64,000 nucleotides of DNA from Microbacterium sp. SY138 (lineage in GTDB: Bacteria > Actinomycetota > Actinomycetes > Actinomycetales > Microbacteriaceae), in assembly GCF_039729145.1 (NCBI RefSeq), contig NZ_CP155793.1, positions 868,001-932,000 on the forward strand. The letters run 5' to 3'. Below are positions 1 through 64,000 of the stretch, one piece after another (the first letter of the stretch is position 1; each line of letters starts with the position of its first letter). Under the pieces are notes generated by a model. That model had not been told where the DNA came from, ran no database searches, and worked only from the letters and a program-made list of their open reading frames with translations. The position numbers were made by a program, and so were the translations under genes.

Positions 1-1
1 G

Positions 2-211
2 GACTTCAAGGTCTTCGCGCAGGTGTACCTGATGCCCGGCGGTGGGGGTGGCAACCGTCAGGTGCTCAACCTCGGCGTCTGGTCGTATGTGGAGTCCTTC
101 GGCCAGAACCGCTACGGCTTCGGTGCGGCGCTCGCCGTGCTGCTCACGCTGGTGCTGATCGGCATCACGATCGTCTACATCCGCTCCCTCATGAAGGAGG
201 ACGAGCTGTGA
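2..211 (+). CDS. Carbohydrate ABC transporter permease, 3' end only
   Basis: The gene enters from the left edge, and only its last 69 codons are visible. The reading frame is open from base 2. The visible part has a short Gly-rich stretch, then a final hydrophobic segment (about 20 residues ending in IVYIRSLMKEDEL) typical of the last transmembrane helix and cytoplasmic tail of a MalF/UgpA-type inner permease. Its TGA overlaps the ATG of the next permease (ATGA), so the two are translationally coupled. It should form the membrane channel with the protein at 208-1041. The sugar-binding protein is probably further left, outside the window. Confidence 0.85.
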   Translation, partial: DFKVFAQVYLMPGGGGGNRQVLNLGVWSYVESFGQNRYGFGAALAVLLTLVLIGITIVYIRSLMKEDEL

Positions 212-1041
212 ACCCGCGCCCGAGGCTCCGCTCCCGCATCGGAATCGGGATCGCGGTCGCCGCCGTCCTGATCTTCACGCTGTTCCCCGTCTACTGGATG
301 GTCTCCAGCGCATTCGACGGCAAGGCGTCCAGCGGTGGCCAGTCACTGCTCCCGCAGGAGTTCACGTGGGACAACTTCGCCTTCGTGCTCACCGACGGCG
401 GATTCGGCACCTACCTGCGCAACTCGGCGATCGTGGCGCTCGTCACGGTCCTCGTGAGCGCGCTCGTGTGCCTGCTCGCCGCGGTCGCGGTCGCGCGCTT
501 CAAGTTCAAGTTCCGCACCACGATCCTGATGATGATCCTGATCGTGCAGATGGTGCCGCTCGAGGCGCTCGTCATCCCGCTCTTCCTCCAGGTGAAGAGC
601 CTCGGTCTGCTCAACAGCATCCTCGGCCTGATGGTCGTGTACGTCGCACTGTCGCTCGCGTTCGGCATCTGGATGCTCCGCGGCTTCGTCGCCGCCGTCC
701 CGGTCGAGCTCGAGGAGGCCGCGTACATCGACGGCGCGAGCTGGTGGCGCATGTTCCGATCGGTGCTGCTGCCGCTGGTGATGCCCGGCCTCGTGGCGAC
801 CAGCATCTTCAGCTTCATCACCGCGTGGAACGAGTTCATCTTCGCGATGACCATCCTGGGCGCGCAGACCGACCAGTACACGGTCTCCATCGGTCTGAAG
901 TCGTTCTTCGGCCTGCACTCCAACGACTGGGGCAGCATCATGGCCGCGTCGACGATCATCACCGTGCCCGTCATGATCTTCTTCGTGCTGGTGCAGCGCA
1001 AGCTCGCCTCCGGCATGGTGGCGGGAGCGGTGAAGGGATGA
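208..1041 (+). CDS. Carbohydrate ABC transporter permease (MalG-like)
   Basis: A 277-residue inner-membrane protein, the normal length for the second permease of a CUT1-type sugar importer. It has an N-terminal transmembrane helix (residues 10-30), further helices, and the cytoplasmic EAA loop around residues 170-190 (ELEEAAYIDGASWWRMF), which docks on the ATPase. No ATPase gene lies nearby; CUT1 systems often use a shared MsiK-like ATPase encoded elsewhere. The start overlaps the preceding permease and the stop overlaps the next gene (ATGA both times), so this is one tightly packed operon. The substrate cannot be read from the sequence, but the downstream glycosidase suggests amino-sugar oligosaccharides. 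Confidence 0.9.
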   Translation: MNPRPRLRSRIGIGIAVAAVLIFTLFPVYWMVSSAFDGKASSGGQSLLPQEFTWDNFAFVLTDGGFGTYLRNSAIVALVTVLVSALVCLLAAVAVARFKFKFRTTILMMILIVQMVPLEALVIPLFLQVKSLGLLNSILGLMVVYVALSLAFGIWMLRGFVAAVPVELEEAAYIDGASWWRMFRSVLLPLVMPGLVATSIFSFITAWNEFIFAMTILGAQTDQYTVSIGLKSFFGLHSNDWGSIMAASTIITVPVMIFFVLVQRKLASGMVAGAVKG

Positions 1042-2549
1042 CCGACGACCTCGAACGCCTCGCGAACGGCGTGCTGTGGCCGGGCTTCTTCGGCACGGAA
1101 GCCCCGGAGTGGCTCCGCGACGAGCTGCGCGACGGACTGGCCGGGGTCGTGTACTTCGGTCAGAACGTCGGCGCGGGTCTTCCCGCCCTCAGCGCCGCGA
1201 TCCTCGACGCGAACCCCGACGCCCTGATCGGCATCGACGAGGAAGGCGGCAGCGTCACCCGGCTCGAGTCCGCCACCGGCTCGACGGTTCCGGGCGCCGC
1301 CCAGCTCGGTCTGCTCGACGACCTCGTCGCGTCGGAGAAGACCGGCGCCGAACTCGCGCGTCGGGTGCGCGCCGTCGGGGCCAACGTGGTGCTCGGTCCG
1401 GTCGCCGACGTCAACACCGACCCCCGTAACCCGGTGATCGGCGTGCGGGCCTTCGGTGCTGACGAGGCGCTCGTCTCACGGCACGTGGTGGCGACGATCG
1501 ACGGCATCCAGGACGGGGCGGTGGCCGCCTGCGTCAAGCATTTCCCGGGCCACGGCGACACCCACATGGACTCGCACCACGCGCTCCCCGAGATCACTCT
1601 GGATCTCGACGAGTTCGAACGGGTGCACCTCGAACCGTTCCGCGCTGCGGTCGATGCCGGCGTCGACGCGGTCATGACCGCGCACATCGTGGTTCCGGCG
1701 TGGGGCGAGCAGCCCGCCACCCTCAACCCGCGCGTGCTCGGCATGCTGCGCGACTGGGGCTACGACGGCGTCATCATCACGGACGCCCTCGACATGGCCG
1801 CGATTCGTGAGACGGTCGGACTCGGCGGGGGAGCAGCCCAGGCGCTCGCTGCCGGCGCAGACCTCCTCTGCATCGGCAACCCGACGAATCCGGGCGATGC
1901 CGCTCTTCCCGACCAGGACGAGCAGGACTTCCGCGCCGCCAGAGACGGGATCGTCGCCGCGCTGCGCGACGGTTCGCTCTCGCGGGCGCGTGTCGAGGAG
2001 GCGGCAGCCAGGGTCGCATCCCTCGCCGCCAAGCTCCGCGTCGCTGCGGAGCAGACGCACGAGCCGATCGAGCCCTTCGACGCGGCGGAGATCGTGCGCC
2101 GCGTGGTGACCGTCTCCGGCGACGCCCCGCAGGCGACGTCCGAACTCGCCGTCATCGACGCACGTCGACGCTCGACGCTCGCCGTCGACAGCGCGGGGTC
2201 GTACGTCGCGAGTGCGCTGGCCGGAGATGGCCTGCGGGTGCGCCTCGACGTGGCATCCGCCCCGGTCTCTGAACAGGACCGCGTGATCGACGAGGTCTCC
2301 GCAGCCGCAGGCACGACGGTGCTGCTGATCGATCGTCCCGACACGGACGCCGCGCAGCGTGCACTCGTCGAGCGTGCCGCTGTGCGTGATCCTCGTGCGG
2401 TGGTCGTCAACGTCGGCCTCCCCACGGAGAATCCGCTGCCGCTGCCGACGATCGAGGTCGCCGCAGCCAGTAGGCTCGGTGCGCAGACGGCGCGTGAAGC
2501 ACTCCTGGGGCGGTTCCCGGTGCAGCAGAGGATGACCAGCGCCGGCTGA
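1038..2549 (+). CDS. Glycoside hydrolase family 3, NagZ-like beta-N-acetylhexosaminidase
   Basis: A 503-residue protein with no visible signal peptide, so probably cytoplasmic. The GH3 catalytic TIM barrel fills the first two thirds. Near residue 170 it carries the KHFPGHG motif followed by DSH, the Asp-His acid/base pair diagnostic of the NagZ branch. The nucleophile Asp is in the motif IITDALDM (about residues 245-252). A C-terminal domain follows, as in Gram-positive NagZ-type enzymes. The ATG overlaps the permease TGA. The expected reaction is release of terminal GlcNAc from imported chitobiose- or muropeptide-type substrates. The same frame is open far upstream inside the permease gene, but only this start makes sense. 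The exact substrate is inferred from family and context. Confidence 0.87.
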   Translation: MTDDLERLANGVLWPGFFGTEAPEWLRDELRDGLAGVVYFGQNVGAGLPALSAAILDANPDALIGIDEEGGSVTRLESATGSTVPGAAQLGLLDDLVASEKTGAELARRVRAVGANVVLGPVADVNTDPRNPVIGVRAFGADEALVSRHVVATIDGIQDGAVAACVKHFPGHGDTHMDSHHALPEITLDLDEFERVHLEPFRAAVDAGVDAVMTAHIVVPAWGEQPATLNPRVLGMLRDWGYDGVIITDALDMAAIRETVGLGGGAAQALAAGADLLCIGNPTNPGDAALPDQDEQDFRAARDGIVAALRDGSLSRARVEEAAARVASLAAKLRVAAEQTHEPIEPFDAAEIVRRVVTVSGDAPQATSELAVIDARRRSTLAVDSAGSYVASALAGDGLRVRLDVASAPVSEQDRVIDEVSAAAGTTVLLIDRPDTDAAQRALVERAAVRDPRAVVVNVGLPTENPLPLPTIEVAAASRLGAQTAREALLGRFPVQQRMTSAG

Positions 2550-2564
2550 GACGGGATTCCCTCC

Positions 2565-3431
2565 ATGGACGACGACGTTCTCGCTCGGGTGCGGCGCTCA
2601 CTTCCCAAGGTGAGCGCCGCCGAAGCGCGCGTCGCGGAGACGATCCTGGGAGACCCGACACTCGTCGTCGACCTGGCGATCAACGATCTCGCCCAGCTCT
2701 GCCGCACGTCGCTGTCGACGGTCGCCCGGTACGCCCAGGCTCTCGGATACAGCGGGTACCGGGAGCTCAGGGTCGCAGTCGCCCGCGCGGTCACCCTGGA
2801 ACAGGCGCAGCAGGCCCGGTTCGGTCTGGACACCACGGCGATCGATCCCGACGACGGTCCAGCGGCGATCGCCGCCAAGCTCGCTGCGCAGGAGATCGAC
2901 GCCATCGAGAAGACCGCCCTGGCGCTCGACCCCCTCGCCCTCGATCGGGTCGCCCGCGCCGTGGTCGACGCGCGGCACATCGACCTCTTCGGTCAGGCGG
3001 CGTCGTCGCTGACGGCGCAGGACCTGCAGTTGAAGCTGTCACGTATCGGATGCTCCGTGTCGCACTCGGCGGACCCGCATCTCGCGGTCACGACGGCTTC
3101 GCTGCGGACTGCCGACGATGTGGCGATCGCGTTCTCCCACGGCGGAGAGACCGCGGAGACGCTGCGTGCCCTCGAAGTCGCGCGCGATGCCGGAGCCCTC
3201 ACCGTGGCGGTCACCAGCGCACCGGACTCGCCGCTGGCGCTCGCAGCCGATGTCGTGCTGCTCACGCACGCGCACGAATCGCCGTTCCGGATGGCCGCGA
3301 TGTCGAGCCGCATCGCTCAGCTCGCGCTCGTCGACGTGCTGTTCGTGCGTGTCGTGCAGCACCGCGGCGAACCGGTTGCGGTCTCGCTTCAGCGGACCCA
3401 CGACGCCGTTCCCACACGACGCCGCACCTGA
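2565..3431 (+). CDS. MurR/RpiR-family transcriptional regulator
   Basis: 288 residues, the usual RpiR layout. Residues 1-75 form an N-terminal helix-turn-helix domain (recognition segment around LAQLCRTSLSTVARYAQALG), and residues 110-270 a SIS phosphosugar-binding domain with the motif FSHGGETAETLRAL. It starts 15 bases after the GH3 stop, so it is very likely part of the same operon and senses a sugar phosphate made from the transported substrate. RpiR regulators next to NagZ-like enzymes commonly control MurNAc-6-phosphate or GlcNAc use; that role is inferred here. The last codons contain an Arg/Thr-rich tail. Confidence 0.9.
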   Translation: MDDDVLARVRRSLPKVSAAEARVAETILGDPTLVVDLAINDLAQLCRTSLSTVARYAQALGYSGYRELRVAVARAVTLEQAQQARFGLDTTAIDPDDGPAAIAAKLAAQEIDAIEKTALALDPLALDRVARAVVDARHIDLFGQAASSLTAQDLQLKLSRIGCSVSHSADPHLAVTTASLRTADDVAIAFSHGGETAETLRALEVARDAGALTVAVTSAPDSPLALAADVVLLTHAHESPFRMAAMSSRIAQLALVDVLFVRVVQHRGEPVAVSLQRTHDAVPTRRRT

Positions 3432-3440
3432 TGATCGGTA

Positions 3441-3458
3441 TCCGCCTCGTCGGGCGGA
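3441..3458 (+). terminator. Small hairpin between convergent genes
   Basis: A 6-bp GC stem (TCCGCC / GGCGGA) with a 6-base loop lies 9 bases after the RpiR stop, in the 102-base gap to the convergent kinase. It has no T tract. It could act as a weak terminator. Confidence 0.3.
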
Positions 3459-3533
3459 GGCCGCTGCGTGAGGCGGAGTTGTGGGCGTAGCTGTTCCTCC
3501 CCGCGGGGATCTCTCCGTCCGCGGCGACGCGCC

Positions 3534-4454
3534 TCAGTCCACGTGATCGCGCGTGCTCACCAGGGCACGCGTCGCGATGCGGTGCCCTCGGGCGACGCTC
3601 CCCGCCAGCGACAGGCCGGTGAGGATCCCGGCGAGGAAGCCGGCCGCGAAGGCATCTCCGGCCCCGATGGTCTCCACCACGGGTGCGTCCAGCGCGTCGC
3701 TCTCGGCGGTCTCCGTGCGGTCGAACGCCACGGCCCCGCTCGAATCGGTGACGAGCAGATACCGCGGCTCAGGGAAGAGTGCTCGCAGCTGCTGCGGATC
3801 GCTCGTCCCGAACACGGCTTCCGCGTCGGGCCTGGTGCAGAACACGACGTCGGCCCGGCGTGCGAAGTCGGAGACGATCCTCCTGCCCTCCGCCTCGCGG
3901 CCGCGCCAGAGCGCCGGTCGCCAGTTCAGGTCGAAGCTGAGCAGCCGGTCGGATCGTCGATCCGCGAACAGGGCCTCCTGGGCCGCGAGCGCCGAGGCAG
4001 AGAGCGCCGGCGTGATGCCCGAGGTATGCACGAGTGCGGCATCGGCGAGGAGGGCGGATGCCGCCGGTGTGGTCAGCGTCTGCGGTGAGAGGGCTGCGGC
4101 GGCGGAGCCGGCACGGTAATAGTGCATGGTGCCGTCGACCGCTCCGTCGTCACGGGCCGAGAGTTCTTTCACGTAGAGGCCGGTGGGCGCGTCGCCGTCG
4201 ACTTCGACCGCGGAGGCGTCGACGTCATGGGCGTGCAACTCGGCGAGGAGGAAGCGTCCGAATCCGTCGTCGCCCACACGGGAGAGGACCGAGGTGCGAA
4301 TGCCCGCCGAGGCCAGGGCGATCGCGGTGTTCCACTCGGCGCCCGCGAGGGAGCGGTGGAAGGTCCGGCAGTCCTCGAGCGGACCGGCGGTGGCGGCGAC
4401 GAGGGCGACCATGCCCTCGCCGAAGCAGACGGCGAGCGGGGTGGTGTCTGGCAC
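3534..4454 (-). CDS. PfkB-family carbohydrate kinase
   Basis: A 306-residue ribokinase-fold sugar kinase, probably cytosolic. The N-terminal part has the substrate-binding segment beginning CFGEGMVALV and the Gly-rich AGAEWNTAIAL region. The C-terminal part has the PfkB signature IGAGDAFAAGFLAG, where the Asp is the catalytic base and the preceding glycines form the anion hole. The open frame runs 45 codons further upstream, but that extension is Arg/Ser-rich. The GTG at 4454 gives the normal family length. It points toward the RpiR gene, so it has its own promoter in the divergent gap 4455-4617. By context it may phosphorylate a sugar released by the neighbouring GH3 enzyme (2-keto-3-deoxygluconate-type kinases look similar). 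Confidence 0.85.
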   Translation of the reverse strand: MPDTTPLAVCFGEGMVALVAATAGPLEDCRTFHRSLAGAEWNTAIALASAGIRTSVLSRVGDDGFGRFLLAELHAHDVDASAVEVDGDAPTGLYVKELSARDDGAVDGTMHYYRAGSAAAALSPQTLTTPAASALLADAALVHTSGITPALSASALAAQEALFADRRSDRLLSFDLNWRPALWRGREAEGRRIVSDFARRADVVFCTRPDAEAVFGTSDPQQLRALFPEPRYLLVTDSSGAVAFDRTETAESDALDAPVVETIGAGDAFAAGFLAGILTGLSLAGSVARGHRIATRALVSTRDHVD

Positions 4455-4559
4455 GATCTGGACACTACCGGATCGGTGCGGGCTGCGCCGATATCGGATT
4501 GCAACATGGATGCGTTTGGCATCTGAGGATCTGCTGGGTACCGTCGAGTCATCACCGTC

Positions 4560-4581
4560 CCCGAGGCGAAGAAGCCTCGGG
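4560..4581 (+). promoter_or_regulatory. Perfect hairpin in the 5' leader of the peptide-binding protein gene
   Basis: The arms CCCGAGGC (4560-4567) and GCCTCGGG (4574-4581) are perfect inverted repeats with a 6-base loop, 36 bases before the ATG of the oligopeptide-binding protein. It may be an operator, an mRNA-stabilising stem or an attenuator. The sequence alone does not decide which. Confidence 0.4.
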
Positions 4582-4617
4582 ACGCGCAACGAAGCGCCCG
4601 ACAGGGAAGGTCACACA

Positions 4618-6291
4618 ATGCACCAATCAGTCAAGCGTCGGCGAGGACTCATCGCCGTAACCGGAGCCACGATCGCTGCGCTCGCCCTCGCGGGCTGTGT
4701 CGCCAGCGAGCGTGGTGACGAAGGGTCTGAAGGTTCCGGCGACGTCGACGGCACGTTCGTCTTCGCCGCCTCCTCCGACCCGGCGAGTCTCGACCCCGCC
4801 TTCGCGCAGGACGGCGAGAGCTTCCGCGTCTCGCGTCAGATCTTCGAAGGTCTCGTCGGCACCGAGCCCGGTACCGCCGACCCGGCACCGCTCCTCGCCG
4901 AGTCGTGGGAGTCGTCCGAGGACGGCATGTCCCATACCTTCGAGCTGAAGAAAGACGTCACGTTCCAGGACGGCACGCCGTTCAACGCCGAGGCCGTCTG
5001 CGTGAACTTCGACCGCTGGTTCAACTGGACAGGGCTCGCCGCGTCCGAGGCCTTCGGCTACTACTACAACAAGCTCTTCAAGGGGTACGCCTCGAACGCG
5101 GCGGATGCCGTGTACAAGTCCTGCACCCCCGACGGCGAGAACTCGGTCACGATCGAGCTGAACAAGCCGTTCGCCGGCTTCGTCGCCTCGCTCTCGCTGC
5201 CGGCCTTCGCCATGCAGAGCCCCTCGGCGATGCAGGAGTTCGGCGCGGATGAGGTCAGCGGCTCCGCCGAGGCCCCGCAGCTCTCCGAGTATGCGATGGG
5301 TCACCCCGTCGGCACCGGGCCCTACGCCTTCGAGGAATGGGCACCGGGCGAGCAGGTCACGCTCAAGTCCTATGACGGGTACTGGGGAGACAAGGGACAG
5401 GTCGACGAGATCATCTTCCGCACGATCGACGACCCGACCGCTCGCCGCCAGGCGCTCGAGTCCGGATCGATCGACGGCTACGACCTGGTCGGCCCCGCTG
5501 ATACCAAGGCGCTCGAGGACGACGGCTTCACCATGGTGTCGCGTCCGCCGTTCACGATCCTCTACCTCGCCTTCAACCAGGCGGTCCCGGAGCTGCAGGA
5601 CCCGAAGGTCCGTGAGGCCCTCTCGTACGCGGTCGACAAGGATGCGCTGATCAGCCAGGTGCTGCCGGAGGGCACGCAGAAGGCGATCGAGTTCGTGCCC
5701 GAGGTCGTCAACGGCTACAACCCCGATGTCACGACCTACGACTACGACCCCGAGAAGGCGAAGTCGCTGCTGGCCGAGGCGGGCTACACCGAGGCGAACC
5801 CGTTGAAGCTCACCTTCAACTACCCGGTCAACGTCTCGCGTCCCTACATGCCGGACCCCGAGCAGATCTTCACGGTGCTGTCGTCCCAGCTCTCCGAGGT
5901 CGGCGTCGAGACCACCCCGGTCTCGGAGGAGTGGGTCGAGTACCTCGACCGCACCACCGGCACCTCGGACCACGGCATCCATCTGCTCGGTTGGACCGGC
6001 GACTACAACGACACCGACAACTTCGTCGGCGTCTTCTTCGGCCAGCAGAGCTCCGAGTGGGGCTTCGACAACCCCGAGCTGTTCCAGAAGTTGAACGAGG
6101 CGCGCGGCGTCTCCAACCTCGAGGACCAGACGGCGCTCTACGAGGAGATCAACGAGATGGTCGCCCAGTTCATCCCGGGCGTCCCGCTCGCGCACCCGGC
6201 GCCGACCCTGGCGTTCGACCCGCGCGTGAAGAGCTATCCCGCCAGCCCGGTGAACGACGAGGTCTTCACGGACATCGTCCTCACCAAGTAG
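4618..6291 (+). CDS. Oligopeptide/dipeptide ABC transporter substrate-binding lipoprotein
   Basis: A 557-residue family 5 solute-binding protein (SBP_bac_5). The N-terminus is a lipoprotein signal: KRRR, a hydrophobic stretch, then the lipobox LAGC with the lipidated Cys at about residue 23. The mature start has the family hallmarks FVFAASSDPASLDPAF and IFEGLV, then GTGPYAFEEW in the middle and LGWTGDYNDTDNFV late in the protein. The open frame extends upstream of 4618, but the ATG used here directly precedes the signal peptide. It captures peptides outside the membrane for the permeases at 6380 and 7419. A long stem-loop follows the stop (6317-6345). Confidence 0.93.
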   Translation: MHQSVKRRRGLIAVTGATIAALALAGCVASERGDEGSEGSGDVDGTFVFAASSDPASLDPAFAQDGESFRVSRQIFEGLVGTEPGTADPAPLLAESWESSEDGMSHTFELKKDVTFQDGTPFNAEAVCVNFDRWFNWTGLAASEAFGYYYNKLFKGYASNAADAVYKSCTPDGENSVTIELNKPFAGFVASLSLPAFAMQSPSAMQEFGADEVSGSAEAPQLSEYAMGHPVGTGPYAFEEWAPGEQVTLKSYDGYWGDKGQVDEIIFRTIDDPTARRQALESGSIDGYDLVGPADTKALEDDGFTMVSRPPFTILYLAFNQAVPELQDPKVREALSYAVDKDALISQVLPEGTQKAIEFVPEVVNGYNPDVTTYDYDPEKAKSLLAEAGYTEANPLKLTFNYPVNVSRPYMPDPEQIFTVLSSQLSEVGVETTPVSEEWVEYLDRTTGTSDHGIHLLGWTGDYNDTDNFVGVFFGQQSSEWGFDNPELFQKLNEARGVSNLEDQTALYEEINEMVAQFIPGVPLAHPAPTLAFDPRVKSYPASPVNDEVFTDIVLTK

Positions 6292-6316
6292 GCCTGACCA
6301 CCTGATACGACGCTCT

Positions 6317-6345
6317 CCCGGTCCCGCGCATTCAGCGGGACCGGG
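6317..6345 (+). promoter_or_regulatory. Strong intercistronic stem-loop after the binding-protein gene
   Basis: 11-bp arms (CCCGGTCCCGC, 6317-6327; GCGGGACCGGG, 6335-6345) with a 7-base loop lie in the 88-base gap between the binding-protein and permease genes, with no T run. Stems at this place in binding-protein-first operons usually protect the upstream mRNA or partially terminate, giving more binding protein than permease. That role is inferred here. Confidence 0.5.
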
Positions 6346-6379
6346 GGAACGGCGTACCTTCTGATCGACGGAGATCTTC

Positions 6380-7384
6380 GTGCTGCGCACCATCGGCAGG
6401 CGACTGCTGTTCCTCATCCCCACCCTGTTCGGGCTCAGCATCCTGCTGTTCGCCTGGGTCAGGGCCCTCCCCGGCGGCCCCGCGGTCGCCCTGCTCGGCG
6501 AGAAGGCCACACCCGAGGCCGTCGCGAGAGTCAACGAGCTCTACGGCTTCGACAAGCCCCTCATCGAGCAGTACTTCATCTGGATCGGACGCCTCCTGCA
6601 GGGAGACTTCGGCACCTCCATCCAGACCAACCGACCGGTGACGGAGGAGTTCCTCCGCCGGTTCCCCGCGACGCTGGAGCTGAGCGTCATGGCGCTCATC
6701 TTCGCGGTGGGCATCGGCATCCCGCTGGGGTACTGGGCCGCCCGCCGCCACGGGAAGTTCACCGACCACGCGTCGGTGGTGCTGAGCCTGATCGGCATCA
6801 CCATCCCGGTGTTCTTCCTCGCGTTCATCCTGAAGTACGTCTTCGCGGTGCAATTGGGATGGCTGCCGTCGGACGGGCGCCAGAATCCACGAATAGACGC
6901 GACCCATCCCACCGGGTTCTATGTGTGGGACGGCATCATCACCGGCGAGTTCGATGCCGCATGGGATGCGATCCTGCACCTGATCCTCCCGGCGCTCGCG
7001 CTCGGCACCATCCCGCTCGCGATCATCGTCCGCATCACCAGGGCCAGCGTCCTGGAAGTGCAGAACGCCGACTACGTGCGCACCGGCCGCGCGAAGGGTG
7101 TCGGATCGCCGACGTTGCGGAACCGCTTCATCCTGCGCAACGCCATGCTCCCGGTGATCACCACGATCGGCCTGCAGACCGGGCTCCTGATCTCGGGGGC
7201 GGTGCTCACCGAGACGGTGTTCGCCTTCCCCGGAATCGGCTCGTTCCTGGCGAGAGCGATCTTCACCAGGGACTTCCCGGTCCTCCAGGGTTTCATCATC
7301 TTCATCGCGATCGCGTACGCGCTGATCAACCTGGCGGTCGATGTCTCCTACAGCTTCATCGACCCGAGAGTGAGGGTGCAGTGA
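6380..7384 (+). CDS. Oligopeptide ABC transporter permease (DppB/OppB-like)
   Basis: 334 residues starting at GTG 6380 (VLRTIGRRLL), the normal DppB length. The N-terminal helix holds LLFLIPTLFGLSILLFAWVR, then comes the family segment PGGPAVALLGEKA, and a BPD_transp_1 domain with several helices. The ATPase-docking loop is near residue 235 (YVRTGRAKGV) and the TETVFAFPGIG motif near residue 275. It forms the translocation channel with the DppC-like protein 34 bases downstream. No other plausible start lies nearer the signature helix. Confidence 0.92.
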   Translation: MLRTIGRRLLFLIPTLFGLSILLFAWVRALPGGPAVALLGEKATPEAVARVNELYGFDKPLIEQYFIWIGRLLQGDFGTSIQTNRPVTEEFLRRFPATLELSVMALIFAVGIGIPLGYWAARRHGKFTDHASVVLSLIGITIPVFFLAFILKYVFAVQLGWLPSDGRQNPRIDATHPTGFYVWDGIITGEFDAAWDAILHLILPALALGTIPLAIIVRITRASVLEVQNADYVRTGRAKGVGSPTLRNRFILRNAMLPVITTIGLQTGLLISGAVLTETVFAFPGIGSFLARAIFTRDFPVLQGFIIFIAIAYALINLAVDVSYSFIDPRVRVQ

Positions 7385-7418
7385 TGTCCCTCCCCATCGT
7401 CCGAAAGGAGGCGGTCGC

Positions 7419-8384
7419 ATGACCATCGCGCTCCCGCCCGCCCAGGGCCCCTCCGCGGAGAGCGGCGGCAGCATCGACACCGTCGCCATCGCCCAGGCCG
7501 ATCTGAAGAACGGCTCCGGCGGCTTCTGGCGGGACGTGTTCCGCCGCCTCCGCCGAAACCCGACGGCATGGATCGGCGCGGCCATCGTGGTGGCGTTCCT
7601 GCTCATCGCCGCGCTCGCGCCCCTGATCGCTCCCTACCCGGAGACGGCGCTGCCGGGTGCGAAGTACATCACGCCGACCTACATCCCGGGACCGGGGGAG
7701 CTGCCGCAGTTCCCGCTGGGCCTCGACCGCTTCGGCGGCGACGTGCTGTCCAAGCTCATCTGGGGCGCGCAGGCGTCTCTTATGATCGGCGTCATCTCCA
7801 CGGCGATGGGCCTGGTCGGCGGCATGATCCTCGGTCTGCTCGCCGGCACGTTCGGCGGCTGGGTCGACACGCTCATCATGCGCATCGTCGACATCATCCT
7901 CTCGGTGCCGAACCTGCTGCTGGCGGTGTCGATCGCCGCGATCCTCGGGCAGACCCCGTTCGCCATCATGATCGCGATCGGGGCCTCCCAGGTGCCGATC
8001 TTCGCCCGGCTGCTGCGCGCCTCCATGCTGCAGCAGCGCTCCAGCGACTACGTGCTCTCGGCGCAGACGCTCGGTCTGGGTCGCGGCAAGATCACCATGT
8101 CGCACGTGCTGCCGAACGCGATCGGACCCGTGATCGTTCAGGGCACCCTGACGCTCGCCACCGCGGTCATCGATGCGGCGGCGCTGTCGTTCCTCGGCCT
8201 CGGCGGCGGACGGCCCGAGACGGCGGAGTGGGGGCGCATGCTCACCTACGCGCAGGCCGAGCTCGCCATCGCGCCCTGGCTCGCCTTCCTCCCCGGTATC
8301 TGCATCGCCGTCACGGCGCTCGGCTTCACCCTGCTGGGTGAAGCGCTGCGCGAGGCGATGGACCCCCGGACGAGGGCGCGATGA
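7419..8384 (+). CDS. Oligopeptide ABC transporter permease (DppC/OppC-like)
   Basis: 321 residues with an ideal ribosome site (AAAGGAGG about 8 bases before the ATG). The N-terminus carries the OppC_N segment FRRLRRNPTAWIGAAIVVAF. Then come the periplasmic loop with PLGLDRFGGDVLSKLIWGAQ and a five-helix permease domain with the docking loop SDYVLSAQTLGLGRGKIT. The C-terminal GEALREAMDPR is typical of the family. It works as a heterodimer with the DppB-like protein. Its TGA overlaps an in-frame ATG of the ATPase gene at 8381 (ATGA), so coupled translation is likely. Confidence 0.92.
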   Translation: MTIALPPAQGPSAESGGSIDTVAIAQADLKNGSGGFWRDVFRRLRRNPTAWIGAAIVVAFLLIAALAPLIAPYPETALPGAKYITPTYIPGPGELPQFPLGLDRFGGDVLSKLIWGAQASLMIGVISTAMGLVGGMILGLLAGTFGGWVDTLIMRIVDIILSVPNLLLAVSIAAILGQTPFAIMIAIGASQVPIFARLLRASMLQQRSSDYVLSAQTLGLGRGKITMSHVLPNAIGPVIVQGTLTLATAVIDAAALSFLGLGGGRPETAEWGRMLTYAQAELAIAPWLAFLPGICIAVTALGFTLLGEALREAMDPRTRAR

Positions 8385-8428
8385 ACGCGCGGGACGACGG
8401 TGCCGTGAGCGCCGCGAAGGAGAAGCAG

Positions 8429-10099
8429 ATGTCGACCGAACCGTTGCTGTCGGTCCAGGGACTGGCCGTGGACTTCGCCACCATGGACGGCGTCGTGCAC
8501 GCCGTCGAAGGCGTCGACCTCGAGATCCGTCCCGGCGAGACCGTCGCGATCGTGGGGGAGTCCGGCTCGGGCAAGTCCACCACCGCGATGGCCATCATCG
8601 GACTGCTCGCCGGGGGAGGCCGGATCGCGTCCGGCAGCATCCGGCTCGACGGCAAGGAGATCTCGCGGTCACCCGAGCACGAACTGCGCACGATCCGCGG
8701 TCGTGACATCGGTCTCGTGCCGCAGGACCCGATGTCGAACCTGAACCCGGTGGCGAAGATCGGCACGCAGGTGGCGGAGACGCTGCTCGCGCATGGCCTC
8801 GCCACCCGACAGAACGTGCAGGCGAAGGTGGTCGAGGCGCTGACCGCCGCGGGCCTTCCCGATCCGGCGCGGCGGGCGAAGCAGTACCCGCACGAGTTCT
8901 CCGGCGGCATGCGCCAGCGTGCGCTCATCGCGATCGGTCTGGCGTGCAAGCCGCGACTGCTGATCGCCGACGAGCCCACCAGCGCGCTCGACGTCACGGT
9001 GCAGCAGACGATCCTCGATCAGATCGGGCAGATGACGCGCGAGCTGGGCACGGCGGTGCTGCTCATCACGCACGACCTGGGCCTCGCCGCCGAGCGTGCG
9101 GAGCGGGTGATCGTGATGCACCGCGGCAAGGTGGTGGAGCAGGGCGATGCGCGCCAGATCCTGGAGGACCCGCAGCATCCGTACACGCAGTCGCTCGTGA
9201 AGGCGGCCCCGTCCGTCGCGGCGGCACGCCTGCGACCCGAGGCCTTCCGGACCCGGGAACGGGCGGCCGATGCCGTCGCTGCTGCCGATGCCGTCGTCGA
9301 GGCGGCCCCCGCGGACAACATCGTCGAGATCGAGAATCTCACCAAGGTGTACCCGGTGCGGGGCCGCGGCGAGGATTTCGTGGCCGTCGACGACGTGTCG
9401 CTGGTGATCCCGCGCGGGGAGACGGTCGCGATCGTGGGCGAGTCGGGTTCCGGCAAGACCACGACCGCGCGGATGCTGCTGAAGGTGATCGAGCCGACGA
9501 GCGGGCTGATCCGCTACGAGGGCAAGGACATCGCGTCGCTGAGCCGGGCGGAGACGAAGGAGTTCCGGCAGCAGGTGCAGCCGATCTTCCAGGATCCGTA
9601 CTCGAGCCTGAACCCGATGTTCACGATCGAGCGCCTGATCGCCGAGCCGCTGGAGTTCTACAAGCGGGGGAGCGGCGCCGATCGGCGCAAGCGCGTGCGG
9701 CAGCTGCTCGACGACGTGGCCCTGCCGCAGTCGATGCTGCGGCGGTATCCGTCCGAGCTGTCCGGCGGCCAGCGACAGCGTGTCGCGATCGCACGGGCTC
9801 TCGCCCTCTCGCCGGATCTGATCGTCTGCGACGAGCCGGTGTCGGCGCTGGACGTGCTGGTGCAAGACCAGATCCTGAAGCTGCTCGGCGACCTGCAGCG
9901 GGAGTACGGCCTGAGCTACCTGTTCATCTCGCACGACCTCGCGGTGGTGCGGCTGATCAGCGACTACGTGTGCGTCATGAAGGACGGCAGGCTCGTGGAG
10001 GCGGCGACGTCGGAGGAGATCTTCACGAATCCCCGTGACCCGTACACGCGGCGTCTGCTGGCGTCGATCCCCGGCAACGAGCTGGGCATCGCGTCCTGA
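8429..10099 (+). CDS. Fused double ATP-binding subunit of peptide ABC transporter (DppD-DppF fusion)
   Basis: 556 residues with two complete ABC ATPase domains. Domain 1 has Walker A GESGSGKST near residue 45, the signature FSGGMRQR near 155 and Walker B LLIADEPTSALD. Domain 2 has Walker A GESGSGKTT near residue 345, the signature LSGGQRQR near 450 and Walker B LIVCDEPVSALD. Both also have the oligopeptide C-terminal segment (QHPYTQ, RDPYTRRLL). It drives uptake through the two permeases upstream. ATG 8429 has a good AAGGAG site. An upstream in-frame ATG at 8381, overlapping the permease stop, would add 16 residues. DppD and DppF are separate genes in many bacteria, but the fusion is common in actinobacteria. 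Confidence 0.9.
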   Translation: MSTEPLLSVQGLAVDFATMDGVVHAVEGVDLEIRPGETVAIVGESGSGKSTTAMAIIGLLAGGGRIASGSIRLDGKEISRSPEHELRTIRGRDIGLVPQDPMSNLNPVAKIGTQVAETLLAHGLATRQNVQAKVVEALTAAGLPDPARRAKQYPHEFSGGMRQRALIAIGLACKPRLLIADEPTSALDVTVQQTILDQIGQMTRELGTAVLLITHDLGLAAERAERVIVMHRGKVVEQGDARQILEDPQHPYTQSLVKAAPSVAAARLRPEAFRTRERAADAVAAADAVVEAAPADNIVEIENLTKVYPVRGRGEDFVAVDDVSLVIPRGETVAIVGESGSGKTTTARMLLKVIEPTSGLIRYEGKDIASLSRAETKEFRQQVQPIFQDPYSSLNPMFTIERLIAEPLEFYKRGSGADRRKRVRQLLDDVALPQSMLRRYPSELSGGQRQRVAIARALALSPDLIVCDEPVSALDVLVQDQILKLLGDLQREYGLSYLFISHDLAVVRLISDYVCVMKDGRLVEAATSEEIFTNPRDPYTRRLLASIPGNELGIAS

Positions 10100-10108
10100 G
10101 ATCACCTC

Positions 10109-10151
10109 CTCCGATCGCCGGGCCGCATGTGTTCCGGTCCGGCGATCGGAG
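10109..10151 (+). terminator. Terminator hairpin of the peptide transporter operon
   Basis: A perfect 13-bp stem (10109-10121 with 10139-10151, arms CTCCGATCGCCGG / CCGGCGATCGGAG) with a 17-base loop, starting 9 bases after the ATPase stop. It has no T tract, as is common in high-GC actinobacteria. Confidence 0.75.
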
Positions 10152-10190
10152 ACTCATACCGCAGCTTCCGAGATTGGTCAAGGACTGCGC

Positions 10191-10219
10191 TTGCCATGTC
10201 GCATAATCGTGCGTATAGT
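10191..10219 (+). promoter_or_regulatory. Housekeeping sigma promoter of rpoB
   Basis: A -35 box TTGCCA (10191-10196) and a -10 box TATAGT (10214-10219) are separated by exactly 17 bases. The match to the sigma-70/SigA consensus is strong and unusual against this GC-rich background. Transcription would start near 10226, leaving a leader of about 120 bases before the rpoB TTG start. Nothing else is recognisable in the 245-base gap 10100-10344 besides this and the preceding terminator. Confidence 0.8.
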
Positions 10220-10344
10220 TAGTAGTTGCGCTCGTTTCTCCCTGCCCTCATATGGTGGTCGGCATCTGTCGAGTTCCCGGGCGCACACTCCACCTGACGA
10301 CAAAGGAATCGAGAAGCCCTGCGGGGCTCACGGAGGTTATTCCC

Positions 10345-13848
<3,504 letters not shown>

Positions 13849-13850
13849 TC

Positions 13851-13889
13851 CTTCGGGGGCCCGGGACACGCGTTCCGGGCCCACCGAAG
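13851..13889 (+). promoter_or_regulatory. Stem-loop in the rpoB-rpoC spacer
   Basis: Nested inverted repeats make a long stem: CTTCGG / CCGAAG outside (13851-13856, 13884-13889) and GGGCCCGG / CCGGGCCC inside (13857-13864, 13875-13882), with a single A bulge at 13883 on the 3' side and a 10-base loop. It lies 3 bases after the rpoB stop, ahead of the rpoC ribosome site. It may be an mRNA processing or stability element. Full termination would be unexpected because rpoC has no evident promoter of its own here. Confidence 0.55.
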
Positions 13890-13927
13890 CAGACTTCTCA
13901 AAAAGAATTTCCGACACAGGAGAACTA

Positions 13928-17803
<3,876 letters not shown>

Positions 17804-17842
17804 TCGAGGCGAGAGCCGCAGTACTGAGTACTGAATGACGAA

Positions 17843-17873
17843 GAAGGCCCCAGGCGACTCGCCTGGGGCCTTC
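17843..17873 (+). terminator. Terminator of the rpoBC operon
   Basis: A perfect 13-bp GC-rich stem (GAAGGCCCCAGGC / GCCTGGGGCCTTC) with a 5-base loop, 40 bases after the rpoC stop. The 3' arm ends in a short pyrimidine run. Confidence 0.9.
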
Positions 17874-18015
17874 TGCGTGCCCGGCGGTGTGCGACGTGGC
17901 GCGAGTGCACGGGAAGCTGCCGAGCGCACGGGTGACGTGTGTCGCCGAGCCGTGCACTCGTCGAGAAGCCGTGCAGTCGGCGGAGGATCCTGACACGCGC
18001 GGAGCGCGTTGGACG

Positions 18016-18150
18016 TCAGCCGAAGATGTGCTCCACGATGCTCGAGGTGTAACCGGTCGGCGCGAGGTTCGTGTAGCGCGTGTCGATGAGCACATCGCGA
18101 ACGACGAGGAGGAGGAACGCGGCGGCAGCGCCGGCGAGTCGGGGCTTCAT
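18016..18150 (-). CDS. Possible small membrane protein, unknown
   Basis: A 44-residue ORF (ATG at 18150) lies in the otherwise gene-poor stretch 17874-18237. Its N-terminus (KPR, then a hydrophobic run of about 13 residues, AGAAAAFLLLVV) looks like a small membrane anchor or signal. The tail is polar. No ribosome site is obvious and I do not recognise a family. It may be a genuine mini-protein or chance. Apart from it, 17874-18237 shows only the end of the rpoC terminator region and no further recognisable signal. Confidence 0.35.
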   Translation of the reverse strand: MKPRLAGAAAAFLLLVVRDVLIDTRYTNLAPTGYTSSIVEHIFG

Positions 18151-18237
18151 GTCCACACCGTACTGCTCGTCGGCGGCGCGACGGGAGAGGAACGCGATGC
18201 AGCCCGTCGGTGCACGGCGCCACGATAGTGTCGGCGG

Positions 18238-19167
18238 GTGAGCAATCAGACTTCTTCCGCCGGTTCCGTTGTCGTGATCGGCGATGCCTTGATCGATGAG
18301 ATCCGCGACGATTCCGGCGTCCGCGAGCTCGTGGGCGGTGCGGCACTCAACGTCGCCGTCGGACTGCGGCGGCTGGGAGTCGAGACGACGCTGATCGCCA
18401 TGGTCGGGGAGGACGAGGCAGGCGCGCACATCCGCGAGTACCTGTCCGACCACGGCGTGCGCCTGATCGGGAGTGAGGCTCCCCTCGGCTCGTCCCGCGC
18501 GATCGTGCAGCGGGCGGCCGACGGCGAACCGCAGTACGTCTTCAACGAGGCCGCCCAGAGACGCAGCATCCGATACTCCGACGACGCTCGTCAGGCGATC
18601 GCCGACGCCGGGCTCGTCGCGATCAGCTGCTTCCCCTTCGATGTGCCCGCAGAGGTCGAGGCACTGAGCGACGCCCTGGGAGAAGCACGCGTCGCGATCG
18701 ATCCCAACCCGCGCGCCGGGATGCTCAGCGACCGGGAGGAGTTTGTCCGCGGATTCGAACAGCTCGTGGCTTCGGCTGCCATCGTCAAGGTCGGTGCGGA
18801 TGATGCGGCGATCCTCTACGACGGTGACCTCGACGCGCTGCGCGCGCGCCTGCGGGACCTCGGTGCTGCGGCCGTCCTCGCGACCGCGGGTGCCGACGGC
18901 GCCACGATCGACGCGGATGCCGGCATCGTCTCCGCCCCCATCGCGCAGCTTCCCGGCGCGGTGATCGACACCGTCGGCGCGGGGGATGCGACTCTCGCCG
19001 CCGTCGCAGAGGGCCTGGTCACAGCGTCTCCGTCCGACCTGGGGGAGTGGCGCGCACTGCTGCTGCGCGCGATGGATGTCGCCGCCGCGACCTGTCGCGC
19101 AGAGGGCGGACTCCTGCGGACGCCCGAGTCGCTGGAGGCCTCCGGTCGCGGCGTGAGCGGCAGCTGA
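18238..19167 (+). CDS. PfkB-family sugar kinase (fructokinase/ribokinase-like)
   Basis: 309 residues from GTG 18238. It is a ribokinase fold with the N-terminal IGDALIDEI and the GGAALNVAVGLRRLG sugar-binding signature (residues 37-52). The C-terminal PfkB signature is DTVGAGDATLAAVAEGL, whose Asp is the catalytic base. Close PfkB relatives phosphorylate fructose, ribose or adenosine; the substrate cannot be read here. It has no operon partner: rpoC ends upstream behind a terminator and a tRNA gene follows. It differs clearly in sequence from the PfkB protein at 3534-4454. Confidence 0.88.
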   Translation: MSNQTSSAGSVVVIGDALIDEIRDDSGVRELVGGAALNVAVGLRRLGVETTLIAMVGEDEAGAHIREYLSDHGVRLIGSEAPLGSSRAIVQRAADGEPQYVFNEAAQRRSIRYSDDARQAIADAGLVAISCFPFDVPAEVEALSDALGEARVAIDPNPRAGMLSDREEFVRGFEQLVASAAIVKVGADDAAILYDGDLDALRARLRDLGAAAVLATAGADGATIDADAGIVSAPIAQLPGAVIDTVGAGDATLAAVAEGLVTASPSDLGEWRALLLRAMDVAAATCRAEGGLLRTPESLEASGRGVSGS

Positions 19168-19253
19168 CGGTCCGATTTCTTGCACCCGCCTCCGACAGGT
19201 ATGCTTGTCTCTCGTGCCCCCGGTTGGCTGTCGAAGTCGGACGGGTGCGCTCT

Positions 19254-19338
19254 GGCGAGTTACCCAAGCGGCCAAAGGGATCTGACTGTAAATCAGACTG
19301 CTCTGCATTCGGGGGTTCGAATCCCTCACTCGCCACCA
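19254..19338 (+). tRNA. tRNA-Tyr (GTA)
   Basis: The acceptor stem GGCGAGT / ACTCGCC is perfect. The anticodon stem-loop reads CTGACTGTAAATCAG with anticodon GTA. A long variable arm makes it class II, as bacterial tRNA-Tyr should be. The T-loop TTCGAAT is present and CCA is encoded (19336-19338). A possible -10 box (TATGCT, 19200-19205) precedes it. Confidence 0.97.
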
Positions 19339-19369
19339 TCACCTCCGCGGAAGACTGCGGAAATCCGAG

Positions 19370-19394
19370 GGCCCACGCGATCACCGCGGGGGCC
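19370..19394 (+). terminator. Terminator after tRNA-Tyr
   Basis: Arms GGCCCACGCG (19370-19379) and CGCGGGGGCC (19385-19394) pair with one mismatch around a 5-base loop. TTCTCT follows. It lies in the 320-base stretch between genes at 19168 and 19488, whose only other content is the tRNA and its possible promoter. Confidence 0.65.
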
Positions 19395-19488
19395 TTCTCT
19401 CATCCCCGCCTCCCGGATGTCGCCACCATGAATATGGTGGTCACATGCTCCAGACGATCCGCGCCCGCGTCGACCTCGGAGCGCGACC

Positions 19489-20124
19489 ATGAGCGCCCCC
19501 GCCGGGTGGTACACCGATGACCAGGGAGCGACGCGATGGTGGGACGGATCCCGATGGGATGGCGAGGCGCCGACCCCCGTGACGTCGGGAGACTTCCCGT
19601 CGGTCCCGGAGGGAACGAGCGCAAACACCATATGGGTGTGGCTGATCGTGCTCCTCCCGGTGCTCAGCGCGATCGCCGCCATCGGATACCTGGTGCAGAT
19701 GCAGCAGGGGATGTTCGACATGCTCGCCGTCGTCCCGCTGGACCGCTCGTCGTCCCTCGACGTGGAGAGATTCATCGCCGCGGAGATCAACGCCTTCCTC
19801 ACGCCGTGGTACCTGGTCCTGACGCTGTCGGGCTGGACGATCTACGGGCTCTCCGTCTGGTTCGCCGCCCTCGATGCCCGCGAGCTCGCCGGCCGAGGGT
19901 TCTCCCGACCTTTCCCCTGGGCGTGGACCTTCTTGTCCTCTCTCGTCTACGTGATCGGTCGTCATGTCGTGGTCCGTCGACGGGGAGGACGGGGGTCGGC
20001 GCCGCTGATCGTGATGATCGCCATCCAGGTCGTCTTTCTTCTCGCGGCGTCCGTCTGGGCATCGGTGTTCGCGGCTCAGCTGTTCGAGACGGTCTTCTCG
20101 ATGGTCACGATGCGGCGGATGTGA
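19489..20124 (+). CDS. DUF2510-containing membrane protein
   Basis: 211 residues. The N-terminus is a DUF2510 repeat: PAGWYTDDQGATRWWDGSRW, a Trp-rich motif common in actinobacterial membrane proteins. After a linker there are about four transmembrane helices (roughly residues 47-69, 104-126, 142-160 and 173-200). The function is not known. DUF2510 is usually cytoplasmic and is thought to mediate contacts with other proteins. It starts 151 bases after tRNA-Tyr and appears monocistronic. Confidence 0.8.
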   Translation: MSAPAGWYTDDQGATRWWDGSRWDGEAPTPVTSGDFPSVPEGTSANTIWVWLIVLLPVLSAIAAIGYLVQMQQGMFDMLAVVPLDRSSSLDVERFIAAEINAFLTPWYLVLTLSGWTIYGLSVWFAALDARELAGRGFSRPFPWAWTFLSSLVYVIGRHVVVRRRGGRGSAPLIVMIAIQVVFLLAASVWASVFAAQLFETVFSMVTMRRM

Positions 20125-20163
20125 CGTGGCCCCGCGAGTGCGAACGGTTCATAGACTGGACTG

Positions 20164-20655
20164 ATGCGACCGCTCACCGAAGCCGAAGTCCGGGCCTCGT
20201 TCGTCAATGCGGATGCCGACGAACTGCGCCTCATGGAGATGCCGCACGACTTCCTCCTCGTCGACTGGGACTATCTCGACTTCTTCGCCTGGCAGGATCC
20301 CGGCGCGAGTCGCCGTGGCTATGTGCTGATCCCGCACGACGAGGAGATCGTCGGCATCGTGCTGCGCGCGACGGATCCCGGACGTGCGCGTTCGGGCATG
20401 TGCAACATCTGTCACACGATGCAGCCCGGCAATCAGGTCGCGCTCCTTTCCGCACGTCGGGCGGGGGAGGCGGGGAAGCGCGGCGACTCGTTCGGCACCT
20501 ACATGTGCGCCGACCTCTCCTGCCACGAGAACGTGCGTCTCGCCCACCCGCTCGCACCGAACGAGGTCAGGACTCCGGGGCAGGTCGACTTCCGCCTCGA
20601 CGGCACGCGTCGCCGAATGGAGAGCTTCGTCTCGCAGGTCTGGGAGCGGGTCTGA
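20164..20655 (+). CDS. FBP-domain protein (EF-G-binding-type treble-clef zinc finger)
   Basis: 163 residues. The C-terminal half has a four-Cys treble-clef zinc site (CNICH near residue 80 and CADLSCHENVR near residue 115), characteristic of the FBP family related to the fusidic-acid resistance protein FusB. FusB-type proteins bind elongation factor G and release it from stalled ribosomes. The N-terminal part is helical, and the motif DFLLVDWDYLDFFAWQDP looks like the conserved FBP surface. Whether this protein protects against fusidic acid is not known; many actinobacterial members have no tested role. It lies 39 bases after the DUF2510 gene. Confidence 0.85.
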   Translation: MRPLTEAEVRASFVNADADELRLMEMPHDFLLVDWDYLDFFAWQDPGASRRGYVLIPHDEEIVGIVLRATDPGRARSGMCNICHTMQPGNQVALLSARRAGEAGKRGDSFGTYMCADLSCHENVRLAHPLAPNEVRTPGQVDFRLDGTRRRMESFVSQVWERV

Positions 20656-20701
20656 TCGCGGTTACGCTGGTCCCACACGTCCTGCGCTCGAAGGAGAAGC
20701 C

Positions 20702-21502
20702 ATGAGTGATGCCATCCTGTTCGCCGTCGAAGAGGGATTGGCACGGCTGACGCTGAACCGCCCCGCTCGCCTCAACGCCTTCAACGCCGACCTCGCACAC
20801 GCCTGGAAGGACGCGACGGCCGAGGCGACGTCGAGATCCGATGTGAAGGCGATCCTGATCGATGCCGTCGGCCCCGCTTTCTGCGCCGGGGGCGATGTGA
20901 TCGACATGGCGACGACGATGGGGGCTTCCGGCGCGGAGATCACCGCTCTCGCCGAGGTCATCAACACCGGCATCCGCTCGTTGACGGAATCGGCGGTGCC
21001 TGTCGTCGCCGCTGCCCACGGCACCACGGCCGGCGGTGGTCTGGGGATTCTGCTGTGCAGCGACTATGCCGTGGTCGGCTCGCGATCGAAGCTCGGCAGC
21101 CTCTACGCGAACATCGGTCTGACCCCGGATCTGTCGGTCTCCGCTCAGCTCGCCCGTGCCGTCGGTCAGCGCCGTGCCCTGCAGCTCGTGCTGCAGGATC
21201 GACTGCTGTCGTCGGCGGAGGCTGTGGACTGGGGTCTCGTCGCCGAGGCCGTCGAAGGTGCGGACGCCGTCTCCGAGGCGGAACTGGTGCGTGCTCGCGG
21301 TGAGGAGATCGCGCGATTCTGGTTGGCGGGCGCCGCAGACGCCTACGGCCAGGCGAAGCGGCTGGTGCGATCGCAGCCGGAGCGCACGTTCGTCGAGCAG
21401 CTGAGTGAGGAGGCGCGTTCGATCGGAGCAGCCCTGGAGACGCCGGATGCGCAGGCCAGAGTCGCAGCCTTCGCCGCAGCATCGGCGAAGAAAGCCGGCT
21501 GA
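20702..21502 (+). CDS. Enoyl-CoA hydratase/isomerase family protein
   Basis: 266 residues from ATG 20702 behind AAGGAG. Crotonase fold: substrate loop LNRPARLNAFN (residues 20-30), the oxyanion-hole segment FCAGGDVIDMA near residue 62, and the second oxyanion glycine motif AAHGTTAGGGLGILLCSDYA. The expected activity is hydration or isomerisation of acyl-CoA thioesters in fatty-acid breakdown. The two catalytic Glu positions of classical hydratases are not evident, so a different crotonase reaction is possible. No other beta-oxidation gene is nearby. Confidence 0.88.
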   Translation: MSDAILFAVEEGLARLTLNRPARLNAFNADLAHAWKDATAEATSRSDVKAILIDAVGPAFCAGGDVIDMATTMGASGAEITALAEVINTGIRSLTESAVPVVAAAHGTTAGGGLGILLCSDYAVVGSRSKLGSLYANIGLTPDLSVSAQLARAVGQRRALQLVLQDRLLSSAEAVDWGLVAEAVEGADAVSEAELVRARGEEIARFWLAGAADAYGQAKRLVRSQPERTFVEQLSEEARSIGAALETPDAQARVAAFAAASAKKAG

Positions 21503-21619
21503 CCTCTCCTCCACAGAGGCAGAGATCGGGAAAGGTCTTCGGCGACGAGGGCGGCGCCCGTGGCATCTGCGGGCGCGCGTGGCAGGATGAAGGCATCGCC
21601 GCACGACGAGAGGATCGCC

Positions 21620-22624
21620 ATGTCCCAGCCGGACATCACCACGCATCAGACGCAGGGTGAGAAGAAGAACATGTCGCTGCTCATCAGGGGTTCCCTGTGG
21701 ATCGCCATCGGGGCCCTGATCGCCGCGGCGCTCGTGTGCGTCATCTGGGTGCTCATCGGCGATCAAGATGGTCTGATCGGCCGGGCGTTCCTCACGATCC
21801 TGCTGCTCGCAGCGTTCGCCGGCATCGCGATCCTCGAAGCCGGTCTCGCGCCGAACCGTCCCGACTGGCTCCAGTTGGCGAGCATGGTGAGCTGGATCGT
21901 CGCGCTCCTCGTCGGAGCCGTGAAGATCTGGCTGCCGGAAGACGGCTTCTACTTCGGTGCCGAGCGCTTCTTCCAGCTGCTCCTCGTGATCGGCATCCTT
22001 CAGCTCGCCCTGCTGCACGTGCGCCTGTTCACTCCCGCGGCGCAGCGATACGTCACAACATTCACGCGGGTCATCTACATCGTCACGATCACGTTCCTCG
22101 CTGGCCTCGTCGGCATGCTCGTGTTCTTCCTGGCCTTCCCGAACACGTTCCACTACGGCGAGCTCTACTGGCGCATCGTGGTCGCGCTGACGATCCTGGT
22201 GGCCGTCGGCACGACGCTGATCCCACTGCTGAACGCGCTCTTCGCTCCCAAGAAGAAGACGCCCGCCGATCGCGCTGTGGCATCGCCGCCGTCCTGGCCC
22301 ACCTACGCAGACGGCATCACCCCGCTCCCGGCGCTTCCCGACGCATCGCCCGACTGGAACGCCTACTACACGGGGCACCCGACCGTCGTGCCGCCGCAGC
22401 AGGCGCTCGCCGCAGCGCCGGTCTCGAGTTTCCCGGTCGCGCCCCAGCCCACATCGCCACAGCCCGCTGCTCCGCAGTTCACGCAACCGGTCGCCTCGCC
22501 GCAGGTGGCTCCGGGAGAGCATCCGGTGCCACCGGCGCCGGCCGCGCAGCCGACGGCTCCTCCGCAGGAGACCTTGCCGGCCTTCCCGCCGCCTCCCCCC
22601 GCCCCGCAGCGGCCTGCCCAGTGA
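21620..22624 (+). CDS. Membrane protein with Pro/Ala-rich cytoplasmic tail, unknown
   Basis: 334 residues from ATG 21620 (an AGAGG site precedes it). Four or five transmembrane helices span about residues 22-215. They are followed by a tail of about 110 residues rich in Pro, Ala and Gln (QPTSPQPAAPQ and similar), low complexity and probably disordered. I do not recognise the family. The stop overlaps the start of the inositol monophosphatase gene (GTGA), so the two are co-translated, which is the only clue to function. Confidence 0.75.
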   Translation: MSQPDITTHQTQGEKKNMSLLIRGSLWIAIGALIAAALVCVIWVLIGDQDGLIGRAFLTILLLAAFAGIAILEAGLAPNRPDWLQLASMVSWIVALLVGAVKIWLPEDGFYFGAERFFQLLLVIGILQLALLHVRLFTPAAQRYVTTFTRVIYIVTITFLAGLVGMLVFFLAFPNTFHYGELYWRIVVALTILVAVGTTLIPLLNALFAPKKKTPADRAVASPPSWPTYADGITPLPALPDASPDWNAYYTGHPTVVPPQQALAAAPVSSFPVAPQPTSPQPAAPQFTQPVASPQVAPGEHPVPPAPAAQPTAPPQETLPAFPPPPPAPQRPAQ

Positions 22625-23415
22625 CACTCGAACTCGAGCTCCTCGAGCTCGCGAGCGAGATCGCGGAAGAAGCCGGACGGCTCGCGCGCACGCGTCGACA
22701 GGAGGGGGTGCGTCTGGCGGCCACCAAGTCGTCGCTGGCCGATATCGTCACCGAAGCCGATCGAGAGGTCGAGGCGCTCATCCGCGAACGCCTTCGGGCC
22801 GCGAGGGCCGACGACGGTTTCCTGGGGGAGGAGACCGGTGCCGAGGCCGGCAGCAGCGGGATTACGTGGGTCGTCGATCCGATCGACGGCACCGTCAACT
22901 ATGCATACGGCATCCCGGCGTACAACGTGAGCATCGCCGCCGTCCGCGGCGATCCCGATCCGGAGACCTGGGAAGCACTCGCCGGTGCGGTCAACGCCCC
23001 CGCGCTCGGCGAGATGTTCACGGCCGCCCGCGGCCAGGGCGCGTGGTCGAACGGCGACCGTCTCGAGGTGACCGGAGAGACCCCGGCCGGAGCGCTGCTC
23101 GCCACGGGGTTCGGCTACGACCCGACCACGCACGAGGGCGACATCGCCACCGTGGGGCGGGTGATGCCGATGGCCCGGGATCTGAGACGCATGGGAGCCG
23201 CAGCGCTCGACCTCGCCTTCGTCGCGGCGGGGCGACTGGACGGATACTTCGAGCGGGGGCTTCGTCCGTGGGACTTCGCCGCCGGTGCCCTCCTCGTCGA
23301 AGAAGCGGGTGGTGTGGTGTCGCGCATCGACATCGACTCCCCACGTCCGATGCTGCTCGCGGGCGGGGTGGAAGTGCACTCGCGACTGCGCGCCATCCTC
23401 GACCAGAAACATTGA
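22621..23415 (+). CDS. Inositol monophosphatase family protein
   Basis: 264 residues from GTG 22621, overlapping the previous stop by 4 bases. All metal-site motifs of the family are present: DIVTEADREVE, EET, WVVDPIDGTVNY (the DPIDGT lithium-sensitive motif, about residues 82-93) and the C-terminal RPWDFAAGALLVEEAGG. It should hydrolyse inositol-1-phosphate or a related sugar phosphate with magnesium. In actinobacteria such enzymes feed phosphatidylinositol or mycothiol synthesis, or act as histidinol-phosphatases. The frame is open far upstream inside the membrane-protein gene, but that part is a shadow. Confidence 0.92.
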   Translation: MTLELELLELASEIAEEAGRLARTRRQEGVRLAATKSSLADIVTEADREVEALIRERLRAARADDGFLGEETGAEAGSSGITWVVDPIDGTVNYAYGIPAYNVSIAAVRGDPDPETWEALAGAVNAPALGEMFTAARGQGAWSNGDRLEVTGETPAGALLATGFGYDPTTHEGDIATVGRVMPMARDLRRMGAAALDLAFVAAGRLDGYFERGLRPWDFAAGALLVEEAGGVVSRIDIDSPRPMLLAGGVEVHSRLRAILDQKH

Positions 23416-23536
23416 ACGATTCATGGCATTCCCAGACTGATCAAGATATGGTTTATGCGATCGTTACTTTCGCCACCCGAAGGTGAAAGTCAAAGTTTGC
23501 GCCCCCCGAGCTTGACGCACGACCGAGAGAAACGCT

Positions 23537-24745
23537 TTGCCCTTCGAGACTTCCCAGGCTGCCTCTGCGCCCACGCGCCGGTCCAGCCGACTCCGCACTG
23601 CGGCCTCTGAGGCCCCCGCGGCGGGACCGACGGCACCCATCTCTGCCGCCGAATCCGCTGCCGCGCCCGCTGCCGCCGCCCCCACTGCCGCGGTCGACGC
23701 CACAGCCGTCGCCCTGGCTGCTGTCGCCCCGCTTTCCCGGCGTGCCGCCCGCCAGCGCCCCACGGCCGACGATGTCGCCGCCGAGCCGCTGGTCGAGCCC
23801 TTCATCGCTCCGAACCCGGAGCCGATCATCGCCGATGTTCCCGATGTGCCCGGCGACGACGCCGACGCGTTCGAGCGTGCGTCGCGCGCGTTCCGTGCGA
23901 CCGGTCCCGTTCCCACCGTCTCCGCAGCCGACCGTGCGCGGGCGCAGTCGGCGCGCGCCTCCGACGACGAGCCCGTCGCCTCCGTGCATGTGGCCGCCCG
24001 TCGTCCCCGCAACATCCGCAAGGCTGTGACTCTCAGCGCGACTGTCGGGGTGATGAGCCTCGCCGGTCTCCTCGCGGTGTCCATGACGCTCCCCGCCGAG
24101 GCGGTCGCCGGCGTGCAGGGTGCTTCGGCGGCATCGATGTCGCTGGTGTCGTCCTCCGCCGAAGAAGCGAAGGACACGGCCGAGGGTGAGATCCAGGCGT
24201 TCGTCGCGCCATCCGGTGTCGAGAGCGAGGCGCTCACCCGCGCCGATGACTTCAGCACGGTCTCGCTCGCCGAGGTCGCCGCGGAGCAGGGCATCAACTA
24301 TTCGGGCGAGATCTTCACGAACGACCCCGACGCCGCGATCCAGTGGCCGTTCCTCGTCGGCGTGGGCATGAGCTACGGCTACGGCATGCGCAGCGGCCGC
24401 CTCCATGAGGGCATCGACTTCGTGCCGGGCAACGGCGCGCCGATCCAGGCCATCGCCGACGGCACGGTCCGCATCGCGACCGAACAGGGCGGTGCCTTCG
24501 GTGTCACGGTCTACATCGACCACGTCATCGATGGCCAGGTCATCACGAGCCACTACTCGCACATGCAGTACGGGTCTCTGAACGTCAAGGCCGGCGACAC
24601 GGTGACGGTCGGCACTGTCGTCGGCAAGACCGGAAACACGGGCCGTTCCTACGGCGCCCACCTGCACTTCGAGCTCATCGTCAACGGATCGACCATCGAC
24701 CCGATGCCGTGGCTCAAGGAGAACGCGGGTCGAACGTCGTACTGA
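23537..24745 (+). CDS. M23-family cell-wall peptidase (LytM-like)
   Basis: 402 residues from TTG 23537 (GAGAGAAA lies before it). The first ~150 residues are a long Ala/Pro/Arg-rich, probably disordered cytoplasmic region. A single transmembrane segment follows at about residues 163-183 (VTLSATVGVMSLAGLLAVSM). The rest is extracytoplasmic and ends in a zinc-dependent M23 endopeptidase domain with HEGIDF (zinc ligands His and Asp), SHYSHM and HLHFE. It should cleave peptidoglycan cross-bridges or activate other hydrolases. All zinc ligands are present, so it is likely active. Confidence 0.9.
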   Translation: MPFETSQAASAPTRRSSRLRTAASEAPAAGPTAPISAAESAAAPAAAAPTAAVDATAVALAAVAPLSRRAARQRPTADDVAAEPLVEPFIAPNPEPIIADVPDVPGDDADAFERASRAFRATGPVPTVSAADRARAQSARASDDEPVASVHVAARRPRNIRKAVTLSATVGVMSLAGLLAVSMTLPAEAVAGVQGASAASMSLVSSSAEEAKDTAEGEIQAFVAPSGVESEALTRADDFSTVSLAEVAAEQGINYSGEIFTNDPDAAIQWPFLVGVGMSYGYGMRSGRLHEGIDFVPGNGAPIQAIADGTVRIATEQGGAFGVTVYIDHVIDGQVITSHYSHMQYGSLNVKAGDTVTVGTVVGKTGNTGRSYGAHLHFELIVNGSTIDPMPWLKENAGRTSY

Positions 24746-24793
24746 CCGGCTCGATTTCATGAGGACGCCACAGTGATGGTATTCTCGTACGGT

Positions 24794-24809
24794 TGCCCCG
24801 CGAGGGGCA
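24794..24809 (+). terminator. Short hairpin before tRNA-Thr
   Basis: Perfect 6-bp arms TGCCCC / GGGGCA close a GCGA tetraloop, 48 bases after the peptidase stop and 4 bases before the mature tRNA-Thr. It may be a weak terminator for the peptidase or part of the tRNA precursor leader. Confidence 0.35.
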
Positions 24810-24813
24810 GCAC

Positions 24814-24885
24814 GCCCCGATAGCTCAGTGGCAGAGCACTTCCATGGTAAGGAAGGGGTCGTCAGTTCAATCCTGACTCGGGGCT
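24814..24885 (+). tRNA. tRNA-Thr (GGT)
   Basis: The acceptor stem GCCCCGA / TCGGGGC is intact. The D-arm TAGCTCAGTGGCAGAGC is normal. The anticodon stem CTTCC / GGAAG holds the loop ATGGTAA, giving anticodon GGT. The T-arm contains TTCAATC. CCA is not encoded. tRNA-Met follows 35 bases later, probably on the same transcript. Confidence 0.96.
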
Positions 24886-24920
24886 CGCAAGCATTCTTCT
24901 CACGCGGACGGATGCCTCGC

Positions 24921-24994
24921 GGCAGGGTAGCTCAGCTGGTTAGAGCGCACGACTCATAATCGTGAGGTCGCGGGTTCAAGCCCCGCTCCTGCTA
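24921..24994 (+). tRNA. tRNA-Met (CAT), elongator-type, integration target
   Basis: The D-arm is TAGCTCAGCTGGTTAGAGC. The anticodon stem-loop is CACGACTCATAATCGTG with anticodon CAT, and the T-arm is GCGGGTTCAAGCCCCGC. The acceptor is GGCAGGG / TCCTGCT with G:U pairs at positions 1:72 and 7:66, and CCA is not encoded. The 3' half (24952 onward) is duplicated at 34779-34825, so this gene is the attachment site of the mobile element and its 3' end is now contributed by the element copy. The tRNA remains whole. Confidence 0.95.
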
Positions 24995-24998
24995 CAGA
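24952..24998 (+). repeat. attL: 47-bp direct repeat at the left end of the element
   Basis: This covers the anticodon loop to just past the 3' end of tRNA-Met and is identical to 34779-34825 over all 47 bases. The bases beside it differ on both sides. Integration into the 3' half of a tRNA gene is typical of AICE integrases. Confidence 0.95.
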
Positions 24999-25003
24999 TC
25001 AAG

Positions 25004-25023
25004 ACCCTCGGATTTCCGGGGGT
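25004..25023 (+). terminator. Element-borne terminator replacing that of tRNA-Met
   Basis: Arms ACCCTCGG (25004-25011) and CCGGGGGT (25016-25023) pair with one U:G around an ATTT loop and are followed by TTTG. The original chromosomal terminator now lies beyond attR at 34830-34849, so the element brings its own replacement. Confidence 0.75.
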
Positions 25024-25068
25024 TTTGTCGTATCCGGGGCGATGGCTGGCGCAGCGCAGGGGAGGGCT

Positions 25069-25087
25069 GTGCCGGTTTTGTGCCGGT
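25069..25087 (+). repeat. Left paired repeats, probable integrase arm-type sites
   Basis: Two copies of GTGCCGGT (25069-25076 and 25080-25087) start 11 bp apart, one helical turn, 70 bp inside attL. The same pair with the same spacing and orientation occurs at 34654-34672 near attR. Conserved pairs near both ends suggest binding sites for the integrase N-terminal domain or the excisionase. Confidence 0.65.
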
Positions 25088-25166
25088 AGCAGTCGCGATG
25101 AGGGGTGCAACCCCGTCCGAATCTAGGGATGCAGCTCGTTCCGCCCACCGAGAGAAAACCCTCATC

Positions 25167-25202
25167 ATCGGCGTTACCGATTGAATATCACACAACGCCG
25201 AT
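25167..25202. promoter_or_regulatory. Inverted repeat upstream of the leftmost cargo ORF
   Basis: Perfect 9-bp arms ATCGGCGTT (25167-25175) and AACGCCGAT (25194-25202) are separated by 18 AT-rich bases, 45 bases before the ORF start at 25248. The GCCGATA core recurs as an inverted repeat at 26477-26514, so both may bind one element-encoded regulator. The rest of the 25024-25247 gap shows only the arm repeats. Confidence 0.4.
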
Positions 25203-25247
25203 AGGCTACGAGTGCCCAGCGAGGAAGCTGGTAGGAGCGGGGTCGAT

Positions 25248-26114
25248 ATGTCGTCAGCAGTACAACAGTTACTACCCGAACACAACAGCTCATGCGAGCG
25301 AGCGCGGTTATCCGCCTGCAACTGCTTCTGTCACGGCGCTGGTCATCAACTTGACCTCATCAAGCGGGCAGTGACTTGCGCCTCCACTGGTGAAAACAAC
25401 ATCGGCCAGCTCCTCGCTGATCTTGAAGGTGTGTACGGCGGGTTTCATTCCAGTCTGCGTGACGGAGTCCCTGAAGCTCGACGAAAAGTTCCAGAAGATC
25501 TTGCACAGCTCGACCTCAATCGCGGTCGCGGCGCAACATGGGTAGAGACGCTGATTCTCGATGAGGCACTTCACGCTGCGTTTGTCGGTGTGGCTCGGGC
25601 TAGCGTCTCGCTAAGCAACTCTGAGCGGGAGAGTCGGAAGGCGTTCGTGATTCGGCTATACGAAGGCGCACTCCCTATCGTGGGTGGAGATGTGGAAACA
25701 CACAATATCTGCGATGGACATCTCTGGTGCAGCGTGCTTGCAGAAGCGAACGACCCCCGTGCGCAGACTGCTACGCCGAGCGGGAACCAAGCCCCTCCTC
25801 ATGGTCGAATCGCGTACCCTCGTAGCCGTCAAGCGCGTATTCCACTGCGATTGGCCGCGGTGAGATCACGCGGTCTGGCCCATGTTAGGTCAGCGGTCGG
25901 TTCGAGTACACCGGTTCCGGGTGCGAGTGAGATCGTTCACCTGCTGGGCGCAGCCACTTGCCCCGACCTTTGGCATCACCCCGCTGCCGTGCGTCATTCA
26001 TTGCTCTCCTTCGTTGCGGCATCTACCTGGGCGCCCGCGGGCACAACGACCCTCGCATCTCGGTCTCAACTTGGCGTTCTTGAAGAACGGTGGGAGAAGC
26101 GTGGAAACTGGTGA
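25248..26114 (+). CDS. Hypothetical protein, probably frameshifted
   Basis: A 288-residue ORF from ATG 25248, with a GGAG site 12 bases upstream; a GTG at 25212 would add 12 residues. An N-terminal Cys/His cluster ACNCFCHGAGH (residues 24-34) may bind metal, and residues 40-150 look like a normal globular protein. From about residue 170 the composition becomes Arg/Ser/Pro-rich and less protein-like. Meanwhile the +1 frame carries a convincing stretch (25690-25863) ending HCDWPR and a stop. The simplest reading is a frameshift, making this a decayed gene of about 200 codons. I do not recognise a family. It is element cargo. Confidence 0.45.
   Translation: MSSAVQQLLPEHNSSCERARLSACNCFCHGAGHQLDLIKRAVTCASTGENNIGQLLADLEGVYGGFHSSLRDGVPEARRKVPEDLAQLDLNRGRGATWVETLILDEALHAAFVGVARASVSLSNSERESRKAFVIRLYEGALPIVGGDVETHNICDGHLWCSVLAEANDPRAQTATPSGNQAPPHGRIAYPRSRQARIPLRLAAVRSRGLAHVRSAVGSSTPVPGASEIVHLLGAATCPDLWHHPAAVRHSLLSFVAASTWAPAGTTTLASRSQLGVLEERWEKRGNW
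25690..25863 (+). CDS. Alternative-frame segment: likely true C-terminus of the preceding ORF, or a separate small gene
   Basis: 57 codons from ATG 25690 in the +1 frame relative to the ORF at 25248. The composition is protein-like, with mixed hydrophobic, Lys/Arg and Cys residues (AGTKPLLMVESRTLVAVKR), and third positions are richer in G/C than in the overlapping frame. It either continues the 25248 gene after a one-base indel or is an independent 57-residue protein with GGTGGAG before its ATG. The two cannot be separated without homologues. Confidence 0.3.
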   Translation: MWKHTISAMDISGAACLQKRTTPVRRLLRRAGTKPLLMVESRTLVAVKRVFHCDWPR

Positions 26115-26187
26115 ACTTGGCTCGGAGAGGCGCAGGGGACGGCTGCTCCGCTAGTAGTAGGTGAGGAAGCTGCGCAGACGGACGAAT

Positions 26188-26424
26188 CTACGGGCTGTCA
26201 GCGGCGTGGACGTCGGGGCAGTCCGCGAGACAGCATCCGCAGATCGGGTGTTCGTGCGTCCCCATGTCGGCCTCGTTCGGGCACTCGCAGTCCGGGCATG
26301 CGCAGCGAGTGCCCAGCGCTGGATGTCCGAGTTTGGCGCGCTCGGCATCAGTGAGGTCGGCGCTGACCACCACGAGGTGCGTCTCGCCGTCGAGCGTGAC
26401 GTAGGTAGCTTCTTGATTTGGCAT
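26188..26424 (-). CDS. Small Cys-rich protein (possible zinc-binding), unknown
   Basis: 78 residues. The C-terminal half has eight or nine Cys in two clusters, CACPDCEC (about residues 41-48) and HPICGCCLADC (59-69), with His residues around them. This fits a zinc-ribbon or other metal site. The N-terminal 35 residues (YVTLDGETHLVVVSADLTD) look like a small beta domain. It is the last gene on the minus strand of the element, downstream of the GIY-YIG gene, from which a 129-base gap with an inverted repeat separates it. The function is unknown. Confidence 0.6.
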   Translation of the reverse strand: MPNQEATYVTLDGETHLVVVSADLTDAERAKLGHPALGTRCACPDCECPNEADMGTHEHPICGCCLADCPDVHAADSP

Positions 26425-26476
26425 AACGGATCAGGATACGCGATGTCGTCGCGGTGCAGAGGGAGAAAGCTGTTTT

Positions 26477-26514
26477 TGCCGATAGCTCCCGATAGTTCGC
26501 TTCATTTATCGGCA
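26477..26514. promoter_or_regulatory. Inverted repeat between two minus-strand cargo genes
   Basis: TGCCGATA (26477-26484) and TATCGGCA (26507-26514) are perfect 8-bp arms in an AT-rich gap, upstream of the Cys-rich gene. It shares the GCCGATA core with the repeat at 25167-25202. An operator is more likely than a terminator because no T tract follows on the minus strand. Confidence 0.4.
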
Positions 26515-26553
26515 ACTATATGGACCGTCAGTCCTCGTACGGCGGCGAAGTCG

Positions 26554-27258
26554 TCAGGCCCAGGCTCCTCGATACGCGATCGGAAGCTCATCGTTTAGGG
26601 ACTTGAGTATCTCGCGGAACGGCGGCAGCGAGACACTATCGCTCCAGAACTCGGTTGCTCCCGCCCACTGCGCGATCCAGAGAGGCGGCTCTGCGCGGGC
26701 TGCATCGACCCGGACGAGACATTCGCTTTCGAGCAGCCGCGCAAGGGTCCGGTTCTTCACTCGGACCGTGTCAAGGACGATGCCGCCAGCTTGCGCCAGT
26801 GCTTGGGGGCGGCTTGTCGATGCTTTCGAGATGCCGACCTTGTACAGTCCCGGCTCCTCAAAATGTATGAGGTAGACGACGCACTCCTGGTTATCCTCGA
26901 CCTCGAAGTCCAACATGTCCCACGCATGCCGAAGGTACATCTTGATCTGTCGCGATTGATCTTCCGAGGAAGGCTTCGTGAGTTGACCCGTCCGGCGAAA
27001 GGCAACGGACAGATCGTCGTATCGAGGATCGGGGCGACGCCACGCCGCGAGCCAACTCCTTGCCTGGAGCCTTGTGGGATGTCCCGACCACCAACCTTCT
27101 CCGGGCGTGCGTGCGGCGTCGGGGAGGGCGCACCCGAGGATGGCTTCGATCTCGACGAAGCTCAGCAAGACCTCCTCCGCTTCCTCGTGGGTACGCAGGT
27201 AGTCGTACAGCGGCGCGTATGGCCCCATCTGCACCTCGTGGTGATCTCGCAGCGCCAT
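26554..27258 (-). CDS. DUF7662-like plus GIY-YIG (T5orf172-type) protein
   Basis: 234 residues (ATG 27258; a GTG at 27261 adds one). Residues 8-75 (YAPLYDYLRT, FVEIEAILGCALP, WLAAWRR) resemble the small DUF7662 domain thought to bind nucleic acid. Residues 125-210 resemble a T5orf172/GIY-YIG nuclease core: VVYLIHFEEPGLYKVGIS corresponds to the paired GIY...YIG strands, followed by a basic residue (SRPQAL) and Glu in LLESECLVR. Its start overlaps the integrase stop, so it is translated from the integrase message. A nuclease coupled to an integrase suggests a role in maintenance, excision or host/phage interaction. This is inference; the activity is untested. Confidence 0.6.
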   Translation of the reverse strand: MALRDHHEVQMGPYAPLYDYLRTHEEAEEVLLSFVEIEAILGCALPDAARTPGEGWWSGHPTRLQARSWLAAWRRPDPRYDDLSVAFRRTGQLTKPSSEDQSRQIKMYLRHAWDMLDFEVEDNQECVVYLIHFEEPGLYKVGISKASTSRPQALAQAGGIVLDTVRVKNRTLARLLESECLVRVDAARAEPPLWIAQWAGATEFWSDSVSLPPFREILKSLNDELPIAYRGAWA

Positions 27259-28382
27259 CACTCTGTTCCCATCAGTTTGTCGAGCGCGCCGTTCGCGCGG
27301 ACCGCTGCATCAGATCTTGCCCGGCTGTATCGCTCCGTGACCTGCATCGAGGAATGCCCGAGGATCGCCTGGACGTCGTTCGCAGCAGCGCCAGCATCGA
27401 AGAGCAGGGTCGCGAGTGTGTGGCGAAGGTCATGGATGCGCAGATCAGGGCGATCGAGTCGATTCCTCAGCTCGTCCCAGTCGACGGCCCGGCGAACATT
27501 CGATGTGTTGAGCCGGCCGCCGTTCGGGCCTGTGAACACCAGCTCGTTCCGTCCGAGACCTGCAACCCTGCGAACGATGATCGAGCGCAGAGCGGAGGGC
27601 AGCGGCACAGTACGTTCCTTGTGACTCTTTGGCGATTGTTCGCGCACTCTGCCACCGCCAGCAGGCGAGAAGCTACGCCGGACATGGATAACACCGTGCG
27701 CCAGATCGACGTCGCCCACCCTCAACGCGCTTGCCTCGCCGGCACGCATGCCCGTGTACACCAAGGCCGCCAGATAGTCGCGGTGAGGCCCCTCATCGAC
27801 AGAGTCGAGCATCGTTGCAACCTCGGACAGCGTCAGTGCCCGTGAACGAAAGCTGGACGGGCGTTCGCCTCGTGGACGCCTCGCCAACCGCACCGGATTC
27901 ACTCCGATGATCTCTGCACGCGCAGCGCCCTCGAGTAGCCGACTGAGCACAGCCAGGGCGTCATTGCGGGTGGACGCCGATCCGCTCCATCCCGTTATCG
28001 CGTCGTCCACATCACTCACCCCGATGGACTCGATCTTTCGATGGCCAAGCCACGGCTGCACTCGGAGTCGCCACCCACGTTCGTACGCCGCGGTCGTCGC
28101 GGGGCGTAGTCCTTCTGTAAGCGACGGCCAATGCCGAACCTGCCAAGCATTCAGCGTCATCCCACCGTCGGGGCGCACCTGCGAACGCATCTCGCTACGG
28201 ATCTTCTTCGCTTCGCCGAGCGTGTCCACGAGGTAGCTCCGCTCTCGGTCTTCTCCGTTGAGGCCGGTAGCCCACACGCGGACCTGATACTTGTTGCGGT
28301 CCGCACGATAGCGAATGCCCTCGGGCAGCGGCTTGCGGGTCTTGGGATCGATCCGCGCGCTACTGGAGGCCACGAGTGCCAC
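27258..28382 (-). CDS. int: Tyrosine-type site-specific integrase
   Basis: 374 residues from GTG 28382. An AP2-like arm-binding N-terminus (residues 20-70: GIRYRADRNKYQVRVW) and a SAM-like core-binding domain (75-165) precede the C-terminal catalytic domain. The catalytic set is complete: Arg in YTGMRAGEASALR, Lys in KSHKERTVPL, HDLRHTLATLLF (His and Arg), LGHSSMQVTERYSR (His, and the nucleophile Tyr). It should insert the circular element at the tRNA-Met 3' end and excise it with the excisionase. The gene overlaps the excisionase by 23 bases and the GIY-YIG gene by at least one base. Confidence 0.96.
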   Translation of the reverse strand: MALVASSSARIDPKTRKPLPEGIRYRADRNKYQVRVWATGLNGEDRERSYLVDTLGEAKKIRSEMRSQVRPDGGMTLNAWQVRHWPSLTEGLRPATTAAYERGWRLRVQPWLGHRKIESIGVSDVDDAITGWSGSASTRNDALAVLSRLLEGAARAEIIGVNPVRLARRPRGERPSSFRSRALTLSEVATMLDSVDEGPHRDYLAALVYTGMRAGEASALRVGDVDLAHGVIHVRRSFSPAGGGRVREQSPKSHKERTVPLPSALRSIIVRRVAGLGRNELVFTGPNGGRLNTSNVRRAVDWDELRNRLDRPDLRIHDLRHTLATLLFDAGAAANDVQAILGHSSMQVTERYSRARSDAAVRANGALDKLMGTE

Positions 28383-28596
28383 CCGCGTCGAGGAAGGTTT
28401 CGATTGTTGACAGCCTCCACAGCATGTGCTTGCCCATGTGCGCGTCAGGAAACGGGACCCGTGCCTGTCGTCGCAACGAATCGAACGTCGAGAGAGGCAC
28501 GCGGCAGCGGGCAGCCACCTCCCGGCGAGTCAGGTACTTGTCCTCGACGGCCTCTGACTCAGCAGTGTTTTCGACCAGCTCAAGTTGTTTACGCAT
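28360..28596 (-). CDS. xis: Excisionase / MerR-like helix-turn-helix protein
   Basis: 78 residues starting at ATG 28596 behind GAGGAAAG. The central HTH_17-type segment is YLTRREVAARCRVPLSTFDSL (residues 21-41), followed by a wing (HMGKHMLWRLSTIETFLDAGG), the layout of AICE and phage excisionases. It overlaps the Rep stop by 8 bases (ATGCGTAA) and the integrase start by 23 bases. It should bend the attachment-site DNA and direct the integrase toward excision. Confidence 0.88.
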   Translation of the reverse strand: MRKQLELVENTAESEAVEDKYLTRREVAARCRVPLSTFDSLRRQARVPFPDAHMGKHMLWRLSTIETFLDAGGTRGLQ

Positions 28597-29950
28597 CACT
28601 CTTTCCTCTCTGAGATTCGAACCGCACCCGTCGTGCGTCTCGCCATTCACGTGCGGCGCGGGCGGCTTCGATCGCGAGAGCCCGGTCACCCTCATTCCGC
28701 CAGCCCATTCCCGCAAAGCTCCATGAGCCCACTACCAGCACCTCGTCGACGTCGTAGCCTTCCTCTTTGGCTCGTTCCACGGTGCGTGCCAAGCGCCAAG
28801 CGCGACGGGCTCCTCGGAGCGAGCCAAGTGTCACCGAGTACCGGCGCGACTTCGAGGAGAAGTGTCCACGGAAGCCCAGCATGTGCGACCACTTCCTGAG
28901 CAGCGCGTAGGGGCCCTCCGGACCGTTCTCCTCGGCAATCAGCTCAGCGGTGGCCTTGATCACTTTCACGTGCGGGCGGTCACGGCTCCCGCTACTGAGA
29001 TCCTCCGTCGCCTTGGTGGCGTACTTTGCGATGTATGCCGCTACGGCTCGGTCAGAGAGCGTGCCGTCGAGCCCCTCACGACGAACGATCGGTTGAACAT
29101 CGATCTGCGCACCCCACCGGAGAACCCGAGCGGATGCCTCTCCACGCACCGCCGGAGCCTCATACACGACTCGACGCGACGACTTCCGAACCGCAGCGAT
29201 GAGACATGCTTCGGTCACTTGGTCCGGGGCAGGCGGGAACTGTTCTGTCGGGCTAACGCCGTCGAGCCGAATGATCGCGTGAAAGTGCACCGCTCCGCGT
29301 CGCTGAAACTCCGCCACTTTGGCGAACTGGACCCGTACGATCTCCGCAGCGGCTCTCTGAGTCATCCCGAGCTCGTAAGCCAGCTGCCGCCGGAGCTGAA
29401 TGGTGAACCGCCTCCACAGCTCGGGTGCAAAGTACTGCCACACGACGTGGCCAACGTAGTCATAGCATTCCTCGCACAGCGGCTCGCCGAGGAGTCCGTC
29501 GTCGTCATCGTGATTGCAGAAGCACCCGCGCGGCTTGCCATGAACGCAGGTGCCACGTCTCCGCGAACCAGCCAGAGAGTGGACGGCACCGAAAGACGGA
29601 GCGGTGAGTGTGACGAACGCCATCGGGTGTTCGCCTACCCCTTCGGGAACCCCTTTCATCCCACCCGCAGCGCCAGCCATGATCATGTGCCACGTATCGC
29701 CCTTGTACTCGTGGCTGCAGGATTCGCAGCGACGGGCGCGACGGTTTCCGCATCTCGTGTATGAGATGCGGTCAGGTTGCGTCTCCGCCACGAACTCACG
29801 GATCACCTCACCGGTCTGCGGATTCATCGTGGCCGACGAGCCGGTGAGTCGAACCGGGTTGGAGCAGAATCCAACGCGTGCCGCGCCCGCCATCCATTGA
29901 TCGAACTCGGAGCTTCGCAACCGCGCGGCTACGGCCTCAGCGATACTCAA
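28589..29950 (-). CDS. RepSA-like rolling-circle replication initiator
   Basis: 453 residues from TTG 29950, 5 bases after GGAGGT. The same frame is open to 29971 but without a better site. The N-terminus has a Cys-rich zinc-like part (TRCGNRRARRCESCSHEY). HUH-endonuclease landmarks follow: MAFVTLTAPSFG, the HFH metal motif in GAVHFHAIIRLDG (about residue 235), and YIAKYATKATED with the candidate nicking Tyr. The C-terminus has the RepSA segment MLGFRGHFSSKSRRYS. It should nick the element origin and start rolling-circle replication of the excised circle. It overlaps the preceding small gene by 14 bases. Confidence 0.9.
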   Translation of the reverse strand: MSIAEAVAARLRSSEFDQWMAGAARVGFCSNPVRLTGSSATMNPQTGEVIREFVAETQPDRISYTRCGNRRARRCESCSHEYKGDTWHMIMAGAAGGMKGVPEGVGEHPMAFVTLTAPSFGAVHSLAGSRRRGTCVHGKPRGCFCNHDDDDGLLGEPLCEECYDYVGHVVWQYFAPELWRRFTIQLRRQLAYELGMTQRAAAEIVRVQFAKVAEFQRRGAVHFHAIIRLDGVSPTEQFPPAPDQVTEACLIAAVRKSSRRVVYEAPAVRGEASARVLRWGAQIDVQPIVRREGLDGTLSDRAVAAYIAKYATKATEDLSSGSRDRPHVKVIKATAELIAEENGPEGPYALLRKWSHMLGFRGHFSSKSRRYSVTLGSLRGARRAWRLARTVERAKEEGYDVDEVLVVGSWSFAGMGWRNEGDRALAIEAARAAREWRDARRVRFESQRGKSDA

Positions 29951-30311
29951 CGTCGACCTCCGTGGGCACAACGCACGAGAGTGGAGTGCGCGTCAGCGGG
30001 TCGATAGACAGCGGGCGACAGACTCTGTCATCGAGCCCATCGGATTGCTGCTGGTCCTGCCAGGCGATGATCTGCGCATCAGAGCACGCAGGATTCGCGA
30101 TGCGTACGTCGACCGAATCCTCATCGGCAACGGCCGGAACCTCACCCTGCGGGAACCACAGATTGCAGGGGGAGGGCTGCCTGTCTGGTGTATCCGATGA
30201 AGCGGTCGTGGATGCCGTTCCGAGTGTGTAACCGGCAGCGGCACCTAGACCGAGCAGGAGCGCTGCTCCCATAATCGACGCGCCGAGAACGGCGACTGTT
30301 CTCTTGTTCAT
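29937..30311 (-). CDS. Small membrane-anchored or secreted protein (Spd-position), unknown
   Basis: 124 residues from ATG 30311 with AGGAGAAG before it. Residues 5-30 form one hydrophobic helix (VAVLGASIMGAALLLGLGAA), a signal anchor or signal peptide. The rest is polar and acidic with four Cys that could form disulfides. In pSAM2-like elements small membrane proteins between tra and rep are often spread (Spd) proteins that help the element pass along mycelium. By position this may be a counterpart, but no sequence match is claimed. It overlaps the end of the traB frame (ATGA). Confidence 0.7.
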   Translation of the reverse strand: MNKRTVAVLGASIMGAALLLGLGAAAGYTLGTASTTASSDTPDRQPSPCNLWFPQGEVPAVADEDSVDVRIANPACSDAQIIAWQDQQQSDGLDDRVCRPLSIDPLTRTPLSCVVPTEVDVEYR

Positions 30312-31711
30312 GATTCTTCTCCTGATCTGTTCGTTGCATTCGACCGTGATGCTCGCGGACGCCGTGCCCCTGGAGCAGCTACCTGCTCGACGACCTCGAC
30401 AGGGCGTGGACGCGGGGTGGCAAACGTCTCAGCTGCTTCCCTGATCTGCGCGTCAGTCGCGAAGGCTGCCCGCACACGCACCGGAGGCCCTGTTTCGGGA
30501 AGCACGTACGCGACTCAAGGCGTAGACGGCGAGATCTCGTGACACATCGCACCCGCTGCAACTGCCCCGTCGCCAAGAACCATGGCCGTCTCGGTGCGGT
30601 CACGGAGCCTGAGCCCTACGGTCTGTGTGAACAGGCCCCGCGCCGGGAGCGTCTCCTTGCGGGGATCCTGCAAGCACGCGAAGACGATGAATCCCACCGC
30701 CCGTCCTTGGGATGCGAGCGTCGCGATTGCGGCATTCGCGCGGCGGAGCATGTCTCGATCGGTTTCGTACGATGTCAACGCTGCAAGCTCATCGATCAGC
30801 ACGATCACGGTCGGGCTGTCGACCGAGGCGACGTGCTGCCTGGTCACCCCTGCAAGCTGGCGCGCTCGTATCTGCATCTGCGCGACAGCGTCTTCCAAGA
30901 GCGCTACGGAATGCGCTGCATCGTCTGCGAACCGCGTGAGCAGACGGCGGCCCATCGCAAGCTCCATGCCACCCTTGCGGTCGATGCCCCAAACTTCGAT
31001 GAGGCCGGAGTGGATGGGCTGCGCCAGTCCCAGTAGAAGGCCCCACACGAGCGAGGCTTTACCGCTGCCGGATGACCCCGCGACCAACGTGTGTGGGCCG
31101 AGCGGGAGCCGCCAATCGTGACCACCTTCCGACACGCCCATCAGAACTGATCTGCCGTCCCAGTTGCTGCCGAGCTGAAGCGCGAACGAACGTGCCAGCA
31201 CGTCGACGTAGTCGATCCGCAACGCGAGCGCCCCGATCTGCTGGCCTTCTACGGCAACTCGAACGGCGTTGAAGGCCTCAGCGATGCGCCCTGTCGCCGC
31301 GACAAGATCCTCCCGCGCCAGTCCCGGAGGCATCGCAACGGGAAGGAGGCACGTCCATCCATCCCATTGCGGCTGCCCCGCGCCGGACACGAGGGGATTC
31401 CCCGCGATGTCCTTGACCTCTAGCCGGAGGTTGCGGGCCAGGGCAGGCCATGACGCCAAGATCCGTGCGCCCATCTGCTCTTGCCACCGCCGGTGCAACA
31501 CGGTGTCCAGATCACGCGCTGCAAGAAGGCGGCGCAACACGACCACTGCGAACGCGCCCACCACCAGCCAGTTGACGAGCTGGCCGACGAATGGCACCGC
31601 GCTGAAGAGCCCGAGGACTATGAGCATTGGGACTAGCCACCATCCGCGACGCCACAGGCGCGGCAACTCACCAGCCCAGTACGCGCGTTCGATCCGCCAT
31701 GACCAGTCCAT
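30308..31711 (-). pseudogene. TraB-like FtsK/SpoIIIE DNA translocase, interrupted by in-frame TGA
   Basis: Two N-terminal transmembrane helices (residues 22-65) precede a P-loop motor with Walker A VAGSSGSGKASL (about residues 209-220; Ala instead of Ser/Thr after Lys) and Walker B TVIVLIDELAAL. The open frame stops at codon 399 (TGA, 30515-30517) right after ISPSTP. Beyond it the same frame continues for 69 codons with the expected tail (VAYVLPETGPPVRVRAAF). A Gly codon GGA changed to TGA explains this. The first 398 residues (30515-31711) keep the motor core but lose the C-terminal part, where TraB proteins usually bind their clt sequence. Conjugal transfer is probably impaired. Sequencing error is the alternative. 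Confidence 0.8.
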
Positions 31712-32109
31712 CAGTCGTTGCTCCTCGGCTTGCCTGCGGGCTTCATTTCGCGAGCGCGGAGTGAGAACGCAACGCGCGGACGCCCACCGTTCTCCTTGAC
31801 ATACGGAGTGACTGAAAGACCGTCGAAAAAGACCGGGCGGAAGGGGAGCCCGTTGGCCTCCGGCGGTGCCGCAGGTTCCGCGATGCTCGCGATCTTGACT
31901 GTGACCTCGTTCTGTCCCTTGCGGGCCTCAGGGTCTGCGTCGATCACGCGCACCTGCCAGAGCGGGTGCCCGGTGTTCTTGTCCAGATCCTGTCCCTGCC
32001 GTTCTCCGTCATCGGACCACTTCGCGACGGGCTCGACCTCGCCGACCATGAACGCTCCACGAGGGAAGTACGCCTCGAAGCTGACCGGGATTCCTGACTG
32101 CAGTGCCAT
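31711..32109 (-). CDS. Pra-like activator of replication, integration and excision
   Basis: 132 residues. The sequence pattern (IPVSFEAYFPRGAFMVGEVE, LDKNTGHPLWQVRVIDADP, VTVKIAS, FDGLSVTPYV) matches the small protein at the head of actinobacterial AICE operons annotated as plasmid replication, integration and excision activator (Pra in pSAM2, SCO3933-like). An AAAGGA site precedes the ATG. Its stop overlaps the translocase start by one base (TGATG). It is the first gene of the minus-strand operon, with a promoter expected in 32110-32267, which is AT-rich and holds short TACGG repeats. Confidence 0.85.
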   Translation of the reverse strand: MALQSGIPVSFEAYFPRGAFMVGEVEPVAKWSDDGERQGQDLDKNTGHPLWQVRVIDADPEARKGQNEVTVKIASIAEPAAPPEANGLPFRPVFFDGLSVTPYVKENGGRPRVAFSLRAREMKPAGKPRSND

Positions 32110-32267
32110 TGCTCATTCCTTTCAGTTGGTGATGCTTTATCTCTGTACGGAAGACTGCACGTCAGTACGGGTTTTAGTCAATGTTCGGTTTTTGTCTTTT
32201 TCTAGTCATGTACTCCTTACGGCAACGGGTTGCTCTCGGATAGGCTGTCGAGCATGGAGGTTGTGCG

Positions 32268-32876
32268 ATGAGTGAACTGTCCGCGCTACCCGTGTGGGGC
32301 GTCGTGCCGCTACCGGTCGCCGCCGTTCTTCAGCGACTGAAAACCAAGGCGGCAGATGCTGTCAACGCCATGGACGCGGCGCAGGTCACTAGCGGCACGC
32401 CGCAGAACCACGACGAAGCGTTCTTGAAGATGTCCGCAGCGGCTGAGGCGGCGGATCGGGCGACTCGCGACTACCGGAGTGTGTTCAATGCCTACGCTCA
32501 CAGGTTCCACAAGCCGAAGCCGCCCATTGGCGAACTTGCCGCTATGCAGGGCACCATCACTCAGTCGTTCGCTTCTCGCTACACGGCGAAGACGGTCGGC
32601 GCGATCGAGGCTCTTCTTTCACCGGCCCCGGACCTTGATGCCATCCGGCTTGGCATCCGCGCGCTTGGGTTCAACGACCTTCGGGGCATCTCGCCCGAGC
32701 TGGACCGTCAACTTGCTCTGGCGGAAGCCGACGCCAAGTTTGTCCCGTGGAAGCCGGTGCCAGACGCATTCGGGCGCTACTCCGTAGTTGGCAGTGCGGC
32801 TGATCAGTCTCTCGGTGATCTCAGCTTCGACCTGACACGCAAGGTCTCGTCTCCCGAGGCGGTAGCGGAGCTGTGA
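32268..32876 (+). CDS. Hypothetical protein, element cargo
   Basis: 202 residues, ATG preceded by a perfect GGAGGT with 6-base spacing, so translation is well supported. It is divergent from the Pra operon. No family is recognised. It looks soluble and mostly helical (residues 18-65 Ala-rich, possible coiled coil), with a conserved-looking middle (HRFHKPKPPIGELAAMQGTI) and no signal peptide or membrane segment. The next gene is a P-loop ATPase after 152 bases that include a large inverted repeat, so joint function is possible but not shown. Confidence 0.65.
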   Translation: MSELSALPVWGVVPLPVAAVLQRLKTKAADAVNAMDAAQVTSGTPQNHDEAFLKMSAAAEAADRATRDYRSVFNAYAHRFHKPKPPIGELAAMQGTITQSFASRYTAKTVGAIEALLSPAPDLDAIRLGIRALGFNDLRGISPELDRQLALAEADAKFVPWKPVPDAFGRYSVVGSAADQSLGDLSFDLTRKVSSPEAVAEL

Positions 32877-32900
32877 GAACTTTCTTTATTCGTTCAAGGC

Positions 32901-32987
32901 CGGCCTTCGGCCGACGTTAGGTGCCGCTGCGGTGCGTCCGGTCCTCGCTCCGCTCCGGTCCGGGCGCTCCTCGCACCACCTAACGTC
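32901..32987. repeat. Compound inverted repeat between the two right-end cargo genes
   Basis: Perfect 11-bp arms GACGTTAGGTG (32913-32923) and CACCTAACGTC (32977-32987) enclose a GC-rich core with two CCGGTCC repeats and several GCTCC units. A smaller hairpin CGGCC-TTC-GGCCG (32901-32913) sits at the left edge. It may be a terminator for the 202-residue gene, a replication origin or a transfer site (clt). It is the most structured non-coding DNA in the element. Confidence 0.5.
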
Positions 32988-33028
32988 ATCAGCGGCGAAC
33001 TGACCCCACCGTTCGCTAGTCTCATCTC

Positions 33029-34627
33029 ATGCCGACGCTTACTGCGATCAACGCAGCTCTGAACAAGATCCCTAAGCGTGCGGAGTCGCGCGCCGAAGCA
33101 GAACTTCGATCAACGTTCGAGGACTCCGGCGTTGGGCTCGCGCTCGACACCGTTGATCACCAGATCATCTACGGCCGACGAGGCACGGGGAAGACCCACG
33201 CGCTGCGCTATCTATCCTCGATTCGCGGCGACGTGGAGAACATCACTATCTACGTCGACCTCAGGACTATCGGCTCGGCTGAGGGAATCTTCGACGGCGA
33301 GAATGTAGGCCCGGTCGAGAGGACTGCGCGCCTGCTCGTGGACCTTCTGAATCTCATCCACGATGAAATCTTGCAGGCAGCGCTCGACGATGAGGGCCTC
33401 GTGACCAACACGTCGTTTGTCTCTGCACTCGACTCGCTTCTTGAATCCATCAGCGCGATTCGTGTCACCGGAACAGTTGCTCGAACCACTCGCAACAGCA
33501 GCCGTTCGCAACGCAGCTCCAGCGTGGGGGCGAGCATATCTAGCAACGGACAGATCGCGGCGCACTTTGAGGCAGGTGACGAAGAAGCTAAGGAGACGGA
33601 TCGAGAGGAAACTCGGCAAGGCGAAGAGAAGATCTCTCTCAACTTCAGCGACGTCGCCCGGGCGCTTCGGTCACTAGCGGAAACACTCTCCGCGAAGCGA
33701 ATCTGGGTGCTGCTCGATGAGTGGACGAGTGTGCCGCCCGAAGTCCAGCCGTACCTCGGGGCATTCCTAGTGCGTTGTCTGCTGCCGCTTCAGCCGTTTA
33801 CGGTGAAGATCGCGACGATCGAGCAACAGGCTGTGTTTAGACGCCAGCTCGGGAACGGCTCCTTCGTCGGGATTGAGGTCGGTGCAGATATGTCAGCCAA
33901 TCTCAACCTCGATGACTTCATGGTGTTTGAACAGGAAGAAGAACGAGCACGTGCATTCTTCCTCAGTCTGTTTTTCAAGCATCTGACCGCAAGCAGCAAA
34001 GAAGAGCAGGGAGAACTCCGGCTGACTCGTGAGTCCGAACTGATTTCGCTTGGGTTCACAGACACGCGCGCGTTTGACGAGCTCGTCCGAGCGGCAGAAG
34101 GCGTGCCGCGAGACGCGATTAACATCGCCGCGAACGCCGCCTGGCGTGCTGGCGATAGGAAAATCTCCATTCCAGACGTTCGGCGAGCTGCCCGCCAGTG
34201 GTTCCAGAACGACAAGGAACGTGCCATTGCTGACGTGCCCGAGGCACAGGCCCTCCTGAACTGGGTGATTGATCGAGTCATTCGTGGCAAGAAGGCTCGA
34301 GGTTTCTTGGTCAATCAGAAGGACAAGGGCGCGCGGGCGCTTGTGGCGCTTTTCGACGCACGCGTCCTTCACTTGGTCCGGCGGGGCTATTCGGCGCAAG
34401 ACGCCCCAGGAGAGCGGTACGACGTGTATGTCATCGATTATGGTGCTTATGTTGACCTCATCAACACCCAGAATGCGCCTGCTGGCATGCTCCCGATGGA
34501 GGAAGCCGACGGCAGCGATGGACACGTCGAAGTTCCAACGCAGGACCTCCGAGCTCTGCGACGCGCGGTTCTAGACTTCGACGAGTTCGGGAAAGAAAGT
34601 CTCGACGAGCCGAACGAAGAACACTGA
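33029..34627 (+). CDS. ORC/CDC6-like P-loop ATPase, element cargo
   Basis: 532 residues. Walker A is YGRRGTGKTHALRYL (about residues 49-63), and Walker B is RIWVLLDEWTSVP (about 227-239), preceded by an acidic/Ser-rich linker (160-205). The order and spacing resemble AAA+ ATPases of the ORC/CDC6 group. The C-terminal third (VPRDAINIAANAAWRAG and a winged-helix-like region near residues 390-460) could bind DNA. No nuclease or membrane domain is visible. It is the largest cargo gene and is next to attR. Related uncharacterised ATPases occur in bacterial accessory regions, some suspected in phage defence; its job here is unknown. Confidence 0.75.
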   Translation: MPTLTAINAALNKIPKRAESRAEAELRSTFEDSGVGLALDTVDHQIIYGRRGTGKTHALRYLSSIRGDVENITIYVDLRTIGSAEGIFDGENVGPVERTARLLVDLLNLIHDEILQAALDDEGLVTNTSFVSALDSLLESISAIRVTGTVARTTRNSSRSQRSSSVGASISSNGQIAAHFEAGDEEAKETDREETRQGEEKISLNFSDVARALRSLAETLSAKRIWVLLDEWTSVPPEVQPYLGAFLVRCLLPLQPFTVKIATIEQQAVFRRQLGNGSFVGIEVGADMSANLNLDDFMVFEQEEERARAFFLSLFFKHLTASSKEEQGELRLTRESELISLGFTDTRAFDELVRAAEGVPRDAINIAANAAWRAGDRKISIPDVRRAARQWFQNDKERAIADVPEAQALLNWVIDRVIRGKKARGFLVNQKDKGARALVALFDARVLHLVRRGYSAQDAPGERYDVYVIDYGAYVDLINTQNAPAGMLPMEEADGSDGHVEVPTQDLRALRRAVLDFDEFGKESLDEPNEEH

Positions 34628-34653
34628 AGCGCCTCATCGGTAGCGCCGCTTCA

Positions 34654-34672
34654 GTGCCGGTTCCGTGCCGGT
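34654..34672 (+). repeat. Right paired repeats, probable integrase arm-type sites
   Basis: GTGCCGGT occurs twice (34654-34661, 34665-34672), 11 bp apart in the same orientation as the left pair at 25069-25087, 106 bp inside attR. The 34628-34778 gap holds nothing else recognisable apart from a small pair of CGCGG-GAATC-like repeats near 34722-34748. Confidence 0.65.
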
Positions 34673-34778
34673 ACCTCCGCTGAAACCACCCTCGACCAGC
34701 AACGACCAACCATGACATCTTCCGCGGAATCACGCGGGAATCCGCGAGTAACGAGCATCAGCTGTCCCGCCGCATCTA

Positions 34779-34825
34779 ACTCATAATCGTGAGGTCGCGG
34801 GTTCAAGCCCCGCTCCTGCTACAGA
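34779..34825 (+). repeat. attR: 47-bp direct repeat at the right end of the element
   Basis: An exact copy of 24952-24998, beginning in the anticodon loop. It lacks the 5' half of the tRNA, so it is not a gene. It is the original chromosomal 3' end of tRNA-Met, displaced by integration. Confidence 0.95.
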
Positions 34826-34829
34826 ACGA

Positions 34830-34849
34830 AACCCCGGTTCGCCGGGGTT
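34830..34849 (+). terminator. Original tRNA-Met terminator
   Basis: Arms AACCCCGG / CCGGGGTT close a TTCG tetraloop and are followed by TTTTC. It is a textbook intrinsic terminator just past attR, where the tRNA transcript would have ended before integration. Confidence 0.9.
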
Positions 34850-34878
34850 TTTCTGGTTCCCGGGGTGCGATCCGAGCC

Positions 34879-35589
34879 TCAGCGCGCCGGTTGCAGGCCT
34901 CCGATGGGTGAGTCCATATCGCCGTTGACGTACATGTACCTGTCGACGATGTCGGCCGAGCGACCGACGCTCAGCCAGGTGTCGACGCCGTCGCACACGT
35001 TCGTCGTCTGGGGGACGAGCGCTTCCAGGTCGATCCTGCCGGAGGACTCCTGCGTCCATCGGCCGCTCAAGTCGTTGCATCCGTCGTTGCCGTCAACCGT
35101 GCCGTCGGCGGAGAACCGCAGGTACGGGGTGCCGCCGACGCTCGCCTCCCAGTCTCCGACGGGGTCGGGGAGCGGCGGTGGCGTCTCGACCGGAATCTCG
35201 CCGCTCGCGATCCTGTCGTTCCGCTCGTGCATCGGGGCCAGGCCGACCTGGAACAGGATGCTGGTCACGATCGCCGACAGCAGGACGAGGACGACGCCGA
35301 GCAACGGGCCCCAGTACGCGGGCTTCCTCGTGCGTCGGGACACCACGGCGACGACCACCGCCGCGAGGACCGAGGCCCCGATCGCCCACGGATAAGCGGC
35401 GCGGGCGCCGAAGGCGAGATCCAGATCGCAGTCGCCTTCGCAGCCGACAGCGCTGAACGACTCGAGGATCTGCGCAAAGTACGTCACGAGGAGGATCAGA
35501 GGGATGAGGATCCACAGGCTGACCGCGAGTCCGCGCCGATCCGACCGTTCCTGGTCCGCTGTTCCGACCGAGGAGTTCGCCGCGCGCAT
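34879..35589 (-). CDS. META-domain membrane protein
   Basis: 236 residues from ATG 35589; the longer frame upstream looks non-coding. The N-terminal half has about three transmembrane helices (residues 23-45, 65-85, 95-118). The C-terminal ~90 residues have META/HslJ-type features: GDWEASVGGTPYLRFSADG, VDGNDGCNDLSGRW and LEALVPQTTNVC. Similar META domains are extracytoplasmic and are linked to envelope or heat stress. It is the first gene of the right chromosomal flank, ending 30 bases after the tRNA terminator. Confidence 0.8.
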   Translation of the reverse strand: MRAANSSVGTADQERSDRRGLAVSLWILIPLILLVTYFAQILESFSAVGCEGDCDLDLAFGARAAYPWAIGASVLAAVVVAVVSRRTRKPAYWGPLLGVVLVLLSAIVTSILFQVGLAPMHERNDRIASGEIPVETPPPLPDPVGDWEASVGGTPYLRFSADGTVDGNDGCNDLSGRWTQESSGRIDLEALVPQTTNVCDGVDTWLSVGRSADIVDRYMYVNGDMDSPIGGLQPAR

Positions 35590-35688
35590 GCCGTTGAATG
35601 TAACAGCCTCGCTGCTGGGTATCGCGATTCGGCGCTCCTTGCGGCGGGAACGCTCCGCCGAGGTCGCCCATCTCCACGATGCAGGCCA

Positions 35689-35703
35689 GTATCTTTTGGA
35701 TAC
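35689..35703. promoter_or_regulatory. Small palindrome upstream of the oxidoreductase
   Basis: GTATC-TTTTG-GATAC (35689-35703) lies about 48 bases before the oxidoreductase start, in the divergent gap 35590-35750. It could be an operator of a redox-sensing regulator. No regulator gene is adjacent. Confidence 0.3.
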
Positions 35704-35750
35704 CAGGAGCGCTTGCGGGTAACTAGAGTGCTTCGGATAGCGTGACGCGC

Positions 35751-36815
35751 ATGACAACCATGAACACTCCGAACTCCGCCTCCTCGTCGCATCCTCTCCC
35801 CGAGCGCATGCCCGCGATCGGCGCCCGCGGTCGGCGTCCCGCGACCGATCCCACGTCCCTCAGCGACATCTCGCTTCCCGTGCCGAACCCCGTCGGTCGA
35901 GATCTCCTCGTCGAGGTGCAGGGCGTGTCGGTGAATCCCGTCGACGTGAAGGTGCGCGCCGGCGCTCCCACGTCGGGTGCGCCGCGGATCCTCGGATATG
36001 ACGCGGCGGGAGTCGTGGTCGCCGTCGGTGACGAGATCACGCGTTTCGCGGTGGGGGATCGCGTCTACTACGCCGGGCAGATCGACCGCCCCGGCACCGA
36101 CGCCCGATACCACCTCGTGAACGAGAACATCGTGGGGCATGCGCCGCACACGCTCTCGGTGGCCGAGACGGCCGCTCTGCCCCTCACCGTCATCACCGCC
36201 TGGGAGAGCCTGTTCGACCGCCTCGCCCTCACCCGCGAGAGCGAGGGCGTGCTCCTGGTGATCGGTGCCGCAGGGGGCGTCGGATCGTTGATCATCCAGC
36301 TCGCGAAGGCGCTCACCCGTCTCGAGGTCGTCGCGGTGGCCTCTCGGCCTGAGACGGCGGAGTGGGTGCGGAAGATGGGCGCGGATCACGTCGTCGGCCG
36401 TGACTTCACCACCGAGGTGTCGGCCCTCGCTCCGACCGGTGTCGACTACGTGTTCACGTCGTTCACGCCCGGCAACGTCCGCGCGATCGCCGACGTCATC
36501 CGTCCACGAGGACAGGTGGTCTCCATCGACGAGACAGGGGGCAGCATCGACGCGCTCAAGGCGAAGAGCGTCACTTGGCACTGGGAGCTCATGTTCACCC
36601 GGCCGGTCACCGACCCCGCCGATCACTACCAGCATGACCTGTTGGAGAGCGTCGCCGCCCTCGTCGACGACGGCACCCTCCGCACCACGGTCACGACCCA
36701 CCTCACCCCGCTGAACGCCGAGACCATGCGTCGGGCGCACGAGATCGTCGAATCGTCGCGCACCATCGGGAAGGTCGTCGTGACCGACTGGCCGGAGGCA
36801 GACCTATTGCAGTGA
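35751..36815 (+). CDS. Zinc-type alcohol dehydrogenase-like / quinone oxidoreductase
   Basis: 354 residues from ATG 35751 (GTG 35742 and ATG 35760 are alternatives; no site clearly decides). It is a medium-chain dehydrogenase/reductase with GroES-like N-terminal motifs (VSVNPVDVKVRAG, LGYDAAGVVVAVG) and the NADPH-binding VIGAAGGVGSLIIQLAK (about residues 164-180). There are no catalytic zinc Cys residues, so it belongs to the quinone reductase branch and uses NADPH. Its stop overlaps the convergent CPBP gene by 12 bases. Confidence 0.88.
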   Translation: MTTMNTPNSASSSHPLPERMPAIGARGRRPATDPTSLSDISLPVPNPVGRDLLVEVQGVSVNPVDVKVRAGAPTSGAPRILGYDAAGVVVAVGDEITRFAVGDRVYYAGQIDRPGTDARYHLVNENIVGHAPHTLSVAETAALPLTVITAWESLFDRLALTRESEGVLLVIGAAGGVGSLIIQLAKALTRLEVVAVASRPETAEWVRKMGADHVVGRDFTTEVSALAPTGVDYVFTSFTPGNVRAIADVIRPRGQVVSIDETGGSIDALKAKSVTWHWELMFTRPVTDPADHYQHDLLESVAALVDDGTLRTTVTTHLTPLNAETMRRAHEIVESSRTIGKVVVTDWPEADLLQ

Positions 36816-37592
36816 GGCCGACCCGAGCGCGGGGGTGCGCTCGTCCACTCCGCGGATCACGACCCAGACGATCGCGACACCGACGATCCCCACCAGCAGG
36901 TAGAGGAGGTTGGCGATCACGGAGACCCCGCTCGGCGTGCCCACCCCCGCGGCGAAGACCGAGAAGTCCCACACGCCGTGCAGCACCATCGCCCAGATGA
37001 GCGATCCGGTCACCCGGCGCAGGATGTAGAGCGCCGTCCCCATGAGGAAGGCGGTGCCCACCTGGCTGACGGTGCCGGCGAACGGTGCGCCGAGGAGCAC
37101 GTTGACGAAGTGCATCACCGCGAAGAGGGCCGAGGAGAGGAGCCACACCCAGACCTCGGCGAACCGGGATCGCAGAGCCGTGAGCAGCAGTCCGCGGTGC
37201 ACGATCTCTTCCGTGAAGCCGACCAGGAGGAGCACGAGCGAAGCGCCGAGGAACGCACCGCTGTACGCGCTCCAATCGGTACCGGCGAGATTCAGCACGG
37301 CGGCCACGGCGACCAGGATCGGTACGAAGATCGGCCAGGTGTGACGGCTGCGCTGCGCCTCGTGGATCGCCGGGCCCCACCAGCCGAGCAGGCTCGTGGT
37401 GATCGCGAGGAGAATCGTCGCGACGATGAGGGAGAGCCCGGCGCCGAAGAAGAGGTTGCCGGCACTGTCGCCCCATGTGTCGTAGGGGATCCCCGTGGAC
37501 TTCTGGATCGCGAACACCACGACGATGTAGCCGACCCAGATGACCAGGCCGATCCATACCCGCGGCTGCACGCGGAGCGACGGCGCCGTCAT
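36804..37592 (-). CDS. CPBP-family intramembrane metalloprotease
   Basis: 262 residues, about seven membrane segments. CPBP (Abi/Rce1-like) motifs are FTEEIVHRGLL (EExxxR), ALFAVMHFVN (the HxxxN-type second motif) and a later His in MVLHGVWDF. These residues bind the zinc. The start ATG overlaps the stop of the upstream CPBP gene (ATGA), so both are made together. In bacteria such proteins process small peptides or protect against bacteriocins. The role here is unknown. Confidence 0.88.
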   Translation of the reverse strand: MTAPSLRVQPRVWIGLVIWVGYIVVVFAIQKSTGIPYDTWGDSAGNLFFGAGLSLIVATILLAITTSLLGWWGPAIHEAQRSRHTWPIFVPILVAVAAVLNLAGTDWSAYSGAFLGASLVLLLVGFTEEIVHRGLLLTALRSRFAEVWVWLLSSALFAVMHFVNVLLGAPFAGTVSQVGTAFLMGTALYILRRVTGSLIWAMVLHGVWDFSVFAAGVGTPSGVSVIANLLYLLVGIVGVAIVWVVIRGVDERTPALGSASLQ

Positions 37593-38416
37593 GCGGGGCG
37601 CGTCTCGGAGAGGGACGGCTGGGCGTCGCCGACGCGACCGCGGATGAAGAAGATCAGCACGAACCCGGTGATGATCACCGCGATGTTTCCGAAGGCGGCG
37701 AAGGCCGTGAGCGCACCGTCCGCGGGATACGCGGACTGCAGGAAGATGCTCGGGTCCGTGCTCGCGTGCAGCAGGATCGGTGCGATCAGCGTGCCGGTGA
37801 CGCGAAGGGCCAGATACATCAGGATGCCGAAGGCGAAGGTGTACAGGACCTGGATCGCGGTGGTCAGCAGAGGCTGTCCCGAGAGCAGGTTGCCCGCGTG
37901 GAGGAGGGAGAACAGCGTGGCCGAGATCACCGCGACGACGATCTCGCGGTAGCCGGCCTTGCGCATCAGGGTCACGACCAGGCCGCGGGTGAGGACCTCC
38001 TCCGTCAGCCCGATCAGGAGTCCGGTGAGCAGCCACGTGAGGACGACGTCGACGCCGACAGCTCCATAGTCGATCGTGGCGAACCGGAGGATGTTGAAGA
38101 GCAGGACGACGACGATCGCGATCCACATCCAGCCACGGCCGCGGATCGGCTGCCGCGCGAAGAGCTCGCGCCACCATCCGACCGACAGGGTGAAGAGCGC
38201 CAGGATCACCGCTCCGATGATCTCGGGCAGCAGGTAGAACACTGCGACACCGGCTGTGCCCGCCGGGTCCTGGACCTGCTCGGCGAGAGGGGTGAAGACC
38301 AGTGACAACAGCTGGAACAGGGCGAAGTAGACGGCGGTGAGCAAGAGGGCTCGCCACCAGCCGCCCTTCTCCCAGAAGGTCTTCCAGAAGGATGCGGCGG
38401 GTGCGGGTGACGACAC
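37589..38416 (-). CDS. CPBP-family intramembrane metalloprotease
   Basis: 275 residues from GTG 38416, preceded by GGAG at 5-base spacing; ATG 38476 would add 20 Pro-rich residues. Seven or eight membrane helices. Catalytic motifs are LTEEVLTRGLV, TLFSLLHAGN and LLHASTD. It is a paralogue of the downstream protease, likely a tandem duplication with considerable divergence. The pair forms an operon read away from the 102-residue gene at 38505. Confidence 0.87.
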   Translation of the reverse strand: MSSPAPAASFWKTFWEKGGWWRALLLTAVYFALFQLLSLVFTPLAEQVQDPAGTAGVAVFYLLPEIIGAVILALFTLSVGWWRELFARQPIRGRGWMWIAIVVVLLFNILRFATIDYGAVGVDVVLTWLLTGLLIGLTEEVLTRGLVVTLMRKAGYREIVVAVISATLFSLLHAGNLLSGQPLLTTAIQVLYTFAFGILMYLALRVTGTLIAPILLHASTDPSIFLQSAYPADGALTAFAAFGNIAVIITGFVLIFFIRGRVGDAQPSLSETRPA

Positions 38417-38504
38417 GGGGACTCCAGGCGAGGTGGGGGACGGCCTACTGGTCGTCAGTCTGGCGCAGACCGACATATCGCGTCCACCTGATCATCACGG
38501 CGTG

Positions 38505-38813
38505 TCAGCGTGGTGCAGACCTTCTGTCGTCCGCGCCGCGGGCCGGGGGAAGGTGCGGGATCGGGATGGGGCGCGTCGCTCGGGAGGTGTCCTGGAACCG
38601 CCGCACGGCCTCGAGGACGTCTTCGGCGGAGGAGTAACGCAAGGCGAGCGGGAGGTCGCGGCGCCACAGCACCTCCACCTCGGTGGGGGCGTCCTCGAAG
38701 ATCGTGCAGACGACTCTGCGGTGGTCGTTCTCCGGGTACTGCAGATCGTGGATCGCCCAGTCGCTCGCGCTGACCTCGACCAGCGTGAATCTCCGGTCTG
38801 GATCGTGCTCCAT
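38505..38813 (-). CDS. Conserved small protein of unknown function
   Basis: 102 residues from ATG 38813, four bases after GAGGAG (further upstream starts exist in frame). It is soluble and acidic, with a pattern RFTLVEVSASDWAIHDLQYP then VVCTIFEDAPTEVEVLWRRD that looks like a compact alpha/beta fold. The C-terminal 25 residues are Pro/Arg-rich. I do not recognise a family. It has no close operon partner and faces the CPBP pair in the same direction. Confidence 0.7.
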   Translation of the reverse strand: MEHDPDRRFTLVEVSASDWAIHDLQYPENDHRRVVCTIFEDAPTEVEVLWRRDLPLALRYSSAEDVLEAVRRFQDTSRATRPIPIPHLPPARGADDRRSAPR

Positions 38814-38881
38814 CATTCTCCTCGCTGCCCCCACGATGAACACTGCTCGATCGGGACGCGAAAGGGGAGCCCCTTGACAGA

Positions 38882-38916
38882 GAGCCGCCCCTGCCCCAGG
38901 CGGGCAAGGGCGGCTC
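38882..38916 (-). terminator. Terminator of the efflux operon
   Basis: 15-bp arms (GAGCCGCCCCTGCCC, GGGCAAGGGCGGCTC) with one mismatch and a 5-base loop, starting 2 bases after the MFS stop on the minus strand. Confidence 0.75.
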
Positions 38917-38918
38917 GC

Positions 38919-40598
<1,680 letters not shown>

Positions 40599-41237
40599 TC
40601 AGTGGGCTTTCTGTGACGGCGCGTACAGCGATCGGGCGAGGTCGAGGCGTCGGGTGATGAGGTCGGCGAACGACTCGATGGACTGGTGATGCAGGAGCTG
40701 GTCCATGCTCATGCGCACGAGCGCGCCGACGGTGTGCACGACCACCTCGGCGCGCAACTCCGCGTCGGCTGTGTCGTCGGTCTGATCGGAGCCTTCGGCG
40801 TCGACAGTGCGGCGCAGGATCAGGCCGACATCGCGTCGTTCGTTCTTCGCGATCTGCTCGAATGCGGCCTTGAGCAGACGCGGCTCCTGCTCGATCACGG
40901 CGAACATCGCCGGGGCGTCTTCCACGGGATTGAAGAGCTCGAAGCGGCTGATCGTCAGCTGGATGAAGTCGTCGATGAGGTCGCCGCGGCGGGCGGCGAA
41001 CTCCTCCTCGAGCGCCTCCTGGCGGGAATCGATCGTCGCGAACCCGAAGACCGCGTTCTCCTTGCTCTCGAAGTAGTTGAAGAACGTGCGACGGGAGACC
41101 CCGACCTCGGCGCACAGCTCCTCGATCGTGAAACCGGCGAAGCCCCTCTCCGTCGTCAGTCGCCGCGCGGCATCGGTGAGGGCGCGGGAGGTGTCCCGCT
41201 TGCGTTGCTCCCGCAGTGAATCTGCATTCTCGCTCAT
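40599..41237 (-). CDS. TetR-family transcriptional regulator
   Basis: 212 residues from ATG 41237; the frame extends to 41273 across the operator, which is unlikely to be translated. The N-terminal helix-turn-helix is FTIEELCAEVGVSRRTFFNYF (residues 37-57). The C-terminal ligand domain is ordinary. It is encoded immediately before the DHA2 transporter and probably represses both. An 18-bp perfect palindrome sits 2 bases upstream of the ATG, the expected autoregulatory operator. Confidence 0.93.
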   Translation of the reverse strand: MSENADSLREQRKRDTSRALTDAARRLTTERGFAGFTIEELCAEVGVSRRTFFNYFESKENAVFGFATIDSRQEALEEEFAARRGDLIDDFIQLTISRFELFNPVEDAPAMFAVIEQEPRLLKAAFEQIAKNERRDVGLILRRTVDAEGSDQTDDTADAELRAEVVVHTVGALVRMSMDQLLHHQSIESFADLITRRLDLARSLYAPSQKAH

Positions 41238-41238
41238 G

Positions 41239-41256
41239 GAGTGCAATATTGCACTC
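41239..41256. promoter_or_regulatory. Palindromic operator of the TetR/MFS operon
   Basis: GAGTGCAATATTGCACTC (41239-41256) is a perfect 18-bp palindrome touching the TetR start. A related half-site GAGTGCAC follows at 41266-41273. This placement fits a TetR repressor blocking its own promoter. Confidence 0.75.
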
Positions 41257-41415
41257 TCAACCTTGGAGTGCACTGAGAGTGGTGCGTTGAGCCTTCACGA
41301 GAATCTTTTCGACCGATCTGTGACATCTGCCCTCCGGCATACGTCTTAGTGATGGCGTCGCCGACCGCGACCTGCGCACCGCACTGCGGGCGGCACACGG
41401 ATGAAGGAGCTCACG

Positions 41416-41856
41416 ATGACGAACACGACGGGTGGCATTCAGCCCGAGATCCAGGTCGTCACTCCGGTGCAGGGGGCTGCAGTGGGGACGACCACGATCG
41501 AGGATGCGGTGATCGCGAAGATCGCCGGCATCGCTGCGCGTGACGTCAGTGGGGTCCACACGCTCGGCGGGGGCGCCGCGCGCATGGTGGGCGCGATTCG
41601 GGATGCGCTCAACACGACCGACCTCTCGCAGGGGATCAGCGTCGCGGTCGGCGAAGCACAGATCACGGTCGATGTGACGATCGTCGCGGAGTATCCGGTG
41701 TCGCTGCAGAAGGTCGCCGACGATGTGCGCGCAGCCATCCACCGGGACATCGTCGAGCTGGTGGGCGTGCAGGCCGTCGAGGTCAACGTCACCATCGACG
41801 ACGTGCACGTGCCCTCCGACGATGACAACGACACGGACGACGCGCCGACCGCATAG
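41416..41856 (+). CDS. Asp23/Gls24-family envelope stress protein
   Basis: 146 residues from ATG 41416, 6 bases after AAGGAG. An Asp23 domain covers residues 20-125: IEDAVIAKIAGIAARDVSGVH, then VDVTIVAEYPVSLQKVADDVR and VEVNVTIDDVHV. The C-terminus is Asp-rich. These proteins are anchored near the membrane and are induced by alkaline or envelope stress. It heads a cluster with CsbD, an ECF sigma factor and two more Asp23-like proteins, suggesting a stress regulon. Confidence 0.9.
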   Translation: MTNTTGGIQPEIQVVTPVQGAAVGTTTIEDAVIAKIAGIAARDVSGVHTLGGGAARMVGAIRDALNTTDLSQGISVAVGEAQITVDVTIVAEYPVSLQKVADDVRAAIHRDIVELVGVQAVEVNVTIDDVHVPSDDDNDTDDAPTA

Positions 41857-41915
41857 GGCGCCTCGTCGAAGACGCGGTCCCGAACTCCGGGGCCGATATG
41901 GGAGAAGGAGAAGCC

Positions 41916-42089
41916 ATGAGTGCTGAAGACAAGATCAAGGCCGCTGCGGAGAAGGTCTCCGGCAAGGCGAAGGAGACCGTCGGCAAGCTCACCGACAACG
42001 ACAAGCTCGTCGCCGAGGGCAAAGCCGAGCAGGCGAAGGGCGACGTCCGCGACGCCGCCGAGAACGTGAAGGATGCCTTCAAGAAGTGA
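41916..42089 (+). CDS. CsbD-family stress protein
   Basis: 57 residues from ATG 41916 behind GAAGGAG; an upstream ATG would add six residues. The CsbD signature is DKIKAAAEKVSGKAKETVGK followed by DKLVAEGKAEQAKGD and an amphipathic C-terminus. CsbD is a general stress protein of unknown mechanism, controlled by sigma-B in Bacillus. Here it follows the Asp23 gene and is closed by a strong terminator. Confidence 0.93.
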   Translation: MSAEDKIKAAAEKVSGKAKETVGKLTDNDKLVAEGKAEQAKGDVRDAAENVKDAFKK

Positions 42090-42095
42090 CGAGGC

Positions 42096-42121
42096 GGGGA
42101 GAGGCCGCGCGGCCTCTCCCC
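42096..42121 (+). terminator. Terminator after csbD
   Basis: A perfect 11-bp stem GGGGAGAGGCC / GGCCTCTCCCC with a GCGC loop, 7 bases after the CsbD stop. It separates this transcript from the sigma-factor gene. Confidence 0.85.
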
Positions 42122-42209
42122 GATCCTTCCCAGGTGGGTGAGAAATGATCCGATCCGGTGGGGCGACTGTTCCGAACCTCTCAGGGGATCGGGTCGAGGG
42201 GTGGGGTAG

Positions 42210-42776
42210 ATGGAAGACCAACGCTTTCGCACAGCGCTCGAACATGCGGACGACGGCATCGTCGCCGGCCGCGCGATGGATGGCGACGTCGCGGCGTTCG
42301 CGGTTCTCGTGCGCAGGTACACGCCCATGATGCGGGCGTACACGCAGCGGATGCTGAACGCATCGGCCGATGTCGACGACATCGTCCAGGAATCCTTCGT
42401 CACCGCCTGGCAGCGGTTCGGCGAGCTCGACGACCCGACCAAGGTGAAGAGCTGGCTGATGCGGATCGTCAGTCGGAAGGCCGTCGATCGCATCCGTGCG
42501 ACCCGACCGGCCGTGGACATCGACTCGATCGACCGTCCCGCCCCGCTGCACGCGTCGCCGACCGCGGTCGTCGAAGCGCGCGCGGGCGTCGCGGCGCTCG
42601 GTGCCGCCCTGCGCGAGCTGCCGGATGCGCAGCGCGAGTGCTGGGTTCTGCGGGAGATCGGCGGGTACTCCTATGAGGAGATCTCCGAGGAGCTCGACAT
42701 CCCCGTCTCGACGGCCCGCGGACTGCTCGCCCGAGCACGGAAATACATGATCGTACGGATGGAGGAGTGGCGATGA
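42210..42776 (+). CDS. ECF-type RNA polymerase sigma factor
   Basis: 188 residues. The sigma-70 region 2 is at residues 28-95 (VLVRRYTPMMRAYTQRML, ADVDDIVQESFVTAWQRF) and region 4 is at residues 125-180 (LPDAQRECWVLREIGGYSY, EEISEELDIPVSTARGLLARA). No extra ECF signalling extension is seen. Its stop overlaps the next gene's start (ATGA), which encodes a candidate anti-sigma protein. It is likely to control the envelope-stress genes around it; target promoters cannot be named. Confidence 0.92.
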   Translation: MEDQRFRTALEHADDGIVAGRAMDGDVAAFAVLVRRYTPMMRAYTQRMLNASADVDDIVQESFVTAWQRFGELDDPTKVKSWLMRIVSRKAVDRIRATRPAVDIDSIDRPAPLHASPTAVVEARAGVAALGAALRELPDAQRECWVLREIGGYSYEEISEELDIPVSTARGLLARARKYMIVRMEEWR

Positions 42777-43393
42777 CCGACGACAGAGAGAGTCCCGACG
42801 TCCGCCGGCTCGGCCTGGAACCGACCGATCTCGACGGGCACACGCTCGACGAGCTCACCGACTATCTCGATGCGGGGCGACAGCCCGCAGATCGCTCGAT
42901 CGACGAGTCTCCCGGTTGCCAGCTCGCACTCGACGCACTGACACGGCTGCAGGGGCTCGGTGCCGAGCTCATCGCTGCGGAAGCCGCTGCCGAACCTCCG
43001 GTCGACGAGAACTGGGTCGATCGCATCCTCAGTGGCATCGCCATGGATGCGCGCGCCGGAAGGCGCATCCCATTCGAGTCTCCGGATCCGCAGGTGGATC
43101 TCGCGATCACCGAGGGTGCGGTGCGAGGACTCATCCGGTCGGCGGAGAACGCCGTGCCCGGCCTTCTCATCGGACGGTGCCGACTCGACGGGGACGTGAC
43201 CCGACCCGGGACCCCGATCCGTGTCGAGATCGATGCGAGCGCGCTGCACGGACAGTCCATCCCGAAGGTCGCCGCCGAGCTGCGAGCCGAGGTGGATCGT
43301 GGTCTGCGTGCACACACCGAGTTGAACGTCGTCGCGATCGACATCGCGATCAGAGACATCCGGGAGGTGTCGTCGTGGGCGGGGGAGAGCTGA
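42773..43393 (+). CDS. Probable anti-sigma factor fused to an Asp23-like domain
   Basis: 206 residues. Residues 25-75 resemble an anti-sigma N-terminus (LDELTDYLDAGRQPADRSID, PGCQLALDALTRL), though the usual zinc His/Cys set is incomplete. Residues 105-200 resemble an Asp23 domain (VDLAITEGAVRGLIRSAENA, GTPIRVEIDASALHGQSIPK, LNVVAIDIAIRDI). It is co-translated with the sigma factor and overlaps the next Asp23-like gene. The arrangement suggests a link between envelope-stress proteins and sigma activity. The anti-sigma role is inferred from position and weak similarity. Confidence 0.65.
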   Translation: MTDDRESPDVRRLGLEPTDLDGHTLDELTDYLDAGRQPADRSIDESPGCQLALDALTRLQGLGAELIAAEAAAEPPVDENWVDRILSGIAMDARAGRRIPFESPDPQVDLAITEGAVRGLIRSAENAVPGLLIGRCRLDGDVTRPGTPIRVEIDASALHGQSIPKVAAELRAEVDRGLRAHTELNVVAIDIAIRDIREVSSWAGES

Positions 43394-43752
43394 TGGATGC
43401 ACAGGAGCGCGGCGAGCTCGCCGCAGCGATCGAGGCGGTCGTCCGGTCGACGCCGGGCGTCCGCAGCGTCTATCGGTCCGGGTCGTTGATCTCGAACCTG
43501 CTGCGTGCGGGGGCCGAGGCGATCGGCGTGCGCACGAACGAGGAGCCGATCGTCTCCGTCGCCGGGAACGGTGACGGTGTGGTCATCGAGGCGACCCTCG
43601 GTGTCGACTCCGCAGCGCGTTCGGCGGAGATCCTCCACGCCGTGCAGGCGGCCGTCGATGCGGTGCTCGCGGAGCGCGGCGTCCGCCGTGAGAGCATCAC
43701 CCTCACCGTCGCTCACGTGCAGGTTCCGGTGCAAGCGCACGCGGCGACCTGA
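43393..43752 (+). CDS. Asp23/Gls24-like protein
   Basis: 119 residues from ATG 43393, overlapping the previous stop by one base (TGATG). It has an Asp23-like pattern: AAAIEAVVRSTPGVRSVYRSG, VVIEATLGVDSAARSAEILH, AVQAAVDAVLAERG and ESITLTVAHVQVPV. It is shorter than the protein at 41416. It is the last gene of the sigma operon, with a bidirectional terminator after it. Confidence 0.72.
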   Translation: MDAQERGELAAAIEAVVRSTPGVRSVYRSGSLISNLLRAGAEAIGVRTNEEPIVSVAGNGDGVVIEATLGVDSAARSAEILHAVQAAVDAVLAERGVRRESITLTVAHVQVPVQAHAAT

Positions 43753-43768
43753 CCCAGCGATGAAAGCC

Positions 43769-43806
43769 ACCGCGTGCCGCCGTCCGGGGGGACGACGGCA
43801 CGCGGT
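43769..43806. terminator. Bidirectional terminator
   Basis: 16-bp arms (ACCGCGTGCCGCCGTC, GACGACGGCACGCGGT, one mismatch) with a 6-base loop between the convergent Asp23-like and oxidoreductase genes. Confidence 0.85.
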
Positions 43807-43818
43807 CTCCCCGCGGGA

Positions 43819-44667
43819 TCAGGCGGAGGCGGCGCGCAGCCCCTCGACGAGCGGGGTCGTCGGGCGGCCGATCAGACGTGCGAGCGTGCCGTCGGTGTCG
43901 CCGAGGGCGCCGTTCTTGATTCCGGCGTCGAGCGCAGCGACGAATCCGGCCGTACCCTCGTCGAGGCCGGCGCCGCGGAGCGCGGCGATCTGGTCGTCGA
44001 AGCCGAGCGGGACGTACGAGACCTCTCGTCCCGTCACCTCGGCGAACGCCGCGGCGAGGTCGGAGTAGTTCCAGGCGACGTCGCCGCCCAGCTCGTAGAC
44101 CTCGCCGATGTGCCCGTCCTCGAGCGCCACTGCGGCCGCGGCTTCGGCGAAGTCCTTGCGGCTCGCCGAGGCGACACGTCCGTCTCCGGCGCCGGCGGCG
44201 AGCACGCCCGTCTCGGCGGCGCGCGCGAGGTCGGCGGCGTAGTTCTCGGTGTACCAGTTGTTGCGGAGGATCACCGCAGGCAGTCCCGCGGCGGCGATGA
44301 GCTCTTCGGTCGCCTTGTGCTCCGGCGCCAGGATCAGGTCGCTCGTGGTCGCCTTCGGGGCGCTCGTGTAGACGAACTTGGAGACGCCGGCGGCCTTGGC
44401 GGCCTCGATGACCGCCTGGTGCTGTGCGACGCGCTGGCCGACTTCGGATCCGGATACCAGCACGACGGTGTCGACACCCTCGACGGCAGCGGCGACGGAT
44501 GCGGGGTCGGTGTAGTCGAGGGGGACGACGCGCACGCCGAGATCAGCGGCCTTGGCCGTGTCGCGGGCTCCGGCGACGATCGACTGCGGGTCGGCTCCGC
44601 GCTCGAGCAGGCTGGCGATGATGAGGCGGCCGAGGTTGCCGGTGGCGCCGGTGACGAGGATGGTCAT
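43819..44667 (-). CDS. NmrA/QorB-type NAD(P)-dependent oxidoreductase
   Basis: 282 residues, an atypical short-chain dehydrogenase. The N-terminal Rossmann motif is ILVTGATGNLGRLIIASL (Gly-x-x-Gly-x-x-Gly), followed by VDTVVLVSGSEVGQR and VYTSAPKATTSD. The classical YxxxK is replaced, as in the QOR2 (QorB) and NmrA group that reduce quinones with NADPH or sense NAD(P). A good AAGGACCC site precedes ATG 44667. It diverges from an HxlR regulator gene, a usual partner of such stress-related oxidoreductases. Confidence 0.88.
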   Translation of the reverse strand: MTILVTGATGNLGRLIIASLLERGADPQSIVAGARDTAKAADLGVRVVPLDYTDPASVAAAVEGVDTVVLVSGSEVGQRVAQHQAVIEAAKAAGVSKFVYTSAPKATTSDLILAPEHKATEELIAAAGLPAVILRNNWYTENYAADLARAAETGVLAAGAGDGRVASASRKDFAEAAAAVALEDGHIGEVYELGGDVAWNYSDLAAAFAEVTGREVSYVPLGFDDQIAALRGAGLDEGTAGFVAALDAGIKNGALGDTDGTLARLIGRPTTPLVEGLRAASA

Positions 44668-44732
44668 GAGGGTCCTTTCTTAGGTGACACCCTCGACAAC
44701 CCCGGGGTGGGCGTCCGGCATTCCAATCCGAC

Positions 44733-44759
44733 GGTACCCACTTTGAAGTAAGGTACCCA
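44733..44759. promoter_or_regulatory. Probable HxlR operator
   Basis: The palindromic GGTACC core occurs in two direct copies of GGTACCCA (44733-44740, 44752-44759), 19 bp apart, directly before the HxlR ATG and upstream of the divergent oxidoreductase. This is suitable for control of both genes. Confidence 0.6.
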
Positions 44760-44760
44760 C

Positions 44761-45126
44761 ATGACGGTTAGTTTCGCGCAGATAAAGGAATCGACTCCAT
44801 TCGTCTTCGATCAGAATTGTGGAACGCGGGTCGTCCTCGATCACATCATGAGCAAGTGGGGAGTTCTCGTGCTCTCCTGCCTGTCCGACGGCACCCACCG
44901 TTGGGGTGCGCTGCGTCGGGAGGTCGGCGGGATCAGTGAGAAGATGCTCGCGTCCACTCTGCGCACGCTCGCGGACGACGGGTTGGTCCACCGGGAATCG
45001 CTCCCGACCGTGCCCCCGCACGTGGAGTACAGCCTGACGCCGCTCGGTCGCGATCTGATGGAGCGGATGCTGCCTCTGATGGAGTGGGTGGCCGATCATG
45101 CTGACGCCATGCTCGAAAGGACCTGA
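44761..45126 (+). CDS. HxlR-family transcriptional regulator
   Basis: 121 residues. It is a winged-helix HxlR protein with the Cys near residue 20 in DQNCGTRVVLDHI (the redox-active Cys position of this family), KWGVLVLSCLSDGTHRWGAL, then EKMLASTLRTLADDGLVHRE and VEYSLTPLGRDL. It probably senses electrophile or quinone stress and controls the divergent oxidoreductase at 43819-44667. The ATG follows the operator with no room for a ribosome site, so the message may be leaderless. Confidence 0.92.
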   Translation: MTVSFAQIKESTPFVFDQNCGTRVVLDHIMSKWGVLVLSCLSDGTHRWGALRREVGGISEKMLASTLRTLADDGLVHRESLPTVPPHVEYSLTPLGRDLMERMLPLMEWVADHADAMLERT

Positions 45127-45225
45127 ATCGACGGAATCCGTCGTCAAGGCGCATATTGTGCTTCGGATTCAGACGGTAGAAGAAACCCATTGACGCGATA
45201 ACCGTTGTGGCTCTACTGTTCTGAC

Positions 45226-46767
45226 ATGGCAGCAACGACGCCGATTCATCTGGAACGACCCGACGGCAAGGGTCTGGCTGCGGGAACACTGGGACTCTGG
45301 GGGTCGACCGTCATCGGTCTCGCCTCGACGGCCCCGGTCTACTCGCTGGTCGCGACGCTCGGCTTCGTGGTGCTCGCCGTCGGCGCGCAGGCTCCGATCG
45401 CCTTCATCATCGCCTTCGTCCCGATGCTCCTGATCGCCTTCGCCTATCGCGAGCTGAACAACGCGGTGCCCGACTGCGGCACGACCTTCACCTGGGGGAC
45501 CAAGGCGTTCGGCCCCTGGGTGGGATGGATGGGCGGTTGGGGTGTCGCGGTCGCCGGCATGGTCGTGCTCGCCAACCTCGCCCAGATCGCCTCGGTCTAC
45601 TTCTGGTCGCTGATCGGACAGGACCTCGAGAACAACGACTGGCGTGTCGTGGTCGTCGCCGTGCTCTTCATCGCGGCGATGACGTGGGTCAGCTGGCGCG
45701 GGGTCGAGATCGGCGAGCGCATCCAGAACATCCTGCTCGGGATCCAGTACCTGGCGCTCGCGATCTTCGTCGTCGCGGCGCTCTGGCAGTTCTTCGCCGG
45801 CACCGCCCCGAACCCGACCCCCTTCGACTGGGAGTGGATGAACCCGTTCGCGTTCACCGACTGGTCGGGCTTCACCGAGGCCATCCTGCTCGCGCTGTTC
45901 ATCTACTGGGGATGGGACACCTGCCTCGCTCTCAACGAGGAGACCAAGGACCCGAAGCGCATCCCGGGTCGTGCCGCGCTGCTGACGACCGTGATCCTGC
46001 TGTTCACCTACGTCGCCGTGACCATCGCGGCCATGATGTACGCGGGTCTCGGCGAGGACGGCACGGGCCTGGGCAACGAGGCGAACGCCGACGACTTCTT
46101 CCTGGCGATCAAGGACGGGCTGCTCGGCCCGTTCGGATGGGTGCTGGTGGTCTCGGTGATCATCTCGGCGATCTCGTCGACCCAGACCACGATCCTGCCG
46201 ACGGCCCGCGGCACACTCGCGATGGGTGTCTACCGTGCCCTGCCCGCGAAGTTCAAGGACGTGCACCCGACCTACAAGACCCCGTCGTTCTCGACCATCG
46301 TCATGGGGGTGGTCGCCTCCGTCTACTACGTCGGGATGACGCTGATCAGCGACAACATCCTTCAGGACTCGATCCTCTCGCTCGGTCTCGCGATCGCGTT
46401 CTACTACGCCATCACCGGCTTCGCCTGCGTGTGGTACTTCCGCAAGGACCTGACGTCGTCCGCCCGCGAGTTCTTCTTCAAGGGCCTGTTCCCGTTGCTG
46501 GGCGGACTCATGCTCACGTGGGCGTTCCTCCAGTCGGCGATCGACATGTGGGACGTCGACTACGGCTACACGGTGCTGTTCGGCATCGGCGGCACTTTCG
46601 TCATCGGTGTCGGATCGCTGGCCTTCGGCCTGGTGCTGATGTTCGTCTGGTACCTGTTCCCGCGGTCGAAGCGGTTCTTCCGCGGCGAGAGCCTGAACCG
46701 CGAGACCGAGGTGATGGTGCCGGACGAGCCTGCGGTGACGATCCGTTCGATCGACGGAGGCATCTGA
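45226..46767 (+). CDS. APC-superfamily amino-acid permease
   Basis: 513 residues with about 12 transmembrane helices. The N-terminal APC hallmark is LGLWGSTVIGLASTAPVYSL (residues 21-40), followed by LNNAVPDCGTTFTWGTKAFGP near residue 80 and ALNEETKDPKRIPGRA. It probably imports an amino acid or polyamine; the substrate cannot be read. The first upstream start (45205) adds seven residues and has no site. The next gene starts 2 bases after the stop. Confidence 0.9.
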   Translation: MAATTPIHLERPDGKGLAAGTLGLWGSTVIGLASTAPVYSLVATLGFVVLAVGAQAPIAFIIAFVPMLLIAFAYRELNNAVPDCGTTFTWGTKAFGPWVGWMGGWGVAVAGMVVLANLAQIASVYFWSLIGQDLENNDWRVVVVAVLFIAAMTWVSWRGVEIGERIQNILLGIQYLALAIFVVAALWQFFAGTAPNPTPFDWEWMNPFAFTDWSGFTEAILLALFIYWGWDTCLALNEETKDPKRIPGRAALLTTVILLFTYVAVTIAAMMYAGLGEDGTGLGNEANADDFFLAIKDGLLGPFGWVLVVSVIISAISSTQTTILPTARGTLAMGVYRALPAKFKDVHPTYKTPSFSTIVMGVVASVYYVGMTLISDNILQDSILSLGLAIAFYYAITGFACVWYFRKDLTSSAREFFFKGLFPLLGGLMLTWAFLQSAIDMWDVDYGYTVLFGIGGTFVIGVGSLAFGLVLMFVWYLFPRSKRFFRGESLNRETEVMVPDEPAVTIRSIDGGI

Positions 46768-46769
46768 GG

Positions 46770-47237
46770 ATGCCGGTCGCGACGGCCGACCTCTACGACC
46801 AGCTCGGAGAAGGGATCCAATCCCTTTCGCTGCAGTTGCGCTCGTTCGGGCGCAGAACGGCATTCGACGGGCCGATCCGTACCGTCCGCTGCTTCGAGGA
46901 CAATGCGATCGTGAAGTCCGTCCTCGCGAGCCCCGGCGAGGGGGCCGTGCTCGTCGTCGATGGCGCCGGATCGCTCGAGACGGCGCTCATGGGCGATCTG
47001 ATCGCGGCATCGGCCGTTGCGAACGGGTGGGCGGGCGTGGTCATCAACGGGGCGATCCGGGACAGCGTCGCCATCGACGCGCTCGACCTCGGGGTGAAGG
47101 CTCTGGGCACCAATCCGCGCAAGAGCGCCAAGCTCGGCGCGGGTGAGCGCGACGTGACGCTCGTGATCACCGGGGTGGTGTTCCGGCCCGGGGCCCACCT
47201 CTACAGCGATGAGGACGGGATCCTCGTCGAACGCTGA
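46770..47237 (+). CDS. RraA-family protein (ribonuclease E inhibitor-like / aldolase-like)
   Basis: 155 residues, the RraA length. Motifs are FGRRTAFDGPIRTVRCFEDN, VDGAGSLETALMGDLIAASA, GWAGVVINGAIRD and LDLGVKALGTNPRKSAKLG. In Escherichia coli RraA inhibits RNase E. Many homologues instead are HMG/CHA aldolases; those need an Asp/Glu metal site that is present here in part (GAIRDS). It lies 2 bases after the permease, so it may act on the imported compound rather than on RNase E. The exact role is open. Confidence 0.85.
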   Translation: MPVATADLYDQLGEGIQSLSLQLRSFGRRTAFDGPIRTVRCFEDNAIVKSVLASPGEGAVLVVDGAGSLETALMGDLIAASAVANGWAGVVINGAIRDSVAIDALDLGVKALGTNPRKSAKLGAGERDVTLVITGVVFRPGAHLYSDEDGILVER

Positions 47238-47280
47238 GGGGCGACCTGTGGGGGAGAAGCGCGTGTCCTAGGCTTGCTCC

Positions 47281-48135
47281 GTGCGCATCCGGCTCGACAT
47301 CGCCTACGACGGCACCCACTTCCGCGGGTGGGCGAAGCAGCCGACTCTCCGCACCGTGCAGGGCACGCTGGAGGCCGCGCTCGCCCGGATCGTCGGATCC
47401 GACGTGCAGTTCGTGGTCGCGGGGCGCACCGACGCCGGTGTGCACGCAAGCGGCCAGGTCGCGCACGTCGACCTGGATGAGAGACAGTGGGCGCGCATCG
47501 AGGCCCGGCAGGGACGCGCGCCGCTGGAGCCCGCGGAGACCATCGCCGGTCGCATGAGGGGCGTGCTCGGCGCCTACTCCGACGTCACGGTCACGCGGAC
47601 GTCGATCGCCCCGGAGGGGTTCGACGCCCGATTCTCTGCGGTGTGGCGTCGCTACCGATACCGTCTCGCCGACGCGCAGGCCGGTTTCGATCCGCTGCGC
47701 CGCCACGACACGACCACGGTTCGCGGGCGGCTCGACGAGCAGGCGATGGATGCCGCCGCGCGTACTCTCATCGGGCTGCACGACTTCGCGGCGTACTGCA
47801 AGCCCAGGGAAGGGGCGACGACGATCCGCACCCTGCTCGACTACCGCTGGGAGCGCGATGCCGATGGCGTGCTCGTGGCGGAGGTCAAGGCCGACGCGTT
47901 CTGCCACAGCATGGTGCGCGCACTGGTCGGCGCCTGCGTGGCGGTGGGGGAGCGGCGTCTCGATGTGGACGACCTGGTGGTGCTGCGTGACGCGCTGACG
48001 AGGACGAGCGAGTTCAAGGTGCTGGCCGCGCGAGGCCTGATCCTCACCGAGGTCGGGTATCCGGCCGACGCGCTGCTCTCGGCGCGGGCGGAGCAGACCC
48101 GCGCGCGACGCGATGACACGCGTGGCAGCGACTGA
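47281..48135 (+). CDS. truA: tRNA pseudouridine(38-40) synthase
   Basis: 284 residues from GTG 47281. The catalytic Asp is in AGRTDAGVHASGQVAH (about residue 51). Other TruA motifs are IAYDGTHFRGWAKQP, FDARFSAVWRRYRYR and FCHSMVRALVGACVAVG. It modifies U38-40 in the anticodon stem of several tRNAs. In most actinobacteria truA follows the rplQ cluster; here it stands alone after rraA, 43 bases away. The last 20 residues are an Arg-rich tail. A bidirectional terminator lies downstream. Confidence 0.95.
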   Translation: MRIRLDIAYDGTHFRGWAKQPTLRTVQGTLEAALARIVGSDVQFVVAGRTDAGVHASGQVAHVDLDERQWARIEARQGRAPLEPAETIAGRMRGVLGAYSDVTVTRTSIAPEGFDARFSAVWRRYRYRLADAQAGFDPLRRHDTTTVRGRLDEQAMDAAARTLIGLHDFAAYCKPREGATTIRTLLDYRWERDADGVLVAEVKADAFCHSMVRALVGACVAVGERRLDVDDLVVLRDALTRTSEFKVLAARGLILTEVGYPADALLSARAEQTRARRDDTRGSD

Positions 48136-48203
48136 AGGCGTCGGCGCGCCCAGCAGCACTCGACCTCCCGCGCGGACACTCGGTGTGAGAGCGGCGTATA
48201 CGA

Positions 48204-48238
48204 CGAAGAGGGCCGACCGTCGTGGTCGACCCTCTTCG
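48204..48238. terminator. Bidirectional terminator
   Basis: 15-bp arms (CGAAGAGGGCCGACC, GGTCGACCCTCTTCG, one mismatch) with a 5-base loop between the convergent truA and WXG100 genes. Confidence 0.85.
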
Positions 48239-48255
48239 TGAAACCGTGCCGTGTG

Positions 48256-48543
48256 TCAGCTGCCGGCGAGCTGCTGGTCCAGGTCCTGGATCGCCCGCAT
48301 CATGCCCAACAGCGACTCGGACATGTCGTTGATGCCATCGACCGCGGTCTTCAGACCCGTCGTCAACTCCGTGTACCCCTCACCGAACTTCCCCGACGCG
48401 TGCTGCGTCTTGAAGTCCTCACCCAGAAGAGTGTCCACCTGACCCTTCAACGTGTCCAACTGACCCTGAATGTCATCACGAGCCTGCGACAGCGACGACG
48501 CCACCTGCTCCATCTCCGCATAAGACGCACCGAAATCGGCCAT
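48256..48543 (-). CDS. WXG100/ESAT-6-like protein lacking the WXG turn
   Basis: 95 residues from ATG 48543, with GGAGGT 7 bases upstream. It has the size and two-helix outline of WXG100 secretion substrates: helix 1 (SYAEMEQVASSLSQARDDIQ), a turn, helix 2 (YTELTTGLKTAVDGINDMS). The WXG signature of the hairpin is replaced by a GEDFKTQHASGKFGEGY-type turn with no Trp. It has no ESX/T7SS components nearby, so it would depend on a secretion system elsewhere. It may also be a non-secreted relative. Confidence 0.75.
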   Translation of the reverse strand: MADFGASYAEMEQVASSLSQARDDIQGQLDTLKGQVDTLLGEDFKTQHASGKFGEGYTELTTGLKTAVDGINDMSESLLGMMRAIQDLDQQLAGS

Positions 48544-48782
48544 CGTCCACACCTCCGCCAATCGAGAGAACCGGACCCCTCCGGCCCGAACAACACCCAC
48601 CCTACGGCGCACCCACGAACACCGTCGATGGGGACAACTCCCCATCCCCGCACAGGGCTCGATGCGTGTCGGTACCGGCGCCCTCATCGGTGCGGGCGCC
48701 GGTACCGATCACGTCCAGGACACGCCGTCGGGCGGCTGCGCGGAGCCCACGCACAGCGGTCGGGAGTAGCGTGGGAACGATC

Positions 48783-49451
48783 ATGAAGGTCATCTCGTAC
48801 AACCTCCAGAAGCACCGGGCAGCCGGCGAACTCGCCGCGCTCGTGCGTGCGCACGATCCCGACGTCCTCTGCCTGCAGGAGTGCGATGTTCCGGAGCTGC
48901 CCGCGCAGATCGGCGACCTCGTGCTGGCTGACGCCACGCAGGGCAATCGTCTCGGGCTCGCGCTCTTCTATCGAGCGAGCACATTCCATCTGCAGGCGAT
49001 CCGCATGCTCGGCCTCAAGAAGTCGTTGCACGACCGCATCGCGAAGCCGGCGCACGAGCGCGTCCTCGGCGCACGATTGCGCGACATCGACGATGGCCAG
49101 GACTTCATCGTCGCCTCCTTCCATGCCGCGCCGCTGACCGCGTTGAACTCGTTGCGACGTCACCAGATCCGCGCCGCCCTCACCGAGCTCGCTGCGCTCG
49201 GCGAGGGACTGCCGCAGTTGATGGTCGGGGACTACAACTATCCGATCTTCAAGGAGAACCTCGGTCAGGCCGTTCGAGAGCACGGGTATGCGCTGTCGCT
49301 CAGCGACGACGACACGTATACGCGCTACCGCGTGTTCCGGGGGCACTACGACTTCGCCACGTCGACCGGGTTCGAGATCGAACGCATCACGACTCTCCCG
49401 CAGGGCGCGAGCGATCACCGTCCCATCCTCGTCACGGTCAAGCCCGACTGA
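48783..49451 (+). CDS. Endonuclease/exonuclease/phosphatase (EEP) family protein
   Basis: 222 residues from ATG 48783; the frame runs upstream through Arg-rich non-coding sequence. EEP fold motifs are KVISYNLQKHR, DVLCLQECD (metal Glu), FIVASFHAAPL, MVGDYNYP (GDxN) and ASDHRPILVTV (SDH). The full catalytic set for a magnesium-dependent phosphodiesterase or phosphatase is present. The substrate is unknown (DNA, lipid or nucleotide). It has no signal peptide. It has no operon partner; the rplM promoter follows the stop. Confidence 0.9.
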   Translation: MKVISYNLQKHRAAGELAALVRAHDPDVLCLQECDVPELPAQIGDLVLADATQGNRLGLALFYRASTFHLQAIRMLGLKKSLHDRIAKPAHERVLGARLRDIDDGQDFIVASFHAAPLTALNSLRRHQIRAALTELAALGEGLPQLMVGDYNYPIFKENLGQAVREHGYALSLSDDDTYTRYRVFRGHYDFATSTGFEIERITTLPQGASDHRPILVTVKPD

Positions 49452-49460
49452 GGCCAGGGT

Positions 49461-49489
49461 TTGGGCATACGCACGGCGTGGCGTATGAT
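49461..49489 (+). promoter_or_regulatory. Promoter of rplM-rpsI
   Basis: A -35 box TTGGGC (49461-49466) and a -10 box TATGAT (49484-49489), with exactly 17 bases between. Transcription would start near 49496, leaving a leader of about 140 bases that holds a weak hairpin around CCCC/GGGG (near 49506-49528). Confidence 0.8.
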
Positions 49490-49635
49490 TTCTCTTTGGT
49501 GCCTTTCCCCGTCCGCGGAGAAGGGGCATCGTCCGAACGTGAGCCCTCCACTGGCGTGTTCCTCCCTGTCGGGAAGAACCACCCCGGAGTGGGATTCACG
49601 AACTTCTCCGTTCGACACAAGAAAGCAGCACTATC

Positions 49636-50082
49636 GTGACGCGCACTTACACCCCCAAGGCTGGCGAAGTCCAGCGCGATTGGGTCGTCATCGACGCCAC
49701 TGACGTCGTTCTCGGCCGTCTGGCCTCGCACGCCGCAACGCTCCTGCGTGGCAAGCACAAGCCGACCTTCGCCAACCACATCGACTCGGGTGACTTCGTC
49801 ATCATCGTGAACGCGGAGAAGGTCGCGCTCACGGGTCAGAAGCTCCAGAAGAAGATGGCCTACCGCCACTCCGGTTACCCGGGCGGCCTGAAGTCGGTCA
49901 CCTACGCCGAGCTCCTCGAGAAGAACCCGGTCCGCGCTGTCGAGAAGGCCATCCGTGGCATGCTCCCCAAGAACAGCATCGGCCGCCAGCAGCTGTCCAA
50001 GCTCAAGGTGTATGTCGGTGCCGAGCACCCGCACGCCGCACAGCAGCCGACGCCGTACACCCTCGACCAGGTCGCCCAGTAA
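49636..50082 (+). CDS. rplM: Ribosomal protein uL13
   Basis: 148 residues from GTG 49636. It matches the standard L13 pattern: [38 protein letters not shown], then [20 protein letters not shown] and [18 protein letters not shown]. It is an early-assembling protein of the 50S subunit. Co-transcribed with rpsI, which starts 27 bases downstream. It is the first gene after the promoter at 49461. Confidence 0.98.
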
Positions 50083-50109
50083 GCGCCGTAAAGACTTAAG
50101 GACATACTC

Positions 50110-50595
50110 GTGGCTGACATCCAGGACACCACCGAAACCCCCCAGAACTTCTCGACGTCGACTCCCGAGACCGACGTGGTCGAGGCGGCTCCCCGCCCCG
50201 TCCTCAGCGTCCCGGGCGCCGCTGTCGGCCGTCGCAAGCAGGCCATCGCCCGCGTGCGCATCGTCCCCGGCTCGGGCACGATCACGGTCAACGGCCGCAC
50301 GATCGAGGACTACTTCCCGAACAAGCTGCACCAGCAGCTGATCAACGACCCGTTCACCGTGCTGAACCTCGCTGGTGCGTACGACGTCATCGCACGCATC
50401 TCCGGCGGAGGCCCCTCGGGTCAGGCCGGTGCGCTTCGCCTCGGAATCGCCCGTTCGCTGAACGGCATCGACGAGGAGAACAACCGTCCGACCCTGAAGA
50501 AGGCCGGCTTCCTCTCGCGCGACGCCCGTGTCAAGGAGCGCAAGAAGGCTGGACTCAAGAAGGCCCGTAAGGCGCCTCAGTACTCGAAGCGTTAA
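50110..50595 (+). CDS. rpsI: Ribosomal protein uS9
   Basis: 161 residues from GTG 50110. The first ~35 residues are a non-conserved acidic extension seen in actinobacteria. The S9 core follows: [38 protein letters not shown] and the C-terminal [11 protein letters not shown], whose final Lys-Arg reaches the ribosomal P site. It directly follows rplM, the universal order, and glmM comes 14 bases later. Confidence 0.98.
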
Positions 50596-50609
50596 GGTCA
50601 ACTGCTCCG

Positions 50610-51968
50610 ATGCCGATCTTTGGCACGGACGGTGTGCGAGGACTCGCCAATGGCACCCTCACCGCCGACCTGGCGCTCACCCTGGCCCAGGCGACTGCTG
50701 TCGTCCTGGGCCAGGGCCGTACTGCGGAGGCTCGCAAAGCCGAAGGCAAGCGACTCACCGCAGTGGTCGCCCGGGACCCCCGGGTCTCCGGACATTTCAT
50801 CGCCGCGGCCGTCGCCGCGGGTCTCGCCTCTTCCGGAGTCGACGTGCTCGAGGCGGGAGTCATCCCGACGCCCGCTCTCGCTTTCCTCGTCGCCGATCGC
50901 GATGCCGATTTCGGCGTGATGATCTCGGCGTCGCACAACGCTGCGCCCGACAACGGCATCAAGATCTTCGCCCGCGGAGGACGCAAGCTCCCTGACGTGG
51001 TCGAGTTGCGCATCGAAGAAGCGCTGACCGGCGACAAGCTGCGCCCGACGGGTGCCGGCGTCGGTCGCATCGACCGGTTCTCCGACGCGGAGGACCGCTA
51101 CGTGGTGCATCTTCTCGGATCGCTCCCGAACCGGCTGGACGGCATCCACGTGGTGCTCGACTGCGCCCATGGCGCGGCCTCGGGTGTCTCTCCGGAGACA
51201 TTCCGCGATGCGGGAGCAGAGGTCACCGTGATCGGTGCCGACCCTGACGGCTGGAACATCAACGACGGTGTCGGCTCGACTCACCTGGACAACCTGGCCG
51301 AGGCCGTCGTGCGTCTCGGGGCCGACATCGGCATCGCTCACGACGGCGACGCCGACCGCTGCCTCGCCGTGGACGCCGAGGGCAATCACATCGACGGCGA
51401 CCAGATCATGGCCATCCTCGCAGTGTCCATGAAGGAGCGCGGCCACCTCACGGACGACACGCTGGTCGCCACGGTGATGAGCAATCTCGGTCTGCATGTC
51501 GCCATGCGCGAGCACGGGATCACCGTGCGCCAGACGGCCGTCGGAGACCGTTACGTGCTCGAGGACATGAACGAGGGCGGGTACGCCCTCGGCGGTGAGC
51601 AGTCCGGTCACGTCATCATGAGCGAGTACGCCACGACAGGCGACGGAATCCTCACCGGCCTCCACCTGGTGGCCGAGATGGCGCGGCAGAAGAAGTCGAT
51701 CGCTGAGCTCGCCTCGGTGATGACGGTCTACCCGCAGGTTCTCATCAACGTGCGCGACGTGGACAAGGATCGCGTGTCCGATGACGAGGTCGTGCAGCAA
51801 GCCGTCCGTGACATCGAGTCCGAGCTGGGCGACTCCGGACGGGTGCTGCTGCGCAAGTCCGGCACCGAGCCGTTGGTGCGCGTGATGGTGGAGGCAGCCG
51901 ATGCCGAATCCGTGCATGCGTACGCCGGACGCCTCGCAGAGGTGGTCCAAGAGCGCCTGTCGCTCTGA
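50610..51968 (+). CDS. glmM: Phosphoglucosamine mutase
   Basis: 452 residues. It interconverts glucosamine-6-phosphate and glucosamine-1-phosphate for UDP-GlcNAc and peptidoglycan synthesis. Visible: [11 protein letters not shown] at the N-terminus, the phosphorylated Ser in [15 protein letters not shown] (about residue 103), the metal loop [13 protein letters not shown] and the phosphate-binding [15 protein letters not shown] near the C-terminus. The position directly after rpsI is typical of actinobacteria. glmS, the preceding step, is at 55155. A 15-bp terminator follows the stop. Confidence 0.97.
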
Positions 51969-51984
51969 CCTGACCTGACGCTAC

Positions 51985-52018
51985 GACGGCCGATCGCTGA
52001 TCTCAGCGATCGGCCGTC
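51985..52018. terminator. Bidirectional terminator
   Basis: A perfect 15-bp stem GACGGCCGATCGCTG / CAGCGATCGGCCGTC (51985-51999, 52004-52018) with an ATCT loop between the convergent glmM and AraC genes. Its right arm is also the last codons of the AraC gene. Confidence 0.9.
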
Positions 52019-52953
52019 TCGCGTTCGCCGCTCCGTGATCCCGTGTCGCTCTGCGATCCCGTGCCGCTGTGGGCGCGCAGTGCCCGCGGCGTGGCTCCGT
52101 AGTCCTCCTGGAGCGCGCGACGGAGGCTGATGGGGGAATGGAAGCCGGAGCGCTGGGACACCTGCTCGATGCTCAGCGCATCGAAACGGCTGTCGATGAG
52201 AAGCGATCGGGCGCGGCGCGCGCGCTGGTGTCTGATCTCGCCGGCCACACTGTTCTCCACTTCGGCGAAGACCAGCTGGAGCTGACGGAGGGAGACCTGA
52301 ACCTCGCGGGCGACGAGGTCAGGATTCAACGCCGGGTCGCCGCACTGCTGTGCGATCACGGCGATGGCGCGGTCGCGCAGCGCGGCGTGGGGAGAGCGTT
52401 GCGGGGACGCCGTGTCGACGCGGTCGAGCAGGATCGCTCCGCTCATCTCCACGATCAGATGCTCCATGGCATATCGCTCGATCGCCGTCGCGTCGTCGTC
52501 GACGGTGAGGACCTGCTCGATGAACGCCTGCATGGCGCGATCCAACGGGCGCCGCTCTTCGAGGACTCGACTGGTGGCGGGCAGCGTCGCGACGAACGAC
52601 CCGAGCGCGGAGCGGGGAACATAGGCGGCGATGATGCGCCAGGCACCGTCGCACCGAACACGTTGGTCGATCCCGGGCGGGGCGATCACGAGCCCGTTGC
52701 CGAGCGGCACCCACGGGCCGTGCTGCTCCTTCGCCGAGAATCCCCCTGCCTCCACGAAGGCGAAGACGGCGTGGTGCGGGTGCGCGGTGGTGGTGTCGAT
52801 CGCCAGTTCGGTCGCCGTGCCCTGCATCGACAGCAGGATCACAGGCCCGGGCGTCCGCCGCGTCGCGCGGATCGTCGCCGGATCGTCGACTGCGCGTACG
52901 CCGTGCGAGATCAGTTCGGCCGAGCCGATGGCCAATGCCTCTCCCGGACTCAC
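52003..52953 (-). CDS. AraC-family transcriptional regulator
   Basis: 316 residues from GTG 52953. The C-terminal ~100 residues hold the double helix-turn-helix of AraC proteins: LVAREVQVSLRQLQLVFAEV and IEQVSQRSGFHSPISLRRAL, then PRALRAH. The N-terminal 200 residues form a cupin-like ligand domain (AVFAFVEAGGFSAKEQHGPWVPLG). The ligand is unknown. The gene has no operon partner. The gap 52954-53152 upstream shows only a short GTTCGAG-GGCGGA direct repeat and no clear promoter. Confidence 0.9.
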   Translation of the reverse strand: MSPGEALAIGSAELISHGVRAVDDPATIRATRRTPGPVILLSMQGTATELAIDTTTAHPHHAVFAFVEAGGFSAKEQHGPWVPLGNGLVIAPPGIDQRVRCDGAWRIIAAYVPRSALGSFVATLPATSRVLEERRPLDRAMQAFIEQVLTVDDDATAIERYAMEHLIVEMSGAILLDRVDTASPQRSPHAALRDRAIAVIAQQCGDPALNPDLVAREVQVSLRQLQLVFAEVENSVAGEIRHQRARRARSLLIDSRFDALSIEQVSQRSGFHSPISLRRALQEDYGATPRALRAHSGTGSQSDTGSRSGERETADR

Positions 52954-53152
52954 TCAGCACCCCCCGACGCCGATGATCGATGGGCGGCGCCGAACGATGA
53001 GGTCGGCTCGCCGGGCTCGTACCTCCCGCCAGCGGTCTGCGACCGCGGGAGAGGCGCTCGCTTCGTCAGAGGATACCCGCACGGAGGTACGCGGCAACAG
53101 GGCGTGTTCGTGCCGCGTCGTCCTCCGCTCATGTTCGAGGGGCGGACTCCGC

Positions 53153-54097
53153 TCAGGTTCGAGAGGCGGACCAGCTGAGCTGTTCGATGTACCTCAGCAG
53201 CACGCCTTCGCGCAGAGCCCATGGCGACACTTCGAGCTCGTCGACGTCGAGGGCCGTCATCGCCGTATGCAGAGAGACCGCGGCGGCCACGATCTGGAAC
53301 GTCCGGTCCGGAGTGATGCCCGGCAGCTCCTGCCGCGCGGAGGCGGGAAGGCGTGCGAGGCGCGGGATCCACGACCCGAGGGCGGCGCGGGGAAGCAGCA
53401 TCCGCTCGCTTCCCGACCATCCCGGTACCGGGTAGCCGACCAGGCGGGCAAGGGAGCGGATCGCCTTCGACGATCCGACGACATGGTCTGGGCGGGGGAG
53501 GGCGACGAACCGCGGCAGCACATCGGCCAAGGTTGTCGTCGCGTGCGCGCGCAGCCGCTCCACCTCGGCCTCGCCCGGAGGATCGTGCGGCAGGAACTGC
53601 ACCGTCATGCGTCCGGCGCCGAGCGGAACGGACGCGGCCGCGTCCGGCATCTCCTCCGCGCCGGCGGCGATCTCCAGCGAGCCGCCGCCGATGTCGAGGA
53701 GCAGGATCTGACCGGCGGACCAGCCGAACCAGCGCCGTACCGCGAGGAACGTCAGCTCGGCCTCGGTCTCACCGTCGAGCACCTGCAACGGCTGGCCGAG
53801 GGCTGCTTCGATACGGGCGATGACCTCGCTGCCATTGCGCGCGTCGCGAACCGCACTCGTCGCGGTGGCCAGCAGCGCGTCGACACGCTCGCTCTCGGCC
53901 ACACGCCGTGCCTGCGCGACCGCTTCCTCGAGCGCGGCGACGCCCTCCTCCGAGATGGAGCCGTCGGGGGTGAGATAGCGCATGAGGCGCAGCACCGTCC
54001 TATCGCTCGTCGTCGCGAGCGGCCGTCCACCGGGACGGACGTCGGCAGCGAGCATGTGGACGGTGTTGGATCCGATGTCGAGGACTCCCAGGCGCAC
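53153..54097 (-). CDS. Ppx/GppA-type exopolyphosphatase/phosphatase
   Basis: 314 residues from GTG 54097, the short actinobacterial form. The sugar-kinase/actin fold is recognisable in [16 protein letters not shown] (phosphate loop 1), the [14 protein letters not shown] segment and the [13 protein letters not shown] phosphate loop 2 near residue 140. It hydrolyses polyphosphate or pppGpp. No HD domain follows, as in the longer E. coli proteins. It diverges from coaA over a 29-base gap. Confidence 0.9.
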
Positions 54098-54126
54098 GGG
54101 AAGAGACTACTCGCCCCCCGGATACG

Positions 54127-55080
54127 ATGTACTCCGTGACCACCGCCGACCCCACACTGCCGCTGTCGCCCTATCGGGAGATCGGACGCGCGGAATGGGC
54201 GCGGCTCGCGGCCGGGCTCGACCAGCCGCTCACCGAGACCGAGGTCGTCGAGCTCCGCGGTATCGGGGACCGTCTCTCGCTCACCGAGGTACGCGAGGTG
54301 TACCTGCCCCTGAGCCGCCTGCTGAGCCTGTACGCCACGGCGACGAAACGGCTGGGGGCGGCGACCTCCTCCTTCCTCCAGGAGGACGACACCACGACGC
54401 CGTTCGTCGTAGGCGTGGCCGGTTCCGTGGCGGTGGGCAAGTCGACCATCGCCCGTCTGCTGCGCGAGCTCATGAGCCGTTGGCCGGGGACGCCGCGGGT
54501 GGAGCTGGTCACCACGGATGGCTTCCTGTACCCGAACGCCGAGCTCGAGCGCCGCGGGATCATGGACCGCAAGGGCTTCCCCGAGTCGTACGACCGGCGC
54601 GCGCTGATCGAGTTCCTCACCGAGGTCAAGAGCGGTGCCACCGAGGTGCGCGCCCCGTTCTACTCGCACATGCGCTACGACATCGTGCCGGACGCGAACG
54701 TCGTGGTGCGTCGCCCCGACGTCGTCATCGTGGAGGGGCTGAACGTGCTGCAGCCGCCGCCGGCTCCGAACGATGTCGCCGTGAGCGACCTGTTCGACTT
54801 CTCGATCTTCGTCGACGCCGATACGTCGCATATCGAGAAGTGGTACGTCGACCGCTTCCTCGCACTCCGGCAGGCGGCCTTCAGCAACCCTTCGTCCTAC
54901 TTCAACGTGTTCGCGCACCTCACGGACGACGAGGCGATCACGACGGCTCTCGGCTACTGGAACGAGATCAACATGCCCAACCTCATCGAGAACGTGATGC
55001 CCACCAGGCACCGCGCGCGCCTGGTGCTGCGCAAGGGTGCCGACCACGATGTCGAGACGGTGCTGCTGCGCAAGCTCTGA
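54127..55080 (+). CDS. coaA: Pantothenate kinase, type I
   Basis: 317 residues. The first step of coenzyme A synthesis. The N-terminal [15 protein letters not shown] is characteristic. The P-loop [17 protein letters not shown] is near residue 97, and [16 protein letters not shown] and [13 protein letters not shown] follow. [10 protein letters not shown] and the C-terminal [17 protein letters not shown] complete the family pattern. It usually neighbours glmM/glmS in actinobacteria, as here. Confidence 0.96.
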
Positions 55081-55154
55081 CCCCGCGTGCGACCCGCGAC
55101 GGGGCGGAAGAATGTACGGACGACTCGCAAAAAACTCGTCTTACTCTTGATCGC

Positions 55155-57002
55155 ATGTGTGGAATCGTCGGATACGTGGGCCCGCGCCCCAGCCAGGAGA
55201 TCCTTCTCGCAGGCCTCGCACGCCTGGAGTACCGCGGATACGACTCGGCGGGTGTCGCCGTCATCGATGGCGGCGGCTCGCTCGGCATGCGCAAGAAGGC
55301 GGGAAAGCTCGCCGTGCTGCGCGATTCGCTCGCCGACGCGCCGCTCCCTGACGGGTCGACCGGCATCGGGCACACCCGCTGGGCGACCCACGGAGGACCG
55401 ACCGACGGCAACGCGCACCCGCACCTTGCCGACGACGACAAGCTCGCCGTCATCCACAACGGCATCATCGAGAACTTCGCCGCACTGCGCGACGAGCTCC
55501 TCGCCGACGGCGTCGTGTTCCGCAGTGAGACCGACACCGAGGTCGCTGCTGCGCTCCTCGGACGCGAGTACGCCGGCAACGGCGGCGACCTGCAGCTCGC
55601 CTTCCGCAGCGTCGTGAACCGCCTCGAAGGTGCGTTCACCCTGCTGGCGATGCACCAGGACCACCCCGGTCTGGTGGTCGGCGCCCGCCGCAACTCCCCG
55701 CTCGTGATCGGACTCGGTGAGGGCGAGAACTTCCTCGGCTCCGACGTCGCCGCGTTCATCGAGCACACGCGCAAGGCGCTTGCGATCGGCCAGGATCAGA
55801 TCGTCTCGATCACCCCCGACGCCGTCACCGTGATGGACTTCGCCGGTACGCCCGTCGAGCCCGAGCCGTTCGACGTGTCGTGGGATGCCGCCGCTGCCGA
55901 GAAGGGCGGATGGTCGAGCTTCATGGCCAAGGAGGTCGCAGAGCAGCCCGAGGCCGTCGCCAACACCATCCGCGGTCGCATCCACAACGGACAGGTCGTC
56001 ATCCCGGAGCTCGACGGACTGGACGAGCTCTTCGTGGGTATCAACCGCGTGATCATCACCGCCTGCGGCACGGCGTCATACGCGGCGTTGGTGGGCAAGT
56101 ACGCGATCGAGCAGTGGGCACGTGTCGCCGTCGACGTGGAGCTCGCCCACGAGTTCCGCTACCGCGACCCCGTGATCGGCGCCGACACCCTCGTCGTGTC
56201 GATCAGCCAGTCGGGCGAGACCATGGACACCCTGATGGCCGTGAAGTACGCCAGGGAACGCGGTGCGCGCACCCTGTCGATCTGCAACACGCAGGGCGCC
56301 ACGATCCCGCGCGAGTCGGATGCCGTCGTGTACACCCATGCCGGCCCCGAGGTCGCCGTGGCCTCGACCAAGGCGTTCTCCGCGCAGATCACCGCGCTCC
56401 TGCTGCTGGGCCTGCACATGGGCCGGGTGCGCGGTGCGGTCGCCGATGCCTCGGTCGACGTCGACGAACTCGCTGCGCTTCCCGACAAGATCGCCAAGGT
56501 GCTCGAGAGCGAGCAGGAGCACGTCACCCAGCTCGCCGGGTGGATGGCCGACACCCGCTCGGTGCTGTTCCTGGGACGCCACGTCGGGTACCCGATCGCC
56601 CTCGAAGGTGCTCTCAAGCTCAAGGAGATCTCCTACATCCACGCCGAGGGCTTCGCCGCCGGCGAGCTCAAGCACGGACCGATCGCACTGATCGAACCCG
56701 GGCAGCCGGTGTTCGTGCTGGTTCCCTCCCCGCGTCACTCCGCACTCGTGCACTCCAAGGTCGTCTCGAACATCCAGGAGATCCGCGCGCGCGGTGCCCG
56801 GGTGATCGTGATCGCCGAGGAAGGCGACGCCGCTGTGCTGCCGTTCGCCGACGAGGTCATCCACATCCCGCTCGCCGGAGCGATGTTCGAGCCGCTGCTC
56901 GCGGTCGTGCCGCTGCAGATCTTCGCGATGGCGCTGGCCACGGCGAAGGGCCTCGACGTCGACCAGCCGCGTAACCTCGCCAAGTCGGTCACGGTCGAGT
57001 AG
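55155..57002 (+). CDS. glmS: Glutamine-fructose-6-phosphate aminotransferase (isomerizing)
   Basis: 615 residues from ATG 55155. Cys2 of MCGIVGYVG is the glutaminase nucleophile after Met removal. The glutaminase domain shows RGYDSAGVAV and GHTRWATHGGPTDGNAHPH. Two SIS domains follow (ITACGTASYAALVGKYAIEQ, SISQSGETMDTLMAVKYARE) and the C-terminal KSVTVE is conserved. It makes glucosamine-6-phosphate for GlmM. No ribosome site is clear (the leader may be very short), and no glmS ribozyme sequence is seen upstream. Confidence 0.97.
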   Translation: MCGIVGYVGPRPSQEILLAGLARLEYRGYDSAGVAVIDGGGSLGMRKKAGKLAVLRDSLADAPLPDGSTGIGHTRWATHGGPTDGNAHPHLADDDKLAVIHNGIIENFAALRDELLADGVVFRSETDTEVAAALLGREYAGNGGDLQLAFRSVVNRLEGAFTLLAMHQDHPGLVVGARRNSPLVIGLGEGENFLGSDVAAFIEHTRKALAIGQDQIVSITPDAVTVMDFAGTPVEPEPFDVSWDAAAAEKGGWSSFMAKEVAEQPEAVANTIRGRIHNGQVVIPELDGLDELFVGINRVIITACGTASYAALVGKYAIEQWARVAVDVELAHEFRYRDPVIGADTLVVSISQSGETMDTLMAVKYARERGARTLSICNTQGATIPRESDAVVYTHAGPEVAVASTKAFSAQITALLLLGLHMGRVRGAVADASVDVDELAALPDKIAKVLESEQEHVTQLAGWMADTRSVLFLGRHVGYPIALEGALKLKEISYIHAEGFAAGELKHGPIALIEPGQPVFVLVPSPRHSALVHSKVVSNIQEIRARGARVIVIAEEGDAAVLPFADEVIHIPLAGAMFEPLLAVVPLQIFAMALATAKGLDVDQPRNLAKSVTVE

Positions 57003-57023
57003 AACCGCCCTCCGAATCGCGCG

Positions 57024-57056
57024 AATGGCTTCGTTTCCAGCGGAAACGGAGCCATT
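57024..57056 (+). terminator. Terminator after glmS
   Basis: 15-bp arms AATGGCTTCGTTTCC (57024-57038) / GGAAACGGAGCCATT (57042-57056) with one U:G pair and a 3-base loop, 21 bases after the glmS stop. Confidence 0.75.
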
Positions 57057-57097
57057 TGGGCGATTTCAACCGGAATCAGGCTCGGTAGGCTGAACGG

Positions 57098-57457
57098 GTG
57101 ATCATCGGCACCGGAATCGACCTCGTGGACATCCCGCGATTCGAGCGGACGATGGCACGGACGCCGCGATTGCGCGAACGGCTCTTCGCCCCGCCGGAGC
57201 GCACCCTCCGCCTTCCGTCCCTCGCCGCCCGCTACGCGGCCAAGGAGGCGCTGATCAAGGCGCTCGGTGGCTCGGACGGCGTGCACTGGACCGAGATCGA
57301 GATCGCGTCGGAGCCGTCTGGTCGCCCGCATTTCGTGCTCTCCGGCTCGACGGCCGCCGTCGTCGAGGAACGCGGCATCCTGACGCTGCATCTGACACTC
57401 ACCCACGACGCCGGTCTCGCCGCAGCGTTCGTCGTCGCCGAAGGAGCACCGCTGTGA
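57098..57457 (+). CDS. acpS: Holo-acyl-carrier-protein synthase
   Basis: 119 residues from GTG 57098. AcpS signatures are GTGIDLVDIPRFERTM at the N-terminus and LAARYAAKEALIKALG (the metal- and CoA-binding Glu and Lys) near residue 45, then LTHDAGLAAAFVVAE. It transfers phosphopantetheine from CoA to acyl carrier protein. Its TGA overlaps the GTG of alr (GTGA), so it is co-translated with the alanine racemase, the usual actinobacterial order. Confidence 0.94.
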   Translation: MIIGTGIDLVDIPRFERTMARTPRLRERLFAPPERTLRLPSLAARYAAKEALIKALGGSDGVHWTEIEIASEPSGRPHFVLSGSTAAVVEERGILTLHLTLTHDAGLAAAFVVAEGAPL

Positions 57458-58560
57458 CCGTCCCGTTCCGCGAAGCGACCATCGATCTCGACGCGATCGC
57501 CGACAACGTGCGTCATTTCCGACGACTCACCGGGGTCGAGGTGATCGCCATCGTGAAGGCCAACGCCTACGGCCACGGCGCGGCGGCGGCGGCCGTCGCG
57601 GCGCTCTCCGCCGGTGCCACCCGCGTCGGCGTCGCCGAGATCCCCGAGGCGCTCGAACTGCGCCGACAGGGCGTGCGTGCACCGATCATGGCGTGGCTGC
57701 ACGCGCCGGGGGAACGATTCGAGCACGCCGCCGCGCAGGACATCGAGGTGGGGATCTCGTCGTTCGACCAGCTCGAGGCAGCCGGAGCTGCCGCCGCGGT
57801 CGACCGTCCGGTCGGCGTGCACCTGAAGTTCGAGACCGGGCTGTCGCGCAACGGCATCGCCCCCGCCGACTGGGGCCGCGTGCTGGCCGAGGCCGCGCGC
57901 CTCGAGCGCATCGGACGACTGCGCATCGTCGGGCTGTTCAGTCACCTCTCCAACACGTCGGTCGACGACGACAGAGCTGCGCTCGCGAAGTTCGAGGAAG
58001 GCGTCGCCGCGGCGGCGGCTTTCGGCATCCGCCCCGAGATCCGGCACATCGCTGCGACGGCCGCCGCCATCGACCTGCCGGAGATGCGCCTCGACGCGGT
58101 GCGCATCGGCGTGGGGCTCTTCGGCCTCTCGCCGTTCGACGACCGCAGCTCCGCGGAGCTCGGTCTGCGCCCGGCGATGACGCTCCGCGGTGCGATCGCC
58201 GCCGTCCGCAGAGTGCCCGCAGGAACCGGCGTCTCCTACGGCTACGACCATCGCACCGACCGCGACACGACGTTGGTCCTGGTGCCTCTCGGATACGCCG
58301 ACGGGGTGCCGCGGAACGCATCGGGAAAGCTCCCGGTCTCGATCGGCGGACGCCGGTTCGTGAACGTGGGACGCATCGCGATGGACCAGTTCGTCGTCGA
58401 CGTCGGAGACGCTCCGGTCTCGATCGGCGATGAGGTGGTCCTGTTCGGCGACCCCACCCTCGGCGTACCGTCCGCGACGGACTGGGCGGATGCCGCCGAC
58501 ACCATCAACTACGAGATCGTCACCCGCATCGGTCCGCGCGTCCCCCGGCGGACCTCGTGA
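57454..58560 (+). CDS. alr: Alanine racemase
   Basis: 368 residues. The PLP-binding Lys is in IAIVKANAYGHGAAA (about residue 35). Further motifs are HLKFETGLSRNG, RIVGLFSHLSNTS and VSYGYDHRTDRDTTL with the catalytic Tyr-containing region. MDQFVVDVGD and VVLFGD are close to the C-terminus. It supplies D-alanine for peptidoglycan. It overlaps acpS upstream and tsaE downstream by 4 bases each. Confidence 0.96.
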   Translation: MTVPFREATIDLDAIADNVRHFRRLTGVEVIAIVKANAYGHGAAAAAVAALSAGATRVGVAEIPEALELRRQGVRAPIMAWLHAPGERFEHAAAQDIEVGISSFDQLEAAGAAAAVDRPVGVHLKFETGLSRNGIAPADWGRVLAEAARLERIGRLRIVGLFSHLSNTSVDDDRAALAKFEEGVAAAAAFGIRPEIRHIAATAAAIDLPEMRLDAVRIGVGLFGLSPFDDRSSAELGLRPAMTLRGAIAAVRRVPAGTGVSYGYDHRTDRDTTLVLVPLGYADGVPRNASGKLPVSIGGRRFVNVGRIAMDQFVVDVGDAPVSIGDEVVLFGDPTLGVPSATDWADAADTINYEIVTRIGPRVPRRTS

Positions 58561-59039
58561 GCGTGGACCCTGCGTTCCTCGGTCGACGAGAGATCGCGAC
58601 CGCCGACGCGATGGAGCAGTTGGGCGTGCGGATCGGGGAACAGCTGGAAGCCGGCGACCTGCTCGTCCTGACGGGCCCGCTGGGCGCGGGGAAGACCACG
58701 TTCACCCGCGGCCTCGCCGAGGGGCTCGGAGTGCGCGGTCCCGTGCAGAGTCCGACCTTCGTCATAGCCCGCACGCATCCCTCGCTGGTCGGCGGAGCGC
58801 CACTCGTGCATGTCGACGCCTACCGGCTCGGTTCCGCCGCGGAGCTCGACGACCTCGATCTCGACCTCGAGCGATCGGTCGTGGTGGTGGAGTGGGGACG
58901 CGGTATGGCCGAGGAACTGGCCGACTCGTGGTGGGATGTCGAGGTGGAGCGCCCGGTCGGATCCTCCGTTCTGGACCCGTCGGAGCTCGACGCCGACGCG
59001 CCGAGGGTCGTCACGATCGTGCGAGAGAGCATCGTATGA
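58557..59039 (+). CDS. tsaE: tRNA threonylcarbamoyladenosine biosynthesis ATPase
   Basis: 160 residues from GTG 58557. The P-loop GPLGAGKTTFTRGLAEGLG (about residues 40-58) and PTFVIARTH, VHVDAYRL and VVVVEWGRGM identify TsaE, the ATPase that supports TsaB-TsaD in t6A37 tRNA modification. In actinobacteria tsaE normally stands with tsaB, tsaD and rimI after alr. Here those partners are not next to it; a response regulator follows with a 4-base overlap. Confidence 0.93.
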   Translation: MSVDPAFLGRREIATADAMEQLGVRIGEQLEAGDLLVLTGPLGAGKTTFTRGLAEGLGVRGPVQSPTFVIARTHPSLVGGAPLVHVDAYRLGSAAELDDLDLDLERSVVVVEWGRGMAEELADSWWDVEVERPVGSSVLDPSELDADAPRVVTIVRESIV

Positions 59040-59878
59040 CCCCGGCCGTGGATCGCGCTCTCGTCGCCGTGATCGTCGAGGACGACCCCGATGTGCGATC
59101 CCTCCTGGAAGAGGTGTTCCTCGCCGCCGGTTTCGAGACGATCCTCACCGGTTCCGGGTTGGAGGGGCTCGCGGCCATCGAGCAGCACCAGCCGGTGATC
59201 ACGACGCTCGACATCAATCTCCCCGGCATCGACGGCTTCGAGGTCGCACGACGCATCCGGCGGATCAGCGACACCTTCATCATCATGCTCTCCGCGCTCT
59301 CCGAGGAGTCCGACGTTGTCCTCGGCCTCACGTCGGGAGCAGACGAGTATCTGGTGAAGCCGTTCCGTCCGCGCGAACTGCGTGCGCGCATCGAGGCGCT
59401 GCTGCGGCGCCCCCGCGTCGCCGATCCCCGCCCCTCGGAACCCCACCCTTCCGAACCCCGCTCCGTGCTTCCCCGGCTCCCGGAGACCGGACGAGCGGCG
59501 GTCGAGCCCGACCCGGCGGCAGACGGTGCCACCGTCCTCACCTGGCGGGGCCGTGTCCATCGGGATCTCAGCCTCGACCTCGACACACGGATGGTCCTGA
59601 TCGGGCAGCGGCGCATCGACCTCACGCCGACCGAGTTCGACCTGCTCGCGATGCTGCTCGAGGCCGGGCTCCGCGTGCGCAGCAAAGCCGATCTCGCGCG
59701 AGGGTTGCGCGGGGCACCCGAGGGCTCGAGCGAGTACGTGAGCGAGCCGGACAAACGGGCGATCGAGACCCATATCGCCAATCTGCGGCGCAAGCTCCGC
59801 GACAGCACGACGCAGCCGCGCTACATCGAGACGGTGCGCGGCGTCGGCTATCGTCTCACGCCGGCCGATGGTCCGTGA
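59036..59878 (+). CDS. Response regulator, OmpR/PhoB type
   Basis: 280 residues from ATG 59036, overlapping tsaE. The receiver domain is at residues 10-125 with the phospho-Asp in TTLDINLPGIDGFEVARR (about residue 59) and the Lys of EYLVKPF. A Pro/Arg-rich linker (about 130-180) is unusually long. The C-terminal winged helix (RRIDLTPTEFDLLAMLLEAG, YIETVRGVGYRL) binds DNA. Its cognate kinase is the next gene. A palindrome after the stop (59895-59914) may terminate part of the message. Confidence 0.93.
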   Translation: MTPAVDRALVAVIVEDDPDVRSLLEEVFLAAGFETILTGSGLEGLAAIEQHQPVITTLDINLPGIDGFEVARRIRRISDTFIIMLSALSEESDVVLGLTSGADEYLVKPFRPRELRARIEALLRRPRVADPRPSEPHPSEPRSVLPRLPETGRAAVEPDPAADGATVLTWRGRVHRDLSLDLDTRMVLIGQRRIDLTPTEFDLLAMLLEAGLRVRSKADLARGLRGAPEGSSEYVSEPDKRAIETHIANLRRKLRDSTTQPRYIETVRGVGYRLTPADGP

Positions 59879-59894
59879 ATGCCGCGGGGCGGGA

Positions 59895-59914
59895 CCGTGG
59901 TTCCCCAACCACGG
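59895..59914 (+). terminator. Hairpin after the response-regulator gene
   Basis: A perfect 8-bp stem CCGTGGTT / AACCACGG with a CCCC loop, 16 bases after the stop, without a T run. The rest of the 59879-60090 gap shows only a purine-rich ribosome site (GAGGGGGAGG) near its end. Confidence 0.5.
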
Positions 59915-60090
59915 CCCCGGTTGCCTGCGAATCCCCACTCGCGTGGCCCCAGCGTCTGCGTTGTTCCCCAGTCGCAGTATCGGCCCCCACTCAGAATGCT
60001 AGGGGTGCGAGGCCGCCTGAAGAGCGGGCTGCATCGATCTTTGAGTAATCTTGCGGCAAAGCTGAGGTTCGAGGGGGAGGGTGAGCGCTG

Positions 60091-61689
60091 ATGGTCCGCA
60101 CTGTGTCTATCTGGCGCTGGCAGCTCGTCTTCACCGGCAGCATCGTGGCGATCGTCGTGATGATCACCGCGTTCAAGCCGCAGACCTTCGCCAACCCACT
60201 GGTGGTCGCCGGCGTCGGTCTCGTGATCGTCACCACGCTCATGACCCTGGCGCTGCCGTGGCACCGGCTCCCGCGCACGGCCGCCACCGTCGTGCCGCTC
60301 CTGGACGCGCTCGCCGTGGGCTTCACGACCAACGCGCCCGACCTCCGCCTCGGGTTCCTCTGGGTCTTTCCCGTCGTGTGGCTGGCCAGCTACTTCACGA
60401 TGCCCTGGGTGCTCGGAGGCATCGCCTTCATCAGCGCCACTCTCGTGCTGTTCGCCGATCAGAGCGGTACCCCGGCCGACATCCTGCTGCGGCTGCTCAC
60501 CCTCGTGATCACCCTGGGCTTCCTCGGGGTGACGGTCCGCATCGGCGCGCAGCGCTCCCGCGCCGCGCGCCGCCTCCTGCAGCGCCGATCCGAGCAGGTC
60601 AACCGCGCCGCCGAGCGGGCGGAGGCGAACCAGCGACGCGTCACGCAGATCGTCGACGCGCTGAGCGTGGCGCTCGTGGTCGTGACGACCGGCGGGCGCG
60701 TCCTGCAGATGAACGACGCCTACCGCACGCTCTACGGTCGTGATCGCTTCGGTGCCGCTCTGCCCTCGGCCGCGGTCGAGTACGACGCGCGGCGTGGCAC
60801 GGCGCTTCCGCCATCGCGCACCTCGCTCGCCCGAGCCGCCGGTGGCGAGCGGCTGCAGGCGGAACGGGTGTGGCTGTTCGACGGCACGGGACAGTGGCGT
60901 GCGCTCGAGGTGAGCACACAGCCGATGGCCACCGCGGGAGAGGGCGAGGACATCACGCTCGTCGTGATCGACGACGTGACGGCGCTGCTCGAAGTCGACG
61001 AGGAACGACGCACCTTCAATGCGGTCGTCTCCCATGAACTGCGAAATCCGCTCACCGCGATCCTCGGTCACGTCGATCTGCTCCGCGAGCGCGACGACCT
61101 GCCGGGACGCGTGCCGGCGCAGCTCGAGATCATCGCGCACGCGGGTGAGCGGATGCAGGACCTGGTCTCGAGCATCCTGCAGCAGACGAGCCGCTCCGCG
61201 CAGGAGCCGTTCGCCCCGGTCGATCTGCGCGAGGTCGTCGAGGCGGCGGCCGCCTCGTACGCACCCGTCATCGCCGGCAACCGACAGGAGCTCGGGATCG
61301 GGGGCGCCGCACGCCTGGTGATCTCGGGCGATCCCTTCCGGCTGCGGCAGGTGCTCGACAACCTCCTCAGCAACGCCGCCAAGTACACCCCTGCAGGAGG
61401 GCGCATCGAAATCGGTCTGGGGACGGCCACGACGGGTCAGGCGGAGGTCACGATCGTCGACGACGGATTCGGGATGACCCCGGAGGATCTGTCACGGGTG
61501 TTCGAGCCCTACTTCCGCACCGAGAGCGCTGTGCGTGCCGGCATCAGCGGCACGGGACTGGGAATGGGGATCGTGCGCGAGATCGTCGCCGCGCATGAGG
61601 GCAGCATCGACGTCTCCAGCGAGATCGCGGTCGGCACCCGGGTGACACTCCGCTTCCCGCCGCGTTCCCCGGAAGAGGTGCAGACGTGA
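60091..61689 (+). CDS. Membrane sensor histidine kinase
   Basis: 532 residues from ATG 60091. Four or five transmembrane helices occupy about residues 8-150. A PAS-like region (195-300) follows, then HisKA with the phospho-His in VVSHELRNPLTAILGHVDLL (about residue 314). The HATPase domain has NLLSNAAKYTPAGG (N box), VDDGFGMTPEDL (G1) and GTGLGMGIVREIV (G2). It should phosphorylate the preceding response regulator. The stop overlaps the next gene by 4 bases. The signal is unknown. Confidence 0.92.
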   Translation: MVRTVSIWRWQLVFTGSIVAIVVMITAFKPQTFANPLVVAGVGLVIVTTLMTLALPWHRLPRTAATVVPLLDALAVGFTTNAPDLRLGFLWVFPVVWLASYFTMPWVLGGIAFISATLVLFADQSGTPADILLRLLTLVITLGFLGVTVRIGAQRSRAARRLLQRRSEQVNRAAERAEANQRRVTQIVDALSVALVVVTTGGRVLQMNDAYRTLYGRDRFGAALPSAAVEYDARRGTALPPSRTSLARAAGGERLQAERVWLFDGTGQWRALEVSTQPMATAGEGEDITLVVIDDVTALLEVDEERRTFNAVVSHELRNPLTAILGHVDLLRERDDLPGRVPAQLEIIAHAGERMQDLVSSILQQTSRSAQEPFAPVDLREVVEAAAASYAPVIAGNRQELGIGGAARLVISGDPFRLRQVLDNLLSNAAKYTPAGGRIEIGLGTATTGQAEVTIVDDGFGMTPEDLSRVFEPYFRTESAVRAGISGTGLGMGIVREIVAAHEGSIDVSSEIAVGTRVTLRFPPRSPEEVQT

Positions 61690-62822
61690 ACCCGCTCGTC
61701 CCCGTCAACGTCGACATCACGACGAGCATGGTGGCCGTCGTCACCGTGCTCACGGTGATGGTCGTGGGCCTCGGCACCCTCGCCCGCCCGTCGAAGGCGA
61801 CGGTGACCTGGGGAGCGGCCTTCGGCCTGGGGATGCTGGCGGCCTACCTCTGGCTCGCGGGCCAGCAGACCGAGGAACCGGTGTTGCGCGGAGCCGCTTC
61901 CGCGTTGATGCTCTGCTTCGAACCGCTGGTCTGGATCGGCCTGCGGATGCACCTCGGTCGGCGAGCGCGCTGGTGGCCGGTCGTCGTCTTCATCCTGGTC
62001 TCTCCCACGCTCCTGGTGGCCACGGCCGGCAGCGTCTGGTATCTGCCCTCGTTCCAGCTCGTCTTCCTCGGGAGCGCCGTCTTCGCAGGCCTGGTGGCCT
62101 ACGAGCTGCTGCGGGACAGGCCGGCCGTCAGGGACATCGTGCTGCCGTTGGCCCTCGCTTCATGCGGCTTCGTCGTGGTGGCGGTCGTGAGCGCCGTGTC
62201 CGCCCTGGTCTCCGGTGGCGCCGGCACCGAGGCGCAGTTGAGCGCACTGCGCGGTATGAATGCCGTCGGCACGGTGGTGGTGAGCACGTGCGCGGCGTTC
62301 ACCCTGGTACTGCTGGTTCGTTCGGAGCAGAAGACGAGGGACGCCGATGACATCGCGGACCGCGCCCGTCGCCGGCTCCGCAAGGCCGAGGCGCAGAACG
62401 ACCTGCCGTGGTCGGTCCTCGACATCCGGCTCGACGATCCGGCCGACCTCCGGGAGGCGTCGACGGGTTCCGCGTTCGCCATGATCGTCGACCGTTTCCA
62501 TCACGACATCCAGGAGGGGCTCCCCGCGTCGGCCGACGCCGATCGGGTCGCCGACGGTCGCGCGATCGTCGTCATCCGCGGTGGCGACGAGTCGGTCCGG
62601 CACCACCTGCGGGGGATCCTGACCCGCATCTCGGTGATCGACAGGGAGACGGCGGTCACCGGGATCCGATCCTCGGCGAGCATCGGCTGGGCGACCGCCT
62701 CGGTCGTCGGTTACGACTACGACGCCCTCGTCGCCGCGGCGGGCAGAGCAGCGGTCAGGGCGCGGGATGCCGGCGGCGATCAGTGGAAGCGCGCCACCGC
62801 GGCGGATCTCACGTCGGCCTGA
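61686..62822 (+). CDS. Membrane protein with a degenerate GGDEF-like domain
   Basis: 378 residues, overlapping the kinase stop. Six or seven transmembrane helices span residues 12-215. The C-terminal ~150 residues follow GGDEF topology: DLPWSVLDIRLDDPADLRE at the start of the domain, and ASIGWATASVVGYDYDALVA with GRAAVRARDAGGDQWKR at the end. The place of the RxGGDEF loop reads VADGRAIVVIRGG, so the catalytic motif is lost. It is probably not a cyclase, but may bind a ligand or partner. Being co-translated with a two-component pair suggests it modulates that signal. Confidence 0.72.
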   Translation: MNPLVPVNVDITTSMVAVVTVLTVMVVGLGTLARPSKATVTWGAAFGLGMLAAYLWLAGQQTEEPVLRGAASALMLCFEPLVWIGLRMHLGRRARWWPVVVFILVSPTLLVATAGSVWYLPSFQLVFLGSAVFAGLVAYELLRDRPAVRDIVLPLALASCGFVVVAVVSAVSALVSGGAGTEAQLSALRGMNAVGTVVVSTCAAFTLVLLVRSEQKTRDADDIADRARRRLRKAEAQNDLPWSVLDIRLDDPADLREASTGSAFAMIVDRFHHDIQEGLPASADADRVADGRAIVVIRGGDESVRHHLRGILTRISVIDRETAVTGIRSSASIGWATASVVGYDYDALVAAAGRAAVRARDAGGDQWKRATAADLTSA

Positions 62823-62834
62823 GGAGATGTCCGG

Positions 62835-63086
62835 CTAGGCGGGGCGGGATTCCCGGCCGCGGGCGAGGGCGGCGGCGATCGCTCCTTCGGCCTCGGCATC
62901 GGTCTCCGCGGCGGCGGACACGTTCTCGGCGACGACCGCCTCGATGATCTCGGTGCGCTGGATGCGCGTCTCGCGCGGTGCCTTCACGCCGATCCGCACG
63001 CTGTCGCCCTTGATCTCGAGCAGCGTGATCTCGATGTCGCCGTCGATGCGCACGCTCTCACCGATCCGCCTCGTCAAAACCAGCAT
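62835..63086 (-). CDS. csrA: Carbon storage regulator CsrA
   Basis: 83 residues. The CsrA core is complete: MLVLTRRIGESVRIDGDIEI, KGDSVRIGVKAPRE and the RTEI segment that contacts GGA motifs in RNA. The C-terminal ~35 residues are an Ala/Glu-rich tail longer than in most species. In flagellated Gram-positives CsrA represses flagellin translation, antagonised by FliW. It starts 4 bases after the flhA stop, in the flagellar operon, and is convergent with the GGDEF-like gene. Confidence 0.95.
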   Translation of the reverse strand: MLVLTRRIGESVRIDGDIEITLLEIKGDSVRIGVKAPRETRIQRTEIIEAVVAENVSAAAETDAEAEGAIAAALARGRESRPA

Positions 63087-63090
63087 TCGT

Positions 63091-64000
63091 TCAGCCTAGT
63101 GCTGCGGGGACGACGCCGACCGACGGCGTGGGGAGGTCTCGTACGACACCGACGGTCTCGATCGTGAGGGCGGCCGCGGTCGCCTCGGTGTACGAGAGCA
63201 CAGGGAGGCCGTCCGTCTGCGCCGAGACGAGGCGTCGCACGGCCGGCCGCAGCGACGGTGCGCACACCAGCACCGGCTCGCCGCCCTCGTGTACCGAGGC
63301 GACGGCCTGCTTCACGGAATCCACCACCGCCTCCATGCGCTGTGGATCGAACACGATCTGGCTGCCGTCGTCGCCCGGGCGCAGGCTCTCGAGCATCGCC
63401 TGTTCGAGCATCGGGTTGATCATCACCACGCGCAGGGTGCCGGCATCCGCGAAGCGGGCGGCGATCGCGGGGCCGAGCGCGGCCCGTGCGGCTTCGATCA
63501 GGCCCTCGGGGTCGGTGGAGACCCTGGCGCGCAGGGCGAGCGCCTCATAGATGCGGCTGAGGTCGTTGATCGGCACCCGTTCGGCGAGGAGGCCCTGCAG
63601 GACGCGCTGGACCTCGGCCAGGGACATCAGCGCGGGCGTGAGCTCCTCGACGGCAGCGGGGGAGACCTGTTTGAGGGCGTCCGTGAGCTGGCGCACGTCT
63701 TCGCGGCTGAGCAGGCGTGCGGCATGGGCGTGGATCACACTGGACAGGTGCGTGATGATCACGCTTGCCCTGTCGATCACGGTCGCACCGGCGAACTCGG
63801 CGCTGTGGCGCATCTCCATCGGGATCCACTTGCCTTCGAGCCCGAAGACCGGGTCGAGCGTCGCGGTGCCGGGGAGGCTGTCCAGCCCCTGCCCGAGGGC
63901 GAGCACGGAACCCACCGGCGCCGTGCCGCGGCCGGTCTCGACACCGGCGATGCGGATGACGTAGGTCGCCTGCGGCAGCTCGATGCTGTCGCGGGTGCGG
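63091..64000 (-). CDS. flhA: Flagellar export gate protein FlhA, C-terminal part
   Basis: The gene extends past the right edge; the last ~303 codons are visible and the frame stays open to base 64000. The sequence (DSIELPQATYVIRIAGVETG, LDPVFGLEGKWIPMEMRHSA, ATVIDRASVIITHLSSVIHA, SREDVRQLTDAL) is the cytoplasmic domain of FlhA, which docks late export substrates and chaperones. The membrane domain lies outside the window. Its presence shows that the organism has, or had, flagella. Confidence 0.95.
   Translation of the reverse strand, partial: RTRDSIELPQATYVIRIAGVETGRGTAPVGSVLALGQGLDSLPGTATLDPVFGLEGKWIPMEMRHSAEFAGATVIDRASVIITHLSSVIHAHAARLLSREDVRQLTDALKQVSPAAVEELTPALMSLAEVQRVLQGLLAERVPINDLSRIYEALALRARVSTDPEGLIEAARAALGPAIAARFADAGTLRVVMINPMLEQAMLESLRPGDDGSQIVFDPQRMEAVVDSVKQAVASVHEGGEPVLVCAPSLRPAVRRLVSAQTDGLPVLSYTEATAAALTIETVGVVRDLPTPSVGVVPAALG

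Follow-up and report, generated by a model that had tools for sequence, protein, structure and literature searches.

A tRNA-Met gene of Microbacterium sp. SY138 carries a 9.8-kb AICE-type island with a tyrosine integrase, an Xis-like protein, RepSA and an FtsK/TraB-like protein, as the earlier note on this DNA had recognized. On balance, we favor the view that it is a small conjugative-type element with a swappable right module of defense-like cargo, that small islands with the same right-end arm are AICE satellites, and that a hairpin element at the edge of the module is an origin. Positions are those of the window, i.e., the whole stretch of 64,000 nucleotides that was analyzed, and features lie on the forward strand unless stated otherwise.

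The island is bounded by two 47-bp direct repeats, the attL core (24952-24998) and the attR core (34779-34825), which are exact copies of each other at a spacing of 9,827 bp, just as had been claimed. The left repeat runs from the anticodon loop of tRNA-Met to 3 bases past the tRNA; the tRNA was therefore rebuilt and not broken by the insertion. The gene (CAT) is intact at the left junction (24921-24995; ARAGORN; Rfam tRNA, 68 bits). Integration is thus site-specific, into the 3' end of a tRNA gene and flanked by direct repeats, and the tyrosine recombinase gene lies near the att site, separated from attL by about 2.3 kb that include cargo. The G+C content of the island is 0.58-0.66 per kb, compared to 0.65-0.71 in 5 kb on each side. 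A putative integrase arm site, GTGCCGGTTTTGTGCCGGT (25069-25087), was found near attL in 9 of 10 tRNA-Met entries (the tenth, G117, starts with another element), in 1 of 23 other entries, and in 5 of 9,900 interior windows that served as a control. At the right end, the attR arm (34654-34778, including an arm-type site at 34654-34672) is present in 35 of 295 genus genomes, own genome included.

The backbone genes are encoded on the reverse strand. The tyrosine integrase (27258-28382; Phage_integrase, E = 6.9e-26) has kin in 21 of the 295 genomes, own included (E ≤ 1e-60), many of which adjoin RepSA and TraB. It is followed by a 78-aa Xis-like HTH protein (28360-28596) with a subthreshold HTH_17 match (E = 0.006) and PHROG matches to DNA-binding (1e-8) and excisionase (2.7e-5) families, and by the replication initiator RepSA (28589-29971; PF20199, E = 1.5e-145), whose NCBIfam RepSA score of 386.8 bits is below the equivalog cut-off of 700. 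A 124-aa protein with kin in other AICEs (29937-30311) has no assigned function. The TraB-like FtsK/SpoIIIE protein (30515-31711; FtsK_SpoIIIE, E = 5.2e-10) is prematurely stopped: After the in-frame stop at 30515-30517, the same frame continues for 68 further codons to 30308, and it is open in the strains MF109 and Leaf320. The 132-aa protein encoded next to it (31711-32109) is called Pra only because of its position and the earlier note, and it yielded no Pfam or NCBIfam match at E = 0.1. The earlier note's full Pra-TraB-Rep-Xis-Int backbone is too strong a wording for this strain, since its TraB is truncated. The left end additionally holds a small protein of 78 aa that has kin in other elements (26188-26424, reverse) and a 235-aa protein with a DUF7662 match (26554-27261, reverse; E = 2.5e-7), the second half of which resembles GIY-YIG by eye only. 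Searches against solved structures gave no match for RepSA or the DUF7662 protein. A left cargo ORF (25212-26114) has no family match, and its third-position GC of only 0.55 makes its status as a gene doubtful. Further to the right, a 202-aa protein of unassigned function is encoded at 32268-32876. Judging from the protein families, the integrase would integrate the element at the anticodon loop of tRNA-Met, RepSA would replicate the excised element, and the TraB/FtsK-like pore would move it between cells, although this copy may not transfer by itself since its TraB is truncated.

Comparison with relatives showed that the island is not a fixed chromosomal region. In two genomes (G127 and G040), the site is empty and both flanks meet at one tRNA-Met, and in G088 the junction of the flanks at a single tRNA-Met contains about 350 additional bases. 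In Leaf320 (G242), the backbone is 94.8% identical at the DNA level compared to 79% for the chromosomal left flank over 988 bp. Microbacterium maritypicum MF109 harbors the same island, with 99.8% identity of the backbone over 7,898 bp and 99.7% and 99.4% identity of the flanks. Here, however, everything from the hairpin element to the att core is replaced relative to the window: Between the hairpins and the arm, the sequence is unrelated apart from the core, and the attR arm is 81.6% identical. The right module, comprising the box and hairpin element (32870-32990), the cargo gene and the attR arm, is swapped as one block among related elements, with the hairpin element as the proposed site of exchange.

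The cargo of this module in the window is a 532-aa P-loop ATPase (33029-34627), ORC-CDC6-like in its first part (Pfam, 3.3e-9) and with a Sll1717 match below the cut-off. It has kin of about 43% identity on Burkholderia plasmids (22 records) and Acetobacter plasmids (1 record); no phage match and no solved-structure match by sequence were found. It was matched in 3 of the 295 genomes, own included, and the 4-kb loci around the other two genes contained neither arm nor hairpin element, so that travel of the ATPase with the right-end slot is not established. The previous description of unknown cargo at both ends was fair, with the correction that the right end is an exchange slot holding other genes in relatives.

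A shared module links elements with different att types. The small island of G022 (in tRNA-Met) and the AICE of G088 (Phe-type att core) have 3,052 bp in common at 96.6% identity, extending from box to attR arm; upstream of the box, no identity is visible. These shared modules demonstrate exchange, while mobilization in trans is what we infer. The manner of exchange could well be ordinary homologous recombination at the box or core and att, with Rep uninvolved, a possibility that we rate only slightly below even. Most carriers of the hairpin element are about 73-90% alike in it, which would allow an occasional crossover, and a tandem array exists in G117; both would fit such recombination. Against it, the G022/G088 break leaves only the box of about 30 bp for pairing, an argument that is not decisive.

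The right-end arm was found at 36 places in the 295 genomes, of which 10 are AICEs and 19 are small islands of 1.9-7 kb (1.9 kb in G126) without matches to Rep or to complete Int or TraB. Five places could not be delimited (G057, G108, G213, G241 and G249), one is ambiguous because Int was found outside its repeats (G210), and in G117 the island lies in tandem behind another element. That first element of G117 and those of G283 and G111, all at tRNA-Met, resemble other types of element (Int 37-41%, Rep 30%), and none was included among the kin. As the small islands were found via the arm, its presence in them is no independent support. They have an AICE's att core and right-hand arm but lack complete Int, Rep and TraB genes of their own: In tblastn searches with the window's proteins, which unrelated recombinases would escape, 19 of the 21 islands gave no match to int, rep or traB. 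Among the 25 of 56 Pfam families listed for 91 island ORFs, there was no Phage_integrase, RepSA or FtsK, and one rve_3 (transposase-type) member. For PADLOC, 25 of 261 families are listed for the 91 ORFs, with the proteins of the G117 island left out.

We propose that these islands are most likely satellites that would use Int, Rep and TraB of a visiting AICE in trans. Alternatively, they could be dead AICE remnants after internal deletion, in which hairpin and arm were kept by chance or the deletions are recent. This would fit the int fragment in the G071 island and the traB N-terminal fragment accompanied by a Pra-like gene in the G128 island, as well as the fact that a helper was not seen in most island genomes: In 18 of the 19 island-bearing genomes that the arm search yielded, the six candidates scored per genome included no Int of this family at E ≤ 1e-60, and in the remaining one, G071, the only Int match is the island's own fragment. 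Thus no helper is seen there now. However, the hairpin element of about 120 bp is at least partly kept in 18 of the 19 small islands (six of the 18 hold only a part; G280 has none), although it is internal and more than 6 kb of backbone is gone. Further, no match to any of the window's 11 element proteins was obtained for 13 of 21 islands, the att repeats are exact over at least 40 bp in 17 of 21, and the module common to G022 and G088 spans different att types. We regard decay as the less likely explanation. Weighing against the satellite view, besides the incomplete or missing hairpin elements and the unseen helper, are the int or traB fragments in 2 of 21 islands, which fit decay, and the left arm site typical of tRNA-Met elements, which 22 of 23 other entries lack.

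The hairpin element itself consists of a conserved box (32870-32899), hairpin 1 (32898-32912) and a variable stem (32914-32923 pairing with 32977-32986) around a conserved core. Related loci were gathered by BLAST. The sequence of the outer stem differs between elements, yet its self-complementarity is often kept. The summed own-stem complementarity was 371, compared to a maximum of 221 in 20,000 permutations that ignore kinship (39 of 42 elements, three loci being skipped); 15 of the 39 elements score under 8. All four DNA folds tried gave z-scores between -4.0 and -8.1. RNAalifold was uninformative (covariation term nearly nil at +0.12, both sides changed in 1 of 21 pairs) because the variable stem cannot be aligned and the core hardly varies. 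No match over at least 80% of the element's length was found in plasmid and phage collections. One 40-base core-like match occurs in a Gluconobacter plasmid (E = 6e-5).

Most likely, the element is a replication origin that would be nicked by RepSA. It seems improbable to us that it is instead a transcription terminator, an RNA gene or a leader of the cargo gene, as might be suspected from G+C-rich hairpins in an intergenic position that start at the end of the 202-aa gene. Rfam gave no match at E ≤ 1 (other hits overlap the tRNA or att end or are subthreshold), and the element is kept where the 202-aa gene was not found. Moreover, conservation extends to a box of about 28 bases that lies outside the hairpins (36 of 42 loci aligned; four without box and two cut ones were left out). 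It is also unfavorable to these readings that the next downstream ORF, as called mechanically, is in the opposite orientation in six islands (G257, G189, G021, G279, one of G250, and G152).

A bolder version of the favored reading, which we consider rather doubtful, is that Microbacteriaceae AICEs carry true satellites, down to 1.9 kb, whose essential AICE parts are terminal integrase sites plus a hairpin origin, and that RepSA nicks the hairpin, with origin-to-origin strand exchange swapping defense or toxin-antitoxin modules in a cassette system without an integron integrase. Should the small islands prove to be satellites, AICEs would act as hosts to parasites in the way that phages and other conjugative elements do, and such parasites would carry many defense-like genes. 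Islands stripped of most AICE genes also represent a natural deletion series, in which end arm and hairpin point to the minimal cis signals.

It is improbable that the interval is no more than an ordinary AICE of the kind already understood. The gene set and tRNA att site do agree with the AICEs surveyed in 2011 (PMC3218068) and defense-like AICE cargo is already published (PMC11706625), but the available portions of the AICE literature held no counterpart to a module swap at a structured element or to a small-island family keeping it. DAICEs of Streptomyces, as far as the accessible part of their description goes (PMC9513070), lack part of the AICE functions and could be mobilized by a helper, and two repeats enclosing a partial integrase and cargo are also described there. 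By definition they keep traB, whereas 19 of 21 islands here match no int, rep or traB and the hairpin element is nearly always kept. The Frankia elements that lack tra or rep, and that have been named remnants or mobilizable elements, are likewise incomplete AICE kin in tRNA genes; they are without one component while most islands here are without all three, and no common cis element was found in the sections of that survey at hand (PMC3218068). CIMEs, IMEs and "hitchers" with only a transfer signal, iOriT, similarly have end sites, at most a cis signal, and a dependence on another element, according to the part of the account available (PMC11389934). Here, the putative helper is instead a TraB double-strand-DNA system and the signal consists of box and hairpins.

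A close likeness is to AICEs such as pSAM2 of Streptomyces, with a tyrosine integrase, an Xis-like protein, RepSA, an FtsK/TraB-like protein and an att site in a tRNA 3' end. The present element differs in its Microbacteriaceae host, its truncated TraB, and a right end that forms an exchange slot with a hairpin element. In integrons, the attC site folds, varies in the sequence of its stem and borders exchangeable cargo. By analogy only, a folded site with a variable stem likewise edges the cargo here, with the difference that there is one module per element and that the other boundary is the att core.

The 47-bp direct repeats claimed in an earlier note match exactly (24952-24998 and 34779-34825), and tRNA-Met is indeed the insertion site: an intact tRNA-Met lies at 24921-24995, and the repeat consists of its 3' part plus three bases. 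With two such copies 9.8 kb apart, it is not a chance product. The G+C content of the interval is lower than that of its neighbourhood. The full Pra-TraB-Rep-Xis-Int backbone that the note placed within 9.8 kb stands in part: integrase, RepSA and FtsK_SpoIIIE matches were obtained with Pfam and the Xis-like protein is weakly supported, but the TraB frame starting at 31711 stops at 30515-30517, with 68 more codons in frame behind the stop. This frame is open through to the later stop in the elements of both MF109 and Leaf320; the stop in the window strain is either a recent loss or a sequencing error.

Because the chromosome flanking the island matches that of Microbacterium maritypicum MF109 at 99.7% over 1,824 bp on the left and at 99.4% over 2,175 bp on the right, the host probably belongs to M. 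maritypicum. The uninterrupted locus sought in relatives was found in two genomes (G127 and G040), with both flanks joined at one tRNA-Met on a single contig each. A third genome, G088, is an empty site with a reservation: its flanks are joined at tRNA-Met, but the right flank follows the tRNA only after about 350 extra bases. The same tRNA-Met also holds elements of about 4 kb (loci L033 in G283 and L035 in G111) with a distant integrase (37-41%), a Rep at 30% and no match to TraB; they look like a different and smaller kind of element using this tRNA. At locus L160 (G117), a different AICE-like element and then one small island stand in tandem at tRNA-Met. One TAG was observed within the AICE integrase frame at L046/L037 (G169).

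The right slot of the island runs from a hairpin element (box, first hairpin and stem-framed core, 32870-32990) through cargo to attR. In backbone and left cargo, the MF109 and window elements are 99.8% identical (13 mismatches in 7,898 bp); from just past the box to the att core they differ, the conserved hairpin core excepted. The attR arm of MF109 is 81.6% identical to that of the window (34654-34778), yet the flank beyond it is 99.4% identical. The Leaf320 backbone is 94.8% identical to window positions 26203-32973, with different cargo at both ends. In the window, the right slot contains an ATPase of the P-loop type whose first part is ORC-CDC6-like. In MF109 it contains an antitoxin-like gene of the SocA_Panacea family (PF13274), next to a gene for a 195-aa protein that has no Pfam match. 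In Leaf320 it encodes a C5 DNA methylase (PF00145), a 307-aa protein that matches no family and one whose ParB_N match falls below threshold. Thus, three kindred elements carry three unrelated right cargos. Those of Leaf320 and MF109 resemble genes of restriction-modification or toxin-antitoxin systems; our guess is that the ATPase is cargo of the same kind.

Modules are also shared between other elements. A tRNA-Met island in G022 and an AICE in G088 with a Phe-type att core, whose attL was not found within the stretch examined, have 3,052 bp in common at 96.6% identity. The shared part extends from the box to the attR arm; upstream of the box, no similarity is visible. G114 and one G250 island share 2,087 bp (82%) from the core onward. 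The box/hairpin is thus a recurring break point, in the pairs window/MF109, window/Leaf320, G022/G088 and G114/G250. Not all breaks fit: the 2,631 bp (91%) shared by the inner island of G117 and the right end of the G037 element start downstream of the hairpin. The Pra/TraB remnant of G128 shares 1,082 bp (93%) with G088. At locus L130 of G114, the hairpin element is split into two pieces separated by about 4 kb, between which lies a second arm-like site, as if one island sat inside another.

Most elements carry the box sequence CTGTGAGAACTTTCTTTACTCGTTCAAGG, followed by a short hairpin and then the conserved core framed by a stem. The letters of the outer stem vary among elements and frequently still pair within each element. 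Summed over 39 of 42 elements, the own-stem pairing score was 371 versus a maximum of 221 in 20,000 reshufflings, and scores of at least 8 were reached by 24 of the 39 elements versus 1.3% of cross pairs (kinship ignored in both). A double change from C-G to G-C occurs in the inner stem of the core in 2 of 36 aligned elements and, when a wider set is taken, in 6 of the 46 scored; some relatives have different but complementary letters in the first hairpin. In DNA folding, each of four example elements did better than all its shuffles. Among the 295 genus genomes, 45 contain the hairpin element (E<=1e-6, with some of the matches short), as do at least 6 of 249 family genomes from five genera, own genome counted (E<=1e-4); 3 of 245 further genomes from the phylum gave weak matches. 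Scanning the species collection for exact copies of the box returned 22 stretches, all Microbacteriaceae by title, including Microbacterium and Curtobacterium. A 40-base stretch on a Gluconobacter albidus plasmid (NZ_CP014690.1, 165450-165490) is about 90% like the hairpin core.

The right-end arm was found at 36 places in 35 of the 295 genus genomes (E<=1e-24): 10 AICEs with adjoining Int, Rep and TraB, 19 small islands, five undelimited places, one ambiguous and one tandem. Nine delimited AICEs with Int, Rep and TraB measure 9.8-18.5 kb, the window's being the smallest. The small islands (1.9-7 kb), putative AICE satellites, lie in tRNA-Met (5) or tRNA-Phe (13); the one in G068 has a Phe-type core, with no tRNA found there and a divergent integrase nearby, outside the island. 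In 13 of the 19, the exact repeat begins within the anticodon loop, like that of AICEs; in six it begins further along the tRNA. The left arm site (25069-25087 in the window) is present in 5/5 tRNA-Met islands, 4/4 tRNA-Met AICEs, 1/23 non-tRNA-Met entries and 5/9,900 interior control windows. Two islands found by hairpin search (G244, G152) bring the total to 21, among which tblastn (E<=1e-3) detected no Rep and two backbone fragments, int in G071 and traB in G128.

Island cargo (91 ORFs of at least 85 aa, some surely no genes) includes matches to families with a putative role in defence, among them AAA_21/AAA_15, GmrSD, AIPR, SIR2_2, HipA, AbiEii and BsuBI/PstI endonuclease, and to PADLOC models such as AriA, HEC-01A and PD-Lambda-5. 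Other island ORFs match families without a defence link (a glycosyltransferase, an Lrp-type regulator, a thioesterase). By eye, we take the islands at L160, L126 and L161 to carry DUF3800-like genes, two of which lie near the hairpin element.

The hairpin element is the internal part most often retained by islands without Rep; 18 of the 19 islands found independently of it keep it (12 complete, six partial). By its family, RepSA is a rolling-circle initiator, and the conserved box and hairpin would be the origin that such an initiator needs. Origin-to-origin exchange by rolling-circle initiators is described for plasmids; the exchange may also be explained by ordinary homologous recombination in that place. 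We infer that the small islands are mobilised in trans. No kin integrase was found in 18 of the 19 arm-search island genomes (E<=1e-60; best six candidates per genome), so helpers would be visitors.

A literature search by title found none on satellites of AICEs. In the portion of a 2024 hitcher review considered here, Actinobacteria are named once, about satellites, and 'CIME' does not appear (PMC11389934). A 2025 paper, in the part used, places nuclease genes within AICEs and close to defence genes (PMC11706625). The 2011 AICE survey, whose consulted sections contain no word beginning 'Microbacteri', excluded fragments having no more than two AICE components; it applied the terms remnants or mobilizable elements to Frankia elements that lack tra or rep (PMC3218068). 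According to the sections cited from Choufa 2022, no clt has been described for pSAM2, and defective AICEs with traB might be helper-mobilised (PMC9513070).
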